Shown: positions 1 to 64,000 of the stretch, piece by piece | Numbering within the stretch: the first letter of the stretch is position 1 | How the letters are laid out: each line of letters starts with the position of its first letter | Assembly (NCBI RefSeq): GCF_018320785.1 | Contig: NC_054869.1 | Coordinates: 29,180,289 to 29,244,288, forward strand | Length of the DNA: 64,000 nt | Reading direction: 5' to 3' | Source of the DNA: Cheilinus undulatus | Taxonomy: Eukaryota > Chordata > Actinopteri > Labriformes > Labridae | Program-made: the position numbers and the translations under genes | Notes under the pieces: generated by a model | What the model was told of the DNA's origin: nothing | The model's input: only the letters and a program-made list of their open reading frames with translations | Database searches by the model: none

Positions 1-540
1 GTTGATGCCTTTATTTAAGTACATGATCAACTTGACATTCTTGGTTTAACCAGCAGAAAATTTTGATGGATACCTATCCCACTTAGAGGCCAAATTAATT
101 TAGATACAAAATAATTAATTTATTCAATAGAAACTCAGGAGGGAAAAGTCTGCCACTTGTTAAAAGAAACTGCCCATCAGCGAGGGACACTGCCCTTCTC
201 TTGGACAATGATAGTGTTGGACATTAGGATGATTTATGGAGACACTGAGTCATAGTTTTTGCTGCCTCAGGCCTTGAATGATGAGTGCAACATGAGCTTG
301 AGCCTCTTGTGAGTCTGAGATCTACAGTCCCATCTGTTGGCTCATCTCTGTGCAGCAATAAAAAACAGGCTTCAAGAAAACCCAGCGCCTTTCATGTTAA
401 CAAGGAACAGGTTATTCCTCCCACAGTGTGCTGATTGGAAGACTTGGATTATAAGAATGCACAAATTTTGAGAAAAAAGTATTGCTTGGACTTAATGAAA
501 ATTTGCATGTGCTGTTGTGTTTATTTTAGTGTGATCAAAC

Positions 541-702
541 CTTGTTGATCCAGAAGACCATAGCATCTTCAAGGTCAAAGGGCAGCTCCTTAGAGGCACT
601 GAAGGTGGAGAAGCGTTTGACAGAAGCCACCACTTTCTCAATGCTGATCATTTCCACGGTGTAAGCCATCATCAGGGCATCGATCATGGGCATGTGCGCA
701 CT
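541..702 (-). CDS. camsap1: camsap1 coding exon 3 (pre-CH region)
   Basis: 162 nt, phase 0 at both ends. Acceptor TTCCTTGACAG precedes AGTGCGCAC; the exon ends AACAAG before a GTTTGA donor. It encodes SAHMPMIDALMMAYTVEM, then a stretch ending EDAMVFWINK, almost identical to the mammalian protein. The next exon would begin VNLK by homology; it is not present in bases 1-540. Confidence 0.93.
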
Positions 703-3700
703 CTGTCAAGGAAAAGAGAGTCACAAGATGATTCAATTTTGTTTGTATTTCTTTTTCCAGTTTCCTATGTCATTAACATCAAAGCTTGAGGCAAAGAAAC
801 TGAGGCTGCTATCTATTGTGGGTTCATCTAAACAAACTAAAATGCTCATCTTCTTTGTTTGCAATACTGTTAAATTACATATTTACTTTCTGTTACTGAC
901 AAGCAATAAGGATTAACTATACTTTTAAAAAAAGTCTGTTTGTTGTAAGGATATCCTTGCTGATAATCCAATTTATTCAAATTTGCTCAGCTTGCTCTGG
1001 AGCCACAAAATCCAAACACAGTCTCATGTCCCAGACCTATAAACACAAATGCTTTGAAAGAACTTCATAAACCACTTTAAACATCTTTCAGGGTAGGATG
1101 ACACCTGAAGAGAATTTAAAACACTGTTTAAGCAAGTTTTACTGTTTTAAGCACATCTCAATCATTACTTTTGCAGGTTGAGAACAATTATCTAAAGGTC
1201 ATATTCTATTTTAATAATCAGTGGATTATGAACCAGTTGAGGATAAATGGAGGAGATTAACTGATTTGGGAAAAGACCAATCCAGAGCTGTTGTAAGACA
1301 ATGCTGGGGTTCCTGTAGCTTTACATAACAGATCAGGGTTAATCAAAAGTTAAACCTCTAGTTCAGCAAGATAGGTGTCGCTCTCGATATCCTAATGTAA
1401 TCCAGAGTTACAACAGGGGACTTTTTGTTCAATATGCCCAACACCTGGTGTCTACCAGCAAAAATATTTCCCCTTGATGGACTAGGCATTGCTAAATCAT
1501 AAATCTGCTGACATAATCCTGGGCTTTTATTTCTGTTTTTTAAAATCTCCCTCTAATTAAAGTTCTGTTACTAAGGGTCACTCCTTGTAAACAAAACAAA
1601 GAATAGGGAAGCAACCAAATCCATTACAGAGCAAGTACAGACATGATATTGTTTCAGTCAGTGCTTTGAGTAACATGCAGCTAGAATAATCCAATTGCTG
1701 ATGGAAGTGCTCAGAGATTAGGCTTGTTAACATAATGAATGAGAGGTATTCAGAGCTTTCACCACAGCACAACCCACGCAGACAATAAAAGTGAAAGTCA
1801 ACTTCCAGGAAAATAACTTCCAGTTATAAGAAAGAGAAGAAAAGATGAAGTGTGTAAAGAAAGCTAAAAGGAGCTCTAGATCTGCTCGCTCATTGGATTC
1901 ACTCAAACATTAGCTAGCCCAATGTTTTGCTGAGCTGTTTTGTGTTTTAAAGACAATTTAAGCATTTTTACATAAATCATTCTACCTAGCCATATCTTTT
2001 GTTAAAGCTGTTTAAGCTCTGCCTTCAACCAAATTATTTGAAAAAATGATCCTGGTTCAAAGAATATCTCATCACTTGTAACTCCTTGTCCTTCATTTCC
2101 TTTTTCTAAAAGACTGACATAGCCATATGGGTTTGAAACATGTATGATTATCCGTCTGCAGACTTCATTTAAGTCCCATTAGGGTGTTCCAGGATCTCAG
2201 TGATTACTGAGAATTTAACTTCCACACCTGTCCTGTAAAGAAAAAGTGCAATGATGCACTGTGATTAGAAAATAGGACTTCATTAGAGTACAACTGTTGG
2301 TTTAATCTGTTCTTCTTACAAATACTGGGATCTATGATGAGGTCACCAACATACAGGAAACAATAAATGCCGGACCAACTGTATCAATACTGTCAATGGT
2401 AAAATCTCTTAATTTTTGCAACATGGTCATCACAGGTTCTAAAGCATGTGTTGTGTATAGTGCACACACTAGGCATAATTGGTGCCACTGTTAGCCTAGC
2501 AGTGTGATAAGTGACAGATAACAGCTCAGATTTGAGTACCATCACCAGCATGTTTTGCTCCGCCACCCTATGTGCTCGCTTTGCAAAGCATCTCTATCAA
2601 CCTTTCTGGGGCTTTGACACAAGTTATGAACGGCAACAGGTTGATCTTGGGCCTAGCACTGCATCAATTTGTAATAGCACATCTTAAAAAACTAAAGATG
2701 ACTCAAAGAAGCAGGCTGTGGTGTTAAACAAGGTCAGAGAAGCAGTTGTAAACATGATTGCTCTATACCCCTACTGGCACTTCTGCTACAGCTCAGCCAA
2801 AACTACGATAAATAGCTGTTTCAGACAAGTTCTTTACAATACAAGTCTGTTTTTAGCATTTTACTTGAATGCTTTGACTGCAAACTGCCAGATTAGGAAA
2901 TGTGGTGTTAACAGTAGCGGTTTGAGACACCTCAGCTACAGAGAAATTCAACCTCAAACTACATATGAGGTTAAGAAGGAAATGAACAGAGAGACACTTA
3001 TCATTATTCTGTGATCTTATATTCAGTATGAAATCACAGGCTTGTTTTAGGAGAAAGAAGGGCCTAGCAGCACCTGAACATGCATCTAAATGCGTCATCT
3101 CTTTTAACTTAGTATTATGCAAAAGGCATAAAAACACCCTAATATAAATTCAAGGCCATATTGCCCAGTCTTGCCTTAAATAAGGAAGTCACTGGCAAAT
3201 TCACACAGTTTTATTAACTATAACCCATGTTCCTCAGCAAAAGGTATTACTGGTCAGTACATGGTAGTTATTTTATTTTAATCTCATATACTACTATCAG
3301 CCTTAAAACCTTCTATTGTCATGTATAACTACACGTTTTTTTCTTTTTAACCAAAGCAATACAATGTTAACCAAAGCATGAAATGTTTATAAAACATAAA
3401 ACTGCAGCATTGCAAGACAATTTTAGCGCAATGTGACCTGCTTTGACCAATTTCAGTGCTTAACATACTTAAAGGGCACATACAAAAGCATGATGTGCAG
3501 TTCAATCTTTTGTTCTCCTCTCACTCTGTTTTCTGCCCTCTACCAGCACACCGTGGAGCTCCATGGGGAGCAGGAACTACTTTTGCCTTGAGCTGTATGA
3601 GATGTGTGAATGCTGACTGACAGACAGACCCTGCACATGCACACATGTACAAAGTGCAAGTGGACAAAAGAGTACCTGCTAGCTATGATGGTCTAACAAG

Positions 3701-6700
3701 TCCCAGCTGTTGCCCCAAAAGAGGCAGAGATGGGGGAGAGGAACTGTCTGCGGGTACAAAATGCAAGTTGCTATGGAAACGCCTTGCTAAGTCAGCAAAC
3801 TTAAAGTGGGGGTGTTGGACAGTCTATCAGAGATAAGCGGTGTCCTGATGAGGATTTTCTATTTCCTTACCAGGCTTTGTGTCTGGCTGCTTACACTCAG
3901 GCTTGCATGGATTATTTTGTCAGGCTGCAAAGAGGAAGCGCAGGCACACACCCCTGACGAGCCGGCCTGCAGAGAGGAGGGCCTGCTCTACACATCATCG
4001 CTGGTTGCTATGGTAACAAAAGGGTAGGAAGATGGCTGGGAGCAAGTGAGCTGGTTGGTTTTTACTGTATGCAGTGTGAAGTGTTGTGGTGGTGAAAATG
4101 TGAGACATTAGATCCCATTTGCAGAGACCGAGGGTGTGTATGTGTCTGTGTGTGTGTTTATCTGTGCTATCTAAAATTCACTGACTGTACTTTGGCGCAT
4201 CTCTGCTGATTCAGGTCATACCTAAACAAATGAAGGTTACAAACAGAAATTTAACCTATGTACACGCTGATTTGTAAAAGCATTAAAGGTGTAAACTCAC
4301 GTGATGACTTTAGAAAGGGTCAGAAGATCAAAGTCAATAGTTTCCCAAATTAACAGTTGACTTTCAAAATATTTGTATTCCAGAAAAAAATCAGTAATGA
4401 ACAAAAAAAACATGCTGGATAAATGGCAGGAGAGATGTTCAAGTTCTGGCATTCAGCAAATTTTGTAAACACAAAGACAAAATGTAGCTGAAAAAATATC
4501 CCCAACAGTCGCTCTTAGAACAGACCTCTTAACACCAACACACCCGAGCAAATGGATCATTCTGAGAAGTCACCGGCCTCTAATAATCAAATCTTGACTC
4601 AAACAGGCTTTGAATCCTGTAGTGTGTGGCCAGCCTAAGGGGGTCTAAAGATTATTTAAGGACCAAATATTTACAGTTAAAATAATAGTATCTGCTCCTG
4701 CCACACTTTCCTGTGTGGGTCCTTCCCTGTATGAACTTAGCAGGCAGTTAAGGATGCTGTCTTGTGGGTTCATCAAAAAAAGTTCACCAACTTCAAGCAG
4801 ATTGTGCAAATAAATGCTTTTTGCACGCTGATTGTTTAGAAAACCAACACACAGCTTCACATATGAAAGTTAGAAATCTTCCTAAGTACTAAAAGTCTCA
4901 AGTTTCAGTTTCATTTGTAGCCATAAATCACAGCTGCGCTAGGAAGCAGATAGGGAGAGGGGGAAAAGAAACAGAAGTAATAGAACTGATTCTAAAAAAT
5001 GATAAAACAATAATAAAACAACTTTAGCAGATCACTGATACACTCTATTTCTTCGCAATGTGAGATCGTCATGTAGCGGACTCCTAGAATGAAGTGTATT
5101 GTATTTTGCACCTTTGTGTAAGAGAAAAATTTAATGTCCATAAGAGACTGAAATCACATACTTGGTAAAACAAAATTCTCTATCAAAACTAGGGTTGCAC
5201 AATATCACTTGCTAGATATGGGCATCAGCAGAAATTTGCTTAAGAAATTAAAAATCAATATCTGCTGATATGAATATTTCTTCAGATATTTACAACCAAT
5301 GTATCAGCTATTACTTTTGCCAAAATGTACAAATCTACCATCATGTGTAAGTGGTTGCCTAGGGTGTCACACACTCGAGGGGGCCCACGATGAGCCTTAA
5401 ACATTTTGAATGAAGCCCGAAGCATAAAACAACCACCAGACTGTCTACTTCCCTGCTCTTCTCTCACCTTTACTCAACTCTGCCTCTCTTTGCACAGGAG
5501 ACACTTGGTGTTTTCTACGATAAAAGGTGTGTTTATCTGTATCCATATCAGTTCAAATGAGTCTGAAAATATTGGCAGATTAGATAATAGGAAAATATCC
5601 AGCATTGTGGATTCTTTATCAAATCACTAAACTATTTCAAACATGAACAAAAACTGACCTGTTTTTATTGGTTCAGCTTCAGCTCAGCATTTGTTTTTTT
5701 TTTCATAGCTGTTCACTGAATGAATTTACGTTAATTGTTGTTCTCATAATGCAAACAATCTGAATATGCTAGTTTTGCTTTCAAAACGTTTTCAGGCAAC
5801 ATTTGCAACTATTTTCTCACCTTTTACAACAAAACATTGTCAAAATAATAGCAGATGACTTACAAATCAAAAATGTTTGTTAACGCAGTGGATAAAATTA
5901 TCTAGAACAACAGTTATTCACCTCATGTTCTTACTCAAAAAATGTCTTTCTAATGATTAGATAAGATGAAGATTGTATTTCCAGTTGAGTAAGAATTGTT
6001 CACTGCAGCTACATTAGGTTGGTAGCAACATAATGCTACCATTTTCACTTCAAAATTATCATTGGAGTAAGAATTTTCTAATATATTACCAACAACATGA
6101 GAAATGTATTTGGAAAACTACATGAAAAGATTTTACAATGCCACAGCCAATCAACAAACATCAACTACAATCACAGTCAAATTTTGCATGGATGTCCTTG
6201 CATGACCAGCTTGAGTAACATTCAAATTTCACCACTTAATTTGAATAAAAACTGATAACTGCACACTCAATTCATCTGTACATTGTTTAACTAAGTCAAG
6301 CCACAAAATATGTCTGAAGCTTACTTAAATGTAGTGTTTGTTATGAAATAACAAGGTTTAATGTATTTTTTACTTCACTTTAAGTTTTACACGGAGTAGC
6401 TGGCATTAGTTGTAATGATGGACAAGAATAAAAGCAATCTCTTCTCTCTGGTTTCACTGTGGTGAGATAATGCATCAGAAGCAGGAAGACCTGGGAATGT
6501 TAAAGGTAATGTGCAAAGTTATTATAGCTGGCCTGGTTTCCTTCTTCTCTGACAGGCAATCTGAGCTACAAGTAAGGTTCAGTAAAATCTTATCGTGTCC
6601 TGTTTTAGGCCGTATGAGTGGAACAATAAAAGAGCAAATACTTTTGTTATACCAACTTTTCCCAGAACCAGCAGTGTAAGTTGAATATGGTCACAAAAAA

Positions 6701-9700
6701 AACCTTGAAAATATGCTAAAACTTAATAGCTGCTATTTTTACAAATGTTGAACCACTTACCATTTTGATTGGTACACCAGCCAGGTCCTCATCTGTGACC
6801 GGTGTATCGTCACTTTCAACGACATAAATGCCCTTCCTGGAGAGAGCCTGGATGACGGACAGGTGGGACTGAAGGGAGGCCGCCTGCTCTGTCTTGAGGA
6901 TGAGGGCACAGACACGACAGTAGAGCTCACAAGACAGCAGCAGGCGGATGACAGGAGGCTTTATGTGTTCCTGGTTGTACTGGTCCGTGTAGAACGGGTC
7001 CCTTAAGTCCTCTGGAATATGGTCTGAAATTAAAAGATCAGCTAGATGAGTCATGATAGACTACAATTTGCCTCAGATGTAGTATATCCCATTTTTCCTT
7101 TCAAGGCAGAAATAATAATTAGTTCATAGTAAATGAATGAATTATAAATGAAAAAAAATGACAACAAGCATCTTTAGTATTAAAGTTACTGTCTGTCAAA
7201 TCCTGCACTAATCAAAGATCTACGGTGTCACCAGGCGACAGAACTGCTACAACTTAAAGTGCCTTACATGTAATATTTGCTGTATGCCAGCTTAAGTTTA
7301 CTTGGAGCAAACATGGCCATGTGTTATTGTAAGTCACAGCTTACTGCTTCAGAAGTACATTGGAAACAGATCCTTTCTAAGCTGAGTCCTCAGTGAAAGC
7401 AGTCATCTCAGGTGACACGGTGGGTTTTGCCAGTGCTAGTTTAAAAACACTGGAACCACAAACACTAAAAGAAAACAATGACCTACACAAGAAAATCAGT
7501 TGCTTTGGCTGTGAGGTCATTTTAAAACCAGAGCCCACAGCCATATAAGGGCAAAAGATGAAGCACTACACTTCTGGCATGCACAGACCAAATATATACT
7601 GCAAGATAAACCTTTTATTGAGGCCTGAAAAAGCTCTAAAATGTTGCACAAAACCTGTCCAAAAACCCACACCACACAAAACAGTGTGGTGACAGAAACA
7701 TCCTTGTTCTGTTAAATCTATGTGTGAGCTGCAGCATAAGCGGTATGTGTGTATGTGGCGAGTTCTTGGTGTCTGCTCTGACTGACAGAATAAAGAAAGC
7801 TACTCATCAGCAATCTCCTGCTCACAGATACAGGAAGGCAGGCAGGCTGCTTCTTGCTGCTGCTTTTGTGGATGAGAATTCACAGATCATAAATGTTGTA
7901 CTGCAAAATGGGGAAGCAAACAAACTTGGTTTTGAGATCTATCTAAAAATGTAATAGCAAATAATGATAAATATAAACATTGTCAAGCAAGAGTGAACAT
8001 GATCAGCCAAGAGCTGTCCAGTTCTGGACAATTGAGAGTCACATCCTTACAAACATGTTAAACACAAACTTTGTGCTCTGTATGGCTTCATCCCAAATCA
8101 CCACTTGCTCCTTCCCTTACGTTTTGCATGTTCATGCCTTGGAAGGGATGTCCCAATTCTTGTCAGAATAGAGAGGTAAGGTGAAGTGCCAGTAATCGTG
8201 GCCCTTCAAACAGAGATTTTCTGGAGGTACACTAAGGGTTGTGTATCAGTTGGGATTTTTCTGATGAAAGTGCTAGCCTGTGGCGCAGGCAGGCAGAGAA
8301 CATGGGAGAACTGCAAGCTCACACTTGAATATTACATCAACAGTGGACTATTTTACCTTTTGGGCTTAATTTATCATCCATTCCAGGATTCATGTGGTTT
8401 CATGTAAAATTTCTGGCTAAATGGTGTCAAAAGTTAACTTTTCCTTGTCAATGGCACCATTGTAGCTCTGTGACCCACTGACCTCTCTGTGACCCTTTGC
8501 TCTGGCTGCAGAATGAGATGTAATGTTGATATAGTGATGATTTATGATCGAGAGTCCATACACTGTGTTGTATTTTGAAAGAACCAGATATTCTATGCTT
8601 GTGACTTCCTGTTCGGAGCTTTCTGATTGACAGGAATTGATGCAGTTTGGCCACGGCCGGTGCTGAAAATACACCTGCAGAGTACCTCGAATGAAGTGGA
8701 GCAGAGTGGTGTTCTAGGGACGTGCTGCTGCCGGACTGGAGCACGGGCAGTGGAACTGATCTGATAGACTAGAGAGGGAGTGATTCACTCTGCTGTGCGA
8801 TTTGCCGGCATATCGCGGCCTGGTTGCGATATGTGGAAATTGGAGGTAAACTGATTCTTTTTAAATGGTGCCGGTGCCTCAATAGTGCCTGAATCAAAAC
8901 TTAAAAGAGAAAATAAGGGTGTTGAAAGTTGTCATCAGAATAAAAGCTGTCACGGTATCATAAGTGATTCAGACTCAAGTAAAATGTATATACCAGCGTC
9001 AGAGTCAAACAATAATGTAAATGTGTCAGTGTTGCTGTAGGAACATTCTAGCAGAGCAGAGTCATTTCTCCAGACAACAAAACTAAAGACATTCATTCAC
9101 TGCTGAAATAAATCATTCCATAACGCATTTCTTCCTTTTTTTGGAGTGGCAGAGGGTCGTATTTGGGTGGAATACTGAAACGAAGCCCCTATAACTATGT
9201 TATAATCTGGTCTGAGAGTATCAGGTGTGTTGGTAATGGTACCATGTTGGTACCGGATTTTGATACCCATCCCTAGGTACACTGCAAACTAGGGCTGGGA
9301 TGATTCACTTTTCTCCCGATTCGATTTTTTAACGATTTTTTAGGTTCTGATTCGATTTAAATTGCGATTCTACAATATTGCTGATTTTTGCAATCTTTAG
9401 TTAGCTTTTTAAACACCAGTGAAAAAGATGAATGATAATGATGCCTACAGACTATATCAGGAAAAATACACATCACATGTGAGTCAGTTTTTAGGATTTA
9501 TTCAGCAATATATTTTAACCAGCTGTTTATACTCTCTCTTCAAAAGCCTGGACTGTATTTAAAAGCAGCGATAATCAGTATAGAAAATAGGGGTGGGAAT
9601 CACAGGGTACCTCACGAAACGATACACGATACACGATACATGGTCAACGATACCTATATTATCACGATACAGCGATACTGCGATAATCGATATATTGCAA

Positions 9701-12700
9701 GAAAATTGTATAACGATACATCACAAAATATGTCTAACTAGAGAATACAAAATAGTTATAAAATGGTCAAGTGCAGGATTTCTTGGTTTATTCACAACAA
9801 TTTAGTATCAATTTCACAGAATTTGACACAGACTGAGCTAAATACTGAATATGAAGTGCATAAAGTCTATACATATATGTGTAGTATATATATGTATAAC
9901 TTATTATGTAATTTTAAGTTAATATCGAATTTAACAATGTAGAATTAAGCTATTTAAAAAATATATAGTCCTGCATCATCTCGCATTTTACCTATCTTTG
10001 TTCAATCTGAAGATGAGGATTTTCCCCATTTGTTGCACTGAATTAAAATGCTACCGTGATTTTCTTTTTTTTTTAAGAAAAGGGGAATAAATTGTTATAG
10101 AGTGAATGTACTCCAGTCTTTTATATTTCATATTTTATCAGTTTTTTATGTCATCACATAATGTGTTTGTGGAGGTAGATTATGGGAGACGAGCTGATCG
10201 TCATGTCCAGCTTTAAGACTGATGGACTGTGTTTTGCGGAGGGCATGACGTGACAGGCCAGTATTTCTTTCTTGTGTTACCGAAGCCGTCTTAATGACAC
10301 TACACGGGACAGGTCCTTACAAATAATACGACTGTGATTATGGTTGCATGAGTAGAGACCAGCGGTAGCTTCAACGGGCTTGTTTGTTGACGTTAGCTGT
10401 TAGCTGTAGTGCTAACGCGATGATGCCTAACTAGTAGATTTGTTGTGTTGTCTCAGTATTTTACTCTGGCGTGGCATATCTTGCAAACGACTGTCTAACT
10501 CCTGTCTAAGTTTGTGCTGTCTTTAATGTTTTGGAAACCAAAAAAGGTCCACACATCCACTATGAATGCAGCAGAAGTCACTCTGCTGGGTAGGTACAAG
10601 CATAGATATCTATAGAACACAACCGGCTCACGCGGACCGCAAGTCTCGTGTGATCTCGTTGTCTCAAGAGAGAAGTGGCAAGAGTCAACTGCCAGCTAGC
10701 GATGCCTGCCGCCAACTAGTGGTCAGGGGGTGAAATTACACCACAAACTACCGCACCAACCAAGTGAATAATTAGCTAATTGATTAAATATCGACACTGC
10801 ATTTTAAAATATCGATACAATATCACGCCAGGAAGTATCGCGATATTTCAGTGTATCGATTTTTTTGTCCCACCCCTACTGCAAACTGAGTGTTATGCAA
10901 AATCACCCAGATCATTGCCAGTCATCTGCAAGATTTGAAAATTACAACAATCTAATATCAAAATTTAATATTGTTTCAATGCGACTGGTCCTTTTGACTC
11001 CAAACATTTTTAAAATAACTCTTTTAGAAATGTCCATTATTGTCATCGCATTGGTTTATATAACGTTGTGAACAACTACTGATGAAGAATCAGGAGCTTG
11101 AATGGTTGCCCCATTTGGTTTGGAAGGATTTCAAAACTAACCCTTGTAACTGTTTCAAAAGGCAAGGGGACACTCAAAAACTAGGGGTTAGGATTAAAAC
11201 GTAGAAATGGGCATGAACCTAACTAAAATTTACAAGGCCTCTGTCCTCTTAAAGCAGATGTTAGCAGGGTCAGTTGCAAGTCTTTTGCAGTTGTTATAGT
11301 GATCTTAGTCAAAATCAGACACATTGTTACTGTTTCAGTTAGGGGTATAAAATGGCAAGGTTACTCTGCAGCAATGCAGCTGTGCCATAACAAGGTCTTT
11401 TTGAAAACCATCTTCTTAGGGGCAAAAATATAACAGTAAATGTGCAGAAAGTACTACTATTGGGCACATTCAATTTTGAATCAGAAATACAGCGTGATAT
11501 AATCACAAACTTGACATCAAAGGGGGCGATCCTAGGTTTTAAAGTAGTAACTCTTTGTTCTTCTATTCCTTTAAAGCCGAATGATGGACTCCTCTCCTGT
11601 TTGACTTATTTTGGATTTTGCCTGTGAACATTACATCACAAGGTTTTTTTTTAAGGCCTGTCATCTACTGATAAAACTGAAGAAGTAGGAATCTCCTGAT
11701 CAAGATATTTTGGCTATAGTTCTTATGCTTTGATATAATATCATACTTATGTTTACATAAAAGGCCTCTGAAACATTAAAACTGGTACCTATGGATAACT
11801 GAATCTGACCACTTTAATTTTTAACTTGACTCAAATACTAAACATCCTGACTCATGATTTCTGGTTGATTAGCAACAAATCACTGAAATTATGTGTTGTT
11901 TCTGTCGAAGAAAAAAAACTTTAAAACTGTATTACAGTTTTACAGAATGAAACAGTTATTGAATAATCACTTTGAAATCACATATATCCAACCCCAGCAA
12001 AAATGTACTGAGGCCTGTCATCAGCCAAATGCAATAACTGTTAATAAACAACAGCTAGTATGAGCTACCAACGGGAATGTTAGTCGTTCTAACCAGGTAT
12101 AGTAACAGTAAGCAACTGCTTAACGTTCTGTGCCCTATCATTTCCAAATGAAAAGTACAGCTGTAATTGATAAATCAGTGCATTTTATCAACTTTTAGTT
12201 TTTGACATTCACAAACTCTAAAAGTTAGACTTGATGATTATACAGTAATTTGCTTCACTGCAGAGCCCAGCTATAGTAAAGAGAAGCAGAATTACATAGT
12301 TTGCAGGCTGAGGTGAGTTAATACCGTCATCAGAAAGAAACATCACATTTTCAACACCATTTTTTCTTTTACTGATGTTGATTTAACAAAGCCTCTATTA
12401 TGAAGAAGAGCAATAATCCTCCCTTATGATACTGATATTCATGTAAGACTCAGCCAGCACTGTTCATTAATTGATCAACAATGCAGGATTTATAGAAGTA
12501 GCTTCTCATGGTCAGATCACATCTATCTTATAACTTTCATTCAACATACATTACAACAAAGTCTTCATCGATATGCTGTCTGCCATTGTGCATACACATG
12601 TCACATACAAGGATGTCATTGTGAAACAGCATATAACCATGCCACCCAGCAGTGTGGGTCATTCCTGAAGAACTGAGTTGGAGTAAATAAACCCATTAAA

Positions 12701-15700
12701 ACAGTGGGGGTAATTGTGTGGGATAACAAAGGGGTCTGGTTAGGACGAGACTTCACGTTTGACTTCATTCCACAGACACTGATGTCGTGTGGCAGCTGCC
12801 CCCCATCCTCATGCCACCAAAAGCCAGGCAGATAAATGCTGGGATGGGGTGGAGCATGAGAAAAAGGGCTGAGACCCAGGATGTGCTACAAACAGCAGAG
12901 TCATCCAACCGTGAGGAAGCACCAGACCAGGATCAGCACAAGCAGGGGAGAGCAGGGTGAAGACCAGCAACTGTGACAGGTGCTCACTCTCGCTGGTGTG
13001 TCTGATAGTCGCTTGCTCAGGTGGGCAGCAGCTGTGGCTCATACAGAGGGCAGTAGGACAGGAGGGCATGTACACAAACTCAGTCCTGCACGATCAAAGA
13101 CCAAACAGGAACCAAATGCTCCCAAATCCCTGATGATAACCCTACAATAACACACAGCAGTGCACCTGAAATATAGAAGGAAGTCTCTTTGTTTACATTG
13201 CATTGTTCCTGTGTGTCAGTAATTACAAGAAAACCACAAAAAAAACTGGTAGCATTAGGCATGCAGAAAACACCATTATGAGCCATAGGGTGAACATGAA
13301 ATGGGCCAAGTTTATTCAGTCCACATGGGAGGCTGTTAATTGCTGCTGCATCTGAGGGATGCGTCTCTTGAGGCCACCAAAGCTTTAGGGCTAACGTCTG
13401 CTCTATTTGGCCGAACAGCATCCCCACCCATGCTGATCTGTGTGATGCATCATCCTTGTTTGTACAGCAACGTTGTCATGCTCCATCTTTCAACCTGCAT
13501 GATTAGCTAGGGCCTATGATGACAGACTGAGAACTGAGCAAATTCCTACAAGCCACAGTACTCAAGGAAAAATATGAGTTTAAGTAATGACCCTCGCAGT
13601 AAGTAGAGCAAAATGATGGCTTGAGAAAAAAGAAGCTTTTTATCCACAATCTGGATGATCATTAAGATTCATATCTTACTGTCATTTGTTGACAATAAAT
13701 AGTTGAGATTCATTAAAGAAATCTTCATAATGACCACATATATGAAGGAGAAAGGAGTACACAATGGAGAGCTTGTTTTGGCTTTTATGATATGGTTCTA
13801 AATGCATGGCAGTGCAAAGCAGTGAATGATGGACTTGTACATCAGAAAGCGGAGGTTTAAACTGACTTCACTTAAGTGCTATGCAAAGATGATGGAACTG
13901 AATGCAATAGAAAGGCCCCCACTTCTCCTGGATGTTTGCATGGCTTTAAGCAAATCACAAGGTAGATGGCAGCCCAGCGGTAACAACACAATAGCAAAAT
14001 CATGCAATGTTAATCCTGTAACACTTTTAGGCTTTACCAAATGATTGAACACCTACCAAACAGGATAATCTCAGATACAATATCTGAGTTTAGAGGTTTA
14101 AATCTATCTATCTTCTGAAATTTTTTTTGCCAACATTCTCACATAATAGGATTTATCTAAATGTTAATGCATATGGTACAAAAAACACTGGGCTGCAGGG
14201 CTGATTGGAGTTTCTAGTGGGACTGCTTAATTCTGGCCAAAATCATAATTACTATTATTTTGATTAATATTGAGATCATGTTTACAGATTACACTATTAC
14301 TTGTTGATTTCGCAATATCTACATCAGTGCGAATTTCAAACGATTCCATACATTGATGTACTGCCTTGAAGGCAGCCACAGCCTTGTTACAAATTGTGCA
14401 AATTATTTTGCATTGTTTCAAATCACTCTCCTCAAAACTCAAGTGGTTCCTGACCCCGCAATGGATGGATGTCATTTTTAACTGAAATCGCAGTATTACA
14501 CTGATTGGGTGGCGCTGTATCAGCAGCAGTGTACATGTAGTCGCTGCCAAAACTTCCAAAGAGGAGGAAAAGGACAGAGAGTTTCCTAGATTTTCATCCT
14601 TGCAGCAGATGCCCATGACAAACACTGTGCTGCATGAACTAAAGCGACACACACATCAGAGCATGTGTGAACTTCAGACATGCACAAACTAAAGGACACT
14701 TGAACGTTTTAAGGAAACACATTCACTCAATGCAGTAGGATGGGCGAAAGAAAGCTCGCTGCACCTATATATGCATGCACTCCCAATATAAAACAAATCC
14801 AGCATAAAGTAATTTATGGTATGAAGGCAAAAAGAAATAAAAGGTGTAACACAATTTTCTGGTGGAAATTAGTTTCAGTTAAAACCAGTGATGATCATGT
14901 ACGTTACATGATCTAAAAAAAACATTTCTGACCATCAGTGTTTTAGTATGGACCTAATATTGAACATCCATTTAAAAAGGGTAAAAAAGCTTTCTGATTT
15001 TAATAGAAGTTGTTTTTAAAGGACAAAAACGGCTATCATCCAAAATCTTAATCAGGAGGCCAGGCCAGGAAACCATTCAGAATTAGAATTGGTCAATCAA
15101 TTTAGAATCAATGCATCTCTGGTTTAAGCACAACAACAGCAAACAACTGTAGTGCAAAATATTTTTTTAAAAGATTCAGCCTCTTAATTTTGCTCTCAAT
15201 GTGCACTAGATTGATGTTACATAACTTTAAAAGTACAAATTTTTATCCTGGTGGAGCATGCCTGCAGAACCCCGAGAAGGGTCAGGGTCCACATGATCAG
15301 AATAGTACCACCTCTGCCACAATTTGAGCCATGAAAAACTGTGAATGCCAGCACTACATTGTTAGGACACAACAGATTAACATCTGAAAGAGATTTCTGT
15401 TCCTGCCCACATTATTCAGCAACAGCGGATTTTTGTAGTAAGGGCTAATACTGGCCAATATTGATGTCAAACTAAAACATTTGTGCATCTCTAAAGATAA
15501 CATGTGCAATCTCTTTCAAATATTTGGCACCTAGACTCTAGTTTTTAATTAAAGGATTATTATATTAATTACTTTTTGATAAGTTTCAACACTGGTAACT
15601 AAGTCAATTATACTTAACTATAAAATCATTTTGCCTTTTAAAAAAAATTAAAAGAGATAAATGTGACAAACAGCACAAGACAGATGCAAACAAATATTTT

Positions 15701-16566
15701 CATCCATCAATATCATAGAATAATGAAGGTTCTTATATCTAAGGCCACAAGAAGTTGATATAACTTAGCACAGTGTGAAACAAATCCTCACTGTCACAGC
15801 AGCAGACAAGACAAGGCATATTTCTAATGCTGGTACCCTCTTAACAGAGGGTGAGAAACTGGCAGTGCAGATCAGTATTTTCCATGCTCTGAGTACAGCC
15901 TAACAAACATAGCCTAATCCTCACTCACTCACTACCTGTCACTCAGCCTGATTTGGGTTCAACCTCAATGGCCATCCAGCAAGAATGGAGGGACCTAGTG
16001 AGTCAGTGGCGGAGGTTTCAGTTGTCAAGCGTCATGGAGGAATTAGTCTTGGCTTGACTGCTCACAGACATAAATATGTTTGTCCCTTTCTTTTTGACTG
16101 TCAGTGTGTCACCACTGAAGCTCTACACAATCTGCAGACAACAGTATGTGGACAAGAGTAAACACATTGTTAATGCGATAACAACCAAAAAGCTATAGGA
16201 GGAAAACAAGCTGCAGAAAGTGCTATCTCAGGTCTAGTAAACTCTCTATGGCCATAAATGCACTTCCTCTTAGGTCAATAAATGTAAATGTGTAGGATTT
16301 AATGGCTACAACTTTGTTATAAGTCATAAAGCCAGTTGTAAACCTAAAGAAGATTTTCAACCATGTGTTTGTATTATGTGAATGTTCAATGAATACTTAC
16401 CAATTCCATAGGCTTTGGCAAACAGCCATCGCAGGTTGGCAGCTATTTTTGCCCTGGCAGAGTCATACATCTCCAATGGCACGACGTCCATTGTTCCCTC
16501 TGCAGCGCCGGTCAAATCCACTTTTCTCCTGGTACTGTCCCCGCCAGCACACAAATCAACATCCAT
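541..16566 (-). CDS. camsap1: camsap1, 5' part (coding exons 1-3 of a gene that continues off the left edge)
   Basis: Calmodulin-regulated spectrin-associated protein 1 binds and stabilises free microtubule minus ends. CDS pieces are 16401-16566, 6761-7023 and 541-702 (minus strand), 591 nt and 197 codons, with phases that join exactly (1, 0, 0). The joined protein reads MDVDLCAGGD..., then a conserved block with YDSARAKIAANLRW, HIPEDLRDPF, IKPPVIRLLLSCELYCRVC, VIQALSRKGIYVVESDDTPV and AYTVEMISIEKVVASVKRFS, colinear with the N-terminus of vertebrate CAMSAP1 as I remember it. The calponin-homology domain, coiled coils and C-terminal CKK domain are not reached. The gene is the last of three same-strand genes, downstream of ubac1. 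The a/b paralogue is not resolved. Introns are large (9.4 and 6.1 kb) and full of decayed transposons. Confidence 0.93.
703..6760. other. camsap1 intron between coding exons 2 and 3
   Basis: Six kilobases of AT-rich intron. A (TG)n-rich patch lies near 4134-4170 and a fragment of a TAGGGTTGCACAATAT-type element at about 5189-5345. I found no conserved coding exon in either strand; the open frames are short and lack family resemblance. Confidence 0.7.
5189..5345. mobile_element. Fragment of a hAT-like element (TAGGGTTGCACAATAT terminus)
   Basis: Starts CTAGGGTTGCACAATATCAC, then AT-rich sequence with repeated 'atatctgctgatat' words. The same terminus appears inverted at the end of the block at 35085-35227 (ATATTGTGCAACCCC). 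The right end of this copy was not located. Confidence 0.45.
6761..7023 (-). CDS. camsap1: camsap1 coding exon 2
   Basis: 263 nt. Acceptor TTTTAATTTCAG precedes ACCATATTCC; the donor is ATG|GTAAGT. The split codon G|AC gives Asp, so the junction reads AKAYGI-D-HIPEDLRDPF, as in the family. Encodes DQYNQEHIKPPVIRLLLSCE and later IKM at the end. No frame disruption. Confidence 0.95.
9281..9290 (+). repeat. Left copy of 10 bp flanking direct repeat
   Basis: ACTGCAAACT, identical to 10878-10887; interpreted as target site duplication of the hAT-like insertion (8 bp of it expected for hAT). Confidence 0.6.
9291..10877. mobile_element. Composite hAT-like DNA transposon insertion with flanking direct repeat
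   Basis: The left end is AGGGCTGGGATGATTCAC and the right end is TTTTTTGTCCCACCCCT, i.e. an imperfect AGGG(C/G)TGGGA terminal inverted repeat. The 10 bases ACTGCAAACT occur directly on both sides (9281-9290 and 10878-10887). Inside, at 9588, a second terminus (TAGGGGTGGGAATCAC) begins. From there to the end the element carries inverted CGATAC/TATCG-rich arms (about 9620-9700 and 10795-10865), so a related element is probably nested in or recombined with the outer one. No transposase frame remains. Confidence 0.6.
10878..10887 (+). repeat. Right copy of 10 bp flanking direct repeat
   Basis: ACTGCAAACT, pairs with 9281-9290. Confidence 0.6.
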
Positions 16567-16567
16567 C
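16401..16567 (-). CDS. camsap1: camsap1 coding exon 1 with start codon
   Basis: The exon begins at 16567 after the acceptor TTTTATTTTCAAG, and the ATG is at 16566-16564. The donor is ATTG|GTAAGT at 16400. It encodes a short divergent N-terminus (MDVDLCAGGDSTRR), then the conserved VPLEMYDSARAKIAANLRWL. The ATG lies one base after a good acceptor, so a separate upstream 5'UTR exon is needed. Reading frame continues upstream without a Met that fits an exon, which supports this start. Confidence 0.85.
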
Positions 16568-17874
16568 CTTGAAAATAAAAATAAATATGTTACAGTCACA
16601 ACATAACCAATAAACATACTGCTGAGTCAGGGATACAGCCAAATAACAGGGCATTAGACTTCCAAGGAACAATTCTTCGATACATGGCTTGAGCCAGTGG
16701 CCAAATACTCTGTTAGAATGACTCTTTAATAGATAATGAAATAAAATCTGTATCTTTTGTTTGTGTATCATAAAGGAAAATGCTGTTCTTTGGGTTCTGT
16801 TGTTTCCCCTTCAGTGGTCCATTAGGATTACATCTGGTGGCTGAGAATATAAGTACTACAGTAGCTTCCTGGCAAGCAGGATGAGAATTATTATTTCAAA
16901 TCCTATATGAAAGATTTGCAAGTCCTAGAGTCCTTGCTTAATAGTTTAAAAAACTGGACTGGTCAGCTACTAAAGGACTAAAGACACACTTCCTCACAAT
17001 AAATCCCTGCATTAGTTGTAAAAAAACAACATAGGAATACTACTTAATGCTGATGGTTCTACTCACTCAAACCACCAAATCTGTAAGCAAAATCCCTTAA
17101 ACACAGCAGCACAACTGTAATAGCACTTGCCAAGTTAAGACTCATATCCAGTTGGTCTTTCAGTGATCCAACGATTTCTATAATCTTAGCATTCTTTGTA
17201 CATGTATATTTCAGTATAACATTATATATTTTAGAATGACTGATACGATCAACCTCTGTTTGCAGGGTGTAAGGTTAAGCATGTTTACAAATACTGTCTA
17301 CATAAATGTGTGCACTTTGACATCCAAATGCTCCTCCAAGTGGATTTCTTGCTCGGCTATTCTCCGTAGCTTTGGTCATTTTTTTAGTAACTTTATTGTT
17401 ACATTTACACTCACCACAACAATGAGTACATCATGGCATTTTATCATTACTAATTAATTCATAGTATGACAACCTTAGGAAAGAAAGGGACAAGCATCGG
17501 CTTAGTCTTGCTAATAAACTCGCTTGAGTAAATGTTGTTTTATCTGTAAGCCTTTCCCCAACCCACCTCACCATTGTGTGAACGGCCCACGACTGGCTTG
17601 CAAGAAAGGCTAAGTAACTGCTAATTAATGGGATTAGCTGTAATTTCGACGTTAGTGTTTCATGGCTATGATACCCTGTTAGTAAGGGGACAACTGTTAT
17701 TTGACCCTGTTCACATTTGCCTAACAATAAATTGGCTACGGCAATGCATGCAAATGTAAAGCAGCGAACTAACCAAACGGCTAACGGTTAGCATGCTAGT
17801 GTGTACTGTAACGTAACAGCAGCACTGCATTCATCGGCCCCATGAATGACGTTAGCTAGCTGGCAAGACATTAC

Positions 17875-18300
17875 CTTAAAGGTGTGGTGTGTTTCCAAGT
17901 CACCCTTCAGTTTCTTCAGGGTAAACAATCAACCAAGGACCTGCCTCGCTTTACAGTGGCCTGCAGTGTAGAAAATACACCAGCAGCAGCGACGCATCAT
18001 AGCCAGCTAATAATGCTAACTGCGAGGGAGGCGAGTCTGAATGGTCCCCTCCCAGCAACAAGACCCTTTTCGCGGCCTGCGTGACAACCGCTCCACGGCA
18101 GGCTTGCGGATGAAACAAGCGCCAGGTAGAAAAGGAAAGATTGTCCAATGAAGAAACACGACGTTTATAGTCTCCTCAGGGTAGAAACTACCTATTTACA
18201 AAACGACTCATGTTAGTTTACATTTGCAGATATCCTGGTGGCTGGGACTTGCAGCGAGACCGGTGGTGAGTTCGCGCTCTGCCCATAGAAATGTAATTAT
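17875..18300 (-). promoter_or_regulatory. camsap1: Probable camsap1 untranslated first exon and promoter region
   Basis: A consensus donor (CTTTAAG|GTAATG) lies at 17875/17874 on the minus strand. The DNA just upstream (about 17.9-18.3 kb) is richer in G+C and CpG than its surroundings, as expected for a vertebrate housekeeping promoter. The coding exon at 16567 starts right after an acceptor, so a noncoding exon must lie upstream, and this is the best candidate. The transcription start is not determined. Exon extent is inference. Confidence 0.4.
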
Positions 18301-18330
18301 GATCCCAGTCTCGGTAAAAGCATCGTGTGC

Positions 18331-19704
18331 GCATGCGTGATTTTCTTCCAGACTGCTTGTGGAAATATTGGTATTGGTAAAAGTCGGTATTTACCAGTTT
18401 TTACTTGTATTTCATTCATTTTGATTATTCAAATACATAGAGTTCTGCCCCTTGTATTAGTTCCCATTTTACCTTCACTTGTTATGGTAACTAAACTGTA
18501 ACCAAGATCTGCCCAAAGTCTAACAAGTTTACCAAAAACCATGCCTGGATTTACTGAACCAAGCATTTGTTTAACTTAATTCTGAATTAATATAATGCAC
18601 GCTTACATTTTTGAGTATCAGCCTGTTACGTCTTTGTGACATCGACTGACGATGCCATCTAGCGATGGAATCAGCTTTCACACTTTGAAACATTTTAGTG
18701 GTTTTGTACAGCAACTTCAAGGGAAATGAAAAATGAAATCATTGTGTTACTGAGCAGTCACCTATAAAATTTGTCCTTGAAAAAACGTTGGGAAATCCGA
18801 GATTGGACTATGTATCATTACAATTATAATCATTATTAGAAAACATGTCATCAGTTGTTCATTTGAACCGTTGTTGCACATATGTATTGAATAATAATGT
18901 TTAACCTGTTTGTATACATATCGCCTTTCATAGGTACATCAAAGCTTTTACTATGAACTTAACCACGGAATAAAGAAATGGGATTGTGGGTTTTTGGATT
19001 GGAAAGGAAGTGAGTTGACAGGAAAAAAGGTAAATGTTTGATAACAGGAGGTGCATATGACTTCTCACTTGTCCACTGAGCTGTCTGTGAGTTTGTTTTT
19101 TTTTTCTTCCTTTTTCTAATTTAAATGAGACATTAAGGGGCAGTGGTGAACTTATTTTACATCACTGTGAGAGAGGGGAGCACTGTTTGGAGCGCCATGT
19201 CATCTGCTGCTGTTGGTCCACTGTGTTTTATCAAGTCTAGAGTCAATACTATCAGCTGTCTACCAGGAGATTGATCAGCCAAATGGCCTGACCAGGCGAG
19301 CTGAAGGCTGCTACCAAAGCAACCTGCTTCACCTAAGCAGTGCCACAGACTGGTTGGCTCCCTGCCGCATCACATAGATGCAGTAATTTGTGTAAAAGGA
19401 GCTCAAAACAATTACTGAGTGCATAATTTTTCAGAAGGTCGACTATTCTGTATTATAAAACCTCTTTTGTTCTGAAGTTTTGTGATATTGTAATATTTTG
19501 AGTTAAAGATTGTTGTGAGCTGTAATCATCAAGATTAAACAAAAAAAACAATATTTTTTTAAGATACACCTGTATGAATGTGTAGCCTAAACATATATTG
19601 TGTAAAGAAATAAAGGATGAAAAGAACCTCAAATAAGGTTTGATTGAAGGTTTTTTTAATCAACTGTTAGTTCTGTATTGAAATGATCTTTTTTCCATTT
19701 TAAA
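18331..19704. other. Intergenic between camsap1 5' end and coiled-coil remnant
   Basis: AT-rich DNA without a supported gene. It could hold upstream parts of the coiled-coil locus, but no exon was recognised. Confidence 0.6.
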
Positions 19705-20842
19705 ATGTCCATGCTTTTACAAACTCTAAATCCAAAATCCAAACAAATAATATCAAGCAGAGACCGGACTCAAGACACCTATAAACTGACTGCTGAGCTG
19801 GAGGAGAAAAAGAAAGTGATAGAGAAGGTCACAAAGGATCTGGAGGTGTCCCATCCTCTGCACATGGAATCAGAAGAGCATGAGAAGGAGAGCTTGGCTG
19901 AAAACAAGGAGCTGAGAAAACGCCTTGATGAACAGCTAAAGAAAGTTCTGCAAAGAGACAGAGACATCAGCTCCATGGCCATGGAAAATCAGAGACTTGA
20001 AACTAAAGTTGAAGGCAATGAACAGATTTTCTCCTCCCTGCAGGAGAAAGTTAACCAGCAGGCCTCATACCTCAGAGATCAACAGGCAAAATGCTGTTCA
20101 CTATACTATGAAGCCACTGTCTCTGTGCTGCAGAAAGACAAAGTTCCAAGAGCAGAAGTTTGAGATCAGTAAGCTGCATGGTAAACTCAAGGCTGCCCAG
20201 ATTGCTCAAAAACAGCTTCTGGATAAAAGAGAAAGTTGCAGATATGAGCTGACAGCAGAGAAGACTCAGTATGCTAAAGCATATGCAATTATTCAGATGC
20301 AACAGGCACAACTCACTGACAAAACTCTGGCTTTAGGAAAAAGCAAGTCTGAAGTAAAAGCTCTGAAATTCCAGCTGGGAGAAGCCTCTGCATCCTCTGA
20401 GCATCTCAAGAAGAACCTGCAGACATTAAAGGGAGAAAATGCAGACGTCAAGGCCAAACTCCAGGAGGTAGAGAGACAGTGTGACAGAGAGTGTTTGTAC
20501 CAAGGTCTCTCTGGGGGCTTTACAGAGAAGAAGTCTGCCATTGCTGAGCTCAAAGCTCATCAGGTGGAGATCATAACCAGGCAGACACAACTCAAAGGCA
20601 CACACAATGAGGAAAAGATAAAAATCTCTGAGCTGCAGCAAAGAGTTGATCGAGCCACCTCTGCTCTTAAGAAAGAACGACTCACATGTGAGAAGTATCG
20701 AGGTGAGATAAAGGAAGCCTTGAAAAGGCAAATGGAGACTTTGGAGAAGTACACATTGACTGTAGCTCCGAGAGAGCTGAGAAAAGCTTTTCCTGGATTC
20801 AAAAGCCACAGCTCTTCACAGTGGATGTTGTTTGTGATATGA
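19705..20842 (+). pseudogene. Frameshifted, intronless coiled-coil protein remnant
   Basis: Two overlapping plus-strand frames, 19705-20163 and 19997-20842, encode one continuous heptad-rich, Lys/Glu/Gln-rich protein. The first gives TAELEEKKKVIEKVTKDLEV, ENKELRKRLDEQLKKVLQRD, ..VLQKDK; the second continues FQEQKFEISKLHGKLKAAQ, ..SEVKALKFQLGEASASSEHL, ..KISELQQRVDRATSALKKER. The frame changes by one extra base at about 20137-20143. Roughly 350 residues of long coiled coil with no intron suggest a processed copy of a multi-exon coiled-coil gene, but I see no clear poly(A) tail or target duplication. The parent was not recognised. It points away from the camsap1 5' end, on the opposite strand. 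Alternative: a real exon of a divergent gene with a sequencing error. Confidence 0.55.
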
Positions 20843-22029
20843 GTTTTTGTGTGTTCTTGTGCTAACTCAAGTTAATATTGTTAAATTGGGTAGATTAAAA
20901 AAAGTACATTCTGCATCAGTTTTAATTATGATTCAAATGTCACAACCTCTCATAAGACACTATTATACACATTGTAAGATCTCTTCAAAGATACAAGAGA
21001 GAAAAGTGTAACACAAGATGTATGATTCAACCTCAAACATACATTTTTCAAATTCACGATTGGCAAAGTGACACTTTTATGTAACTGAAACACTTAAAAA
21101 CATTCCATTTTTTTTGTTAAAAACATGCTATCAGCATTAATGGACTGATCACAATGTGATAAATGCCCATATTCAGTACATTATTTTTTACTAGTATTAA
21201 TCACATGCTTTTTTGTCCCTTTCAGCACATTTGGTTAAGCCAATGCAACAGCTTGCTGCAGCCACAGGGATTCAAAAAATAAGTCCCTTACTGGTCCTTG
21301 AAAAAGAACAGCTCAGTGGACGAGATAAAAGTCATCTGCACCTTGTGTTATCAAATATTTACCTTTTTACTGTTCCCTCATGCCTTTTTCAATCCATGAC
21401 AAGTTCTTCTTCTGTGGTTGCGGTCATGTCATAATCTTTGATATGACATTGAAATCAAAGTGGATCTGCATCCAAACAGGAAGTCAGTAGCCTTAGTTAA
21501 GACAGACTTTACAGAGCTAGTTCAACTCTGTAAAGAGTAAGTTGATCTAAGCTCTGCCGACTGTACTCAGCACTTAAATTACCTTTAAATTAAATACTTT
21601 TTTACCTTTACTTGAGTAGATTTACAGACCAGTAATTGTACTTTCACTTTTCACTAAAAAAGTGGCACTGCCAGTGTGGTTTACGTTGCTATGTCTCTCA
21701 GCATGTTTTGAGCAGTGACGCAACCGCTGGGACTAAACAATAGAGGGGAGGAATATTGTGCTATTTTAGCTATTCTTAAGCTACATCAGAATAAAGCAGG
21801 TCTGCATCCAAAAAGGAAGTTAGTTAGCCTTAGTTTTCGAGAGTATGCTATAAATACCCCAAATGAAACAAAATAGTTTTAAATGAAAAAAAGTGACAAA
21901 AAAGAAGCTCATTCTTGATGAATTATAGAAATGCTGATTAAAAATCTGAATCATTTCACTGCTTTATTCAAACAAAAAACAACAATGTTAAAAACAAGAT
22001 TAGCGCTTTTTAAGTTCTTAGACTTAAAG
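20843..22029. other. Intergenic with decayed repeat fragments
   Basis: No gene seen. The word CTGCATCCAAACAGGAAGT at about 21466 recurs with one change near 21803 and, inverted, inside the hAT MITE at 28287, so parts of 21.46-21.85 kb derive from related elements. A short frame at 21213-21434 is not supported. Confidence 0.5.
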
Positions 22030-22099
22030 AGAAACCTTAAAGTCCCTGTAAAGTGATTAAAAAAAACCTTTATTTTAGGTTTGTTGTATGACAAGCCAC

Positions 22100-22112
22100 C
22101 TTGTCATGAACT
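22100..22112 (+). repeat. Target site duplication of the LINE, copy 1
   Basis: CTTGTCATGAACT, identical to 23657-23669 on the other side of the LINE. Confidence 0.85.
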
Positions 22113-23656
22113 TGCTTACTTTACTTACTTTCGCCTGACACCCTTACTGGGATAAAGGCCGTCGACAAGGGACCTCCAGAGTTCTCGGTCACTGGCATTC
22201 TTCTCTATCTGCAACCAGGTGTATCCCAGTCTTTTGGTGTCAGACTGGAGATCCCGCCGCCAGGTGTTCTTTGGTCTGCCTTTTTTTCCTCTTCCCTTGG
22301 GGGTTCCAAGTCAGAGCCTTTCTGGTGGAGTTAGATACAGGTTTTCGTGATGTGTGCCCAATCCATCCCTATCTTCTCCATCCAATTTCGTCTGGTGCTG
22401 GGAGCTGCTTTGTTTTCAACCATGGGTCATTATTGCTGACCTTCTCTGGCCAGTGTATGTTCAAAATTCTTACAAGACTCTACAAGACAAGCCTGTATAG
22501 TTGTTTTTAATGATGTTCACTAGCTTGGTAGGAACTCCATGGTGTCTCAGTAGCTTTCAGGTGGTCTCTCTTTGTACACTGTCAAAAGCTTTTTCGTAGT
22601 CAACAAATTGACGAACAGTGAGGAATTCCACTCTATAATGATAAGAAGAGTGGCAATCTGGTCAACACATGAGCGATCCTTCCTAAATCCGGCTTGTTGG
22701 TCTCTCAGCTGCTGGTCCACTACATCCTTCATTCTATTTAGGATGATCCTATTAAAAACTTTCCCTGGCCCCGAGAGTAGGGTTATCCCTCGATAGTTGG
22801 AACAGTTGCTTAGGTCTCCTTTCTTCCCAAGCTTGCTGATAAGGCCCTCTTTCCAGTCTGATGGTATTATTTATTCTTCCCAGATCTTTTAGAAGAAAGG
22901 GTACAGCAGCTTTACACTGGTTTCTTTGGCAGTCTTTAATGCTTCTGCTGGGATGTTATCTGGTCCTGCTGTTTTCCCACTCTTTAGTATCTGCAAAGCT
23001 TTCCTGATCTCCTCTCTACTGGGTATGTCACAGCTGATGGGGAGGTTGATCTGTGCTGGTTTGATATCTGGGGGATTTTCTGGCAGAGGTCTGTTAAGCA
23101 GTTCCTCAAAATGTTCTACCCATCCATTAAGTTGGCCCTCTATCATTTTAATGCTGTTACCTTCTCTATCCTTCACTGGTCTTTGTGGCTTGCTATATTT
23201 GCCTGACATGTTCCTGGTAGTGTCATACAGATGCCTCATGTTTCCATTTCTTGCTGCTGCTTCTTCTGCTTCTTCTGCAGATCTCGTCAGACCTGATACT
23301 CTTTTTTTACTATTCTATTGACCTCCCTGTACTTTTCTTGTGCTTTTTGTTTTGATGCTCTCTTGTGACTATTTGTTAATGCTGTTTTTTTCTCTTTCCT
23401 TGTCTGGATCTTTTGTGGTGTTTCTGTGTGCGGGGCATTTTCATCTTCATAGCCTGAGTAGAGCAACCATTCTCCACTCGTCAATCTTTTCTGTCCTGTC
23501 CTCACTAATTCCCAGTATCGCAAGGTTGTAGTTTCTCATCTCAGCTGCTACTTGAAAGGTTTTCCCAGCTTGGTACATTCTCCTCACATTCCATGTTCCA
23601 GTGTTGATGTTGTACCTGGTTGAGAGAAGGGTGATTGGTCTTGAGGCTTCCAGGGG
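22113..23656 (-). mobile_element. Internally deleted non-LTR retrotransposon (APE endonuclease and RT remnants)
   Basis: Minus strand. The 5' part retains endonuclease fragments (MRNYNLAILGIS-like in one frame, LTSGEWLLYSGYEDENAP in another, about 23430-23600). Then come a linker/RT N-terminus at 22889-23239 (NGWVEHFEELLNRP, LQILKSGKTAGPDNIPAEAL), an RT piece LRDQQAGFRKDRSCVDQIAT at about 22650-22720, and a C-terminal GRPKNTWRRDLQSDT-like motif near 22240-22290. Frames are shifted and the central endonuclease and RT palm regions are missing. The 3' end has short TAAG-type tandem units (22113-22131). It is flanked by 13 bp target duplications and is dead. Confidence 0.85.
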
Positions 23657-23669
23657 CTTGTCATGAACT
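23657..23669 (+). repeat. Target site duplication of the LINE, copy 2
   Basis: CTTGTCATGAACT, pairs with 22100-22112. The equivalent site in the intact element copy at about 60240 has a single, slightly diverged version. Confidence 0.85.
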
Positions 23670-24355
23670 GCAAGGCCAAATTTCAGTCATGAAAAACATC
23701 TCTAAGTTTATAAAACTAATCTTCAAAATCATGAAGGATAGGGCTGTACCATCTGCTGTGGTATTGGTGTGTCAGTTGAATTAACTGAAGCCACACCCAC
23801 TCTGCTAAGATTTAAAAAAATGCTTCTGGTCAGAGCACAGCTTCTTGACTCTGTGCAAGAGCAGACAGAGGTTGGGGGATTATATTTACTGTTTTCTGGT
23901 ACAAATCTCTCTGTTATTATACTTTTAATGACCCATGGGCCACTGTGGCTGATGGATTTTGGAAATTTACCTCACAATGAACAAATAAATCTTTAAATGA
24001 ATGTAACATCAGCTAACAATAGATTGTAATGAGATGAACTGCTCTTTGATTTTAAATCATTGTAAGTTACTTACAATGTTCATTGAATACACTGCATGAT
24101 GAGTAGAAACTACTTACTCCTGTTTTGATAGCTTCTGTCATGTAAGGCTGAATGTAATTATTGCCTCATTTTGTTGAAGCCTGCAGTAGAACTTGTGAGG
24201 GCCATGAGTGAACTGATTACCTCTATTGATTTGCGATGCTCCTCCTTTCAGGTAGCAGAAAGGTAGGTAGAAAAGTGGAGATTTTAACCACACCAAGATT
24301 TATTTTTGGGATGCAAAATATCATTGGCATAATCTTGGTATCAAGAGGTAAGAAG

Positions 24356-25442
24356 TAGAGCCCTGCGCTGGACTGTTTTCTTCATCCCGCTCCTGCCCGC
24401 TCCCGCTGAATTTCTGACTATTACCGCCCGCAACCGCAACGTGTGTGTTACACTCCCGTCCGCTCCCGCAAAACCCTGAGAATTCATGCCCCCACAGTAA
24501 TAGAGATGCATTGATTTTGTGTCTTCTCCCGTCCCACAGGAGAAAACACGTTACTTTATAGGCTATTAATAAAGATTCATGGGCAGTGCTTAATTTGTAA
24601 ATCTTCAGGTCCCGACCGGATGTTGTTCCGGCGGTAAAGGGGAAACAAAAATGTCACGGAATACATCAAAAATCAAAAACAGTGCCTTGTGCAAAAACGG
24701 GCCAAGAAGATCATGTGACTACAGACGACCTGTTAATCTAAATGATTAAAAAAGAATCAGCTGCAGAAAAGCACGTTTAATCGTCCATCTCTCCCTCACT
24801 CTCTCTCTGAGCGGCAGCTGTCAGTCAAATCTGCCGCGTTTCAGCACCAAGGACAGCTCATTTAGCCATTCTCAGCATAAACATTACTAAAGTTTCACAA
24901 CACAAAAACACGATTTTTTCCGTTGAAATGATTATGAAACTGTACTTGTCACGTCATTTAGTAGTCAGTAGATATTAACCCTTTCATGGGCAACATGGGT
25001 CAAAAGTGACCCGGATGAGTTTCTATTATCTCTATATCTTTGGAATAAATTAATGTCATTATTCAGTCCTCCAGGTGTTCCTCAATTACCTTGTTTTTAA
25101 TCATCAAACATCCTTATTTGATTTTTAACTTTCTTACTTTTTGAGTTAAACCACTTTTTTCATCATTACCCCTCTAATGCACAACACGGGTCAAAAATGA
25201 CCCGTATCCATTTCCTGTGTTATTTCATGTATATGGCTGAGAGTTTCTATGATATTTCTTTAAAGAATTTTTCATCAGTAACTATTCCAAGTATGCAGAA
25301 AATATCTTGTTTTTGTAATGTACAAATCATCATTATTATTTTCCCTTCCTTACTTTATGAACAATCAGACCTTTTCGCTCCCGCGAGATTTGGGTTGCGT
25401 CCCGCGGGACCCGGCGGGACCCAATCTCAATGCAGCCCTCTA
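24356..25442. mobile_element. hAT-like element with 8 bp target duplication
   Basis: Ends TAGAGCCCTGCGCTGG and, inverted, TAGAGGGCTGCATTGAG. Flanks GTAAGAAG (24348-24355) and GTAAGAAC (25443-25450) form an 8 bp duplication with one mismatch. Subterminal regions are GC-rich (CCGCTCCCGC words). The middle carries two direct copies of a unit with CCCTTTCATGGGCAAC / CCCCTCTAATGCACAAC followed by a palindrome GGGTCAAAA(G/A)TGACCC (about 25001 and 25188), which resembles termini of a separate TTAA-type element. No transposase frame. Confidence 0.65.
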
Positions 25443-25450
25443 GTAAGAAC

Positions 25451-28109
25451 GTTTATGCAAATATGGGCCTGCATATGTTACATTTATGCACATTTTGTGG
25501 TATTTTAAGCACTTCCACAGGATTATCTTGAAAGCTGTTTCAAACGTGCTGTATAAATAAAGTTTACTTACTTACTATAAAAAGCAAGCACATTCTATTT
25601 GTAAACAGGTTATTAGTGTTGTTTGTGGTAGGTCTCAAAAAGGCAGAGAAGCTTGATTAAATGTTGCTGTTTAAAATCCATTTTGTATGTAATCTACACA
25701 TCATTTGGAGAAATTACCTTCCAATTTTAATTACTAAATGTCTGTATTTGAAAAAAAATTCTATAATTTATTGCAGGATGAAATCTTCTTGTTTTATGTG
25801 TTTCAAAGACAAAAGCTGTCACAATGAGAGGAACAGGTAAATTCAATATTAGCAAATCTAATATCAAGCAGTCCCTCAGATATTCATGGTCTCCAACAGT
25901 CATGTCAAGTGTCTTGATAAAAGACACTGTAGCCCATACTATACCTGCATCAGTGTTGTGTGAATGCGTATGAATGAAATCAGTTAAAACAATGGCCACT
26001 ACATGTCAGCCTTTACCATCAGTGTCTGAATGTGAGTAGTCAGAAAAACAATACAAGTTCAAGCCCCCCCCCCCCATTTTTTTATCTTATCCCTAAGCTG
26101 TTATTCATTTAAAGGAAAACTCAGAAGCCAAATACAGCCACAAAAAATAACTTTAATGAAATTGTGATTCAGATGCCAGTAGCCATGAGGCTGTTTGGAT
26201 GGACAGACTGTGAAAGAATATTGCATAGGTTGTAAATCTGGGACAGTCCTGCATGAAAGCTGAGTGAAAACATTAACCTGTGACTCCATCAGTGCTTCAG
26301 TGTCCTTAAGTAATAAAGTTCATTTTGTTCTCTGTTCCTGGTGAACTTTTTTAAAGATGTCTACATTTTCTGTGGACTTTTTTTTTCTCTTTTAAATGAT
26401 CCATCTCCCATTGTTTGCTTCAAAATATGACGGGACAGGTTTTTTTTTCGACGCATGCCAATGCAAAGCGTGGAGGTGGTGAGACAGCTGGTCACTGTGG
26501 ATATGATGAAGGTCCAGAATGTGTGCAGAGGCTTCCAGAAACGTGTAGAAGTCCACTTCATATTTTAACACACATTGAAACCTCCCAGTCCATTAGCTCT
26601 TTTTATGATGTTTTGTAAAAACAACATTTGAATCATTTAATTTTTTTTTCACATTTGTAGATTAGCTTTGAAGTTTGCTAAAAATGTTATAAATAAGAAC
26701 AAGTTGCTAGTTTGGCTTTGATATATAAATAATGTAATAATACATTGTTCAAACAGACACCTCTCTAAAAACATTTAAATATTTTTCAAATATTGCATTT
26801 ACAAAACCATGTCTTGTTGGTGCTCTTATTCATAAGCAAAATTTTACACAGATTGGTTAAAGCCTTTTTTCAAACGCCAAACGAGACTGGGGTGAGCAGA
26901 GGTTTGCCATAACAACAGATTTAGAAAAACAATCTCAGCCTCCCTGAGCAGAAAGTCACATCAATACCACATTTTAAATATTGAATAAAAACACTCAAAA
27001 GCTTGGCAAAACACACCACCCTCCATGTTGTTTCTAACTCATGGTACAACCATGTGAGACTCAGCTCACCTTCTTGTCGCTGGAGAATTGAAGTACTTGA
27101 TGCTAACATTGTATAACACACTACCCCATTGCTAATCACACATCTCTTAACACTCAAATCAAATATATTTCTTTACAGGTTAACAGAAGTCCTTGCTATT
27201 GCACAAGAGTAGAGGGTATTTTTTGACGGGTACATCTAATGAAAAGGCAGGTTATATATCGACATTTTGATTTGGTTTGACAGCATAAATGTTCATCGCT
27301 CTCAACAGAAAAAAGTAAACCAAAAGACCAACACAGGTTGTGTCTTAAATTCCAAAAAATCTTTGCTCTCAAGAGGATGCTCGAACTTTCACAGCATGAA
27401 GTGAGCATAAACCTTCATCATTCAGATTAAAGGTTATAAAGGCTTTTGATTAGGCTCAGCTTCATTTAAGATCCCACCACAGCCTTTTGAGACACAAACC
27501 CTTCTTTTAACTTCCTCAGTGCTGCAGTAAGTTATATTCATAGAGGTGAGCAAGTGCTAAGTGAGAGCAACATGAATATATGACATTCAAGAGCACATTG
27601 ACGATTAACACACAGGCTTAATATACGTATAATTTCTTTGTAAAAACATGACTAAGACACAAACAGTTTAGTGTACAGCTTTCGTCTAAGAAGGCAAGAG
27701 AGTCAAATAAATATTTCAAAAATCTGAAGAAGCTTAAGGACAAATGTTCATTTTAGACTGAGAGGTGGTGGGCTTACAGTGACCTCAGAGGTGTGAAAAG
27801 AGACGGAGGAAACAGGTCTGAAAGCCTAATTTTTATTTCTGTAAAATCTGATGTATAAGATGCACTTTTAATACCCATTGTTTAATCTAAAAAGTGGACT
27901 ACACTTTATGCTGACAAAATTGCCATCTTCACCCCAACACAACCAACTGCATCCAACCTGACACTGTTGAAAATTTTATCCCCTGTCATTGTGTACTTCC
28001 AGAGGCTACGTCACCGCTCAAAACATGCTGGGAAACAAAGCAATGCAAACCAGGCTGACAGCACCACTTTTAACAACTTAATCCTGCATTTAAAGAAAAC
28101 AGTGGTATA
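25451..28109. other. Intergenic between hAT element and MITE
   Basis: AT-rich DNA, with CAATAAAGT-like LINE/SINE tail residue near 25552 (TAAATAAAGTTTACTTACTT), a run of 12 C at about 26066 and T/A homopolymers. No gene recognised. Confidence 0.55.
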
Positions 28110-28117
28110 CTGTTAAG

Positions 28118-28430
28118 TAGAGCTGTCAAACAATGAAACATTTCAACTGCGATTAATCTCTGAATTTCTGTAGTTGATTGTGATTAATCATCCCTTTTGA
28201 CACATTTTGAAATTCCACTATGTGGAATTAGAAACAGTTATTATTTCATTTAAGATTTTTGTACTGTCTTAATTAAGTTGGTGACTTCCTGTTTGGATGC
28301 AGCCCTATCAAACAGTGTCAATGTAATGTATGTTAAAATAAGGCATGTGATTAACTGTGATCTAAAGAATGAACGCAGTAATTGAGGACCCTAATTCACC
28401 TTGATTAATGCATAAATGCTGACAGCTCTA
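28118..28430. mobile_element. hAT MITE, 313 bp, complete
   Basis: Perfect 11 bp terminal inverted repeat TAGAGCTGTCA ... TGACAGCTCTA (with one internal offset), flanked by CTGTTAAG (28110-28117) and CTATTAAG (28431-28438). Noncoding. Contains the inverted CCTGTTTGGATGCAG word shared with 21.46 kb. Confidence 0.7.
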
Positions 28431-28499
28431 CTATTAAGGAAATACAATTTGTGGAGCACTTGACTGATTGTAAAGACACCTAAATAAAAGACAACCACT

Positions 28500-28660
28500 G
28501 TTCTCACAGTTGGTACAGCAGCCAGCAGTGTCATCAGTCCTCGACCCATTGGTCACAGGTTTGAATCCCAGTCTTGGCGCATGTCTTTCCCCACTCTCTC
28601 GCCAATGTTTCAAGTCTCTCTTCAGCTGTCCTATCATTTATGGCAAAAGCCATAAATTCA
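28500..28660 (+). mobile_element. tRNA-derived SINE, plus strand
   Basis: Begins with an A-box-like region (GGTACAGCAGCC), has a B box GGTTTGAATCC at about 28558, followed by the family body TGGCGCATGTCTTTCCCCACT and TGTCCTATCATTTATGGC. The same body is found inverted at 61190-61320 and, more decayed, at 41810-41940. Confidence 0.7.
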
Positions 28661-29605
28661 ATCTTTAGACTAAAACATTAAAAAAAAAGACAACAAGTGA
28701 GCTGTGGAAGTTGGCAGAGTGACTCACAGGCAGTGGGTCTGTATGTCACAACAGTTTCCGTAGCTAGCAAGCTTAACTATCACACCATTAGCTAGCCAGT
28801 TCGACTAAAAACTTCACGTGGTGAAAATAAAAGGTGTAAGTGCTACATATATGCACAGACACTGCACTTTTTGTACTTTGCTAAATGTAAATAAGACCAG
28901 CACACAGGAAGACAGCTTGAATCTTTTCCCTCTCCGGGACTCCAAAAATCAGACTATCTCTAGCTAAGTTTTATATGTTACACAGACCCATGCATCTTAT
29001 ATTTCAGAGATTACAGTGGCTTCTTAAACTTTGACCACCAGCCTCTCAGTTTTAACCAGGTATTTGGACAAAAACAAGACCAGGGAGAGAGAAAACAAAC
29101 ATGAAAGTGACAGAGGACGGTCACACATTCACCACTGATGAAATGTAACAATTTAAAGCGACAGACACAGAAGTGTAATTGATATTTAAATATCGCAAAG
29201 CATACAAAAACAGTTTCCTTTGAAGTGTAAACATTAAACTGATGTCTGATGTCATTTTTGCACATGGAGAAAATTATATAAAATAAATCATGTCTGTCAT
29301 AGCTATAAATTGTTCTCATTAATTGTAAAAACAACATACTAAATCTTGTTTTTTATTATTACTGTAATAATAACATGTTGTTAACATTTGTTTGTATAAG
29401 TGTATTTACCATACTGTTATAAATAGTTATATGTTGAATATTTTAATTCATACTTTGACCCCTCCGGCGTTGTCTTTACAAGGCAAAAACAATACTTGTG
29501 TCTCTGCCAAACTCAGTTATTCACACATTCATACATCCCAATATGATCTCATACACACATGCACGCAAGCTGCCACAGTCATACGAAGGAGGTCACCACG
29601 AGGCT
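28661..29605. other. Region 3' of ubac1 stop codon (probable 3'UTR and flank)
   Basis: No coding signal. On the minus strand a possible poly(A) signal AATAAA (plus-strand tttatt near 29352) lies about 250 nt after the stop, which would give a short 3'UTR. This end is not proven. Confidence 0.35.
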
Positions 29606-29721
29606 CTATGTGCGATTAAGGGTCTGGAAGATTCTGGATATCTGGAGCATGACAGGGCCAGTCTCAGGGTCATTCATCCACTGGGTGCTGTTCAGAGGAT
29701 TCTCCAGCATGTCTTCAAATG
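29606..29721 (-). CDS. ubac1: ubac1 exon 10 (last)
   Basis: 116 nt, [37 protein letters not shown], stop TAG at 29608-29606. Confidence 0.96.
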
Positions 29722-32700
29722 CTGCATATAAACAAGATGCAAGCATAAAGCACGGGGGTTAGAAATGCGTTTCTCAAAGGCAGCTCAGACATCCCTGGCA
29801 CAACCAAATGCTAGTCTTTATGGTCTAGTTTTAAGACAAACTTAAAGCTTTTTAGTCAGTCTGGTGTGGGTTACTAAATGGACTGAGACATTAAAGCAGA
29901 GGGAACAGAACTAGTTTCAAATCTTTATAATCCGGCTGCTTCTGGCATGTAAATAACTAAAGGTCCCCCTTAAAAGAGTGTGTACAAAACAACAACACAG
30001 GGACCATTATTCTGTAATATTTAAAATTTGATATACCTGTGTCTGACCTCTAACTTTTTATTACATTGATAGTCTAATATAATTTTTGACAGTTATGCTA
30101 AGATTCTTCTTTGTCTTTTATTCAATGGATTACTTTACATAAAGGTGTTGTGAATATAAACAAGACTTGACCTAATGCAGTAACCTATGCAAGTGTTTTT
30201 TTTTTCTTGGTCTAAACCAAGTAAGCTGTGCTCCATTACATAAACTTTATTAGTTTCTTTTTTTTTTTTTTTTTGCTCCCTCAGCCTGTTTAAGCCAGTG
30301 ATTTTGATTTCAAATGTTGCAGACTTAGACTAAGAATTAAATGAAATTCAAAAAAAACTTTCTATCCAACCACAAAAAGGTAAAGAGGCAGGTGAATTAA
30401 AAGGCTTTGTCATTTCTTGGGCTCATATTTTCCCTTAAAGTGGGTTTTGTTTTTGAGATTACGCCCTAGATTTTTTGATCCATTTGGGCAGACTGTACCT
30501 AGCAGAGTCTTAGGGTTGGTTAAACCCAACTGAACCACTGGATTCTCCAGAATGGCTTGGAACAGTGGGCTGTTGGTGTCGATGCCTTTGTCCATATCTT
30601 CAGGAGAAGGTTTCCTGTCTCCCAGCAGCCACTCACACTAGAGGATGGGAAAATACAACATGGGATCAAAATTACCTTTAAGATTGGGAACATCTATTTC
30701 ATGTGCATGTCACTGCATATGCAATCTCACATGCATGCAAGCAAAGATGGGGAAACAGGGAGCCAGTGATTTCCACTGCATTTTTTTCATTGCTCTGATT
30801 CATGCACTTGCACACAAACACAAGCTGCACAGGGTTCTTAAAGTCTGCGCCAAGTCTGCCAAATTTCTGTGCAAGAAGTACAAACTGAAAGGCTGTGTCA
30901 CATCATGGAGGACGAATGTAGGAAAGTCTGTCTCAGTAAAAGTATGAAATTCTGTTATAACATTTTAGTCAAAAAGAATGAAACGAAAAATCCTGGAGAA
31001 ATTGATTCAACATTTTAAACTTCATCAGGGGTGGCATGACCATATTTTGGAAAATATCAAACTATGGTCACACTGAAGTATCCTTCAGTAAGATGGACAC
31101 TGAAGTCATAAATGAATTGATTACACAATTCTAGTTCAAATACAATGCAAAACAATTCTGAAGGAAATAATTTTTTTAAGTGGTACATATGGTCCTTTGA
31201 CCGTTTTGTGGTCATAAGGAGTGATTAAAAAGTTTTCCTAGTGGACACAAGAGCTACTGAACATTCCCACAAATAAATGGGTTCCGTATTTTCCTGCTTT
31301 TCTGCATTGGTGGGTCTTTAATAAGTGGCTGCAAAATCATGTAGCTTAGAATCAAGAATTCCAACTTGCCTTTAGGGCTTTCATTTCATATATGATTGTT
31401 TGCAAAGCCTGCAACTGTGGATGTGTTCACCTACCGCAGCATCCTGTTGGTTGTTATTAACCCTCAGTGCATCAATCACCTCCTTTTCATCAAATCCCAT
31501 CTCCATCAATGCAATGACAGCCTGCAGAAACACAGAAGAGAGAGTGTTTTAGATTAAAGAGACTCAAAGTTTAATCCCAACAACACTGCCATACTACATT
31601 TGAGCCTGGTGGGTGTCTTTGAGGAATAAAATGCAGTTTGTGCACACCAGAAGAAGTTAGAAATGACAGTATGCCAGAAAAATTAAGCTCAGCAGAAGGG
31701 ATTTCCTGGAAGATGCTGATCAGTTCTCTATTTTTAGAAATACTGGGGAGACCTTTCCTTTAGCAGGAGACAAGAATTTCTAAAACTAAAGATAAAAAAC
31801 ACTTTCAATCCACAAACAAATCTTTCAGTACCATTTATGTTTTGTAGGCAGTCTCTTCTCATTATTACCATGCATGCATGTATATTTTAGATCGTGTCGT
31901 TACATACTTGTTTGCAGAAAAATCATTTAATAGTTCTCGACACTGTAGCAAGGGCTGCAATGCTACTGGATTTATATTTTCAGATTAGATACCAGAATTT
32001 CAAGATTAAATATAATATTTGCATAAATCACATCAAACTAACCAAGGTCTGAGACTGTACTGTTTGAAAACAAGTTTTGAGATGTATCATGAAATGATCT
32101 TAGTTATCATTATTAAAATAATATGGTTAAAATGTGATGATAATGTTCAAAAGTACTAATATGTATCTTTATATTTTACCAAGTTTTATATATTAAAAAA
32201 AGGTCTAACAGCTGAAATAAGCTCATCTTAAATCCATGTGTAGTGTGGGGCTTGTAGAATAAACAGCTTCTTCCCACACACTGAGTCATTTTAAGTATAA
32301 TAATCCACTTAAAAGTAAACAGTGAATGGATTTATCCATCAATAACAAGAAGCAGTTCACTACTGTGATTGTAAGTCCTTCCTGTTTTTTCATTTTGAGT
32401 TCTTAGATAAAAAAAGTCACCATTTTCAAGCATTTTTGAAGATGTGGATTTTTAGTTTTGAAATAATTTAGGGAAAAAAAGCTTTCTTAAAATATAAACA
32501 TTTTACGTGTTTCACTTCTGAAGACCGAATGATTTGATCAATAACAATGCAACAATTTGAAAGACAACCTTCCTTGAACCCATTAGAAGCAAACTCTAAG
32601 AAGAAGAGTTTGGTAAAGTAAATAACAACCAAATCCCTGTTTGAAAGCTCTGACTGGTTGAAGACACCCACTCTTGAATCTGGTCTGAACTCCCGTTTCC

Positions 32701-35700
32701 TGCGGATTCTCTTAAAGATCTCTGTGAGCTCGTCCTGTCGACTGCTTTCTTCTGTGCTCGACTGGCTGGAGAGGCTGCGGAGGAGGTTAGGAGCAGAGGC
32801 TGAGCCCGAGGCTGAGGCTGAAGCTGAGGGGCCTGGTGTGGCGGCTGCTGTGGCTCCTGCTGCACCAGAAGAGTCCTGGCCTGGTAGGGGTGTGTCTACT
32901 GAGGGATCGTCTACATGCTCGATTAGCCACTCCATTGCCTGTGTCACCGACATACTGCAGAAAGACATGAGGAAATAAAGTTTCTGAAAGGGAAAATCGT
33001 GAAAGTCTGGTAAGAATGTATAATTAATGTGAATCCTTAGGTGAGTCAGCCTTAAGAGCTGAATTGAGAATAAATGAATGAAAAATTATTCAAAATAGTT
33101 TCACTCATCTTAAATTGTAGATTAGGTTCTTTTTAACACCAGCACAGACTTACTGGTTTAATCTAAGAGCTTTGATGGCTCTGCTCTCAGGGAAACCCAT
33201 CTCTGTGAGTTGCTGAAGTGCTGTTTCATCCACTCGATCCTCTTCATCTTCATCTAACATCGCTACAAAAGAAAGTGACACACAAAAAAACAAAGAACTG
33301 AAATCAAAGGACAGGGAATACCGGTATGTGTGAAATGTCCTGTTCAATAATAAAGGTGGAACAAAGTATACTTTCTTATAAGAGACAAGAAAAAGGTCTT
33401 GTCCTGCTCCAGTAGCACACATTTATTCCTACTGTAAAACGTAAATGTAAAACCCAATCTAATATCATCCTCTTGTTAAGACTAGAACAATTTATGTAGT
33501 CCTAGAAATAATTTTGTCCTTTACCATTTGCCTTTTTGAAGAGTTCTACAGCATCAGGGTTCAAGGCAAGAAGCTTCTGAGCAACTTCAATGAGAGAAAC
33601 CAGAATTTTTCTAAGCTCTGTCTGAAACTGAAATGACAGAAATGAGTAATGAAAAACAGTCAGTAACATATCTGAATATCAGCATCTGAAGTTTAAACTA
33701 AAAGAATTATAATTATTTATATAACCGGTATGTTCAACTCTTATTTTACATTCTATGAGCATCCCCAAGTCTGTCCAGAACCTTACATCTCTGATGTTAT
33801 GTTGAGTAACAGTGCGGTCTGTGTGGCGTGTGGACAGGCTGGCGGTGGCTTTCAAAATTGCATCTTTGTCTGGAGCCTTGTTATCTTGTTTCTTCTGTGA
33901 CCATCAGGAGAAAACAAAGATGGATAATTAGAATCAGCCTGATCAGAGTAAGGTAGAATTTCAAAACAATGACAAACAAACACTATGACTAATGCTTCAA
34001 CAAATAACACAGTTGGTTTAATGTACCTTTTCGTCTGTACTAACTTCTGCCATCTTTGGAGGAGTTTGTGGTGGTCTTTTCTTTATGAGCAGCAAAACGT
34101 CTGCAAGAAACATGAGCAATTTATGGAGAACAGTGAAGGACTGTCATATTCATTTCTAAGAACTTCATTAAATAGGGTGTTACACACCTTTATCTTTGAG
34201 GTTTTCTTCTGCAACAGTTTTGGTGTCAGTGAGGACTCTCTCTGTAGCAGCATGTATTAGTTTATGGTGGGTAAGTGTTTTGGGGTCTTCAAGACTTCCA
34301 TGCACATACTATAAAGCAAAAACAAACAAAGAATATCAATCCAAACAGCAAACAGTTGGGCTGCATCTGTTGATTATTTTCATTATACAGACTCTGCCTA
34401 CTACTTTAAAAAAGGTCAGTAAGGTGAAGACAAAACTGGTAACATCAAATTGAGATTTTCATCTGATTAATAGTGCGATATCTGTTTTTCTTTTTTTTTT
34501 CTTTCTTCAAATTCCGGGATTACACAATCCAAAGTAAGTCTGAAATATGTGCATAATAAAACAGCTTAAACGAATGTTGGATTCTGTTTTGTCAACTGAT
34601 GTTTTGACACTAAAGTATAATTTAAACAATAAGTCCAGAAATGAGAAAAGCATCTGCTGCTATTTTGATTGGCCATAAATCAGTCATGCCAAAAATTGGT
34701 TGTAATTTAGTTATGATATTTGCCAATGCAAGAAATTCCTGCAGCTACTATTATGTAATTTTTGTGTTTACTTTTAGTGTCCCCATGTTTAAACAGTAGC
34801 TTTCCTATTATTCCAATGATCAACAATAGGGGGGCCTGATAATGGACTTTTGTTAAGGTCTGATATGCAGATATTTCCAAATTAAGTTTAGTTCTTATTG
34901 ATACTGTTATATAGACGTAGTGTGGACCTAACACTTCTGTCCTTAAAACACAAATCAAAGTTTCAGGATGAACAAAGAAACAAATAATAGTCCTTAGAAA
35001 ATATTTCAAGATCGACAGAGAGGCAGACTTCAGCTGGTGTAGTTGTTTGTCCTGCCTAAAACTCATCAAACTTATTCATAAATAAGACCCACATTTAGGC
35101 TCATATTTGCAGCTGATATATGGGCATATGTTGTAAATATCTGCAGCAATGTTAATATCTGCCAATTAAATTTTTAAGATAATACCTGTCGATACTGATA
35201 TCATGCTTATATAATATTGTGCAACCCCAATTAACAATACTGAAAAGAACCAAAGCTTAAAAAACATCATTGTTTAAGTAAAAAAATAAAAAATGAAAGC
35301 ATCTCTTCACACCATCTAGACAAATACAGTTGTCATGTTTCAGTGGCAAGACATTGCCAAAGCATTTGTGCAATTTAGACAGAATGTGGGAGGTTGCCTG
35401 CAGTTGAAGAACCAGAAAGTTCTCATGAGTTTGTGCCAAGGACTTCTACTTTTGTTTTAGTGGTGTTAAACTGGAATCAATATCGATGACGTCCCTAATG
35501 ACTCTTTGGTACTTATGAAACTTGAATCACGTTTTTCATATATAAAAAACAGACTGGTATACTTGCTGACTTGGTTAAAAAAAAAGCAATTATATTGCAC
35601 ATGATGAAATGTTTAAGGATGACTGAATCTGATAAAACATTTGAACTTGATCATTTTACTGGTGTGTTGATGCAACAAAACAATATATAACAGAATGGAT

Positions 35701-36198
35701 AAATTCATCATGTTATCAAAAACAAACTTATAGCTTACACTTGATATAATGATGCCATAGAAGGAGAAGTGAGATGAGCCGTGTAATTATAGGGTGTCAG
35801 TAACCTAAAGCAGCATGCCTATATGGCTCTCCACAGCTTACAGGAAAGGGGGGAGAGTCGTACTGTTAGCTAGCTTGAGAGGGGCAGCCAACCTGCTAAA
35901 TTATAAATAGCAGAGTCTACCCAGTTACTAAAAATACAAAGCCAGTGACACTGACACTGACTGTTTAAACAGAGGGCACGGTAGACTGCAAACACCCTGG
36001 GCAGGGGAATGACAGGACAAAAAAAGCAACAAGGGAGACACAAACAACCCAAACACCTACATGTTTCAAGCACTTCTCCTTCAGTTTATCAACAGTGGTG
36101 TCTTCCGTGACCTCCTCCAGCCACTCAGTGCCGTCCATGGTGCAGATGTGTATTTTTATCACTTTCCCGGCGAAAATCTTCTCCTCCTGAACGAACAT
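29606..36198 (-). CDS. ubac1: ubac1 (KPC2), complete, ten coding exons
   Basis: UBA domain-containing protein 1, the ubiquitin-binding partner of RNF123 in the KPC ubiquitin ligase that targets p27Kip1 in the cytoplasm. Exons (minus): 36061-36198, 34188-34308, 34027-34100, 33787-33894, 33525-33627, 33154-33262, 32672-32954, 31435-31521, 30499-30637, 29606-29721; 1278 nt, 425 residues plus stop, versus about 405 in human. All junctions have GT..AG and matching phases. Order: N-terminal ubiquitin-like domain (about 1-95), conserved [20 protein letters not shown] (about 160), UBA1 (about 191-230), low-complexity Ala/Ser/Gly linker, UBA2 (about 311-350), STI1-like C-terminus ending [10 protein letters not shown]. 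Start [13 protein letters not shown] matches the family. Between camsap1 and notch1, same strand. Confidence 0.97.
30499..30637 (-). CDS. ubac1: ubac1 exon 9 (UBA2 end and STI1-like region)
   Basis: 139 nt, [20 protein letters not shown], then [19 protein letters not shown] and PKTLL; donor CTAG|GTACAG. Confidence 0.95.
31435..31521 (-). CDS. ubac1: ubac1 exon 8 (UBA2)
   Basis: 87 nt, [20 protein letters not shown] then VNNNQQDAA; donor GCG|GTAGGT. Confidence 0.95.
32672..32954 (-). CDS. ubac1: ubac1 exon 7 (UBA1 end and low-complexity linker)
   Basis: 283 nt, [20 protein letters not shown], then a linker rich in Ala, Ser and Gly (including [14 protein letters not shown] and [12 protein letters not shown]), then [20 protein letters not shown]. 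The linker accounts for most of the extra length over human. Donor AAGA|GTGGGT is weaker than the others, but the phase fits exon 8. Confidence 0.92.
33154..33262 (-). CDS. ubac1: ubac1 exon 6 (UBA1, first part)
   Basis: 109 nt, [20 protein letters not shown] then [15 protein letters not shown]; the MGFP loop is the ubiquitin-contact signature of UBA domains. The split CA|T codon gives His. Confidence 0.95.
33525..33627 (-). CDS. ubac1: ubac1 exon 5
   Basis: 103 nt, [20 protein letters not shown] then [14 protein letters not shown]; near identical to the mammalian protein. Donor AAATG|GTAAAG. Confidence 0.95.
33787..33894 (-). CDS. ubac1: ubac1 exon 4
   Basis: 108 nt, [20 protein letters not shown] then [16 protein letters not shown]; donor GAT|GTAAGG. 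Confidence 0.93.
34027..34100 (-). CDS. ubac1: ubac1 exon 3
   Basis: 74 nt, split Asp codon then [20 protein letters not shown] and TDEK; donor AAAG|GTACAT. Missed by long-frame searches because it is so short. Confidence 0.93.
34188..34308 (-). CDS. ubac1: ubac1 exon 2
   Basis: 121 nt after acceptor GCTTTATAG; encodes [20 protein letters not shown] and onward to NLKDK; donor AAAG|GTGTGT, phase 1. Confidence 0.94.
34309..36060. other. ubac1 intron 1
   Basis: 1.75 kb, AT-rich. Holds a hAT-like fragment at about 35085-35227 ending ATATTGTGCAACCCC, inverted relative to the 5189 copy. No exon. Confidence 0.65.
35085..35227. mobile_element. Fragment of a hAT-like element (second copy)
   Basis: AT-rich 'atatctgccaa' words ending TAATATTGTGCAACCCC; inverted counterpart of the 5189-5345 fragment. 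Confidence 0.45.
36061..36198 (-). CDS. ubac1: ubac1 exon 1 (start of UBL domain)
   Basis: 46 codons, [19 protein letters not shown] to LKEKCLKH; donor CAT|GTAGGT. Confidence 0.96.
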
Positions 36199-36520
36199 AG
36201 CTGCAGACTTGAGAGTAAAGAGTACTAGTCCAGTGACGTTAGCTAGTAGCAGTTGCTAAGAGCTACAGGCAAACTAGCGTGCTAACGTTAGCACCCAGCT
36301 AGCAGTGTTAGTGTAAATCCTCCGACAAAAAGCCAAGAGCTTGCGCCGTTTAGCGGAGGGCCATGTTCGGTTTCCCCCGCCGGTTGTCGGTGAGGTGGCA
36401 CCCGTTAAGTTCCGTGGCCACCGAGCTGTTTATTATTCCCAGCGGACACACAGCCAGCCAGCCAGCGACTACCCTATTTTTACTGTAATTTATGAACTTT
36501 GAACCTCACGGTGCAACCCC

Positions 36521-36544
36521 GGTGCACCACGGGAGTCGTAGTTC
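36521..36544 (-). promoter_or_regulatory. ubac1: ZNF143/Staf-like motif in the ubac1 promoter
   Basis: On the minus strand the bases read ACTACGACTCCCGTGGTGCA then CC, close to the ZNF143 consensus ACTACAAYTCCCANNATGC. It lies about 340 bases upstream of the ubac1 ATG in a CpG-rich stretch (36300-36540), the position typical for TATA-less housekeeping promoters. Function inferred. Confidence 0.45.
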
Positions 36545-36599
36545 TTTTGAGTCACAGGCTGCTTTCTTCTCCCAAGATCATGTTATTCCATTCATAACA

Positions 36600-37640
36600 A
36601 AAAAAAAAAGCGTTTCATTTCTCCCTCATTTCCTTTTTAATACGCGAATGTCCATTGGTACATAAATTCCGGATCCATAATAGATAGAAGCATGGATTAA
36701 ACTGTACAACCTTCTGCAGTATTTATCACGATAACAAGCCTGGGAAAACCTCCATCTGTCAGGGGGGGGCCCATGAGCTCCAGACTTACCTTTCTGATAA
36801 GAGCTTATTTGTTGCAGTTGTAGGGATTCATTAAAAAAGTAGCTCTATAGACTTTTTTACTGCTTATCAAACGGATAGCAATTTTATCAATTAAACTTCA
36901 TCAGAAAAAAGGCAGTCACAGATTATTCAAGACTGAAGACAATGTCTCTACACTCTTATGTGAGGAAAACAATACACAACCGGTCAGAATTAAATTTACA
37001 AATAAATGAAAGCCAAAAACCATGACATTAAGAACAAAATATTTTAGATTATTTTATTAGAATCAAAGTAAAAATATGAACAACATATTTGGTCCTGATT
37101 TGTTTACTGTTATCTTGGACCATATTTTGAATAGGGCAGAAATGTTATTTACACACCTTATCTCTTTGAGTTTTTTATTTTCTTAATTGATAAATCCAGT
37201 GTGCTGGATGAAATTTATCACAAAATTAATCAGATCAGTAATATTATGAAGAACAATATATCAAGCATTAACTCAATAGTTTATTTTGTGCTTGTGGTAA
37301 TCTGAACAGGATAATGCAGACAAGGCAGCAAGCTGTGAAAGGATCACTTTTTTGCTTTTTCCTGTTTTCCAAGCATACAAATGCAGCTCAACCAGTACTT
37401 AGGACCTTTCCTCAGGCCAATGAGTTATATTTCAAGTTCAAGTTTTGTACCACTAGAGGGAGACATAGTAAGTACGATATTCATACTCGGCAGACATGTA
37501 AATTTTGAAGACTCATTTTGAACTAGAGATTTCCTACCACTTGGAAGTTGTCATGCATCCTCCTTAGAGGGTTGTACTAAGTATATTGTTGGTCTTTGGA
37601 AGTCTTAAGAAATTCAAGGAAAAAGAAAGACAGTCCTCTT
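36600..37640. other. Intergenic between ubac1 promoter and notch1 3' end
   Basis: About 1 kb of AT-rich sequence without a recognised gene; a run of G (seven) at about 36763. The two genes are head to tail and very close. Confidence 0.6.
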
Positions 37641-39104
37641 AGGTTCAAGACACAAAAGTGCCCTTTATTATGACAAGAAACATTTTAAGAATCAAGAAAG
37701 AAAAAAGGAAATACATTTATTAAAAATTAGAACTTTGTAAGAGGAAGGATGCATTTGCAGCTATTACAATTTCACTAGGACCTAATAATTTTTTCTGAAA
37801 TAAAGACATTTTGTGAACTAAAGCAGGGAGGCTCACAAAGCATCATGTGGACACAACTGAGAACTTTGCCAACAATTTTTTTTAACTTGTTCAACAAAAC
37901 ATTAATATGCAAAAATGTTTGCTTTAGTAGATTTTTATGTGATACAGAACACAAAATAAATAGAAATTTATAAAATCTCAATATTTATGTATTTTCCCTT
38001 TTTATGAGAAAACTGTCACACAGCATTTTGTATCTATTTGTATATAATTCAAATTTATGTATGCATTAGGGACCTCAAATACAAAATATATATTCTGTTC
38101 TGTTTGACATTGAGGAGGCTTTCGACGCAAACCTTCAACATTGCATGCTTAAGACATCAGATTTCTTAAACAAAATCTTGCTTACAAGGGATGTGCATAA
38201 CATATTTACAAAAAGAAAGAACACAGCCATAGGCTCAAACTAATCGGAGGGAGAGGGGAAATGCAGTTTTCCTTTTTCCCTCTGAACCACAACATACACT
38301 TTGGCCGACGGGCCAGTTCTCCAACGACACAGGACTTAGAGATCACTCAAGCCTGCCTTAACTGCCAATCTCCAAGATGGCTGAATACTGTACAACATCT
38401 CCCCCACATCTCTAAGTATGAAGGCAATTAACTCTAGCGGCAGAACATAATGTTGTTCAACTGGATCAACAAATGTACAAATTCCGGCAAGTGTAAAAAA
38501 GAATCACATGGTATTCAAGAAGGAGACATATGGGAAAACAGCTTCAACATGTGCATGAAACACAGCTGATGTGTTTTGTTAACAACAACGCATGTTTTAT
38601 TGACTAACTGGACAATTTCCACACTTACAACAAATTGGCTTAACACTGAAACTCATATTTTACTCTATAAAATGCCCCATAATCACAAGGTTTTATAAAC
38701 AAGATTATACAAAAATGACAAAATATAAACAAAGATTGAGAAATCATATGAAAAAAGCAAATACTAAAAGTCCTTAAGAAAATAAATACCCAGTGTGTAT
38801 GCTTATGCTTCACTGCAGATGAGAATGACTAAAAGAAAAAGAAAGAGTCTCTCTAAGGACTTTGAAAGTCCTGCGTATGACCCAGCACCATGGATCCCCC
38901 AAATTTCTGTAAGCAGGCAATGCGTATAAATAAGGCATTAATAAATAAAAAGAACAGATGAAACACAGGTGTTGCTGTTAGTATAAAAGCATATAAAAGT
39001 CATGTTTACAGCTTTGCCCTTTTTTCTATTTTTTCACAAAGAGTGCCTTTTTTATTTAAAAAAATATACAGCAGCTCATCTGGGCGTAATGATACAAGCT
39101 TTCT
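37641..39104 (-). other. notch1: notch1 3'UTR (probable)
   Basis: Downstream of the TAA stop. Several minus-strand AATAAA candidates exist; the one at 37669-37664 (ATAATAAAGGGC) would give a 1.4 kb 3'UTR, usual for Notch genes. Nearer ones at about 39050 and 38600 are also possible. No coding signal. Confidence 0.4.
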
Positions 39105-40478
39105 TTATTTAAACTGTTCAGGTATATGTCCGATCTGAGACTGCATGCTCGTTGGTGGACTTGAGATGCCTTCTGACCAGTCAGACATGTTGGAATGAGG
39201 AGATGAACTTGACCACTGGTCTGGGGAGCCGGGGGAGGGGGTCAGAAAGGGGTGGTCGGGCACCTGGACCTGGTGGTTGGGGGTGTTGTCCATAGGGCCT
39301 GAATAGCTGTGTTGGGAAGGTGGGGTGAGGAACTGTGTGCTGGGCATCGATTGGCTCATGATCTGGGTCTCCTGAGGCAGGATGGTGTGTATGGGCATAC
39401 TGGAGCTGCCGCCCCCCTGCTGGAGCTCTGGAGAGCTGAGCTCTCCACTGATGAAGTTCTGGCTGCTACTGGTGTTTGAGTTCTGGTGCTGCAGCTGGAT
39501 GCTCTGCTGCTGTTGTTGCTGCTGTTGTAGCTGCTGCAGATTCTGTATTTGCTGCATCTGCTGCGTCTGTGTCTGCTGCTGCTGCATGATGTGCGTCTGT
39601 GGGGCCATTCTGCTGCTCTGTATCCCCTGGTAGTTCATCATCTGAGACAGGCTGGTGGAAGGGTGGCCGTTATGGAGGGCAGTCATCATGGTGTGCTGCC
39701 CTCCCTGGTGCAGACCTCCCTGACCTCCTGGAGCTCCTCTCATCGGGTTGAACTGGCCTGACTGGCTCATGTTGCTGTGTATCCTGGACAGCCAATCACA
39801 CTGGCCATTCATGGCGCCTTGGCTGCTTGAGCCGGACACGGGCAGATGGGTGAGACGAGGAGGAAGTGGGTCAAACTGCATCCGAGCCAGCTCCTGCTTG
39901 TTTGGCATTACCATGTGGTTCACAGCGAGATGGGGGTCGGACATCCCTTGCAGGTGGTTCAGGGCAACAGAAGGCGACTGCTGAAAGGGTGAGGTCATCA
40001 TGGGTGGGGAGGCCACATCTGAGACGTATCCATGTGGAGACTCCAGTGAATCCACCGGTGACAGAACAGCTGAGCTGTCCAGGAGGTTCCCAGACTTCCC
40101 ATCCTGTGAATTCTTCTTTTTCACCTTCATGTCTTTGCCATCCTTGCAGCCGATCCCCTTGGCACTGGGCTTGCGGGCTTTTTTACTCTGACCTTGACCT
40201 TGAGGCTGTGGCTGCTTCATGCCACCCAGGTAGCCATTAGGGGAGCAGAGAGGGGGGGATAACGTGGTGCTGAGGGATGCTCCATGCATATGTGGACTCC
40301 TGACCAGGTTGTACTCATCCATCAGGCGCACAATGTCATGGTGCATCCTCTCTTGTGCAATGTCTCTGGGGAGGCGGTCCATGTGGTCAGTTATCTCCCT
40401 GTTAGCAAAGTGATCCAGTAAGACCTTTGCAGTCTCATAGCTTCCTTCTCTGGCAGCCAAGAACAGAGGGGTTTCCTC
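39105..40478 (-). CDS. notch1: notch1 last exon: ankyrin repeat 7, transactivation region, polyQ and PEST
   Basis: 1374 nt, from acceptor [29 protein letters not shown] and [19 protein letters not shown] close the ankyrin domain. Then basic [13 protein letters not shown], a Ser/Pro/Gly-rich region, and a Gln-rich tract ([14 protein letters not shown], then eight consecutive Q) encoded on the plus strand as CTG/TTG repeats at 39500-39590. The tail has [31 protein letters not shown] (FBXW7 degron area) and [17 protein letters not shown], stop TAA. Confidence 0.97.
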   Translation of the reverse strand, partial: EETPLFLAAREGSYETAKVLLDHFANREITDHMDRLPRDIAQERMHHDIVRLMDEYNLVRSPHMHGASLSTTLSPPLCSPNGYLGGMKQPQPQGQGQSKKARKPSAKGIGCKDGKDMKVKKKNSQDGKSGNLLDSSAVLSPVDSLESPHGYVSDVASPPMMTSPFQQSPSVALNHLQGMSDPHLAVNHMVMPNKQELARMQFDPLPPRLTHLPVSGSSSQGAMNGQCDWLSRIHSNMSQSGQFNPMRGAPGGQGGLHQGGQHTMMTALHNGHPSTSLSQMMNYQGIQSSRMAPQTHIMQQQQTQTQQMQQIQNLQQLQQQQQQQQSIQLQHQNSNTSSSQNFISGELSSPELQQGGGSSSMPIHTILPQETQIMSQSMPSTQFLTPPSQHSYSGPMDNTPNHQVQVPDHPFLTPSPGSPDQWSSSSPHSNMSDWSEGISSPPTSMQSQIGHIPEQFK

Positions 40479-43400
40479 CTGCAGGTGATGGAGAGGAGGA
40501 AACATGTTAAGTACATCCATTTTATTGCCATTACAGTTTTCAATGTAAATAATCGATCAGTCAGTTAATGGTCATCGTTTGTCATTCCTGCATACATCAT
40601 ATATACTTTTACCATAATTATACTGGCATGGTAGCAATAAATCTGTTTCATTTTTTGCTGTTGTTATTGACTGAGTGAGTTTGTCTCTTTCCAATGCACT
40701 TTCTACAAACCACACAGTTTCAGCAGATGGCTGTTCTATATAGGCCTGATATTTTAGTTATTAGTTTTGGCATCATTTGATAAGAGTTGGAGCTATACAT
40801 ATAAAGATTGACTGATAAAATATTGCTTCAGTAAGACATTGTGTTATTGTTATACAGATCAGAGTTCAATTTTGGCAGCTATTTTAAATTTAGTTTTAGT
40901 CTTAGTTTTTAGATTAAAAGGGTAATAAGTTTTAGTCACATTTTAGTCATTTTCACTCTTGAAAGTCATTGAAAACTCAAAACCAATTTAGTCTATTTTT
41001 AGTCAATAAAAAAAGGCCTAATATTATTGCCATACTGTATCTATTAGCCTCATCTACCTCATGGAAATAAGTAGTCACCAAATAGTTTTAATCATAGTTT
41101 TAGTCAACAGACTACAACTACTGTTACAGCTAATGGTGGAAGACTGAAGTTACTTTCTTACCTTGTTGTTTTGCATGTCCTTGTTGGCACTGTTCTTAAG
41201 AAGCACAATGGCAGCCTCCACATTATTTACAGCTGCAGCCCAGTGAAGAGCTGATTTACCTTGGGACAAAAAAACATGTTTGAGGTGTTTAGTCCTCTGA
41301 TGCATTTGACTGAATTCAGATGATTCTTGAAGTTAAATAACTGTATATTTATAAACCATATGTTTACCAAAATCATCAACTGCATTGACGTCAGCATGAC
41401 AGTTAATGAGTTCCTCCACCATGCCCTCCACAGCCAGCCTGGCAGCCAAGATCAGGGGTGTAGTGCCATCATGCATTCGTGCATCCAAGTCTGTGGCACG
41501 GTTCCTTATCAGGATCTAAAGAGACAAACAATAGGTTACTCTATCTGAATTGTTCACCTGAGTCCTTTAACATAAATATAATTTCATGATAAGGGACTTC
41601 AATGTATATTTCACCCTCTTTAAAGCTGGTTACATCAGTATGCAATGGTGTATTTTAATCTGCATTATAGTTTTATGCAGTTGATCATTTCATGGTTAGA
41701 TCCATAAAGAGCATTAATAAAAGTAAAGTATGACCAATATTTGTCAGTAAATCCTTAAAATAGTGGTTTGTTATGACTTATTTTGCTATTTTTTGGGCTT
41801 CTTGTCCTCAACTGAAAGGACAGATAAGAGAGACAGAAAGTATGGGAAAAGAGCACGGGGGACGACATGCATCAAATGGCGCCAAAACTGGGAATCAATC
41901 CTGCAACCAACTCAAGAAAGATTGAGGCCTCTGCACATGGATCATCTCCTAAGTTGCTGCATCCTGTTCTTTATAATAATGAACAACACATTTACTGATA
42001 TTATGTAAATCTAGAGTTAAAGGTTTAACTAGGCAGCTTAGGAGACTTAGACTGAAATACAGTGAGCGTTTGAGAACTGACCTGGAACACCCCTTGGGCA
42101 TCAGCAGCGACAGCCGCATGCAGAGGTGTCCTGCCCATGTTGTCCTGGATGTTAGCGTCAGCGCTGGCCTCAAGCAGGCGTTTAGCGGCGTCAGAACGAG
42201 CATAGCGGGCAGCGAGGTGAAGGGCAGTTTCACCTGTACGGTCAGTCTGGTTATGCAGATTAGCACCCTGGTAGATGAAGTCGTTGATAACGTTGGCAGA
42301 GGCGTCTTCCTCTTCCTCACTGTTTCCTGTCTCTAAACCTCCGCCGCTGCAGGATGCAATCATGAGTGGTGTGAATCCATCTGTGCAGAGAGGCAAGAGA
42401 GGGGAAAAAGATAAGTGAGGGAAACAGACTGCATGGTCAGCAGAGCTGCTATAGAATGAAAGGTACCTGCACTTCAAAGCAACAAGCAGATCAAAACAAA
42501 GCAACAAACAAATCGAATGTGGATCTGACACTTTTGCCTGGGTTGAATCATCACAGTACTCTCCCTTCAATAACGGATTCTGATCAAGGCACCGGCACGG
42601 GAGAAGCTTCAGAAGGAAAGCGAAGCTAGGGGGGATAGAGGCCGGGCTTGCTCAAGCTAGGCTGCTGCAAAAATGAAGCATTAATATCTGACTGTGAGAC
42701 GGAGCTCAGTCAGTGGACTTGAACAGGTTTTTCTCCTCTTCAAAAGGAAAGCAAGCCCCAGATCTCGCAGATTTGGTCGATTCAAGTGCATCGATCCACA
42801 ACAGGGAAAAAAAGTGTGCTCTCAAGTTGTTAACCCTGTTGCTTTGATTTTTCATAGCTTTTCCTCAGGGAATTTGGCACTTACTACAACATTGGGTTTT
42901 TGCATTTGATGCCTTCATTGGTTTTTATAATGTGGAATAGAAAAAAAAGAAACAGAGGCCCATTACTGGTCAAATGATTAATCTGATCAGGAATCAGTGT
43001 TTCACCCAAGGCGCCTGGCTTCAAGCTGGCTGCTTTGAAGAAGATCCTTCGCCCTGAGGACATGAGGCTTTAGCAACTCCTACATCCGTGATTTTATACA
43101 CACACAAAAGCACATACACACTCAGAAAAATTCACACACACACTAATGCAAACATTAGAAAAATAAAATATTCACTCTAAGAAGGCATGAATAACTAAAT
43201 ATATGAATGGTTGCATGCATTTATGTGCAAAAAATACAAAAAATCTCCACACTCAACTAGAAATGTTCCTTTACAAAGACTGACTGTTAGGAGACCCTTC
43301 TTATGAGTGATGATTTCAATTTGCACAAAAGTTGAGAGTTTTACAACTAAGTGGTGGTTTTGTTTTTCTCATTGCATCATTTGAAAAAAAATTTGCAGAA

Positions 43401-46400
43401 CAAATGAAACTATTCAGTACTTAAAAAATAAAATAATAACAAGGCAAGGGGAATAAGAAACAATGAAATGCTTAAACTTATTACAGAAAAAACTATATAT
43501 ATATATGTGTGTGTATGTATATACAGTACATATATTTTTTCCTACATATGGCTTTAATGATCTGGAGGAGTTAACATATTTTACAAACTGATTTGATCAG
43601 CTATCCTTTCCTTATATCCTTTATCTTGACAACAAATATATCTAGTTTAACGCAAAAATGAAACAAATTAAATCACAATCCTGTGATATTATTCACATGA
43701 ATTGGCAAAAGCTTCCTGTTAATTTCTGATTAGTGAGTAAGTGCTCTGTCACCCACCTGGTCCCCGCACATTGACATCCATGCAGTCGTTCTCAATATCG
43801 CCCTGAGGGGGTGTGGGAGCGATTGAGGGGATACGCAGGTCAGCGGCGTCCAGGTGTTGCTGTGTCCACTGCCGGTGGTCCGTCTGGTCGCCTGCCTCCA
43901 AGATAGCTTGCTCATCAAACTGCTACAACAAGGAATAAAAGAGATCAGGCAAATAAACTTGTACATAAGAGGCTTGGGTTGAATAAAGTCAAAATATATA
44001 AAGCTTCAAAAAAAATTTGATTAGAATTATTAAGAAAATAATTAAAAATAGACATTAGAAAATTAATTAAATTACAGAGGAAATGATTTCTAAATTACAA
44101 ATTAAATACCAAACATTTGTAAACAGTGGTGTCAAAAGTTGTGATTAAAAAAATCCTAAAAAGCTGATTTATTGTTTTATAAGTCTCTTTCCATACCCTG
44201 AAGCGTTTGGCATCTGAAGGTTCATCTTCCTCCCAATCATTCTGGGCGTCATCCATGAGTGAAATGTCCGAGGTGTTTTTCAGTGGCCTGTGATAATGCA
44301 GAAAATTCAGTAAAAATCTTGATACCTTGCTGCTCCCATCTCATCTGAGTAACTCACCGTTAATGGTGCAGCGATGCTGAAAAACAAAAGCATTGATTCA
44401 ATCCATACCCCACCCCTCTGCCCCAACAAGTCAATTAATGCACACCTTAACCCACTATATCATTATCATTAATGATCCAGCCAAACCCCCCTTTTTCCTA
44501 AATCTGACTGATCACCAGTTATTCCCATTTTGTCCCACATAACTAGCCCTTCACTTGACCCGCACACTGGCAGGTACTCGAAATCACCAAACGCTGCCAG
44601 AGAATAAACGCAAACTTACTTTAATCCCACTGAATCCTCCCCGACAGGCTCACGTCTCTTCTTCTTGCTGGTCTCGGTGGTCTTGAAGCCCTCGGGGAGC
44701 CAGAGACGACCGTGCTCGTGGCGGCGCTTTCGGGCAGCCACCATACCGACTCCAAGGAAGGCCAGTATCCCTACGCCGCCCAGGACCAGGTAGATTGGGT
44801 AGAAGTCCTGTGGAGGCTGGGGGTCCACTCCACCTGGTTGGGAAAGGGATAGCATGGTCAAAGACGGGCGCTGAGGAACAGGCGAGGACCGACGAGAGGA
44901 CAGAGCGGGACACCCAGGATCAGCCTGAGTGTTCAAGCAGAGCTAGTCCTGCTCTTCTTTGCCCCAGCGTTCCCACTCAAAAAAGAAACCGCAACCAGCA
45001 GCGAGCGCCGGGCACTGACTGACTGACGATCCTCACCGTTTGTAAAGCTAGCTACTACTATCTATCCCGTAATAATCAGAATTGCCAACCACTTTTCATC
45101 AGAAAAGGAGAAAAAAGGGATGGGTCTTGATAAAAAAAGAAAAAGGGGTAAAAAAAGAACATCACCACCTCCTCTCTCCCTTTTCAACCCAGGGTACCAA
45201 GAGACAACTTTACCATTTCTTCTTTAAGAGAAAAAAAGGAGGGGGATTAATGAACTTCAAATTACTGCACGCGCTTTAAGCTGTAAAGACGAAGGATTTA
45301 TTAGGATTTTCAAGATAACAAAGACTCCCAACTTCTAGCACACTCCCGATCAATTTTTCCCCTTCTCTTTTTTTTCCACTAACGATTTTGAAATGATAAA
45401 CTCCCCCAACCTAAACCCTCAGAGATGCATTAAGTCCTGGTATTACATTCAGCGAGGTGAAGGTTGCAGCAGCCCCTCGCACTGTGGGATGAAGTGTGTG
45501 CATGCATGTGTGTGCGCGTGTGTTATCTGTGGACGTATATGTGTACATGAGAGTGAATGGAAGACAGACAGAGACAGAGATAGACACTGAGTCTTGTATT
45601 GTGTGAGCAGGGGGTAGGATGAGCTGATTTGCAGCAATTAACCATTTTGGAGCCTGAAGCCAGTGGATTTACTCACTGAGGGAAGGATTGATTGTTTAGG
45701 CCATAAGATTCACAATTGCATTTGTTCACCGCTGAATAACAAATACACAATCAAAGGGGTTCAGGGTTAGAACCTGAGTGGAGGGTGTGGCGAAGGCTTT
45801 GAATGTGTGGTGGAGCATGTGTCCCCTCATACAGAAGTATAAGTATGTGGACACCACAGCTACGCCTTATAGGGTCGTACCAATGGTTTGGCATGTTTTA
45901 CTTCAAATCATGTTTTTATAAACATCCACTTATCAGTCTGATGAGCCACTTCTGATGTTTGATGATGGTTTAATTTTGGTTTATTGACAGTTTTATACAT
46001 TTTGATGTCACTTGGTGTACTCTTATATTTATAGATTTAAGGTTTTAGGCCTGGCTCCCACCCTGGGTTCTGGGAACCTCTGGGGGGGGCTTGAGGCTTT
46101 GTCAGCTCTGAGGTTGTCAAATTTAAATGAACTAAAATTATGGTAAACACTAAACAAATAGTTTATACAAACGTCTTTGGTGTCTTTGGTAAGAAAACAT
46201 GGGTAGAGCTGTTTTGATAGGGTCATTATCGATTAAACAATTAAAATCTTTGTTAATTCTTGACCGCAGCGTATCACTTTTAATTCATGTGGGTCTTGAG
46301 GGGCTAAGCTTTCTTAGATAAAAGTAGGGGGGCTCCAAAAAAAAAAAAAAAGGTCAGGAACCACTGTTTTAGGTTGTTTTAACTCCTGAGACTGTGTTTT

Positions 46401-49400
46401 CTATATCTTTCTCGCATTCATCTGGCTGCAAGACAAATTTCAGAACTGAAGCTGAGAGTTTAAGAGTACATTGCTGCTGTGCAATAACACAATTAAAGGT
46501 ATTATGCCTGCTGTTAATACTGAAGTACTGATAAGCTTCTGCTTACAGTACTGCAGTTACTAGATTAAACTACTGTAGAGGCAGCTAAATGTCTGCAACA
46601 TATGCAAATTTCCTCAAAGATACATGAAAATGTGTTTTGTTATGAAGTATTACATGGTGAAAAATCTCATGTTTTTCTTAGATTTATCATTAAATTACTC
46701 ATATTTGCAAAGAAACTGACAATATCGGCACATGGGATGAAGGAAACATAAATAAATAAATCATGATAAATCTGAAACTGTTAGGAAAAGTGAACATTGG
46801 AACTAATATCTCCACTTGAGGGGACTTATAGGTGCATTATAGACACACCTGATTTGCTCAAACTGTGGTGGCATAAACAAGAAGTTTTATCACACTAGCT
46901 TAAAAAGTGCAATAAGGGAGACTCCTGCATGTTTCAACATTGAAACCAATGCCAATTCATGGTTTTATGTGCAGCAGATTTTCCATCATGTTTGTTTTTA
47001 GAGTGCATTGTGTCTTTTTTAAAGTATGTTGTATAATTGCACATGCATATGCTTCAAGGTTTGGGGAATGATCCTGGTTCTGCTCTATCTGAGTTTGAAA
47101 GTTGGTGTGATGATGTGATATCGTGATCTAAATGGGACTAAAACTAAAGATATGATCATTGATTTCAGACACAGCACTGAGTGAGGATGTCTGGTTTGTT
47201 GATTCTTACAAATATCTGGGAACTGTGTTCGACGGTAAACTAAAGTTTGATATGAACACTCAGTCTCTTGTCTAAAAAGGATGACAGAATTTATTTGACG
47301 AGGAAGCTGAACTCTTTCAATGTTATCAAGACCATTTTTTGTAACTTTTATTGTTCGTTTAATGAAAGTCGTTTAATGAAAGTCGTGTACCTTTTTCCTT
47401 TATTTCCTTTATTTATAAGATCTGCTCCAAGATTCATCCAGGAGTCAGGCAAAGAGTCTTTTCAGGCAAAAAGGAAGTCCATGACCATTATTAATCAACA
47501 TATTTTGGCTCGTCAGTTTACTGTAATGCCTTCAGGTCGTCATTACCAGGTACCACTGAGTAAAACCAACGAGTACTCTCAATCTTTTATTCCTTCTACT
47601 ACCAGATTACTACACCCTGATAGCAGACATTTCAACTGATTTTTTACCTGCTTTGACTTCTATCTGTCCTTTTATTAACATTGATTTTATATTTATTTTT
47701 TCATGTAGTTATCTTGGATCTTGTGGTCCTTTACTAACATCTGTTTGTTGACTGGTCAGTGTTGACATATGTGTTGTGGACATGGGTGAACTGCAAATGA
47801 ATTGCTATTTTGGGATCAATAAAGTTCTCTGAATCTAAAAATCAAGATTTGTAATGTTTAAGAAGTTATCTGCCTTGAAAATATGGGTTTGATTTTTTCT
47901 GTATTCAAATTGATTTAACCAAGGAAAAAAAAACTTCAGAGAGATTTAAAATATCATCTACAAAAGTGTCCTGGCCAAGACAGGCAGCAGCACATTTAAC
48001 AAAGACACAGACACAAAAAACAGAGCAATTACAATCACAGAAAAAAAACAAATCCCGAGTCACAGAGCAGAAAGTTATCAGTCTGAACATCTACGTACAA
48101 CCTGATGCATCTTCCTCTAACGCCTTCAATACCTTAAAAGCAGTGTTAATTTTGGCAGATATTATCAATTTTAGTCTTAGTCTTTAGACAAAATGTCTTT
48201 TAGTTTTAGCCCCATTTTAGTCATTTCTATCCTTTTTAGTTTTAGTCTAGTTTTAGTCGACGAAAACTCAAAAAACATTTTAGTCTAGTTTTAGTCCATA
48301 AAAAGTCCTCACATTTTAGTCTAAGCATTTATTTTCTTGCCTAAATCTGGTACCGAATCATGGTAGTGTGCTCTATGCACTCTGCTAAATCTAGGGTCCC
48401 TGCTCTATAGCTGAGAGACAGAAGAGCTACAGCTGCATTGTTTTTTGACAGATTTACCTACAGTTGAGACATATCATGGATTTTGACTGTCCGAAAAAAA
48501 GTACATTACATTTAAGTCTAGTTTTAGTCATCTTAACAAAAACTAAACATACTTTTTGCCAGTTTCAGCCATCACAGATCTATTTTTGTTCGTCTTAGTC
48601 TAGTTTTCATCATGGAAAAAAGGCTTATTTCAAGAGATTTTAAGAGGACAGTATCTCAAGACATAAGGTCTCCTGTAGCTCATTCCAGGCTGCTGGAGCA
48701 GCACACCTGAAACCCCTTTGACCCATTTCAAGACGGACTTTGGGCACAGATAGCAAAAGTACAATTTGTGACTGAGTCACAGAGTAGAGACTGTAACTTC
48801 TAGCATTTTTAACCTAAATGAAATCATACATGATGGGAGCAGATTTAGTAAAGCCTTACAAATAAGCCAATAATTTTGCCAGCATGTGGTCAGTGAAAGC
48901 CAACCAACATAATTATACTGAGTACAATGATGAGGACTTAAGATACCGTAAATAAGCTATCTAGTTATATCTGTTATGTTTATACTGTATTTTTACACTG
49001 ACGCTATCTTAAATGATGTGATATGTGTCCTACTTTATTGCAGAAAATGTTTTAAGCCTTAAATGATTGAAAGTTGTTTGGCTCCAAGAGTGGCATCGTT
49101 ATTTTACTGCATTTTTGCAATATATAATGAATGAAAGAAACCACTCATTAAATGATTAACGCTGGAAATATTATTTAAAAACACTGAAAATTTTTCAGTT
49201 TGACATTTTCTTTGATTTCACAAACTAGTATTAGATGTACTCACTAAAAACAGCTTCAATGGTGTAGGGAACATCCAGTTTCCCACTGCTGGCCAAAGCC
49301 CCAAGGAAAGCTGCAGCATCATTGGTACTCTGGAAACATTCAGTGGACTGCTGGAAGCACTGACGGTTGTCCACCTCCAAATGTACAATTGAACTGTAGA

Positions 49401-52400
49401 GAAACAGAAAGCACATATAGAAGTCATACTGAGTATGAGCCATAGCATAAAAAAACGATTAAACCCTTTCAATTAAAAACATTTTTGTTTACCCTTTGAT
49501 CTGTAGATGATCTAATTCCCTCTTCATCCTCCTGCCCCTGCCGGTTACATGATATAGACTCCTCTTCACTACATTCAGCACATTTCCAGTAGCCTCTGAC
49601 CACATATCCACTGAGCGCTTTACCACGTACTTCTTCAGCTCGTGTTCATTCCCGTAGTACGGGTAAACCATCATCTCACCCTCGGAGTCCCTTCGGAAGA
49701 TCACGTTGGTGCGCAAAACGCGGCTGAGCTCACGCAGGAAGCCGAAGGAGTTGTTGAGGAGCTGCTCTGGGGTGATGTGGACCACTACCACCAGCTGACC
49801 CAGGGCCAGCTTCTCGGGCATGTTATTGGCACAGTCCAGGCCATCCCACTCACACTCAGCGTTGTTGCAGCCCTGGTCGCAGTGGCCATCAGCGTAGTGG
49901 TCTTTACAGTACTGATCATAGAGAGGACTAAAATACAAGACAGAAATTTAGATGTGTTGTTACTGTCATACTATTAAACCTAGCTGTTCCAGTGTGACAA
50001 CTTAGCCTGAATCTTATGACCCATTAGAGTTCAGGATGTACAAAAAGGCAAACTAACGAGAGGATTAATATGGTTTAGTTCACTTGTCTATAAATACAAC
50101 ATCAGGAATTGTTCATATCGAGGTTAAATACCAAACTGTGTCTAAATATTTATGACATTAAAATTACATATGACTACCTCATCAAGGTTTTCTTTTTGGT
50201 TTAGCCTGTCAGGTTGATAAAATGCTCATTTATTTCTATTACACCTGTTGAATGTAAAATAAGCCTCCTTACTTGCACTGTCTTTCCAGATTCTGGCAGT
50301 CAAACCCATCATAGAGACAACCAGCGTTGTCACACTGTGAATCACACTTTCCATCGCTGAAGTATCTCCAGCACTGCAGCGAGTCCGAACAGTTCTTCCA
50401 TGGAGAGTTGAAGTTGAGGGAGCAGTCGCCATTGTCCCAGCCACACGCATGGTTGTTACAGAGCACATCGCACACCTTGTTGTGTTTTGCTTCCTCGCAC
50501 TGCGGGATGTCACAGAAGACTTCCACCTCTGTCGGCGGAAGCGGAATGTCAGTGCCAAATCCTCCGTGGAAGCTGTAATCCAGGATGTGGCAGCGGAGGC
50601 CGTTGAAGTTTGTGGGACAGACGCAGTGGTAGAACGGCGCCTCTGTGGTGTATTCACATGTACCGCCATTGTAGCAGGGGTTGGAGTTACAGGGGCTGTC
50701 GGTGGGATACTGGCACTCAGGTCCGGTGAAGGACGCAGTGCACAGACATTTGGGGCTCTTGTGGCCAGAGATGCAGGTACCGCCATTGCGGCAGTGGAGG
50801 CTGCCACAGGCCTGAGCGTCATATTCACATGTGGAGCCAGTAAAACCCTGTAAGAGGAGAAAAGCAAATGTATTTTGAGCAAGCTAGTTAATACTTTCTC
50901 TAAGAAATGTTCAAATTTACTTTTTAAACTTTAAAACATTATTTATTTATTTAAATTCCTGGTTGGGAATCCTAGCAATACAGTCCTCTTGTAACTTTTA
51001 GTCCTTACAAGATGAGATTTTCATTGAACAGATTTAACAGAAATTGAGGTCATTTGATTTGCAACTCTTTATGGATGGATTTGTAATGCTTTTATTGATC
51101 TAGATGTTCATGTGCTTGCATTGTGGTTATTAACTTCAGATATAGGAACAAAAATCTCTTTAATATTTTCCTAATTGATAAATATGATTTAGAGCTAGGG
51201 TTTGTGTAGTCCCTCATTGAATTATATGATTGTATAAAATGTCCTTAAAATAATAAATCATCTCTGTTTGTATTGAAAGAAGTGTAGGTACTCACAGGAG
51301 GACATTTACAGATGAAGCCATGTGGGGTGTTACTGGCGACAGCACAGGTCCCTCCATTACGACATGGTTTCCCCTTACACCCATCAAACACTGTGTCACA
51401 GCGTTGACCTACAGACCAGTCAGACAAAGAAAACTGTAATCTCTAATTTTTGCATACATATTTGCATATTTTCTATAGTGATTAAATTTTAGAGTATCAC
51501 ATTTTTTCATTATTGATTTACCTTTGTTTCTCAGTATATTGTATGTATATGTGTCAAACAGTTCAAAACATACAGAAAGACTATTTTGAAAAAAGGAAAG
51601 CAGAATCTTTGTTATTGAGACGTTGGATTCAAACTAGTTTTAATCGTTATTCTAGCCCAGTAAAAGCAATGCAGACTAAAGTGAAATCAGGTATATTCTG
51701 CTAGAATAGAAGGAACCTACGGTGGCGTATTGCATTCACTTGAAAATAAAAAAAAAATTCCTCCAGTTTTTACGACATAACTATCACGTAAAAACAGGAA
51801 TTTATTTTTTTTGTAATTTCCGGTTTTTACGAGATACTATCTCATAAAAACAGGAATTTATTTATTTTTGATTTTCCTGTTTTTACAAGATAGTATCTCG
51901 TAAAACAGGAAATTATTTATTTTTGATTTTTCTGTTTTTACGAGATAGTATCTCATAAAAACAGGATGCCCCTGATGCTCTCCTGCATGAATGGTTGCTG
52001 CATTTATCAGCCAGTAATTAGAGGTGCGGGGTTAAGAAGTAGTCAGAATCTTTCAAATCCTGAAAGATGTTGATCCACTGCGTATTGTTTCCTCAAAAAT
52101 CCCCACCAGTTCTCTATGCGTTGGTTATGATTGCTTGAGCCATACAAATAGCAATTTGCTTGAAAACTCATCCACATGATCATGTCTCAGGAATATCTGC
52201 ATCTGCTCCACGTAACAGTTCTCTGTCCCTAGGTCTGATCGAATTCTGTTTTCAGGAGTTACTATCTCATAAAAACAGGAAATTTAAAAACAAATAAATT
52301 TCTTTTTTTTACTAGATAATATCTTGTAAAAACAGGAAATTCAAACATAAATAAATTCCTGTTTTTATGAGATAGTTATGTGGTAAAAACAGGAGGATTT

Positions 52401-55400
52401 TTACTTAAGTGAATGCAATACACCACCGTGGGAACCTAAAGAAAGGTATTAAAAACACAAAATAACTGTAATCCTGAAATGGTATCAGAGCCTGTCAAAC
52501 TGAAAAAGTAAACTCAAGTTGACCCTGCATTTGACTCGAAATCACAACAAACTCTCCCTAAATGTGTTTAGTTTTCTTTTTCACCTGTGTAGCCAGTGCG
52601 ACACTCGCAGCGGTAGTTGTTGGTGAGTTGGATGCAGCTGTGTGTTCCTCTCGGGTCACACGGGTTGGACAGACACTCATTGACGTCTCCCTCACAGCGC
52701 TCTCCTACGTATCCTGCAGGGCATATGCAGTGGTAGCCCCCTACTTTATCCACGCACTTCCCTTTGTTGAAGCACTTTGGCTCATTGGTGACGGGGTCAG
52801 TGAACGGGTTGCAGTCGTCAATGTTGATCTCACAGTGCACACCTGAGGGAATCACAGAAGGTATGATATAGGGAAAAATGTCTCCTTGATGTATGAAAAT
52901 CTTTTCAGTCTATGAGATTCAATGAATTGCCTCATTGTGCAATGTGTTGACTTTTTCACTATTTTGGGGGATACCGTTTTTCTAAATATGCCTCCTCTAC
53001 TCAGCAAGTAATTTAAACATTTCCCAGGATGATAACCACTAAGCTTTTAGTGCTAATTCAACCTGGCTCTCAAAAATGAATGATGCTTGCTATGAATAAA
53101 ATGGACATGACTTCATCATTCTAAAAAATCCAAACTGTGCTATAGATGCATTCAACAACAGTCTGCGTGGTAACAGATAATAGAAAAATTGAATATTTTC
53201 CTATTAACGTCTTTGCCCCTCTAATATTGCATAATAATAATATAGTACGAAGCACTCATCTATTGTTCTTACATTTCCCTCAAAATTATATCTTATTGTA
53301 TGTTATCTATGACTGTAGCTGTATTAGTATTTTCTCAAAATAAATGTTTATTTTAAAAACCAAGACTAAACTAAAATTTGTTAAGTTAAATTTAAAGAGC
53401 AGCCAACATTACATTAATTCTTCAGAAACTAACTCAAACGGTTTAGACATTTTTGAGTAGCTTATTTGTATTACCTTAAAGTCTATACATTCACTTTGGG
53501 AAGACACTGACACCAATGCCAGCATCTGTATTAGTGCTGACAACAAGCCTAAGTTTTTGCACTCATAAAACATATACCATGTTAGAGCATGATGCCTGCC
53601 TCTATTGATTTGCACAGGTAGGCGAATGACTCGTGTCTCTGGGTAGGTGATATTCTAACTTGAATGTGGATATGGAAGACTGCACCCATGCACCACTTAA
53701 TTTTTAAAAGGAAGGATGAAGAAAATCTGGTGACAAAAATAAACTTTGAAAATACTTTAAAGAAATCTAATGGTGTTATAAAGTATTCATATCTGTTCTC
53801 ACTGGGGTAGTACCCAGATAAAATAACTTGTACTTGGTGTGGAAAAAAGTAGTATCAGGGCCTCCTTTTAATTGTAACAGAACCTCTTTTGATAAACACA
53901 TCTTGCAGGGGCAATCTTTAGATAAAAAGACACTTAAAAAACTCAAAATGGAAGGAACAAAAAAGAGCTTGGTGTTTGGTTTTTCAGTTGTGTAAATCAT
54001 TGTGCAAATGTAAGGACAGCTTACAAGCTGGGTGCATACGTAACACTTTCATTTACCCTGCAGTTTTACATTAAAAGGACAGGTTGATGTTAAAAATTTA
54101 AATATAGGGGTGCAGATGGGCTGATGATAATGTTTAGAGGCTAATCCTTCTGAGCCGTGGCTTCTTACCTGCATGACATTCCCCAAAATGCTATCCCTGA
54201 ATTCCCACTCTATCCACTGTCATATCAAATAATGGTATTAAAGCTAAAAGAAAAAGAACAGGAATTCAACTTGGTCCTTCATCTGCGATGTAAAACTCTT
54301 CAGGTAAAAACAGAATTAGCACACAATTTATTATGAAGTTTAAATTATTTTACCATCTGAGTTCTAACTGTAAAATATCCTTGAATGCTTTAAGAATAAT
54401 CATTAAAGTAATCATTTAAAGAAAAATTATAGTGTAATTTCTATATTTTCCAGTCTCTCATCAAAAATACCATCATCAACATGTCTATTTTAGGACACAC
54501 CTCACTCTGCTGGCACTTTAAGCTTACACGTACACACGCACTCCCTTCATGTTTGAGAGAAAAATCAATGTTATATTTGACAAGTAGAGGAAAGAATGGA
54601 GGCAGGACCGGAGGAGGAGTTTTCAGACATGCCCTGGTTGCTGTTGAGCCCTAATTAATGAAGTGTGGAGACAAGGAGGGGTGGATGGAGCGGCAGAGTG
54701 GTGTGGAGGAGTGTGCGTGGGGTCTGCTGACCTTGGGTTCCCCGGGGACAGGAGCATTTGTAGGTATTGATCAGGTCAATGCAGGTGCCCCCGTTCTGGC
54801 ACGGCTGAGAGAAGCACTCATTGATCTCGTCGGAGCAGTTGGTCCCCACGTATCCTGGCATGCACTGAAAGTCGAAAAAGAAACAAGAGAGAAGAAGAAG
54901 ATGCAGAGGGTGAGGAAGAAAAGAAAGGCAGAGGGAGGAGAGGGAGAGAGGAACATTTAATCAATGTCTGACATGAAACAAAAACGCTTTTTGTTTACCT
55001 GGCTGTTTTTCTGGCCCCCCATACTGCCAAGGCCAGCAAATCTTTTATTCAAGGGGAGATTAACACAACCAAGCTGTTTGTTTGCTTTTTTATAAACAGG
55101 CTCTTTATTAGCCTGCTTGGTATCGTATCATCTAACAGGCTGCCTTTTGTATGCCAAGGCATTGTTGACAAACTCATCACAAACTAGAGATTTGAGATTT
55201 TTATTATGTAAAAAGGTGATAAAGGTTTTTTCTTAGTTAGATGATTTGATTTGATCACAAAAAACTCAAATTGCAACTAAAATATCAGAAAAGCTTTCTA
55301 TCCTTTCAAGCAGACATGAAATGGTAAATGTAATGTTTTTGTGTGTCTATAAATCTCAATTTTTCACTGATTTTATACATGTAATTAGTCTATTCAAACT

Positions 55401-58400
55401 TCATCTATTCTAATAGGTGTAATGTACAAAAGATAGCAATGAAACTGATATTGCATAATGTACCATTACTCTCATCAACCTGATCGTGTGGCTTTCTCTG
55501 GTGCTGTTACCTTGCAGGAGTATCCTCCCAAGAAGTCGGTACAGGTGGCTCCATTCTGGCAGGGGTTCGGGGTGCATTCATCTACCTGCTCCTCACAGTA
55601 ACTTCCGGTATATCCAATCTGGCAGTGACAGTAATGAATGTTTCCTGCGTCCAGACACTGGCCAGAGTTGCGGCACAAATGGGCAACATCAACTCCTGCA
55701 TATGGGGGATGAGACAGCCTATAGTCTATCATACAATTTCACCAACACAGCACACTTAATATGATAGGATTTTTTTTAAAGCCGGCTAATGCACACACAC
55801 TTCAAATGCAAAAAAAAAAAAAACAGAAACAGCATCTGACCTCTTTGCTTGGCTGCTACCTCGCAGGACACACTGGGGACATCACAATAAAGTCCCGTCC
55901 ACCCAGTTTCACACTGGCAGCTGTAAGTGGTTTCTATCTGCCAGCATTTTCCCCCGTTCTTACAGGGTGACGAGTCGCACCAACGAACCAAGTTCTGAAA
56001 TGTGTAAGAATATTGGAGTAAAGGGTTTAAGAAACAGCATACATACACAAAAGTTCTATTTGCCTGAAAATCACTTGTTGAACCTTTTATAAATAGAAAG
56101 ATGTACTTTATTGATCCTAAACTGGGATATTGTGGTGTTACAGCAGCATGTTAAAGAGCAAGTAAAAGAAATAAATATTCATAAAATAAGCCCTAATAAG
56201 TGATGAAGAAATATATGAATTCAGGAATTTTACTGGACTTCAATTAACTGCATTCTTATACTAATTTAGCAGACATACTTTGCAGGAGATAGAGCCCCTT
56301 TTGTTCAAACAGGGGTCCTACATGCTTTTAGAAATCAGATTAAAGACGTTTTGAGACCTGAACTGAGAAATTTTAATACCACTTTTTTCACAGTAAATTG
56401 TCAAAATTAGAGGCATGAGATTTCTCATTACACCTGACTAGGGCTGAATTTTCTGATGTAATAAAATTGGTATGTAATGCCAAATATTTTAGGGCAAACA
56501 AAAAATCTAAGGTCATAAATGCCAAAATACGATTATTTTTGGCAGATTTAATGCCTCTATTCTTATTTTAATGTGAAGACCTGTTAAAATAAGGCAGCAA
56601 GAAAAGTTGATTGAATCACAGTGAGTCAGACAAAATCAGAGAGGGGTCTGGGGTCCTCTTTGAATCATGAAGAATATTAATAAAACAATTTGTGGGGGAA
56701 GATGATTAAAATTGTATAAGGTTGACCAGAAAACAAAGATTGGAATAGGTTGTACAGTTATCATAAAATACCAATGACGTGATAATGTAGATAAGCTGTT
56801 ATTGAATGTGCCAGCATGTATCAAGAGCAAATTTGAACAAAGCAAAAGAAATGTCAGTTTCAGTGAGACAGAGACAACCCTAGATTTAGTGAGGTGAACT
56901 GTTACAAAAAGGAATGCCTTGAAAAGTTATGCCCCTTCAGGAATACTTTGAACCATTTACTAATTAAAGTAATTGTATTTTTTTAGTTTTAGTTTATTTT
57001 GGTCAATTTTAAAAAACACAAAACTCAATATACTGATAAAATGACAATAAATAAACATTAAGATAAACAAACAGGACTGAATAGGTGTAGACTAAAGCCT
57101 TTGCTTAAATCTTAAACCTTAAAGATAAACAGGCCCATTTAACCTCTCCGTGCTCTTACCTGACAGTTGAGTCCGGTGTACCCGTGAGGACAGGTGCACT
57201 TGTAGGTGCCATAGCTGTCCTGGCAGGTTCCACCATTCAGACACGGTTTAGAGTCGCACTCGTTGATATCATGCTGGCAGTAGCTCCCAGTGAAGCCCGG
57301 CGGGCACAAACATGTGAAGGCGTTGATGCCGTCCACGCATGTGCCACCATTAAAACAAGAGCTTTAGGGGATAAAATAAAGGAATGAACCAAAGTGAAAG
57401 TATTGTGAAGCTTTTAAATAAGAAGAGAGGAGGAAAGAAAATCAGTGAAACAGTTTTTCTGAACTTCATGAAAATTCACAAATGATTTATACAATGAAAG
57501 TTTATCAGGAACAAATATTTTCATCTACTTCAGATTTAAGTTGCACTCATGCTTTTTGAAAAACAAGTTATTACACTAAAGAGCTACTGTACATGCTTTT
57601 CATGGGATACAGATGCTGTGGTCAGATGTTGTAATTCTTTACTCCACCACTCGAGGCAGCAGCGGACAAGAGTGTGATGTACACAAGTGGCTGAAAGTGA
57701 ACTTGTTGATCTGCAGCCTTTACTCTCCATCATGTGTAAAAAAAACCTGTTTCTTTTCTTCAGATTAGAAGTTGTAGGGTTTGAGCACTTAATCCTAAGC
57801 TCTTGATACTTATTAATTGTTAAGTGGGACTTTACTATCTGTAATTTCTGTACCTCTCAGTGCAGTCAGGAGTGTTGTTTTCACAGTGGATCCCACTGAA
57901 GCCAGCCGGACAGGTGCAGGTGTAGCTGTTGACACAGTCAGTGCAATTTGCTCCATTCTTACAAGGGTTGCTCTCACACTCATTGATGTCCTCTTCGCAT
58001 TTTGTCCCCCGAAAGCCAGGCAGACAAGTGCATAGGAAGCCGTTAACCTGGTCCTTGCAGAGGCCTCCATTACTGCAGGGATCTGGGTAGAAAAAATATT
58101 GTTGAGACTTAGATTTTGTTGAAGTTGAAGTTGCTTTTGGTTTGTTTACAGCGTCAATCAAAAAACAGTAAAGTCTGAAACTCATACTTGGTTTGCAGTC
58201 ATCGATGTTGGTTTCACAGTTGCGTCCACTGTAGCCTGGTTTACATCCACAGCGGTAACTGCCCAAAGTGTTTTGACAGGTTGCTCCATTGAGACAGGGA
58301 TTCTTCACACACTCTTTGATATCGACCTCACATGTTTGGCCTTGGAAGGGTGGAAAAGGCAGACAGTTTACTCTTTGAATGTTTGCATTAAAACAGAAAT

Positions 58401-61104
58401 ATGGATAACAGGATGGGAAGTGGAATTATTTTTAATTAGGTGGAGAAGAAAAAAAAAGGGATCCTAGTTACTACTTAAGAAAAGGATTTTTAAACCCAAA
58501 GATGAAGGAAATCAAGTCCATCATCTTAGCCAAATATACAGGCAATCACAGAAATTCACTGTTTGGTCTATTCCAGAATAAAACTACCATTTTCCAAGGG
58601 AGTATGGTTATGATGGATGCAAAAGCTCAACTCTAAACCCATTAAAAACTTTGAAAATAAAGACTTCCAAATCCTGATATGAATATTCAAATTTCTGATA
58701 AGAAAAACTTAAATTTACATGTGACAACCATAAAAGGGAGGCTAATGCTTTGAAATGGACTCCACTTTGTTTGGATCAGTGGCAAAACTGTGTGAAACCT
58801 GTGCTGACAGTAACAAAAAAAAAGTCCCTTTAGAACACGGGGACATTATTGTTTACCTTGCCATCCTTCAGGACAGACACAGGAGAAGCTCTGATAGTCC
58901 CCTGACTCCTGACAAACTCCTCCATGCTTACAGGGTTTGGAGCTGCATGGTGCCATCAAGGTCTCACAGTTCTCTCCTATAACACACAAACACAAGCTCA
59001 GGCCCATTAAAGAATATCTTTAATACAGCGAAGAGTCTTTAAGCACAGTGTGACATCATGCAGGAGTCATGAACTTGGAGATAACCCAAACTAAATGGAC
59101 AGAGTATCATCTTTCAATCAGTGCTATCAGAAGATTTTAGCCAGACTCTGTCAGTTTCAGAGGCCTGCGGAGACATTTCCCTATCTGTTTCCACAACGCC
59201 CGGCTCATACAGGAAGCCGGCACCATTTTCCGGCCATTGTGAAGCCATTTGCTTTTCTGTGAGACAGGAAGCAGGCAAACAGGAAATGTGTCAAACACCC
59301 TGTTCCCACCCCGGCAGAGAAAAAGCCTTTTATTATTCAAAGACCTGTGGATTTTCCAAAAAGACAACTCCACGTATCCAAGAAAATTTGCCCTCAGCCT
59401 TTCTATCACTATCTGTTTTGTTAAATAATTTGTTAGATGACAGGAAAATATTTTCCAGCCCTCTTATCAGTGATGTTCATGTATCTCAGAGGAGTAGAGT
59501 GAGTCAAAGGTTTGGTGTCTTTTAGCCTAAAGGAAGTCTTGTTGCTGAACTTTACTTGACAGTTATTTCATCCGTCGCATATTTTTCCTCTTTGACAATA
59601 ACTTACAGGACGTGAGCTGTGGAAAAAAAAATGTTCATGTCAAGAAAATTCCAGAGCATCAGCCCAACCCATGGGTACGTCTAAACCATTTCCAGTAATG
59701 TTTTCATACCCGTGTAAGGCAGGATGCAGTTGCACTTGTAGCCTGCGACATCATCAATGCAAGTCCCCTGGTTGAGGCAGGGGTTGGAGGCACATTCGTT
59801 GATGTTGGTCTGGCAGTTTGGTCCTGCAGTTGAGACAGAAAATTAATCAAATAGTCATCAGTTTAAGGCCAACAGTCAAGTGGTTAGGGAAGTGAAGCTA
59901 AATTATGGCCACACAAGACGTAAACTGACCGGTGAAGCCCATGCAACAGGTGCAAACGTATCCGCTGGTCATGTCCTTGCAGGTGCCTCCGTTCATGCAG
60001 GGATTGGATTCACACTCATTGTTGTTGATGTCGCAATTTTTGCCACTCCAGCCAGAATCACAAAGGCATTTATAGCTGACAGAGAGAAGTTTGAATGAAA
60101 ATCTCAGTCATAAATCTCTGTAGAAGCATTTTGTCTGACAGACTTAAGTTACTGTTTAAAAGAGAACATTGTGCTTTAAATTCGCTGTAAAGTGATTAAA
60201 AAAAATCTTTATTTTAGGTTTGTTGTATGACAGACCACTGTGTTATGACCCACAAGGCCAAACTTCAGTCATGAACATTTCTAAATTAATAAAATTAAGC
60301 TTCAAAATCTCGAGAAACGAGGCAGTAAAACCTGCTCTCCAATGCTGTGATCTTGTCTGTTGAATTAGCCAAAACCCCACCCACTCACGAGAAATACGAT
60401 CCTCTCAAATAAAAAAAAGAAGCCTCTGATTAGAGTGCAGCTGTCTGGCTCTGTGCCAGAGCAGGGACAGAAATTTGTGATGAAATTTACTGTTTTCTGG
60501 TACAAATCTCTCTGTTTTAATACTTTTTAGGATCTGTGGCCCACAGTGAGTGATAGATTTGGGAAATTTACCTCACAATGAACAAAAACACAGCATGTAG
60601 CTGGCCGCTAACTTCTAGTTGATGTCATGGGATGATATGTTTGCCCTGAGTCAAATAAAACCAAGCTAGGAAAGAGGTTAACAACCTTCTAACAGTCAAA
60701 ATCAAAAATTCAGTCACATGTGGATCTCAGTGTTTTTTACATGTTTACAGCAACCATATAACAACATTTCTAGTATGTTAAGACACACATTTTGGATTTC
60801 ACTTTACAGGGACTTTAAAAATGTTATACTATGTGGTGTGCTACACCTAAAATATTGTTAGCATATTCAAATTAATATAGAACAGATAGCAGTAAAATGT
60901 TGATCTAGGAGGCCAAATACTGCAATCTAACTTGTCTGTTTTACTTGGATCCAATTGAAAACATTTTAAAATTACTTTCTTCAGGTGTAAATAAGTCATT
61001 AGATATCTGCAGGACTTAGTACTTGTCTATGCATTATACGTCAGATTTTATGTTCCTGGAAATGTTGCTCTTTTTGGGAAAAAACAAAAACAAAAAACAG
61101 TTTT

Positions 61105-61141
<37 letters not shown>

Positions 61142-63625
61142 GATTTATTTTTGGCCTCTTTGCCTTTTTTTATTTTTTTATTAGATAGGACAGTTGATAG
61201 AGTCGGAAACAGGGAAGAGAGCGGGGAGAGACATGCAGGAAACAGCGCCACGGGCCGGACTCGAACCTGGGTCGCCTGCGCACATGGCGCGCGCCCCAAC
61301 CACTCCACCACCAACGTGCCAGTTTTTGATGTTTTTGAAAGTATACTTATCTGATTTGTCATTTACAGCAAGACAAGAAAATTGCTGCAAAAGGTGACTA
61401 GCTTAATCAAAGTTCACAAACTCTGTTAAGATGCTAAAAGCTCAATAACTCTTCAGCTCTTCTCCACGTATGCTTTAGGTTTCAAGTATAGTATTGTGCT
61501 TCAGCACTGTCACATTACTCACCCTCAAATTGGAAATCTATATGTAACAAACAGTCCTTACAAGATGTTTCTTAAGGTTTGTTATTTAAATGCATCCTTG
61601 CAAATTTAAACTCAATTGAGAATTAATGCCCAAAATCTGATGCGTCTCTGACTGAAAATGGCTAAAAACGTATTTTACAGTGTGACTTAAGCAGATCTTT
61701 CTTTATTTCTTTCAAACTTAGTAAAATTTGTCAAGCTAATTAAATGCAACAAAGAAGAATCAACAGTAGTTTTTTGTGTTGCGTACATACCCATTGATCT
61801 TGTCTTCACAGTGACCGTGGATACAGGGATTGCTGAGGCACTCATTGACCTGGGAGAGGCAGATGGTGTCATGGTAACCTTCCGGACACACACAGGTGAA
61901 GCCGTTGATGCCATCGATACAGGTTCCACCATTATGGCAGGGGTTGATAGCGCACTCATCGATGTTGATGTTACACATGGTACCTAAAGAAGAGGGAACT
62001 TACTTTACTATAAAACAAACAAATAGAGATATACTCATAATGCCATGATTGACTGCTCTATTGAAAAATGTGGCTCCTGCAGCGTATTTTGCTGGGTTAA
62101 CACATTAGGGGAGAAAACAAGAGGAAATGCAAGAAAAAACTAAGACAAGCATCCTTTATTCTAAACCAACAAAAGATTTCTTTTTTACTGTGGACTGAAC
62201 TGACATGAGGGGTTTTTGACTTGATCTTTAATTTTTTATGTTGAAGGCATGTGTCAGAATTTGCAATCTCTGACATGATGATCGTTTGTGTGTGTGTGTG
62301 TATGTGTGTGTGCAAAGAGCCTTTAACAAGTGAATCAAGTTATACCACCTATAGTTCATCTGAGTATTAAACTATACAAATAGAAGATGTAATCACGTCA
62401 CTTGATACCTTTATTAGAGTATAGGCAGTACAATAACACCAAAGTAACTTCATTAATTCATAAACATCTGTCAACACAGCGTACTTGCACTCTGAAGAAT
62501 TATTTTAATACACACAATGCCAACTCATGCTGCCCCAGACAAAGCCACTACACAATGAACTATATCTCAGTGGTGAATGTATCAATTTCCAGAAACATGG
62601 GGGGTTTAAAGTCCCCCTTTGTCGGCCACTTGAAGCGTTGACGCCATTCAGCCGGGTGCCATGCATAACATAAAGGCAGCCCATTTAGCTTTAAAGCAGG
62701 GACCGGCTTTCAAGCTTTTAACAGCTCAACTTTCAGAAATCTTTCAGGGAATCTTTTCTCCTGCCCAAATCCCAGGTGACCGTGTGTGCCTGAGTGTGTG
62801 TCGCCTCTATGTGTGGGAGGGCAGCTTGCATGTTTAAGCAGCAGCAGGTTTGGGGACAGGGTGGAGCTGGAAAGTGACACCGGTCGAGCCTCAGAGGAGC
62901 ATGCTCACTCGCTCGCCATCTGTCACCCTCCCCATCTAGACCCACACTTCTCTGTCCATACGTTCGATCCTCTAATCCTACACCTAAAACGCTGATTTAT
63001 TTTACTGGTCACCTGAGACAGCAGGCATGTTTTTAATTGATTTTATATTAATTTAACAGCTGAGCCTGCAAATGTATATGAACCCAAGACTTCCCTAAAT
63101 CCCTGTCTTTTTGATTGCATGGCAGGACAATTTTCCAATCCCTTATTTTATCTTTTGTAGAAAGAAATTTGGAAAAAAGCACACTTTTCTTACCTGTGTA
63201 ACCTGGCTCACAGGCACATTCATAGCCATTGATCTTGTCAATGCAAGTCCCATAGTCACAGGGATTGCTCTTGCAGTCGTCGATGTTGATTTCACAGTTG
63301 ATCCCTGTCAGAAAATTACTTCAAATTACCTTTAAACATCAAGAAAATAATACTTTAAAACATTTAACTTTATACATGAGGTGTTGGTTACCAGTGGTTC
63401 CCTTGGGGCAGCTGCAGATATAGGAGTTCTCCCGGTCCTGGCAGGTGCCTCCATTCCTGCAAGGCTGGCTCAGACACTCATTGATGTTGGTCTCACACAG
63501 CCTGCCCGTGTATCCTGGGTGGCAGTGACAGCTGAAGGAGGCCAGGCCGTCGATGCAGGTGCCATAATGGCATGGATCTGAGAAGCATTCGTTGATGTCT
63601 GTCTCACAGTGCCTCCCAGAGTAAC
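39105..63625 (-). CDS. notch1: notch1, 3' two thirds (24 coding exons; EGF15 to C-terminus)
   Basis: Notch receptor 1, a single-pass receptor for Delta/Jagged ligands; the freed intracellular domain joins CSL/RBPJ and Mastermind. 24 exons, 5891 nt (two bases completing a Gly codon, then 1962 codons and stop), open in one frame, all with compatible phases. Order from the right edge: EGF15-36, three LNR modules, heterodimerisation domain with furin site [10 protein letters not shown]2 Ala-Val, transmembrane helix, RAM (LWLPEGFK), NLS (KKKRREP), ankyrin repeats, transactivation region with polyQ, PEST tail with WSSSSPHSN and stop after PEQFK. Best match is Notch1 rather than Notch2/3 across the whole length. 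The a/b paralogue is not resolved. EGF1-14 and the signal peptide are outside the window. Confidence 0.97.
40862..41110. repeat. TTTTAGTC-rich dispersed repeat, copy 1
   Basis: Starts AGAGTTCAATTTTGGCAGCT, then TTTTAGTC words; same family as 48138-48615, in the next downstream notch1 intron region. Confidence 0.6.
41162..41259 (-). CDS. notch1: notch1 exon: ankyrin repeat 6
   Basis: 98 nt. [32 protein letters not shown]; acceptor GTCCCAAG, donor AAG|GTAAGA. Confidence 0.95.
41368..41515 (-). CDS. notch1: notch1 exon: ankyrin repeats 4-5
   Basis: 148 nt. [49 protein letters not shown]; donor TTTTG|GTAAAC. Confidence 0.96.
41810..41940 (-). mobile_element. Decayed tRNA-derived SINE
   Basis: Inverted family body: GACAGATAAGAGAGACAGAA, GACATGCATCAAATGGCGCC, then a degraded B box (GGGAATCAATCCTG). 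Compare 61190-61320. Confidence 0.5.
42082..42380 (-). CDS. notch1: notch1 exon: ankyrin repeats 1-3
   Basis: 299 nt. [79 protein letters not shown]; donor CAG|GTCAGT. Confidence 0.96.
42381..43756. other. notch1 intron in the ankyrin region
   Basis: 1.4 kb. A TA/TG microsatellite at about 43495-43530. Several short frames without similarity. Nothing else recognised. Confidence 0.6.
43757..43919 (-). CDS. notch1: notch1 exon: start of ankyrin domain
   Basis: 163 nt. [50 protein letters not shown]; donor CCAG|GTGGGT. Confidence 0.95.
44197..44287 (-). CDS. notch1: notch1 exon: linker between RAM and ankyrin domain
   Basis: 91 nt. [30 protein letters not shown]; acceptor TTATCACAG, donor AGG|GTATGG. 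Confidence 0.93.
44620..44833 (-). CDS. notch1: notch1 exon: transmembrane segment, S3 site and RAM
   Basis: 214 nt. Juxtamembrane [10 protein letters not shown], hydrophobic helix [19 protein letters not shown], stop-transfer RKRR, RAM motif LWLPEGFK and [10 protein letters not shown]. The residue aligned with human Val1744 (S3) is Met (ATG at 44744-44742). An in-frame upstream Met exists but lies in intron. Donor AA|GTAAGT. Confidence 0.96.
46050..46365. mobile_element. hAT-like MITE, 316 bp
   Basis: Flanked by identical 8 bp copies GTTTTAGG (46042-46049 and 46366-46373). The right end reads GTCAGGAACCACT, i.e. inverted AGTGGTTCC, a common hAT terminus; the left end CCTGGCTCCC is diverged. 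Contains a run of 15 A. Noncoding. Confidence 0.6.
47090..47845 (+). mobile_element. Decayed 3' end of an L2/Rex-like non-LTR retrotransposon
   Basis: Fragments of the RT C-terminal region in shifting frames: [12 protein letters not shown], then [17 protein letters not shown]-like, then [20 protein letters not shown] and [17 protein letters not shown] (frame 47268-47639). It ends with GGGATCAATAAAGTTCTCTG, the usual tail of fish L2-type LINEs. A 14 base tandem duplication (GTTTAATGAAAGTC) lies at 47357-47385. Not a gene. Confidence 0.7.
48138..48615. repeat. TTTTAGTC-rich dispersed repeat, copy 2
   Basis: Starts CAGTGTTAATTTTGGCAG, then many TTTTAGTC/TTAGTCTA words. Matches the repeat at 40862-41110. 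Confidence 0.6.
49245..49393 (-). CDS. notch1: notch1 exon: heterodimerisation domain (C-terminal half) with S2 site
   Basis: 149 nt. [49 protein letters not shown]. The ADAM S2 bond lies between A and V of IEAV by comparison with human; both residues are kept. Confidence 0.96.
49493..49927 (-). CDS. notch1: notch1 exon: LNR3 and heterodimerisation domain (N-terminal half) with furin site
   Basis: 435 nt. [20 protein letters not shown] and ECEWDGLDC (LNR3), then [38 protein letters not shown] and the S1 processing loop [12 protein letters not shown], which fits furin RxxR. The basic stretch is shorter than in human but sufficient. Donor AAGG|GTAAAC. Confidence 0.96.
50273..50847 (-). CDS. 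notch1: notch1 exon: EGF35, EGF36, LNR1 and LNR2
   Basis: 575 nt. [22 protein letters not shown]36 with [20 protein letters not shown]; linker [16 protein letters not shown]1 with [20 protein letters not shown]2 with [19 protein letters not shown] and LYDGFDC. Cysteines and calcium-binding Asp/Asn of the LNRs are intact, so the autoinhibitory cap is expected to fold. Confidence 0.96.
51296..51408 (-). CDS. notch1: notch1 exon: EGF34
   Basis: 113 nt. [36 protein letters not shown]; donor CCT|GTGAGT. Confidence 0.95.
51712..51719 (+). repeat. Target duplication of foldback element, left
   Basis: GGAACCTA, identical to 52431-52438. Confidence 0.8.
51720..52430. mobile_element. Foldback DNA element with palindromic subterminal units and a decayed integrase core
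   Basis: 711 bp in the notch1 intron between EGF33 and EGF34 exons. Terminal inverted repeat: left CGGTGGCGTATTGCATTCAC, right AGTGAATGCAATACACCACC plus GTG. Flanked by GGAACCTA on both sides. Seven palindromic units of the type TTTTTACGAGATAGTATCTC with (A/G)TAAAAACAGGAA, four on the left (51764-51965) and three on the right (52254-52413). The centre (minus strand, about 52245-52010) reads [20 protein letters not shown], then after one shift [19 protein letters not shown], then after a second [14 protein letters not shown], i.e. an integrase (rve-like) catalytic core with the DxGTEN motif. Two frameshifts make it dead. Confidence 0.8.
52010..52250 (-). pseudogene. Integrase core-domain remnant inside the foldback element
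   Basis: Three short frame segments with the order DLGTEN ... [16 protein letters not shown] ... [13 protein letters not shown]. This is the arrangement I know from integrase core-domain proteins of fish and invertebrate genomes (rve superfamily, second catalytic Asp in DxGTEN, then NxRIExWW). Only the C-terminal half of the core is present. Broken by two frameshifts. Confidence 0.7.
52431..52438 (+). repeat. Target duplication of foldback element, right
   Basis: GGAACCTA, pairs with 51712-51719. Confidence 0.8.
52585..52842 (-). CDS. notch1: notch1 exon: EGF32 and EGF33
   Basis: 258 nt. [70 protein letters not shown]; donor ACAG|GTGAAA. Confidence 0.95.
52843..54731. other. notch1 intron between EGF31 and EGF32 exons
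   Basis: 1.9 kb, AT-rich; no recognised repeat family or exon. Confidence 0.55.
54732..54864 (-). CDS. notch1: notch1 exon: end of EGF30 and EGF31
   Basis: 133 nt. [39 protein letters not shown]; donor CAAG|GTCAGC. Confidence 0.95.
55511..55695 (-). CDS. notch1: notch1 exon: EGF29 and EGF30
   Basis: 185 nt. [52 protein letters not shown]; donor CAAG|GTAACA. Confidence 0.95.
55841..55994 (-). CDS. notch1: notch1 exon: EGF28 and start of EGF29
   Basis: 154 nt. [47 protein letters not shown]; donor AGAG|GTCAGA. Confidence 0.95.
55995..57159. other. notch1 intron between EGF27 and EGF28 exons
   Basis: Contains an L2-type LINE tail in inverse orientation at about 56099-56165 (GTACTTTATTGATCCTAAAC). 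Nothing else recognised. Confidence 0.6.
56099..56165 (-). mobile_element. LINE/SINE 3' tail fragment
   Basis: On the minus strand GATCAATAAAGTACATC, the same tail type as at 47812-47835. Confidence 0.5.
57160..57361 (-). CDS. notch1: notch1 exon: EGF26 and EGF27
   Basis: 202 nt. [55 protein letters not shown]; donor TCAG|GTAAGA. Confidence 0.95.
57854..58082 (-). CDS. notch1: notch1 exon: EGF24 and EGF25 (Abruptex region)
   Basis: 229 nt. [71 protein letters not shown]. The extra Cys in TDCV is conserved in Notch1 and not an anomaly. Donor GAGAG|GTACAG. Confidence 0.95.
58188..58340 (-). CDS. notch1: notch1 exon: EGF23
   Basis: 153 nt. [49 protein letters not shown]; donor CCAA|GTATGA. 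Confidence 0.95.
58857..58976 (-). CDS. notch1: notch1 exon: EGF22
   Basis: 120 nt. [39 protein letters not shown]; donor CAAG|GTAAAC. As in human, this repeat lacks the calcium-binding consensus. Confidence 0.95.
58977..59709. other. notch1 intron between EGF21 and EGF22 exons
   Basis: No exon or repeat recognised; longer open frames here lack similarity and differ in frame from flanking exons. Confidence 0.55.
59710..59823 (-). CDS. notch1: notch1 exon: EGF21
   Basis: 114 nt. [38 protein letters not shown]; donor ACGG|GTATGA. Confidence 0.95.
59930..60075 (-). CDS. notch1: notch1 exon: end of EGF19 and EGF20 (with an extra cysteine)
   Basis: 146 nt. [49 protein letters not shown]. The codon after the fifth EGF cysteine is TGC (59945-59943), where human NOTCH1 EGF20 has Arg, so this repeat has seven cysteines. 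Confidence 0.94.
60177..60815. mobile_element. TIR DNA element, uninterrupted copy 2
   Basis: Left end TTCGCTGTAAAGTGATTAAA, right end CACTTTACAGGGAC; the inner 11-12 bases pair as an inverted repeat. Flanked by TTTAAA on both sides, suggesting a TTAA target. Colinear with the LINE-split copy at 22035-24000. Noncoding, about 640 bp, in the notch1 intron between EGF19 and EGF20. Confidence 0.65.
61097..61139. repeat. (TA)n microsatellite
   Basis: About 20 TA units directly at the 3' end of the SINE that follows. Confidence 0.9.
61140..61322 (-). mobile_element. tRNA-derived SINE, minus strand
   Basis: Read on the minus strand: GGCACGTTGGTGGTGGAGTG (tRNA-like head with A box), GCGACCCAGGTTCGAGTCC (B box), GTTTCCTGCATGTCTCTCCC body and an A-rich tail merging with the (TA)n repeat. 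It is the best preserved of three copies in the window. The head resembles a tRNA but is not a functional tRNA gene. Confidence 0.8.
61791..61983 (-). CDS. notch1: notch1 exon: EGF18 and most of EGF19
   Basis: 193 nt. [53 protein letters not shown]; donor AATGG|GTATGT. Confidence 0.95.
61984..63193. other. notch1 intron between EGF17 and EGF18 exons
   Basis: 1.2 kb with a (TG)n tract at about 62284-62312. A GC-richer patch at 62620-62990 has open frames but no similarity to a known protein. Confidence 0.55.
63194..63304 (-). CDS. notch1: notch1 exon: EGF17
   Basis: 111 nt. [20 protein letters not shown] then [17 protein letters not shown]; donor ACAG|GTAAGA. Confidence 0.95.
63392..63625 (-). 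CDS. notch1: notch1 exon: EGF15 (end of 14) and EGF16
   Basis: 234 nt. [58 protein letters not shown]. First exon visible; acceptor TATTTCCAG. Calcium-binding D-I-N-E-C motifs present. Confidence 0.95.
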
Positions 63626-63794
63626 CTGGAAATAGAGTTCATTTCTATCATGTTATGTCTTTCTGAATTAGGAATAGTGATGTTTAACTAGTTAATCTCT
63701 TTTCATCATTTCAAACTTTTATCTATTTTCTGCAGGACTTTAAAGCTTTAACCTATTTCTGTTTTTAACAGACACCAAGAAACTTTCCTGACAT

Positions 63795-63860
63795 GTTTAT
63801 TTAGGCCAGTGATACTCATCGCTTGGCTCTTGAGCCACATGTGGCCCTTTTGTGATGATT
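63795..63860. mobile_element. hAT terminus-like fragment at the right edge
   Basis: CAGTGATACTCATCGCTTGG then TGGCTCTTGAGCCACATGTG, resembling the start of common fish hAT repeats; truncated by the window. Confidence 0.35.
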
Positions 63861-64000
63861 TGTGGCTCTTTTATGTCTTTATTTGAAATATTTCCCCCCC
63901 AGAAAACCTTTGAAAAAGGTCAACTTTAACCTCAGAAATTATACATGGCAATTAACATTAATCAGTTTTTCCCCAACTCCTGTACAGTTGGCTTAAATTG

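Follow-up and report, generated by a model that had tools for sequence, protein, structure and literature searches.

A probable non-autonomous IS3EU transposon with palindromic subterminal arrays and an integrase slice in an intron of Cheilinus undulatus notch1

An intron of Cheilinus undulatus notch1 contains a short insertion in which repeat-built inverted arms flank the remains of an integrase-like frame, raising the question of what kind of transposon it is and whose enzyme moved it. An earlier note, made from the sequence alone, described a foldback transposon carrying an integrase core remnant, and proposed that the genes annotated in fish as integrase core proteins are the transposases of a poorly described superfamily. 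The window analysed is the 64-kb stretch of DNA surrounding the insertion, whose features are listed in Table 1. The intronic placement is confirmed by a notch1-type EGF exon that adjoins the element. The terminal inverted repeat, previously put at about 22 bp, is delimited here as 26 bases and matches the 64-kb window twice, against 0 matches expected. The flanking duplication had been read as 8 bp. The 8-base match GGAACCTA is indeed present on both sides, but its left TA comprises the first two bases of the element and the TA beyond the right GGAACC is flank, leaving a duplication of 6 bp.

Table 1. Features of the insertion, in window coordinates
Feature	Positions	Strand	Detail
Left target site duplication	51712..51717	.	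GGAACC, 6 bp
Whole insertion, non-autonomous IS3EU-type element (probable)	51718..52430	.	713 bp
Left terminal inverted repeat	51718..51743	+	TACGGTGGCGTATTGCATTCACTTGA
Left array, four palindromic units	51767..51961	.	TTTTTACGAGATASTATCTCGTAAAAA type; starts 51767, 51824, 51880, 51935
Decayed integrase core slice	52020..52247 (lower coordinate approximate)	-	frameshifted
Right array, three palindromic units	52249..52389	.	starts 52249, 52306, 52362
Right terminal inverted repeat	52405..52430	-	terminal TG, against TA in most copies
Right target site duplication	52431..52436	.	GGAACC, 6 bp

The length of the duplication is set by the wider family. The 26-base end has 205 matches in the genome at up to 3 mismatches, while the reversed pattern has 0. 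Among 40 candidate loci scored, many of them copies with common ends, 25 are two-ended and the other 15 have no recognisable pair of ends. The 6-bp duplication is exact in 15 of the 25 two-ended copies and matches at five or more of its six positions in 17; shuffled end pairings, used as a control, gave a mean of 1.27 and a largest value of 7 in 1000 trials. A duplication of 8 bp is rejected on these two-ended copies. Ten further two-ended siblings have the exact 6-bp duplication in four cases and at least five of six bases matching in seven. Termini are TA..TA in 19 of the 25; the window copy is TA..TG, with an exact 6-bp duplication. Matching inverted ends, an exact duplication and many genome copies uphold the identification of the insertion as a transposon. 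A search of viral contigs for the exact 21-base end gave no result, and an Rfam search returned nothing at gathering scores.

These properties can be compared with those of a superfamily that has been in Repbase since 2013 (PMC10045372, PMC12730594). As described there, IS3EU elements have TA..TA ends and usually a 6-bp duplication; fungal members have TAYGG..CCRTA termini with inverted repeats >30 bp, and the transposase is an integrase-like DDE enzyme without the N-terminal HHCC (PMC10045372, PMC12730594). The ends and the 6-bp duplication of the window family are these published marks, and the superfamily is therefore not undescribed, as had been supposed, but is the one already presented as IS3EU/GingerRoot (PMC10045372). 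Judged against these descriptions, the window element is very probably a non-autonomous IS3EU (IS3EU/GingerRoot) DNA transposon, most likely moved by an enzyme made elsewhere, and its family is a new one within a known superfamily. The ends, duplication length, copy number and integrase homology on which this assignment draws are direct observations.

The integrase homology resides in a slice that begins with the second Asp, in SDLGTEN, and continues for about 20 residues past the catalytic Glu of NQRIENWW. Its motifs are spread over three minus-strand frames, as the earlier note had it, although of the two frame changes only the second is present in the family majority. The first is absent from that majority, in which the first part of the slice occupies a single frame of 58 residues. 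The majority was taken from 43 aligned rows, which include second fetches of four copies (L048-L051) and number 39 without them; L045, whose match was too short, was left out of both sets. The majority slice matches Pfam PF24764, "Integrase core domain" (E 5.4e-5), which supports the domain call, at a score (23.4 bits) just under the cut-off of 26, and the pieces of the window slice alone had no Pfam match. PF24764 is the sole coding trace found in the window family. The slice is 69% identical to the integrase of L064, a decayed relative on C14, and 60% identical to that of L063, a coding relative; a search for it in phages gave no result.

It is unlikely, but not negligibly so, that the slice is a captured sequence in an otherwise unrelated foldback or MITE family, in which case it would be uninformative about that family's transposase. 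In a search with L063, 21 short slice-type rows span residues 210-301 only, and 13 of the 21 have a listed end within 2 kb; therefore, no longer integrase is seen between window-type ends. Several siblings of 106-441 bp, moreover, have the ends and palindromic units without the slice, as capture would allow. Against capture, the family shares its ends and 6-bp duplication with a superfamily that encodes an integrase-type transposase. Capture is also disfavoured by L064, where a sister integrase occupies the same locus as a related end and a palindrome array. Its one recognisable end is identical to the window end at 18 of 26 positions (8 mismatches), it retains more of the integrase than the window slice does, and its integrase is sister to that slice with local support of 0.945 in a tree of 20 rows (4 of the 24 available were too short). 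Integrase matches occur within 1.5 kb of the L064 palindrome at three of its 45 listed places; with L064, the source of the pattern, removed, the association holds at two of 44 listed places against 0.017 expected (P 1.3e-4), a comparison that used all 186 integrase matches and the 50 listed of 121 palindrome places.

The 100 listed of the 205 ends and 165 non-slice integrase matches yielded no intact element bounded by the 26-base ends of the window copy, the 21 slice-type rows of the L063 search having been set aside in measuring these distances. The nearest non-slice match to those 100 ends is an old fragment 4.3 kb away. At L104 one end and an old integrase fragment are separated by about 4.3 kb, and the resemblance to the window element is limited to a single stretch of some 200 bp. 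None of the 14 L063-like loci scanned (L090-L103) yielded a convincing end or pair of inverted ends, where end-like matches at L091 and L099 (5 mismatches) were judged to be chance; arrays are absent from 12 of the 14, one of these 12 having a single stray palindrome match. Ends sought for L079, the L063 place, were not found. The proposed link between the foldback family and integrase genes thus stands through L064, a close relative of the slice behind a related end and palindrome array, but not through an intact element with the window's own ends: no examined copy with these ends holds integrase beyond the slice.

A coding relative in the same genome, with the same class of ends, is directly observed in a 12.5-kb element that has moved recently. 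It is present at C6:26789059-26801603 and on C21, and contains an intact PF24764 core frame; the coding relatives exceed the PF24764 cut-off. The two copies are 99.3-99.4% identical and have exact inverted ends TATGGGAGGCC, of the TATGG..CCATA type, and exact 6-bp duplications, CTTCTG and CTTTTT. The element also carries a HECT-domain piece. Its true ends came from comparing copies, and end-like matches in L052/L053 (9 mismatches, wrong orientation) were dropped. An intact core frame inside an element with ends and 6-bp duplications supports the proposal that integrase-core genes can, in this fish, be transposases. A sequence search of PDB with the L063 frame gave no match at E up to 1.

The integrase-type core in the window element would also be expected of Ginger1, Ginger2 or Polinton/Maverick, which use retroviral-like integrases, and Polintons, too, make 6-bp duplications (PMC10045372). 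Membership of these groups is nevertheless very improbable. The duplications of Ginger1 and Ginger2 are given in the same source as 4-5 bp (PMC10045372), in contrast to the 6 bp of the window family. Three tested frames from the coding relatives L063 and L077 contain neither a CxxC nor an HHCC motif, the slice itself not covering that region, and a Pfam scan of 10 frames from the 12.5-kb element revealed no Polinton gene.

The arms of the window element are built from palindromic units spaced about 56 bp apart, and the four plus three units reported earlier were all located. When the element was resampled 100 times under a Markov model, 99 of the resulting sequences contained no unit and one contained a single unit; the window outside the element has one match at this same loose setting and none at a stricter one. 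The two arrays are arranged in inverted orientation, hence the foldback shape, which is substantiated by single-strand folding: the segment 51718-52431 (the element plus one extra base) folds at -163 kcal/mol, whereas 20 shuffled versions average -62 (sd 5.6). 'Foldback', however, is a structural label and does not name a superfamily. Foldback (FB), Galileo and Mutator elements have long arms and 8-9 bp duplications, and although the long repeat-built inverted arms, the strong folding and, at the window insertion alone, the 8-base match GGAACCTA recall them, such an origin is scarcely credible given a family duplication of 6 bp, TAYGG..CCRTA ends and PF24764 as the only coding trace found.

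We propose that another element supplied the IS3EU transposase, an enzyme whose RNase-H-like DDE core is of the PF24764 type, and that this enzyme bound the TAYGG..CCRTA ends, excised the window element and inserted it at a target cut with a 6-bp stagger; filling of the gaps would then have produced the 6-bp duplication (GGAACC at this insertion). The family probably arose when a coding IS3EU element lost most of its interior, so that the D2-to-E slice was left with a subterminal array on either side. The palindromic units would be inherited subterminal repeats that most likely serve the transposase or a host factor as additional binding sites, and unequal exchange or slippage would let their number drift. 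What we infer in this explanation is the movement by cut-and-paste in trans, the origin of the family by deletion and the role of the palindromes in binding. A broader, tentative possibility is that the fish IS3EU branch with NQRIE-x-WW integrases has subterminal ATCTCGTA/TACGAGAT palindrome arrays as putative multiple transposase binding sites, that foldback MITEs and many of the AT-rich 21-bp/56-bp palindromic arrays of the genome are its shed ends, and that array length may tune mobility.

Taken singly, the finding is chiefly one of annotation. Because core frame, ends and duplication occur together in one recently moved element, the anatomy itself connects anonymous PF24764 ('integrase core domain') genes of one fish with a named transposon superfamily, and the window family offers a concrete case for asking whether palindromic subterminal arrays are transposase sites.

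With IS3EU/GingerRoot the window family shares TA..TA ends of the TAYGG..CCRTA type, the 6-bp duplication and a PF24764-type integrase trace; it is itself non-autonomous, has palindromic subterminal arrays, and is set beside IS3EU through the published description of that superfamily. It has in common with the 12.5-kb element TAYGG-class ends (TATGG..CCATA in the latter), the 6-bp duplication and the PF24764 core. The two ends differ, however, past TAYGG, the larger element has CA-rich repeats inside its left end in place of palindromic repeats, and its integrase belongs to another PF24764 branch (HNQRIERLW, against NQRIENWW in the window slice). Foldback elements and MITEs in general have long repeat-built inverted arms, small size and many copies. 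The window family resembles them in all three respects, while its duplication and ends assign it to IS3EU.

The element in the notch1 intron, next to a notch1-like exon, is an insertion of 713 bp flanked by copies of GGAACC. Its 5' end, TACGGTGGCGTATTGCATTCACTTGA, recurs as a near-identical inverse at the 3' end (2 matches in 64 kb, 0 expected), and it contains 4 + 3 palindromic units of the type TTTTTACGAGATASTATCTCGTAAAAA, at a spacing of ∼56 bp, with parts of an integrase core in the centre that read in three frames of the minus strand. In single strand the element folds far more strongly than shuffled sequence (z −18, 20 shuffles). The earlier note's description of a foldback transposon was a good observation.

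In the Cheilinus undulatus genome (1.17 Gb, 46 contigs), scoring of 40 candidates yielded 148 matching stretches (159 at first look), and the 26-base end, with up to three mismatches, has 205 matches genome-wide against 0 for the reversed pattern. In a family sample of 40 loci (39 fetched stretches and the window) the number of palindromic units ranges from 1 to 14, with 7 in the window, and both ends could be placed in 25 loci, 19 of which have TA..TA termini. A target duplication of 8 bp, as previously reported, was not borne out: 15 of the 25 two-ended copies display an exact 6-bp duplication and 17 match at five or more of the six positions, while 1000 shuffled pairings averaged 1.27 and never exceeded 7. 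Among the 100 of 205 end matches listed, 19 neighbouring pairs lie <2.5 kb apart (spans 106–1931 bp). Ten additional two-ended siblings of 106–988 bp, the short ones reduced almost to their ends plus a few units, carry exact 6-bp duplications in four cases and at least 5/6 bp in seven. The central parts of copies diverge from their majority by a median of 7.0% K2P (39 rows, range 2.6–26.8), and that of the window copy by 3.2%. Some members hold other interior pieces (L009, L067, L069 and L075); the one in L009 is possibly part of a lost coding element.

The integrase slice covers the stretch bounded by the second catalytic Asp and the catalytic Glu, which are separated by 39 residues. A majority built from 43 aligned rows (39 distinct copies) puts the first two slice segments of the window into a single frame of 58 residues, showing that the first frame change of the window is absent from the majority; the second, directly after this stretch, is present. 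The call of an integrase core domain finds support in the 69-residue majority slice, which scores 23.4 bits (E 5.4e-5) against PF24764 (rva_4, Integrase core domain), just under the curated Pfam cut-off of 26. The two window peptides matched nothing in Pfam when searched alone. With the integrase of L063, a coding PF24764 relative, as query, slice-type matches cover residues 210–301 only (21 rows). Many scattered short matches in the genome-wide list are restricted to residues ∼115–204, which suggests another non-autonomous family with a different integrase slice. One slice copy on chromosome C6 (L034/L076), whose left end was not recognised, lies inside a longer open frame, the upstream part of which gave no Pfam match over the portion scanned; this copy is possibly exonised or fused to a gene.

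Coordinates of the window element and related features
Feature	Location	Strand	Remarks
Window element	window 51718-52430		
12.5-kb element, C6	L077 and L080 (C6:26789059-26801603)		
12.5-kb element, C21	L078 + L081		
HECT-type ubiquitin ligase piece	L077:6510-6767	minus, opposite integrase	PF00632, 48 bits
Slice copy in open frame	L034/L076 (C6:7505972 to ~7507372)		467-aa frame starting in upstream sequence
Element interrupting slice	L046 ~656-1335		~680 bp, own inverted ends
Interior piece	L009:1450-1880		splice-donor-like CAG/GTAAGG, read on the minus strand

No intact integrase was found between the exact ends of the window element among the 100 of 205 ends listed, where the nearest non-slice integrase match (L104) is an old fragment lying ∼4.3 kb from one lone end. 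The earlier note sought fuller copies; more of the integrase is present in L064, a decayed relative on C14 in the order end, palindrome array, integrase. Its one recognisable end, TATGGAAGCATTTTGCATTCACC, shares 18 of 26 bases with that of the window element, and a second end was not found. In the array the palindrome, of the type ATCTCRTAATTAYGAGAT, is matched eight times. The integrase, interrupted by stops, runs from FGFSR through the Glu to FLDKNLVQF and is longer than the slice, to which it is 69% identical and sister (FastTree, 20 rows, local support 0.945). A similar array lies 5' of the integrase in L095, as does a weaker, diverged one in L100; the array is missing in 12 of the 14 loci L090–L103 (one stray match in L099), and none of the 14 has a convincing end. 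With at most one mismatch, the L064 palindrome occurs at 121 places genome-wide versus 4 for the reversed control. The 50 matches listed represent 45 places, three of which have an integrase match no more than 1.5 kb away (186 matches, 130 places). When L064 was left out, because it supplied the pattern, 2 of the 44 listed places were near an integrase, compared with 0.017 expected (binomial P 1.3e-4). The palindromes are putative binding sites for the transposase or a host factor.

The genome contains 62 PF24764 matches. Five of 13 loci compared are ∼95–99.6% identical across ∼3.3–3.5 kb, and extended sequence was taken for two of these, on C6 and C21. On both chromosomes homology starts at, or a few chance bases from, TATGGGAGGCCATTTAGGACAAAA and stops where the same 24 bases recur as an exact inverse, flanked by duplications of CTTCTG (C6) and CTTTTT (C21). 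The element is ∼12.5 kb, its copies are 99.3–99.4% identical in the two stretches compared, and its open frame contains a PF24764 core (271 bits). The ends, duplications and near-identity show that this frame sits in an element that has IS3EU-type ends and moved recently. The proposal that integrase-core genes are transposases is therefore supported by an intact example, although from another branch (HNQRIERLW) than the window slice (NQRIENWW). The HECT-domain piece is a possible cargo gene.

The view that the superfamily is poorly described was overstated, as IS3EU, according to Kojima and Bao, has been in Repbase since 2013 (PMC10045372). In the literature searched, no statement linking PF24764 to IS3EU was found, nor was IS3EU found together with ‘integrase core domain' or HECT; ‘foldback' appeared in a reference title. 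A Repbase entry for the window family may already exist. Complete IS3EU families are described as always TA..TA, with duplications usually of 6 bp and an integrase-like transposase, without HHCC, that forms one lineage with GingerRoot (PMC10045372), while fungal IS3EU has TAYGG..CCRTA termini, inverted repeats >30 bp and 6-bp duplications (PMC12730594). IS3EU repeats are tabulated in a four-teleost comparison, with 17838 copies in one row (PMC4746887), indicating that such remnants are ordinary in fish. The window family agrees with IS3EU in its ends and duplication, and its putative IS3EU-type transposase is represented by a decayed slice; the element represents a new family within this known superfamily.
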